A stretch of DNA of 12,652 nucleotides from CAVPRW01 sp046727435 [NCBI: bacterium]. Its GTDB lineage: Bacteria > Tectomicrobia > Entotheonellia > J063. Below the pieces are notes generated by a model. The model ran no database searches. It was not told the DNA's origin and saw only the letters and a program-made list of their open reading frames with translations. The position numbers were made by a program, and so were the translations under genes. The stretch spans positions 1 through 12,652 of the forward strand of contig JBKPCR010000520.1 of the NCBI GenBank assembly GCA_046727435.1, given 5' to 3'. This document shows, piece after piece, positions 1 to 12,652 of this stretch; positions within the stretch are counted from its first letter, which is position 1, and every line of letters begins with the position of its first letter.

Positions 1-1195
1 TGCTGTCGAGCGCGTAGCGGTCCACATCCACATCGTGAAACTTGTAGTACGTGCGGATCTCCTGCAATTGTCCGTAGGTGTCCATGAGGGGCTGCCAGTC
101 CCATAGTCGAATGTTGTCGACGGTCGCTTTGTTGGCCTGGAGCGTCTGCCAGGTCAGGTCCTGATCCGCAGGGAAGGTCTTCACCGTGATCTGCTGGAGG
201 TCATACGCCTGCCGGGTGAGAGCGATGTTGTGCTGGATGTAGGGTTTCTCCAGCTGCAGCTCATTCGGCTTCACGAAGATACGTTGAAATAGCGCTGGGA
301 AAACTAAACCCAACACCAGTGAGGTCCCAAAGATCAGCCCCCCCGCGGCGAAGGGGAGCGTATAGGTGCGCACCCAGACATTAGCCAATGACACCAGGCT
401 TGCCGCCACCGCGAGGCCAACCAGCAACCAGAGGATAGGCAGCTCGACATGGACATCGGTGTAACTGGCGCCCACCACGACCCCGTTGTCGCGGTACAAC
501 AGGAGGAAGCGGTCCAGGCTGTAGGACCAGGCTTTGACGGCGAAGAAGAGGGCTAGGAGGCCTGAGCCATGCGCGATCGCCACCGGGGACACCGACCACC
601 GTTGCTCCTCAAGTTGGATGCCGCCGTTCACCCAATAGACGGCTGCAGCCATGATGGCACTTAAGAAAAGCATCAGTAACAACCAGTTTTTCATGGCGAG
701 ATAGGCGGGTAGGGAGAAGAAATAGAAGCTTATGTCCTTGCCGTATAAGGGATCGCTGTGCCCGGACGGGACTTGATAGATGAAGCGCAGGACCACCTCC
801 CAATTACTCACCTCTCCGGCGGCCACTAGGAGCCCCAAGAGGCTGGCGGTCCCCCCGATGAGGAGGTGCCATGGGAGGCGCCGGCTCGTGAGCTCCCACA
901 GCTCGGGGATGGTCTGAACACGCGTCGATGCCCCAGCCCCGTCAACACGAGTAATACGCCGGCGCGGCTGGGCGAACCGATACGCCACGAAGCCGTTCAC
1001 GTACAGCGCGGTGGCAGAGCCCACAAGGGTGGCCAGGAAGAGGAGTGTTTGGGCACCGAGAATCGTCCAGTAGACCGGCAAATAGCCGATGGCTGAAAAC
1101 CAGGCCCAATCCACCAGAAAATTAGTGGTGAGCCCCAGCACAATCAGCGCCGCGATGACACCCGTGATGGCCACTGTGATCGCTATGCGTCGCAT
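1..1195 (-). CDS. UPF0182 family membrane protein, N-terminal part (3' end beyond left edge)
   Basis: About 398 codons are visible, from an ATG at 1195 to the left edge of the window, with no stop. Reading the minus strand gives an N-terminal transmembrane helix (about residues 5-27), further hydrophobic helices near 40-65, 108-125, 165-190, 205-225, 250-275 and 280-300, and then a soluble segment. Two stretches are typical of UPF0182 (COG1615): YGKDISFYFFSLP near residue 150, and the run NIRLWDWQPL followed by TYGQLQEIRTYYKF and DVDVDRY near the left edge. The family consists of large proteins (roughly 900 residues) with about seven membrane helices and a big extracytoplasmic part; its function is unknown. 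A purine-rich Shine-Dalgarno (GGTGGGGGTTAGG) lies directly before the ATG. It is separated from the formate dehydrogenase operon by 388 bp and probably transcribed independently. The family call is firm; the role is not known. Confidence 0.9.
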   Translation of the reverse strand, partial: MRRIAITVAITGVIAALIVLGLTTNFLVDWAWFSAIGYLPVYWTILGAQTLLFLATLVGSATALYVNGFVAYRFAQPRRRITRVDGAGASTRVQTIPELWELTSRRLPWHLLIGGTASLLGLLVAAGEVSNWEVVLRFIYQVPSGHSDPLYGKDISFYFFSLPAYLAMKNWLLLMLFLSAIMAAAVYWVNGGIQLEEQRWSVSPVAIAHGSGLLALFFAVKAWSYSLDRFLLLYRDNGVVVGASYTDVHVELPILWLLVGLAVAASLVSLANVWVRTYTLPFAAGGLIFGTSLVLGLVFPALFQRIFVKPNELQLEKPYIQHNIALTRQAYDLQQITVKTFPADQDLTWQTLQANKATVDNIRLWDWQPLMDTYGQLQEIRTYYKFHDVDVDRYALDS

Positions 1196-1583
1196 GTCCT
1201 AACCCCCACCTTAGGTCATTCCTATAGACTTGCGCTTCGATCTTGAGCCAACTTTATAGCCCATCCCGATCTCCGGCACCAGGACAATGATGGGTACGCC
1301 TGCCGCCGTGGCCAGCTCCCCTGCCCTGAACATGGGCTGTTCCAGGGTGTGACTTGCGCGTCTGCAGAGATATTACAGACATATTGATGATGACGGCGTG
1401 ATCAAGGAGTGGATGTCAGCTAGGTTGGATCAAACAGCTGTGAAAAGGAAAGCTACCAGGATCAACATTTCGTCAGAAAAGGCGCGACCGGAGATTCAGC
1501 TTACCCCCAGCATCCGAAGCCCGTGGGTCAACGTAACCGTAGAAACCAGTCTTGTCAAAGGACGTTTTCTGCGGTGCCGCGCA
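1196..1583. other. Intergenic gap between the FDH operon and UPF0182 gene
   Basis: I find no convincing gene in these 388 bp. On the minus strand a 40-codon frame at 1333-1211 (start MFRAGELATAAGVPIIVLVP) ends just before the UPF0182 Shine-Dalgarno and reads like the tail of a real alpha/beta protein, but it has no Shine-Dalgarno and I do not recognise it; an in-frame stop lies shortly upstream. A weak promoter-like pair for UPF0182 on the minus strand is TTGGCT (1246-1251) and TATAGG (1221-1226) with a 19-bp spacer. No clear terminator hairpin follows the operon's last stop at 1584. Confidence 0.4.
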
Positions 1584-2525
1584 TTATTGGTCGCCCGTAC
1601 CTTTGATGTCAGCCTGCACAAATTGCCAGCCAAACCGTCCTTTGACACACAGGTGACCATGGCCGACATCGTGGTCGAGGGGAGAGGTAGCTTTGACAAT
1701 CTGATTGTCCTGGACGTGGAGCGTTAACGTACATCCGACCCCACAGTATGGGCAGATGGTATCGGTGTGCGTCTGCTGTGCCTCATCCCAGGTGCCGGCC
1801 TGACGCATCTCATGCTCGCGGCGCGGTATGAGGGCGCCAGTTGGACAAACGCCAATGCAGTTCCCGCAGTAGACACAGGCTGACTCCGGAAGCGGTACCG
1901 CAAACTCGGTCGAGATGTGAGCCTCGAAGCCGCGCCCGGCCACAGCGATGGCAAAGGTGTTCTGAGCATCTACACCACAGGCCTCGACGCACTTGTAGCA
2001 CAAGATGCAGCGGGAATAGTCCCGCACATAGAGGTCGTTATCGAGCTTTGGAGGCTGTGCCACACTGGCGGCGGTCCTCTCCAAAGGCTGGTGATGATGT
2101 CCTACGCGCTGGAGTTCGCGTTGACGCGGGGCTTCAGGCGGCCCATAGCGTTCAGGGCGAGCCTGGTAGCGTTGCAGGTAGTCCTGCACCGTCGGGGCCA
2201 GCGACAGATCAACCGCAGAGGCCAGGAATTCCAGTACCATCCGCCGGCTCAGGCGGACGCGCGCGGAATCGGTCTGCACGACCATGCCTGACTCGACCTG
2301 CCGCGAACAGGCGGGTACCAGGATCCGCGAGCCTTCGACTTCGACCACGCAGACACGGCAGACATTGACCGGCGTCAGATTCTCCAGATAGCACAGTGTC
2401 GGGATGTCAATATCCTGGCGCCGACAGGCCTCGAGTAGCGTCGTCCCTTCTGGCACCCGGAGCGAATCTCCATCGACGGTCAATTCGATGTCCCGAGTGG
2501 TGTGACCGGGCGCGTCCCCTCTCAT
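1584..2525 (-). CDS. Formate dehydrogenase iron-sulfur subunit: detached N-terminal half of the alpha subunit
   Basis: This 313-residue protein is the part of an NAD-linked formate dehydrogenase alpha subunit that normally precedes the catalytic domain. A plant-type 2Fe-2S domain uses Cys45, 56, 59 and 73. Two ferredoxin-type 4Fe-4S motifs use Cys173/176/179/183 and Cys217/220/223/227. The Fe4S4 domain of the molybdopterin fold uses Cys258/261/265/293, followed by Lys295 in HLCVKGRFGW; that lysine matches the one bridging cluster and cofactor in E. coli FdhF. The protein stops ten residues after that domain, exactly where the catalytic domain should begin. The His-x3-Cys-x2-Cys-x5-Cys cluster motif of NuoG-like proteins is absent, since there is no Cys between 73 and 173. 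Its ATG overlaps the upstream gene's stop as ATGA and has a strong Shine-Dalgarno, so it is translated in its own right. Inferred role: passes electrons from the catalytic subunit to the NuoEF subunit in the cytoplasm. Confidence 0.93.
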   Translation of the reverse strand: MRGDAPGHTTRDIELTVDGDSLRVPEGTTLLEACRRQDIDIPTLCYLENLTPVNVCRVCVVEVEGSRILVPACSRQVESGMVVQTDSARVRLSRRMVLEFLASAVDLSLAPTVQDYLQRYQARPERYGPPEAPRQRELQRVGHHHQPLERTAASVAQPPKLDNDLYVRDYSRCILCYKCVEACGVDAQNTFAIAVAGRGFEAHISTEFAVPLPESACVYCGNCIGVCPTGALIPRREHEMRQAGTWDEAQQTHTDTICPYCGVGCTLTLHVQDNQIVKATSPLDHDVGHGHLCVKGRFGWQFVQADIKGTGDQ

Positions 2526-4369
2526 GATGCCTCCTCTGGGGTGAAATATTTCAGCTGGGCGATGGCGGATTCAATGGCACTGGGGGCGGTTTGCCCTAAG
2601 CCACAAATCGAAGCGTCGCGCATGACCTGGGCGATGTCGGCACGCAGGGCCAGTTCATCCTGGAGCGAGCTCAGCAGATGGCTATCGATCAGTCGATGCA
2701 GCCATTCCTCCTGGCGCACTGTCCCAATGCGGCAGGGGACGCACTGCCCGCACGACTCATCCCGGAAGAAAGCGGCGATCCGCGACAGCACCGCTTTCAT
2801 ATCGATGGTGTCATCGAACACCATGACGGCACCCGAGCCGATAGTGGCACCGATGGCGCGCGTGCCCTCGAAGGTCAATGGGGTGTCGAGCTGCTCAGGG
2901 GTGAGAAATGTGCCAGCCGCTCCACCCAACAGGATGGCCTGTAGCGCGCGTCCCTGTCGCAAGCCACCTGCCAGGTCCAGCAACGTCTGCAGGGTCGTGC
3001 CGAAAGGGACCTCATAGACACCTGGGCGCGCGATGCAGCCAGACACGCAGAAGAGCTTGGTGCCCGTCGATGCGGGAGTGCCAATGGAGGCAAAGGTCGT
3101 TCCCCCGTGACGGATGACCTCCAGCACATTGACCAGGGTCTCAACATTATTCACCACAGTCGGTTTGCCGAACAGCCCCACCTGCACGGGGAACGGTGGC
3201 TTGTTGCGCGGCTCGCCACGATAGCCCTCGATGGAGTTCAGCAAAGCAGTTTCTTCACCGCAAATATAGGCACCAGCCCCACGCCGCAACTCGATCTCAA
3301 AGCGAAACCCTTGGGACATCACATCTGCGCCTAACAATCCTCGGGCTCGCGCCTGCACGATCGCATTGGTGAGACGCCTGGCCGCCAGCGGATACTCACC
3401 CCGAATATACAGGTAGCCCTGCTCGCAACCGGTGGCAAAGGCGGCGATGGTCATCGCCTCCAGAAGCGCGAAGGGATCTTCTTCCATCAATAGGCGATCC
3501 TTAAAGGTTCCTGGTTCCGACTCGTCCGCGTTGCACACGAGATAATGCGGCCGCACTGCCGCGCGTGCCACTGCCTCCCATTTCCGACCCGTGGGGAACG
3601 CTGCCCCGCCCCGGCCGAGGAGTTTGGCGTCGTTCACCTCCCGGATGATCGCCTCTGGCCCCAGTTCGATGGCTTGGCGCAAGGCTGCATAGCCGCCGTG
3701 GGCACGATAGGCGTCCAGGCTCGTGGGATCAACCCGTCCGACTCTGCGTAGGAGGCACAGGTTGGTATCGCCGGCTTGGGGGATTAGCAGTGGTGGTGGC
3801 TTAGGAGCGGACAGCTCGTGGAGAAGCTGCATGAGATCTGTAGCCGCCATCGGAGCGAACGCCTGTTCTTGCGGCTTTTCTCCCGCCGCGATGCAAAGTG
3901 CGGCTGGTGGGCGCTCGCACAGGCCTAGGCAAGGGCTGGGATGCCAGGTCGCACGCCCATCTGCCGTCGGCGTACCCGCCGGGCCGAGACGACGCTCCAG
4001 CGCCGCACGGATTTTGTCGGCCCCATTGACCATACAGGCGAGATCTTCGCACATGTGCACGACGACGGGTGGTTGTGGCGAGAGTGCCAGGAGGGCATAA
4101 AAGCTGGCCACGCCATAGGCTTCGGCAGGTGGTATGGTCAGGCGCTCGCAGATGTAGCTGAGTGCTGCGGGACTGATCCAGCCCACGCGTGCCTGCACCG
4201 CCCATAAGGCTGGCAACAACAGATGACGCTGGTCTCGAGCTGCTGCGTGCCCGCCTCCAGCCGCATGCCTCATCCTCTCTGCTCGCTCGGGTGTGGATGA
4301 TCCCAAGAGCGCATCCACTGCTGCTTGTTCCTCGGGAGTGGCGGGAGCGGGGTACAACCGTAGATCCAT
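2522..4369 (-). CDS. fdhB: Formate dehydrogenase NAD-reducing subunit, NuoE-NuoF fusion
   Basis: This 615-residue fusion is the diaphorase subunit that hands electrons from formate to NAD+. Residues about 50-190 are a NuoE-like thioredoxin-fold 2Fe-2S domain with the four ligands Cys107, 112, 147 and 151. Residues about 205-615 are NuoF-like: the FMN/NADH glycine-rich site LGRGGAAFPTGRKW at 251-264, ESEPGTFKDR at 284 onward, AYICGEETALLNSIEGYRGE near 367-386, and the 4Fe-4S ligands Cys540, 543, 546 and 589 (SCGQCVPCR, ICGLGQ). The same NuoE-NuoF fusion is known as the beta subunit of Methylobacterium extorquens FDH1. The gene starts 54 bp after the catalytic gene's stop with AGGAG about ten bases before the ATG, and its stop overlaps the next start. 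The first 45 residues are a poorly conserved lead-in. NAD+ rather than NADP+ is assumed from the family. Confidence 0.95.
   Translation of the reverse strand: MDLRLYPAPATPEEQAAVDALLGSSTPERAERMRHAAGGGHAAARDQRHLLLPALWAVQARVGWISPAALSYICERLTIPPAEAYGVASFYALLALSPQPPVVVHMCEDLACMVNGADKIRAALERRLGPAGTPTADGRATWHPSPCLGLCERPPAALCIAAGEKPQEQAFAPMAATDLMQLLHELSAPKPPPLLIPQAGDTNLCLLRRVGRVDPTSLDAYRAHGGYAALRQAIELGPEAIIREVNDAKLLGRGGAAFPTGRKWEAVARAAVRPHYLVCNADESEPGTFKDRLLMEEDPFALLEAMTIAAFATGCEQGYLYIRGEYPLAARRLTNAIVQARARGLLGADVMSQGFRFEIELRRGAGAYICGEETALLNSIEGYRGEPRNKPPFPVQVGLFGKPTVVNNVETLVNVLEVIRHGGTTFASIGTPASTGTKLFCVSGCIARPGVYEVPFGTTLQTLLDLAGGLRQGRALQAILLGGAAGTFLTPEQLDTPLTFEGTRAIGATIGSGAVMVFDDTIDMKAVLSRIAAFFRDESCGQCVPCRIGTVRQEEWLHRLIDSHLLSSLQDELALRADIAQVMRDASICGLGQTAPSAIESAIAQLKYFTPEEAS
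2530..2536 (-). promoter_or_regulatory. Shine-Dalgarno of the FDH iron-sulfur subunit
   Basis: GAGGAGG on the minus strand lies inside the last codons of the NuoEF gene, four bases before the ATG at 2525. With the ATGA stop/start overlap it argues for coupled translation and shows that the detached N-terminal module is an independently initiated protein. Confidence 0.8.
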
Positions 4370-4423
4370 GCCGGTGTCTCTCCTGGCCTCAGTGCTACCG
4401 GCGAACGCCAGCCCCTGCCTCCT

Positions 4424-6328
4424 CTAATCGTGTTTGGAGGTGATCTTGTCCACGCGAATGGCGGTGGCTTTGAATTCCGCCGTGCCGGATTTGGGGTCGG
4501 TAGCGTCGATCGTCAGCAGATTGGTGGCCACTTCATCCTGAAAGTGTAAGGTCATGAACGCCAGGCCAGGTCTCAGGCCCGAATCGAAGTGCACCGGCGC
4601 CAGAATCGATCCCCGACGCGAGCTGACCCGTACCCATTCCCCCTCGCAAATATCATAGCCCTGGCCATCCGCGGGTGAGAGGTCGAGGCTTTCGTTGCGC
4701 CGCAACGGCGACGTATACCTCCCACTCTGCACACCGGTATTATAGGAATCCAATCGACGCCCGGTGGTGAGGCGGATGGGATAGTCTTCATCGGTACGAT
4801 CCACGGGGGGGTCATGCTCGACGGCATGGAATGGCGCTCTTGGCCCCTGCACAGGTTCTTCCCACAGGCGGGCATGGAGAAACAGCGTGCCTGGATGCTG
4901 CTCGTCATAACAGGGCCACTGCAGGCCGCCCAGTTGTTCAAGGCGTTGATAGCTCATGCCGGCATGATTGGGGCTGAGGCGACGCAATTCGTCCCAGACG
5001 CTTTCGGCCGTCGGCGCTCCCCAGTCATGACCCAGTCGACGCGCAAGGTCGCAGAGAATGGCCAGGTCGTCCCGCGCCTGACCCGGTGGATTGAGGGCTT
5101 TGCGCACTCGCTGGACGCGACGCTCGCTATTGGTCACCGTCCCCTCGGATTCGCACCAGCTTGCCGCTGCCGGCAACACCACATGCGCCAGTTCCGCCGT
5201 GGCCGTGAGAAACATATCCTGTACCACGAGATGCTCCAGGTCACCCAGCAAATGGAGGGCCCGCTTGGCATCCGCCTCCGACTGCACCGGGTTTTCGCCA
5301 ATGACGTATAGTGCCGACAGCTCGCCACGTTCCATAGCTTCGAACATGTCGCTGAGATGCCAGCCTCGCTTCGGCGGGATCTGCTTGCCCCAGAGTGCCT
5401 CGAACTTGGCTCGCAGCGCATCATCCTCCACGTGCTGGAAGCCGGGCAGGCGGTCGGGTAGCGCCCCCATGTCGCCGCCGCCCTGTACGTTATTCTGGCC
5501 GCGCAGCGGATTCAGCCCTGAGCCATAGCGGCCGACGTGCCCTGTCAGCAGGGCCAGATTGATGAGAGCGACGACATTGTCTACGGCGTTATGATGTTCT
5601 GTGATGCCGAGGGTCCAGCAAATCATCGCTCGATCGGCTTTGGCATAGGTATGCGCGAGCTCGCGGATGAGCGCCGCTGGCACCCCAGTTTCGTGCTCCG
5701 CATACTCGAGTGTGTAGGGCTCAACGCCGGCGCGATAGGCCTCAAAGCTAGCGGTGGCCTGTGCGATGAATGTCTCATTGGCCAGCCCTGCGACAAGGAT
5801 TTCGCGACCGATGGCGTTGGCGAGGGCGATGTCCGACCCCACTTCCAGGCCTAACCAGCCATCAGCCCACGCCGCTGAACTGGTACGGCGCGGATCGATG
5901 ACATACAACTTGGCGCCACGGCGCACACCTTTCACGAGATGGTGAAAGAAAATCGGGTGGGTCTCACGCGCGTTCGATCCCCACAGGAGGATCACATCTG
6001 TATCCTCGATTTCCTGGTACGAACTGGTGCCCCCTCCCGCTCCGAATACCGCCGCCAGCCCGGCGACGCTCGGCGCGTGTCAGGTCCGGTTGCAGCTGTC
6101 GATATTGTTGCTGCCGATGACCACTCGGGCGAATTTCTGCGCCATGAAGTTCATCTCATTAGTGGCCTTCGAGCAGCTGAACAGGCCGAACGCCCGCGGT
6201 CCATACCGTTCCACGGCCACGCTGAATCCTTCAGCAGCGCGATCCAAAGCCTCTTCCCAGGTCGCCGGCCGCAAGCGGCCATGATCACGTACCAGAGGCT
6301 CTGTCAGTCGGACGTATGACCGTTTCAT
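4424..6328 (-). CDS. fdhA: Formate dehydrogenase catalytic subunit, selenocysteine-containing (C-terminal half of alpha)
   Basis: This 634-residue cytoplasmic protein carries the bis-MGD molybdenum or tungsten site that oxidises formate to CO2. It must be read through an in-frame TGA at 6082-6080, codon 83, as selenocysteine: NNIDSCNRT-Sec-HAPSVAG aligns with the E. coli FdhF active site (Sec140-His141). Here these are Sec83 and His84; Arg276 in NPLRGQNNVQG fits the catalytic Arg333. The reading frame continues cleanly after the TGA through YVIDPRRTS, the MGD-binding regions and a C-terminal molydop-binding domain (RLTTGRRLDSYNTG) to the stop at 4424. The start ATG at 6328 (MKRSYVRLTEPLV) is supported by AAGGAG ten bases upstream. 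The protein lacks the Fe4S4 domain that normally precedes this sequence; that part is the gene at 1584-2525. The first 44 bp overlap the 3' end of fdhD. selA, selB and selC are not in the window. A nonsense mutation is the alternative, but position, context and hairpin argue strongly for Sec. Confidence 0.95.
6050..6068 (-). promoter_or_regulatory. Bacterial SECIS hairpin
   Basis: Starting 11 nt after the TGA, the minus strand reads CGTCGCC, loop GGGCT, GGCGGCG: seven stacked pairs, one of them U-G. The loop begins 18 nt after the TGA and starts with G. The well-studied E. coli fdhF SECIS has its loop at nearly the same distance and also a G near the loop's start, which SelB contacts. The hairpin is also coding sequence (SVAGLAAV). 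Confidence 0.8.
6080..6082 (-). other. Selenocysteine codon (TGA, Sec83 of the FDH catalytic subunit)
   Basis: The TGA sits exactly at the active-site Sec/Cys position of the formate dehydrogenase family, immediately before His84. Conserved family sequence continues in the same frame on both sides. Gene callers will usually stop here or start a shorter gene at the GTG at 5995. Confidence 0.93.
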
Positions 6329-7229
6329 TGCTATGCTTCTCCTTGGAGCCATCGAGCGCAATGCGCTCTGGATGGGTATAAATATTGAAGCTCTGGTCAC
6401 GCAGGAAGCCCACGAGCGTCATCCTGAAATGCTGTGCGGCTTCGATGGCCAGACTTGACGCGGCCGAGACGGCGCATAGGATTGGCACCCCTGCCATCGC
6501 AGCTTTTTGCACGATCTCGAAGCTGACGCGACCGGAAACCAGCAGCAGGCGGTCCCTCAGAGGCACTTCTCCCGCCTGCAACATCTGTCCGATGAGTTTG
6601 TCCACAGCATTATGGCGGCCGATGTCTTCCCGCAACGAGAGAAGCCGACCCGCCTGGTCAAACAGGCCAGCGGCATGGAGCCCGCCAGTCTGCTCGAAGA
6701 GCTGTTGTGCCTGGCGCAGAGCGCCGGGGAGTGGCATCAAGACCGAGCCATCAACTACAGGACCTGGCGCCACTGGAGGACAGTGTATGGCCACTTGCTG
6801 AATGGACACTTTGCCGCACAGCCCACAGCTAGAAGTGGCGGTAAAGTGGCGCTTCACAGCCGTGAGATCGACGGGCCGAGCTAGGCGCACCTCGACAATA
6901 TTACAGGTATGACTGACTCCAGAGTGGTCACCCCCATGGACAGCCATAATATCGTGGTGGGAGCCGATCAAGCCCTCGCCATATAAGAAGCCCATGGCCA
7001 GCTCGCCATCGTGTCCCGGCGTCCGCATGGTCACGGCCAGGCTCATCATGTCCTGGTCGGGGCCGCCCACCTGAATTTCCATAGGCTCCTCGGCGACGAG
7101 CTGATCCCGCTGGCGGTACCACATGCCCTGTCGCACCGAGATCACCTGCCTCGAGACGATGTCCGCTTGCCGGCCTCTTGTAGGGTTATCGAACCGGAGA
7201 TCTGCGGTGGCTTGCTCGTGATCAACCAT
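6285..7229 (-). CDS. fdhD: Formate dehydrogenase accessory sulfurtransferase FdhD
   Basis: This 314-residue cytoplasmic protein transfers sulfur from a cysteine desulfurase to the bis-MGD cofactor, a step formate dehydrogenases need for activity. The family's Cys-x2-Cys pair is Cys135 and Cys138 in SSCGLCGK (E. coli Cys121/Cys124). Other family blocks are EEPMEIQVGG near 48, GFLYGEGLI near 80, LREDIGRHNAVDKLIG near 199-214, SGRVSFEIVQKA near 232 and SSLAIEAA near 258. The normal end of the family is about FNIYTHPERI (residue 290); here about 24 further residues run into the next gene, giving a 44-bp overlap. The start at 7229 is chosen because AGGAG lies eight bases upstream; the frame is open further upstream to 7400, but that extension has no family similarity and crosses the ModE-like relic. 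It is the first gene of the operon. Confidence 0.95.
   Translation of the reverse strand: MVDHEQATADLRFDNPTRGRQADIVSRQVISVRQGMWYRQRDQLVAEEPMEIQVGGPDQDMMSLAVTMRTPGHDGELAMGFLYGEGLIGSHHDIMAVHGGDHSGVSHTCNIVEVRLARPVDLTAVKRHFTATSSCGLCGKVSIQQVAIHCPPVAPGPVVDGSVLMPLPGALRQAQQLFEQTGGLHAAGLFDQAGRLLSLREDIGRHNAVDKLIGQMLQAGEVPLRDRLLLVSGRVSFEIVQKAAMAGVPILCAVSAASSLAIEAAQHFRMTLVGFLRDQSFNIYTHPERIALDGSKEKHSNETVIRPTDRASGT
6339..6344 (-). promoter_or_regulatory. Shine-Dalgarno of the FDH catalytic gene
   Basis: AAGGAG on the minus strand, ten bases before ATG 6328 and inside the 3' end of fdhD. It selects the MKRSYVRL start over the upstream in-frame ATG codons at 6400 and 6352, and supports a real catalytic gene without the Fe4S4 domain. 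Confidence 0.7.
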
Positions 7230-7237
7230 ACGAGCAT

Positions 7238-7242
7238 CTCCT
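7238..7242 (-). promoter_or_regulatory. Shine-Dalgarno of fdhD
   Basis: AGGAG on the minus strand, eight bases before ATG 7229. It decides the fdhD start against the longer open frame that begins at 7400. Confidence 0.65.
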
Positions 7243-7285
7243 GCAGGCCGTGATGTGCCTTCAACATGACGACCTGCAAAACAAT

Positions 7286-7468
7286 CTAGATGGGCTCGAG
7301 GCTCTCTGCGAAGCGCTGCTCCACGATTTCCTATGGGTAGGCCGCCGCGACGCTGATGGAACCTGTCAGCTCCACAGCCTCCAGAAGCACCATGCACCAC
7401 TCATGGAGGACGACCTCGCCATCCTGTTCAAGTCAGTCATTCGAGCGGATTCGCCTGGGGCTCTGCAT
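7286..7468 (-). pseudogene. ModE-like winged-helix DNA-binding domain relic
   Basis: One minus-strand frame from ATG 7468 to a TAG at 7288-7286 reads MQSPRRIRSND, stop, then LEQDGEVVLHEWCMVLLEAV and ELTGSISVAAAYP, stop, then EIVEQRFAESLEPI, stop. The middle part strongly resembles the N-terminal helix-turn-helix domain of ModE-type molybdate-responsive regulators, which typically read like LE-DGEVVL-x-WR-x-LLEAV-x-TGSIS-AA. Two in-frame stops, an apparent deletion after SISVAAA where the recognition helix should be, and the lack of anything further show that it is not functional. It lies directly upstream of fdhD, so it may once have regulated the molybdoenzyme operon. The assignment rests on my reading of the motif, not a search. 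Confidence 0.55.
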
Positions 7469-7667
7469 CGTGTAGCCCGTGGCGTCCATCTCTCCGCGCC
7501 AGCATCGTGGTTGTAGCGGCCAAGCGCACGGAAGCTGCGCCACGGCACCCGCGCATTGACTGCAGCGCTATTCTACCGCCAGCTTACCATGTTCCCGTGA
7601 GACAAGTCAAAGAAAGGAGAAGAATATCCCGAGATTCCAACATAAGAGCTATCCATGCGTAGTCAGC

Positions 7668-7865
7668 CTATACGCGGAGCTGGCGCCGCCAGCGCTGCCA
7701 GCCCAAGGGTGCCTCCCCCAGCGCCTCATGCTCACCCCGCAGCCGATACGCGGTCGCCAGGGCGAACATCAACAGGGTGAACACCATATGCACCCGCACC
7801 GCCCGCTCGGTATTCTGCGGCGGATGGCCCAAGTATCACTGCTGTTTGGCTTCCTTGATGGGACA
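7668..7865 (-). pseudogene. Transposase C-terminal remnant
   Basis: In one minus-strand frame: CPIKEAKQQ, stop, YLGHPPQNTERAVRVHMVFT, then LLMFALATAYRL and a GWQRWRRQL tail ending at a TAG at 7670-7668. The motif of a KQ-YLG run followed by a hydrophobic helix LLMFALATAYRL and GWQRWRRQL is what I know from the C-termini of DDE transposases of IS4/IS701-like elements. One in-frame stop interrupts it and the catalytic part is missing. No flanking inverted repeats were found. This marks an old insertion that has decayed; the exact IS family is uncertain. Confidence 0.5.
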
Positions 7866-8595
7866 CCCGCGCTGGCCACTTCTCCCAACGGGGTGTCGCG
7901 TCGTTCATGACGCTCCCCTGCTGCTGTCTGGCAACCCTATCTGGCCATCGCAACCAGAAAGGCTGCCCGAGGGGGCGCGTCTTGGCAACTCAAAATCCCA
8001 GAAACTACTGCCTATTACAAACGCCACACACGGCCGAAGAACTGCTCTTTGTTGTAACCACTACACGACAAGCCACATGTGAAGCCACTTATCCAACCGG
8101 GAACTTGAGCAGCGCTGATTGCAAGTGCGTATAGAACAAAGATGGTAAGCAACCGGCTGGGAGCTGGGGTCGGAGCCGCCACGAGCGAGATTTCTTGCGA
8201 TTGTGGAACGATTCGCAGTAACGCCGATCTGGAGGTCAGCAAGCATAATCAGAGATGCAGCGAACAGCTTTAGGGCTTGTAGAGGGCCTCTCGGCGAGAG
8301 GTCGCCCTCGACCAACATTCTGACCAGAGGCAAGCCTCGACTCCAATAAGATCGTATCTAATATCCAAAGTGTAATTTATAGGTATAAAGACATTTACAG
8401 TAGATGGATGATTATGAGAGAATAGTTATGAGTGGATTTGGCGTGCGCGTGACCAACGGAGGGCAGTAAATCCACCGATAGACTCCCGGTCGCAGTCCAT
8501 CAGCCCCTCTAAATCGAACCACATGACATTGGCACACGCGAACCGCTAAGACCCCATTCAGTCCCATTTTTCGGCGAAGTTGACTGTACCAATCC
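7866..8595. other. Non-coding region upstream of the kinase
   Basis: I see no supportable gene here. A strong hairpin lies at 8282-8309. The patch at about 8341-8420 is clearly AT-rich against GC-rich surroundings and contains TATAAA-like words, so it may hold a promoter, but I cannot match a convincing -35/-10 pair in it. TTGACT at 8580-8585 is a good -35 hexamer but has no clear -10 at 17 bp. A 69-codon open frame antisense at 8621-8412 has no recognisable features. Confidence 0.5.
8282..8309. repeat. Imperfect inverted repeat / hairpin
   Basis: GAGGG-CCTCTC, loop GGC, GAGAGG, a three-base bulge TCG, then CCCTC: eleven pairs in total. It is the strongest hairpin in the non-coding region between the transposase relic and the kinase. 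No T-tract follows on either strand close by, so a terminator role is doubtful. Confidence 0.55.
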
Positions 8596-8620
8596 TGTAT
8601 GGACTGATTTAGTCTATACA
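8596..8620 (+). promoter_or_regulatory. 25-bp dyad in the kinase leader
   Basis: Arms TGTATGGACT (8596-8605) and AGTCTATACA (8611-8620) are inverted repeats with a single G-T mismatch (a wobble pair in RNA) around GATTT. It lies 20 bp before the kinase start and overlaps the region where a -10 or transcription start would be expected. It could be an operator for a dimeric repressor or, if transcribed, a leader hairpin. Confidence 0.6.
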
Positions 8621-8624
8621 TCGA

Positions 8625-8642
8625 ATAGGAAGGATATCCTAT
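8625..8642 (+). promoter_or_regulatory. Hairpin covering the kinase ribosome binding site and start codon
   Basis: ATAGGA (8625-8630), loop AGGATA, TCCTAT (8637-8642) forms six perfect pairs that take in the first two bases of the ATG at 8641 and place the AGGA Shine-Dalgarno in the loop. The same stretch contains the palindrome AGGATATCCT at 8631-8640. It follows directly after the 25-bp dyad. Confidence 0.45.
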
Positions 8643-9903
8643 GAGCCGCTATTATAAGCCCCCACATCCATTTCTCCACGACTACACGGCCGAGATTGAG
8701 ATGCTCCGCCAAGCAGTCGTCGCACTCACCCACGACCCGGCAGGCGATGCGCCGCCTCCGCCCGCCCTCGATGAGGCGATGGAAGCAGTGTCGGTGGCCT
8801 TTGAAGAATTACACTCAGTTAATGAAGCGCTTATACAGACCCAGCAGGTCGCCATCCACGAACAGCAGCGGTACCGGGAGTTGTTTACCTTCGCCCCCGA
8901 CGGCTATCTGGTGACCGACCTCCACGGGCTTATCCAGGAGGCCAACCAGGCTGCAGCCACTCTACTCCATGTCGTGCAGGACCAGTTGGCTGGCATCCCA
9001 CTGGCGGTCTTTGTCGCGCCCGAGGCGCGCCAAGGCTTTCGGGCACAGATAGCCTGCTTGCAGAACAGCGCTGCGGTACGAATGTGGGAGGTACCCATTC
9101 AGCCCTGGCGTCAAGCCGCCTTTCCGGCCATGTGTAGTGTGGCTCCAGCACGGGATGTCCACGGGCAGGTGATCGGCCTCCGGTGGCTCCTGCGGGATAA
9201 CTCTGAGCAGCAGCAAGCGTACAAGGTAATAGAGCAGCGGGTTCAGGCGCAGACCGCGGAGCTTGCCCAGGCGAATGCCGCCCTGCAGGACGCGTTAGGC
9301 CAGGCCCAGGTACTTTTGCGCGAGTTACATCATCGGGTCAAGAATAACCTCCAGGTTATCGCCAGTCTGCTGAATTTGCAGTCAGCGTCCGTGCAGGACC
9401 CACACATTCAGGAGATCTTCCAGGGCTGTCAGGAGCGCATTCGCGCCATGGCCCTGGTTCACGAGTTGCTGTGCCAAAGCCGCAACCTGGGACGGATCGA
9501 GCTCGCACATTATCTTGAGGCACTGGCTAGGCAGCTGTTCGGGTCCCACCGCATCGACCCCGAGCGGGTTCACCTCTCAATCCAGGCCGACGAGGTGTTG
9601 CTGGATGTCAATACGGCAATCCCCTGTGGGCTGCTATGTCATGAGCTGATTTCTAACTGTTTGAAGCATGCCTTTCCAGGCCAGCAGTCAGGGGAAGTGA
9701 CGATTACCATTCGGGCCATCCCGGCTGGGCAGCTGACCGTGACCATCCATGACACGGGAATTGGCTTCCCCGAAAGCGTGGATTTCCACAAGACAGAATC
9801 TTTGGGTCTCCAGGTGGCCTGCTTGTTGACCAGGCAGCTACAGGGAACCATGACATTAGCGCGCGACGGCGGGACGTGCTTCACACTCACATTTCCTATC
9901 TGA
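8641..9903 (+). CDS. Cytoplasmic PAS-domain sensor histidine kinase, HisKA_2 type
   Basis: This 420-residue soluble kinase has no membrane helix or signal peptide. Residues about 43-78 form a short helical lead-in, 75-185 a PAS sensor domain (ELFTFAPDGYLVTDLHG at 80-96, then a linker to WLLRDNSEQ), and 188-226 a coiled coil rich in Gln/Ala. The dimerisation and phosphorylation domain is HisKA_2: ELHHRVKNNLQVIASLLNLQ at 228-247, with the phospho-acceptor His at 230/231. The C-terminal HATPase has the N box LISNCLKHAF (Asn339), the G1 box DTGIGFP (371-377) and ESLGLQV at 386-392. HisKA_2 kinases often signal through response regulators encoded elsewhere; none is next to it. The start has AGGAAGGA six bases upstream. 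The PAS domain has no visible heme or flavin signature, so the signal is unknown. It stands alone between two non-coding regions. Confidence 0.9.
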   Translation: MSRYYKPPHPFLHDYTAEIEMLRQAVVALTHDPAGDAPPPPALDEAMEAVSVAFEELHSVNEALIQTQQVAIHEQQRYRELFTFAPDGYLVTDLHGLIQEANQAAATLLHVVQDQLAGIPLAVFVAPEARQGFRAQIACLQNSAAVRMWEVPIQPWRQAAFPAMCSVAPARDVHGQVIGLRWLLRDNSEQQQAYKVIEQRVQAQTAELAQANAALQDALGQAQVLLRELHHRVKNNLQVIASLLNLQSASVQDPHIQEIFQGCQERIRAMALVHELLCQSRNLGRIELAHYLEALARQLFGSHRIDPERVHLSIQADEVLLDVNTAIPCGLLCHELISNCLKHAFPGQQSGEVTITIRAIPAGQLTVTIHDTGIGFPESVDFHKTESLGLQVACLLTRQLQGTMTLARDGGTCFTLTFPI

Positions 9904-10491
9904 CATAGAGCCCGCTCAGTCCGGCCCTGCGGTGGAACCCGTGGTTCTCGCATGAAGGGGCAGATGCGGTCTAGCCGGTCGCCCTCCGCCTCCCTCATAC
10001 CCCTGCCCTCCCTGGTCTATACTCCTGCGGTCGCCTCGCCCACAATCCATCACACAGACTCTCATCGGGAGGGTTACCGCTGCGGGTACCCGACCTTATC
10101 CCGACCCTGCTGGCCCTGCCCAATCTCACCTCTGCGGAGTCCTCAGCTATTCGCCCAACCTTTCAGGAAGTCCGACACGTAATCTATGAAGAGGGAGAGC
10201 TAAAATGGAGAGAGATCTCTCCCGTCATCATCCCTTGTGGTATCTGGCAAAAAACTCACAGTGCAGCCTATTGCACGTATATGACGCGAGGAAAATCAGC
10301 AGATTCCGGCTACAAGTGTGCAGGAAAAAGGGTCGTTTTCGCCGGACACGATGGGCCGTTGAGACGACAGTAGAGCCTGGAGATGACTCACACGCCTCGC
10401 CAGGAACACGTATCTTGTATCTGCAGCGCATGTGAGCCGGAAAGCGCCCGTGTTTGCAGGCTCGCAAATCGCTGTTAGCGGACCGCTACAG
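9904..10491. other. Non-coding region between kinase and bacilliredoxin
   Basis: No gene I can support lies in these 588 bp. It holds a possible Crp/Fnr fragment (10080-10205), a 12-bp perfect palindrome GAGAGATCTCTC at 10210-10221, and a hairpin at 10471-10492 at the end of the bacilliredoxin gene. The two convergent flanking genes both end here, so terminators are expected, but none with a classical T-tract is visible. Confidence 0.5.
10080..10205 (+). pseudogene. Possible Crp/Fnr-family N-terminal fragment
   Basis: The plus frame from 10080 reads LRVPDLIPTLLALPNLTSAE, then SSAIRPTFQEVRHVIYEEGE. This resembles the start of a cyclic-nucleotide-binding domain of Crp/Fnr regulators (LF-LS--EL--L---F-EVR--KG-VIY-EGE), with a few residues missing before VIYEEGE. 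After 10205 the frame stays open but loses all resemblance, and no start codon or Shine-Dalgarno is evident. If right, it is a scrap of a regulator that once followed the kinase. The match is short, so chance similarity is possible. Confidence 0.3.
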
Positions 10492-10492
10492 C
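10471..10492 (-). terminator. Hairpin at the 3' end of the bacilliredoxin gene
   Basis: GCTG, bulged T, TAGCG, loop GAC, CGCTA, CAGC gives nine pairs with one bulge and begins at the last base of the stop codon. On the minus strand it is followed by GATTTG, a very short T run, so it would be a weak intrinsic terminator at best. Confidence 0.35.
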
Positions 10493-10935
10493 TAGGAAAT
10501 CTTCTCCGAAGTCTGCTTCACGCAGAACTGGTCAAAAGCCTCCGTGAGGAACTTGGCGATCTCGGTGGCGTCCCGCTGTTCGATCTGGTGCCGATGCAAC
10601 ATGAACACGGGCTTGCCATCTTTGAACAGCGCCACCGATGGCGAGGAAGGCGGATAGTCATGCAAATACTCGCGCACGCGTGCGGTGGCCTCAAGATCAC
10701 CGCCGGCAAATACCGTGGCCACGGTGTCAGGTACAATCGCATGTCGCAACGACAGCGCAATCCCCGGGCGGGCACGGCCGGCTGCACACCCACACATCGA
10801 GTTAATCACCATCATTACGGTGCCGCCATGTGGCCCCAGCATGGCGTCAACGTCTTCAGGGGTCCGCGTTTCCTGCACGCCCAGTTGCGTCAATTCCTGC
10901 CGCATCGGTCCGATAAATTCTTCTGGATATCTCAC
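10492..10935 (-). CDS. BrxA/BrxB (YphP/YqiW) family bacilliredoxin
   Basis: This 147-residue thioredoxin-fold protein carries the family's Cys-Gly-Cys active site: MMVINSMCGCAAGRARP, with Cys48 and Cys50 in place of a CXXC. The segment GPHGGTVMMVIN before it, PPSSPSVALFKDGKPVFMLHRHQIEQRD (at about 104-131, written here as the pieces PSVALFKDGKP and MLHRHQIE) and the C-terminal helix all match the family in order and length. In Bacillus these proteins remove bacillithiol from mixed disulfides on oxidised proteins. Many genomes outside Firmicutes also carry the family, so the thiol partner here is unknown. The start is GTG at 10935, set by GAAGGAGG nine bases upstream; the ATG at 10942 in another frame meets a stop after three codons. 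A promoter-like pair lies 50 bp upstream. It is not in an operon. I cannot tell BrxA from BrxB. Confidence 0.92.
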   Translation of the reverse strand: MRYPEEFIGPMRQELTQLGVQETRTPEDVDAMLGPHGGTVMMVINSMCGCAAGRARPGIALSLRHAIVPDTVATVFAGGDLEATARVREYLHDYPPSSPSVALFKDGKPVFMLHRHQIEQRDATEIAKFLTEAFDQFCVKQTSEKIS

Positions 10936-10944
10936 CGTGTCATG

Positions 10945-10951
10945 CCTCCTT
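10945..10951 (-). promoter_or_regulatory. Shine-Dalgarno deciding the bacilliredoxin GTG start
   Basis: AAGGAGG on the minus strand, nine bases before GTG 10935. The nearby ATG lies in a different frame and opens only a three-codon frame. Confidence 0.65.
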
Positions 10952-10987
10952 CATGAATGTGTCGCATCGGGACAAACAACCGAGTGT

Positions 10988-11016
10988 ATTCTACCAGACT
11001 GCCGTGGGATGACCAA
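10988..11016 (-). promoter_or_regulatory. Sigma-70-like promoter for the bacilliredoxin gene
   Basis: On the minus strand TTGGTC (11016-11011), a 17-bp spacer and TAGAAT (10993-10988, five of six consensus bases). It sits about 50 bp upstream of the GTG start, a sensible leader length. The -35 matches only at TTG. Confidence 0.4.
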
Positions 11017-11219
11017 TGGAATTCTGCCCCTCTGCTGCAAGGGTCCATGCGAGCCAGTCGGATGCACGATCGAGCTCGATGTGTGGGACGGGGCACTCAC
11101 ACCCACACACAACACGCCCGGCCATTGTGAGTCCATATTGATGACCACGCGCGCTGCGAGGGGCAATTGGAGGTCCAGAACACTCCTGGGCCACAATTTG
11201 ATAAGCATGAGGCAAACTT

Positions 11220-12116
11220 CTAGAGAGTCCCGCGCGGCACCGGAACCCCTGGAATCTTCAGCCGCAGACGTGCCAGAGTACGCCGGGTGGTGAAGTACAA
11301 TGTCGACCAGTCATCGTCTCCCCAGGCTATGTTTGTGCTCGTCTCCTTGGTCGGGATTGTCCCTAGATGCTTCCCGGCATTGTCGAGGATCCAGACGCCA
11401 CCAGGTCCAGTGCAGTAGACATTGCCCTCCTGGTCAACTTTCATGCCGTCTGGGTTTCCCAGTCGCTCACCGCTCATAGCGCAAAAGACCCGGTCCGTGG
11501 CCAGCGCCAGCAACCCCGTTGGTTCCACATCGAAGGCTCGAATGTGACGACGGCGGGAATCATTGATGTACAAGATCGTCTCGTCCGGGGAAAAGCACAG
11601 GCCATTGGGGAGAACAAAATCCCGTACCAGCAGGTGAATCGATTCTCGATCGGGAGAGACACGATAGACCCCGCAGAAGTCCAATTCGGATTCGACGCGA
11701 CCCACCCCTGGATCGGTAAAATAGATGCTGCCGTCGGATTTCACCACCACATCGTTTGGCCGATTCAAGCGTCGGCTATGATACTGGTTCGCCATCACGG
11801 TGACGCTCCCATCCGGCTCGATGCGGGTCACCCGGCGAGCCCCGCCTTCGCAGGCTATCAACCTCCCCTGTCGATCGCGGGTCAGACCGTTCGCCCCATT
11901 GGTGGGTTCGTGTGCGATAGTAACGCCTTTCCCTGGCGTCCATTGCATGCGTCGATCATTGCCGATATCGCTAAACAGCAGATACCTGCCTTCGTGCCAC
12001 CACAATGGCCCCTCAGCAGGACCCTGGTCATTCCCGAATCCGCTGGCCAGCTCTTCGATCTCCTGCCCTGGGGCCACAATGCGTGCCAAGCCTGGGTCAT
12101 GCTGTTCTATCGGCAT
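11220..12116 (-). CDS. SMP-30/gluconolactonase/LRE-family protein
   Basis: This 298-residue six-bladed beta-propeller belongs to the metal-dependent lactonase family. The expected metal and substrate residues are in place: Glu35 in AEGPLWW, Asn121 in RPNDVVVKSDG, Asn171 in LPNGLCFSPDE and Asp223 in NPDGMKVDQEGN. The remaining blades read GRYLLFSDI, SIYFTDPGVG, ILYINDSRRRHIRAFDV and TLYFTTRRTLARLRL. No signal peptide is seen, so it is probably cytoplasmic. The start at 12116 is set by AAGGAG six bases before the ATG. Family members hydrolyse aldono-lactones in sugar oxidation or other lactones; the substrate here cannot be deduced. The cupin gene upstream is on the same strand, 224 bp away, with hairpins in between, so co-transcription is uncertain. 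Confidence 0.92.
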   Translation of the reverse strand: MPIEQHDPGLARIVAPGQEIEELASGFGNDQGPAEGPLWWHEGRYLLFSDIGNDRRMQWTPGKGVTIAHEPTNGANGLTRDRQGRLIACEGGARRVTRIEPDGSVTVMANQYHSRRLNRPNDVVVKSDGSIYFTDPGVGRVESELDFCGVYRVSPDRESIHLLVRDFVLPNGLCFSPDETILYINDSRRRHIRAFDVEPTGLLALATDRVFCAMSGERLGNPDGMKVDQEGNVYCTGPGGVWILDNAGKHLGTIPTKETSTNIAWGDDDWSTLYFTTRRTLARLRLKIPGVPVPRGTL

Positions 12117-12240
12117 GCTCTACTCCTTCCCATCTGCAAGTGTAGATGCGGGTCCGTGCAAAGAAAGGCAGGATTTCCAGGACTTGTGCTACAATTATTA
12201 GTGAGCATATGCCGCCTCCGCACGCAGCACCCCCGACGAG

Positions 12241-12259
12241 GCTCACATGACCTGTGAGC
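12241..12259. repeat. Perfect inverted repeat (hairpin A)
   Basis: GCTCACA, loop TGACC, TGTGAGC: seven perfect pairs. Its right arm overlaps the left arm of the next hairpin by four bases (12256-12259), so the two structures exclude each other in RNA. Confidence 0.6.
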
Positions 12260-12285
12260 CTGCAAGTCGAATCGACCGCAGGCTC
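12256..12285 (-). terminator. Long hairpin downstream of the cupin gene (hairpin B)
   Basis: GAGCCTGC and GCAGGCTC pair perfectly over eight bases, and inside them GTCG and CGAC pair around AAT, separated by a small AA/C internal loop. It lies about 55 bp after the cupin stop on the minus strand and could terminate its transcript, though no T-tract follows. Confidence 0.4.
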
Positions 12286-12340
12286 GCAAGGAAGTCGTCC
12301 ATATGCCCCCACAGCTGCGAGGGGCGGGGAAGAACCTGGC

Positions 12341-12652
12341 TCAGTCGTCGAGGTGAATCGTGGCGGTGACGCGGGGCTTGTTCCCAACGACGCGTGTGGT
12401 ATGTCCTTTTCCCGTCAGGTCTTCTGCCAGGTTCACATGCCCTGGACCGTAGCGGTGCAAGCTGCCATCCGCGAGGCCGATCTCCACTTCCCCCTCTAGC
12501 GTGATGACGAACTGCCGGCGCGGGGCGGTGTGCCAATCGCTAAAACGGCCGGGCTCCGCGCTTCGAAAGACGACGCCCTTCGTGGCCATGAGCTGGGTGA
12601 GCTCTGGATGGGAGGCGAGGTCCAATTCTTCGATGTGCGTTTGGCCATCTGG
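12341..12652 (-). CDS. Cupin-domain protein (5' end beyond right edge)
   Basis: The last 103 codons of a small cupin are present, in frame from the right edge (PDGQTHIEELDLASHPELT) to a TGA at 12343-12341. The cupin barrel is seen in SDWHTAPRRQFVITLEGEVE and IGLADGSLHRYGPGHVNLAE, followed by DLTGKGHTTRVVG. The pattern of one His in each conserved motif, an HTAPRRQF stretch and a GPGH turn, is typical of small single-domain cupins of about 115-130 residues, so only about 10-30 residues are missing. The first possible in-window start (TTG 12625) is internal and not the true one. The function cannot be told; these proteins include small-molecule-binding and isomerase-like members. Confidence 0.85.
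   Translation of the reverse strand, partial: PDGQTHIEELDLASHPELTQLMATKGVVFRSAEPGRFSDWHTAPRRQFVITLEGEVEIGLADGSLHRYGPGHVNLAEDLTGKGHTTRVVGNKPRVTATIHLDD

What the first reader, a model, noticed from the sequence alone, without database searches (positions are those of the whole stretch)
1584..6328. Formate dehydrogenase alpha subunit split in two, with the halves in swapped order in the operon
The N-terminal module (2Fe-2S, two 4Fe-4S, Fe4S4 of the molybdopterin fold) ends at GRFGWQFV plus ten residues. The catalytic gene begins at MKRSYVRLTEPLV, the sequence that should follow directly in one chain. The catalytic gene is upstream and the N-terminal module downstream, with the NuoEF gene between. 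Both have own Shine-Dalgarnos, and the N-terminal one is coupled by ATGA. So the proximal Fe4S4 cluster and its bridging Lys295 sit on a different polypeptide from the bis-MGD cofactor and must dock precisely. Splitting of molybdopterin enzymes is known from formylmethanofuran dehydrogenase (FwdB/FwdD), but at a different boundary. I do not know whether this exact split is described.
Basis: partly seen in the sequence, partly recalled or inferred. Interest (0 to 1): 0.8.

Follow-up and report, generated by a model that had tools for sequence, protein, structure and literature searches.

The report
Formate dehydrogenase cut in two
Many uncultured bacteria carry a selenium-containing formate dehydrogenase whose large subunit is made as two separate proteins, with the catalytic half encoded first and the electron-wiring half two genes later; this looks like a stable inherited design, not an error, and it puts the iron-sulfur cluster nearest the active site on a different protein from the active site itself.

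Summary
On the minus strand lie fdhD, the catalytic half (CAT, 6328-4424), fused NuoE/NuoF (4369-2522) and the N-terminal Fe-S module (NTM, 2525-1584). One family model, Fdh-alpha TIGR01591, is spread over two genes: positions 1-50 end NTM, 52-672 are CAT. The finding does not mention that CAT is open only if an in-frame UGA (6082-6080) is read as selenocysteine; a SECIS hairpin follows it. The split is no artefact. None of the 80 best homologues has an Fe4S4 motif upstream in frame. Of 90 split loci, 73 show the full order CAT-NuoEF-NTM, 3 more have NTM 8-10 kb downstream, and 14 are cut by contig ends. Split CATs form one clade among single-chain enzymes. One contig (L081) holds both forms, with coinciding junctions. 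Ligands for the direct bis-MGD-to-FMN relay known from two solved enzymes are kept; the off-path His-Cys cluster is missing. Best reading: a working NAD-linked formate dehydrogenase whose alpha subunit underwent fission once, perhaps by rotation of the operon. Docking and activity are inferred. Nine paper searches gave no description.

The parts
1584..2525 (-). NTM (alpha-N): [2Fe-2S] (C45, C56, C59, C73), two [4Fe-4S] (C173, C176, C179, C183 and C217, C220, C223, C227), then the Fe4S4 domain of the molybdopterin fold (C258, C261, C265, C293, K295), ending about 14 residues after GRFG
   Evidence: Pfam; TIGR01591 model 1-50 at residues 256-305; all 16 Cys and K295 invariant in 36 of 36 sequences
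2522..4369 (-). Fused NuoE/NuoF (beta): thioredoxin-like [2Fe-2S] domain, FMN domain, SLBB, [4Fe-4S] domain; NAD-linked diaphorase part
   Evidence: Pfam 2Fe-2S_thioredx, Complex1_51K, SLBB, NADH_4Fe-4S; overlaps the NTM start by ATGA
4424..6328 (-). CAT (alpha-C): catalytic half without an Fe4S4 domain; Sec, then H108 and R300 (P0001 numbering)
   Evidence: Pfam Molybdopterin and Molydop_binding; TIGR01591 52-672; position 107, H108, R300, G301, Q302 invariant in 36 of 36
6080..6082 (-). UGA codon read as selenocysteine (residue 107 of P0001)
   Evidence: TGA in 90 of 91 split copies, TGC in L098
6051..6067 (-). Bacterial SECIS hairpin, +15 to +31 from the U of UGA; 6 bp stem, loop GGGCU here (GGUCU in most relatives)
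   Evidence: six pairs formed in 91 of 91 sequences; loop GGUCU 87, GGGCU 4
6285..7229 (-). fdhD, sulfurtransferase needed to activate formate dehydrogenases; overlaps the CAT start by 44 nt; start at the ATG of residue 58 of the open frame is my guess
   Evidence: Pfam FdhD-NarQ; NCBIfam FdhD over its cut-off

Best explanation
This is a NAD-linked, selenocysteine-containing formate dehydrogenase whose alpha subunit has been divided into two polypeptides. CAT binds the Mo or W bis-MGD and carries Sec. NTM carries the proximal [4Fe-4S] cluster (A1 of RcFDH) with its conserved lysine, two more [4Fe-4S] clusters and a [2Fe-2S] cluster. Fused NuoEF carries FMN and the NAD site. NTM docks its C-terminal Fe4S4 domain onto CAT where the same domain sits in one-chain enzymes, so electrons run Sec-Mo/W, A1, A2, A3, A5, B6, FMN, NAD+. 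Shown: gene content, order, ligands, conservation, Sec and SECIS. Inferred: docking, metal, direction, activity. The clade arose by one fission of a fused alpha gene. Since fused relatives read NuoEF-NTM-CAT or NTM-CAT-NuoEF and the split form reads CAT-NuoEF-NTM, the third rotation of the same circle, I infer tandem duplication of the operon followed by loss of both ends, cut at the NTM/CAT boundary.
For: One model over two genes; displaced model piece (positions 1 to about 49-61) downstream on the same strand in 20 of 20 genomes, 12 of them not among my loci. Catalytic piece starts at model 47-53 in 40 of 40 genomes. Order CAT-NuoEF-NTM in 73 of 90 loci, 14 others cut by ends, 3 with NTM 8-10 kb downstream. 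L081: in the fused copy, NTM and CAT matches lie 6 nt apart, exactly where the split copy is divided. CAT: split one clade, SH-aLRT 99; NTM: 31 split rows 100/100. Ligands invariant. RcFDH path A1-A2-A3-A5-B6, with His-ligated A4 outside it (PMC7171172 passages); MeFDH1 alpha has A1-A3 plus one [2Fe-2S] and a fused beta (PMC10869683 passages). Folds: CAT model on MeFDH1 341-981 (8j83_A, Z 41.7), NTM model on MeFDH1 69-336 (7xqw_A, Z 14.9). pN/pS 0.14-0.25 for the three genes. Fused order NuoEF-NTM-CAT in 9 loci and NTM-CAT-NuoEF in 4.
Against: No biochemical evidence. Complex structure could not be predicted; the NTM model is weak (mean pLDDT 65.5, low over 176-223 and 288-313) and its best matches are complex I subunits (Z up to 17.3), not formate dehydrogenases. 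The correlation of CAT, NTM and NuoEF distances (r 0.70-0.74, 65 loci) is expected of any co-inherited operon. The sister of split CATs is a one-chain Fe4S4-CAT enzyme without the NuoG-like part (L100-L107), so the immediate ancestor need not have been fused to NTM. The trees are midpoint-rooted for drawing only. The rotation has a one-in-two chance of fitting by accident. Six of 40 relatives' genomes show no strong tRNA-Sec.
Confidence: 0.85

Rival explanations
1. The halves do not form one enzyme: NTM plus NuoEF serve as a NADH/ferredoxin-type diaphorase for another partner, and CAT works alone or with another redox protein.
For: NTM resembles HoxU, NuoG and [FeFe]-hydrogenase N-terminal parts, which serve other catalytic subunits. 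In 11 of the 76 resolved loci the genes are not closely packed (CAT to NuoEF matches over 500 nt apart in 10, NuoEF to NTM in 1) and in 3 more NTM is 8-10 kb away.
Against: The part carried by NTM is precisely the piece missing from CAT, with all four Fe4S4 Cys and the Lys invariant; the genes are packed with median gaps of 52 and 99 nt between matches.
Confidence: 0.08
2. Different origin: not fission of one chain but capture. A short Fe4S4-CAT enzyme (like L100-L107) lost its Fe4S4 domain and came to use one carried by a NuoG/HoxU-like subunit taken from another enzyme. Today's function would be the same.
For: Nearest relatives of split CAT are one-chain enzymes without the NuoG-like part (50-56% identity), and their Fe4S4 domain is the least like that of split NTM (mean identity 0.43, against 0.47-0.50 for fused enzymes).
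Against: Split NTM falls among the NTMs of the same fused enzymes (L116-L121, L125, L132) that lie near split CAT in its own tree, as expected if both halves descend from one fused chain; the 0.43 against 0.47-0.50 contrast is small and rests on about 50 residues.
Confidence: 0.25
3. Assembly error or decaying debris of a formate dehydrogenase operon.
For: The window's genome is not held, so the copy itself cannot be checked.
Against: Same split in 90 loci and across phyla, on contigs up to 9.5 Mb; open frames, conserved SECIS, pN/pS 0.14-0.25 although synonymous sites are near saturation.
Confidence: 0.02

Closest known systems
MeFDH1 of Methylorubrum extorquens (fused NuoEF beta; PMC10869683, passages)
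   Same: Same cluster set in alpha (three [4Fe-4S], one [2Fe-2S]), fused NuoE/F beta with FMN, fold of both halves
   Different: Alpha is one chain of 989 residues, W with Cys436 instead of Sec; here alpha is cut between the regions equivalent to MeFDH1 residues about 336 and 341 and the gene order is rotated
RcFDH / FdsGBA of Rhodobacter capsulatus (PMC7171172, passages)
   Same: NAD-linked, same direct relay A1-A2-A3-A5-B6-FMN
   Different: One-chain alpha, separate FdsG and FdsB, His-ligated A4 cluster at the dimer interface that is absent here (0 of 69 split NTMs have the motif), FdsD and FdsC; no Sec
E. coli FdhF (FDH-H) and HDCR FdhF
   Same: Sec chemistry and catalytic fold; CAT's best PDB match by sequence is HDCR FdhF (7qv7)
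   Different: FdhF keeps its own Fe4S4 domain at its N-terminus
   Same: Closest catalytic relatives, 50-56% identity, Sec, fdhD nearby
   Different: Fe4S4 domain fused to CAT; no NuoEF or NuoG-like module found in the stretches fetched
Formylmethanofuran dehydrogenase FwdB/FwdD (recalled)
   Same: A molybdopterin enzyme chain divided into separate subunits
   Different: Divided at the C-terminal dinucleotide-binding domain, not between the Fe4S4 domain and the rest
HoxU of NAD-reducing hydrogenases
   Same: A separate NuoG-like Fe-S hub subunit
   Different: HoxU has no Fe4S4 domain of the molybdopterin fold (recalled); NTM scores below the HoxU and NuoG cut-offs

Membership tests
NAD-linked metal formate dehydrogenase (FdsA / MeFDH1 type) | One-chain alpha with NuoG-like module, Fe4S4 domain and molybdopterin domains | tested here: not met
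   Two genes; 0 of 80 CATs have the Fe4S4 motif in frame upstream
NAD-linked metal formate dehydrogenase (FdsA / MeFDH1 type) | Ligands for bis-MGD-proximal A1, A2, A3 and the [2Fe-2S] of the direct relay | tested here: met
   16 Cys and K295 invariant in 36 of 36; path from PMC7171172 passages
NAD-linked metal formate dehydrogenase (FdsA / MeFDH1 type) | NuoE/NuoF beta with FMN and NAD sites in the same operon | tested here: met
   Pfam; NuoEF next to CAT or between CAT and NTM
Formate dehydrogenase alpha (catalytic) | Sec or Cys, then His, and Arg in RGQ | tested here: met
   U/C107-H108 and R300-G301-Q302 invariant in 36 of 36; motif from PMC8808070 passages
Formate dehydrogenase alpha (TIGR01591 equivalog) | Score over the curated cut-off 666.25 | tested here: not met
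   CAT alone 661.4, NTM alone 54.6
Formate dehydrogenase | Formate oxidation or CO2 reduction by the assembled complex | not testable with these tools
   needs protein
Bacterial selenoprotein | In-frame UGA with SECIS hairpin just downstream | tested here: met
   UGA 6082-6080; hairpin paired in 91 of 91; 0 of 200 third-position shuffles as stable
Bacterial selenoprotein | tRNA-Sec in the same genome | tested here: inconclusive
   Window genome not held; 34 of 40 relatives' genomes have a match of 54 bits or more, 6 do not; weak matches ring in all 14 control genomes
HoxU / NuoG subunit | Score over the HoxU (333) or NuoG (470) cut-off | tested here: not met
   138.7 and 133.4 bits

The most novel reading that the evidence does not exclude
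A whole clade of molybdopterin enzymes in which the cluster equivalent to FS0, elsewhere on the catalytic chain and in NarGH and DmsABC a prerequisite for cofactor insertion, is supplied in trans by another subunit. The clade arose by rotation of an operon with the cut inside a gene, and because the selenocysteine gene now comes first, failed UGA decoding would stop CAT at residue 82 and could, by polarity, also lower NuoEF and NTM, making the Fe-S hub conditional on selenium.
Probability: 0.4. Interest if true: 0.8.

Novelty: new variant of a known kind. Interest (0 to 1): 0.64.

Why it matters
In nitrate reductase A and DMSO reductase, insertion of the proximal FS0 cluster is reported to precede and be required for insertion of the molybdenum cofactor (PMC5123574, passages; it cites the DmsABC work). 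In one-chain enzymes the two steps cannot be pulled apart without mutating ligands. Here the two sites are on separate genes, so one can express CAT without NTM and ask directly whether bis-MGD enters, whether NTM docking is an assembly checkpoint, and what the conserved lysine does from across an interface (in E. coli FDH-H most replacements of that Lys44 leave under 0.23% activity; PMC12176258, passages). It is also a natural modular design for engineering formate/CO2 enzymes, and a warning for annotation: the catalytic gene is broken by UGA and lacks the expected first domain, so gene callers will tend to miss it in genomes where it may be the main NAD-linked formate dehydrogenase.

Tried and rejected
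Rfam gathering search of the window gave no match, so the SECIS rests on my own alignment. The NTM fold model is weak and was used only for ranges. First NTM tree labelling put two one-chain rows, L083 and L096, under 'split' (my script's error), so the tool's table reports three changes; the remaining 31 split rows are one clade. In one search I used 31 of the 91 split CAT rows from loci plus the window. In one search I dropped L051 because L081 is the same contig. L096 was left out of the CAT set because its match was under 500 residues. Pfam on genes between CAT and NuoEF in three Chloroflexi loci found META and MFS proteins in one (L013) and nothing in the frames chosen from the other two, but a SelB-like gene lies upstream of CAT in L114. 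No copy above 60% identity on plasmids (0 of 1486 records matched). Literature: nine searches and passages of eleven papers, with one section read whole; the words split or fission, where searched (PMC10100899, PMC13397495, PMC7331816 for split, PMC13188914), gave nothing on this. The library holds open-licence papers only, so absence in print is not shown. A polarity or regulatory role of the gene order was considered and could not be tested.
Full report
What is in the window. Four genes lie head to tail on the minus strand: fdhD (open frame 7400-6285), CAT (6328-4424), NuoEF (4369-2522), NTM (2525-1584). Pfam gives FdhD; Molybdopterin plus Molydop_binding for CAT; NuoE- and NuoF-type domains for NuoEF; and 2Fe-2S, Fer4 and Molybdop_Fe4S4 for NTM. 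The NCBI model for the whole alpha subunit, TIGR01591, is divided: model 1-50 at the very end of NTM, model 52-672 in CAT. So what should be one chain, NTM then CAT, is two genes with CAT first and NuoEF between. The finding as given leaves out that CAT contains an in-frame UGA at 6082-6080 at the place of the active-site selenocysteine.

Selenocysteine. Among 91 split CAT copies from the loci, 90 have TGA there and one (L098, a 9.5-Mb contig) has TGC, Cys. In the window plus those 90, a 6-bp hairpin 15-31 nt downstream is paired in 91 of 91 sequences, with loop GGUCU in 87 and GGGCU in 4, and none of 200 shuffles of third codon positions was as stable. Of 40 relatives' genomes, 34 have a tRNA-Sec match of at least 54 bits; 6 (G015, G020, G022, G029, G030, G031) have only weak matches of the sort that also ring in the 14 control genomes. 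The Cys version shows that the split does not depend on Sec.

The split is real and conserved. The scan with CAT found 491 relatives in genome contigs, of which the best 80 were kept. All 80 have a stop codon at the Sec position and none has CxxCxxxC in frame upstream of CAT. With later loci, and L051 dropped as a duplicate of L081, 90 split loci were examined: 73 show CAT, NuoEF, NTM in that order on one strand, 9 end within or after NuoEF, 6 end within 1 kb of CAT, and 2 have 7 kb downstream without the partners. For L027, L067 and L114, the NTM gene was then found 8-10 kb downstream on the same strand. The remaining 14 are cut by contig or stretch ends; no locus showed another order. In 40 genomes the catalytic piece begins at model position 47-53 (40 of 40), and in 20 genomes, 12 of them new, the missing first piece lies 2.4-9 kb downstream on the same strand (20 of 20).

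How common. Identity to CAT falls into two groups with a gap, 62% or more against 58% or less. At 62% or more: 28 of 251 genomes in the phylum of G005 (record titled Chloroflexi), 14 of 199 in that of G019 (Terriglobia), 7 of 149 in that of G040 (Aquisphaera), 1 of 118 in that of G001 (titled Deltaproteobacteria; the centre genome itself) and 21 of 149 in that of G023 (titled Actinobacteria, one of the 21 by a fragment): 71 of 866, centre genomes counted. Architecture was checked only for the loci and genomes named above. The eight at 50-58% (L100-L107) are one-chain Fe4S4-CAT enzymes.

Other alpha-type genes in the same genomes. In the 40 genomes the listed matches (capped) include one UGA-containing gene over the whole model, in G028; 10 genomes list another UGA-containing frame matching about model 2-347 at lower score, perhaps FdnG-type, not studied; and several list whole-model matches without UGA. 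Of 17 stretches fetched, those without UGA are at most 39% identical to CAT, and only L081, L083, L096 and L097 carry a NuoG-like module. In one search two of 20 genomes (G751, G872) list other whole-model matches over 500 bits, without UGA. So the split set is usually not debris beside a near-identical intact gene, but distant homologues do coexist.

A contig with both forms. L081 (G028) carries fdhD, a fused NTM-CAT gene with its own UGA, then NuoE and NuoF, and on the other strand a complete split set. In the fused gene the NTM match ends at 3596 and the CAT match begins at 3603: two codons apart. The split therefore falls in the short linker between the Fe4S4 domain and the rest.

Origin. 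In a CAT tree of 75 rows, the 32 split rows are one side of a branch (SH-aLRT 99); their sister group is L100-L107 (100); both lie among fused NTM-CAT enzymes, nearest L116, L117, L118, L125 (93). In an NTM tree of 52 rows, the 31 true split rows form one clade (100/100) among the same fused enzymes (two one-chain rows were mislabelled as split). The trees are midpoint-rooted for drawing only. Both halves thus appear to have had one origin. Fused relatives read NuoEF-NTM-CAT in 9 loci and NTM-CAT-NuoEF in 4; CAT-NuoEF-NTM is the remaining rotation of that circle, which tandem duplication and trimming would give. A random order would fit half the time, so this is a suggestion. The deepest split member, L108, already has the rotated order but NuoE and NuoF as two overlapping genes. 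An alternative, capture of an Fe4S4 domain from another enzyme, is kept as a rival because the sister enzymes lack the NuoG-like part.

Mechanism. All 16 Cys of the four clusters and the lysine after the last one are invariant in 36 of 36 NTMs, and the Sec/Cys-His pair and the RGQ arginine are invariant in 36 of 36 CATs. In RcFDH the direct chain is A1, A2, A3, A5, B6, with His-ligated A4 outside it at the dimer interface (PMC7171172, passages). The A4 motif is absent from 69 of 69 split NTMs; it is also absent in 13 of 21 one-chain enzymes by the same pattern, some of which keep part of it. MeFDH1, too, has three [4Fe-4S] and one [2Fe-2S] in alpha (PMC10869683, passages). The path is thus complete in principle. 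The CAT model (pLDDT 82.5) lies on MeFDH1 residues 341-981 (8j83_A, Z 41.7, rmsd 2.3, 611 aligned), and the weak NTM model (65.5) on residues 69-336 (7xqw_A, Z 14.9), though its best matches are complex I subunits. The two cover MeFDH1 alpha without overlap. Whether they dock was not tested. The three genes are under purifying selection (pN/pS 0.14-0.25, synonymous sites near saturation), and their distances correlate (r 0.70-0.74, Mantel null at most 0.26), which co-inheritance alone would give.

Literature. Nine searches found no description. A Chloroflexi genome from Lost City has focA, fdhA, nuoG, hoxF and hoxE together (PMC7117926, section 8 read), which may be an unrecognised case; I did not check its sequence. 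Reviews of the superfamily note that some members lack the N-terminal cluster altogether (PMC10100899, passages); supplying it from another subunit was not mentioned in the passages seen.

Verdict. Observation confirmed; a conserved, probably functional, alpha-split Sec formate dehydrogenase; a new variant of a known enzyme, of real interest because it places the proximal cluster in trans.

Noticed in passing
L081 (G028:C6:22500-40000): A fused Sec NAD-type formate dehydrogenase operon and a complete split set lie on opposite strands of one 17.5-kb stretch; a natural side-by-side comparison.
   Followed up: partly
L100-L107: Sec one-chain Fe4S4-CAT enzymes, sister to the split clade, with fdhD in the stretch but no NuoEF or NuoG-like gene found; electron partner unknown.
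   Followed up: partly
L098 7619-12215: Split set with Cys (TGC) in place of Sec on a 9.5-Mb contig, followed by fdhD; handy for expression without Sec machinery.
   Followed up: partly
1584-2525: His-Cys cluster (A4) motif missing in all 69 split NTMs tested; predicts loss of the RcFDH-type dimer contact.
   Followed up: partly
L108 4445-9125: Deepest split member has NuoE and NuoF as two overlapping genes instead of one fused gene.
   Followed up: no
PMC7117926 Fig. 3; PMC3543383: Lost City Chloroflexi focA-fdhA-nuoG-hoxF-hoxE contig may be the same split; Pelobacter carbinolicus has a diaphorase set beside an Fe-S protein resembling a noncatalytic part of formate dehydrogenase.
   Followed up: no
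L114 104-2104: SelB-like gene upstream of the split CAT on the opposite strand; tRNA-Sec lies on the same contig as CAT in several genomes (G004, G009, G018, G024, G028, G034).
   Followed up: partly
2-1195: UPF0182 membrane protein, cut by the window end.
   Followed up: no
8641-9903: PAS plus HisKA_2/HWE-type histidine kinase on the plus strand.
   Followed up: no
10492-10935 and 11220-12116: BrxA/BrxB family bacilliredoxin and an SMP-30/gluconolactonase-like protein.
   Followed up: no
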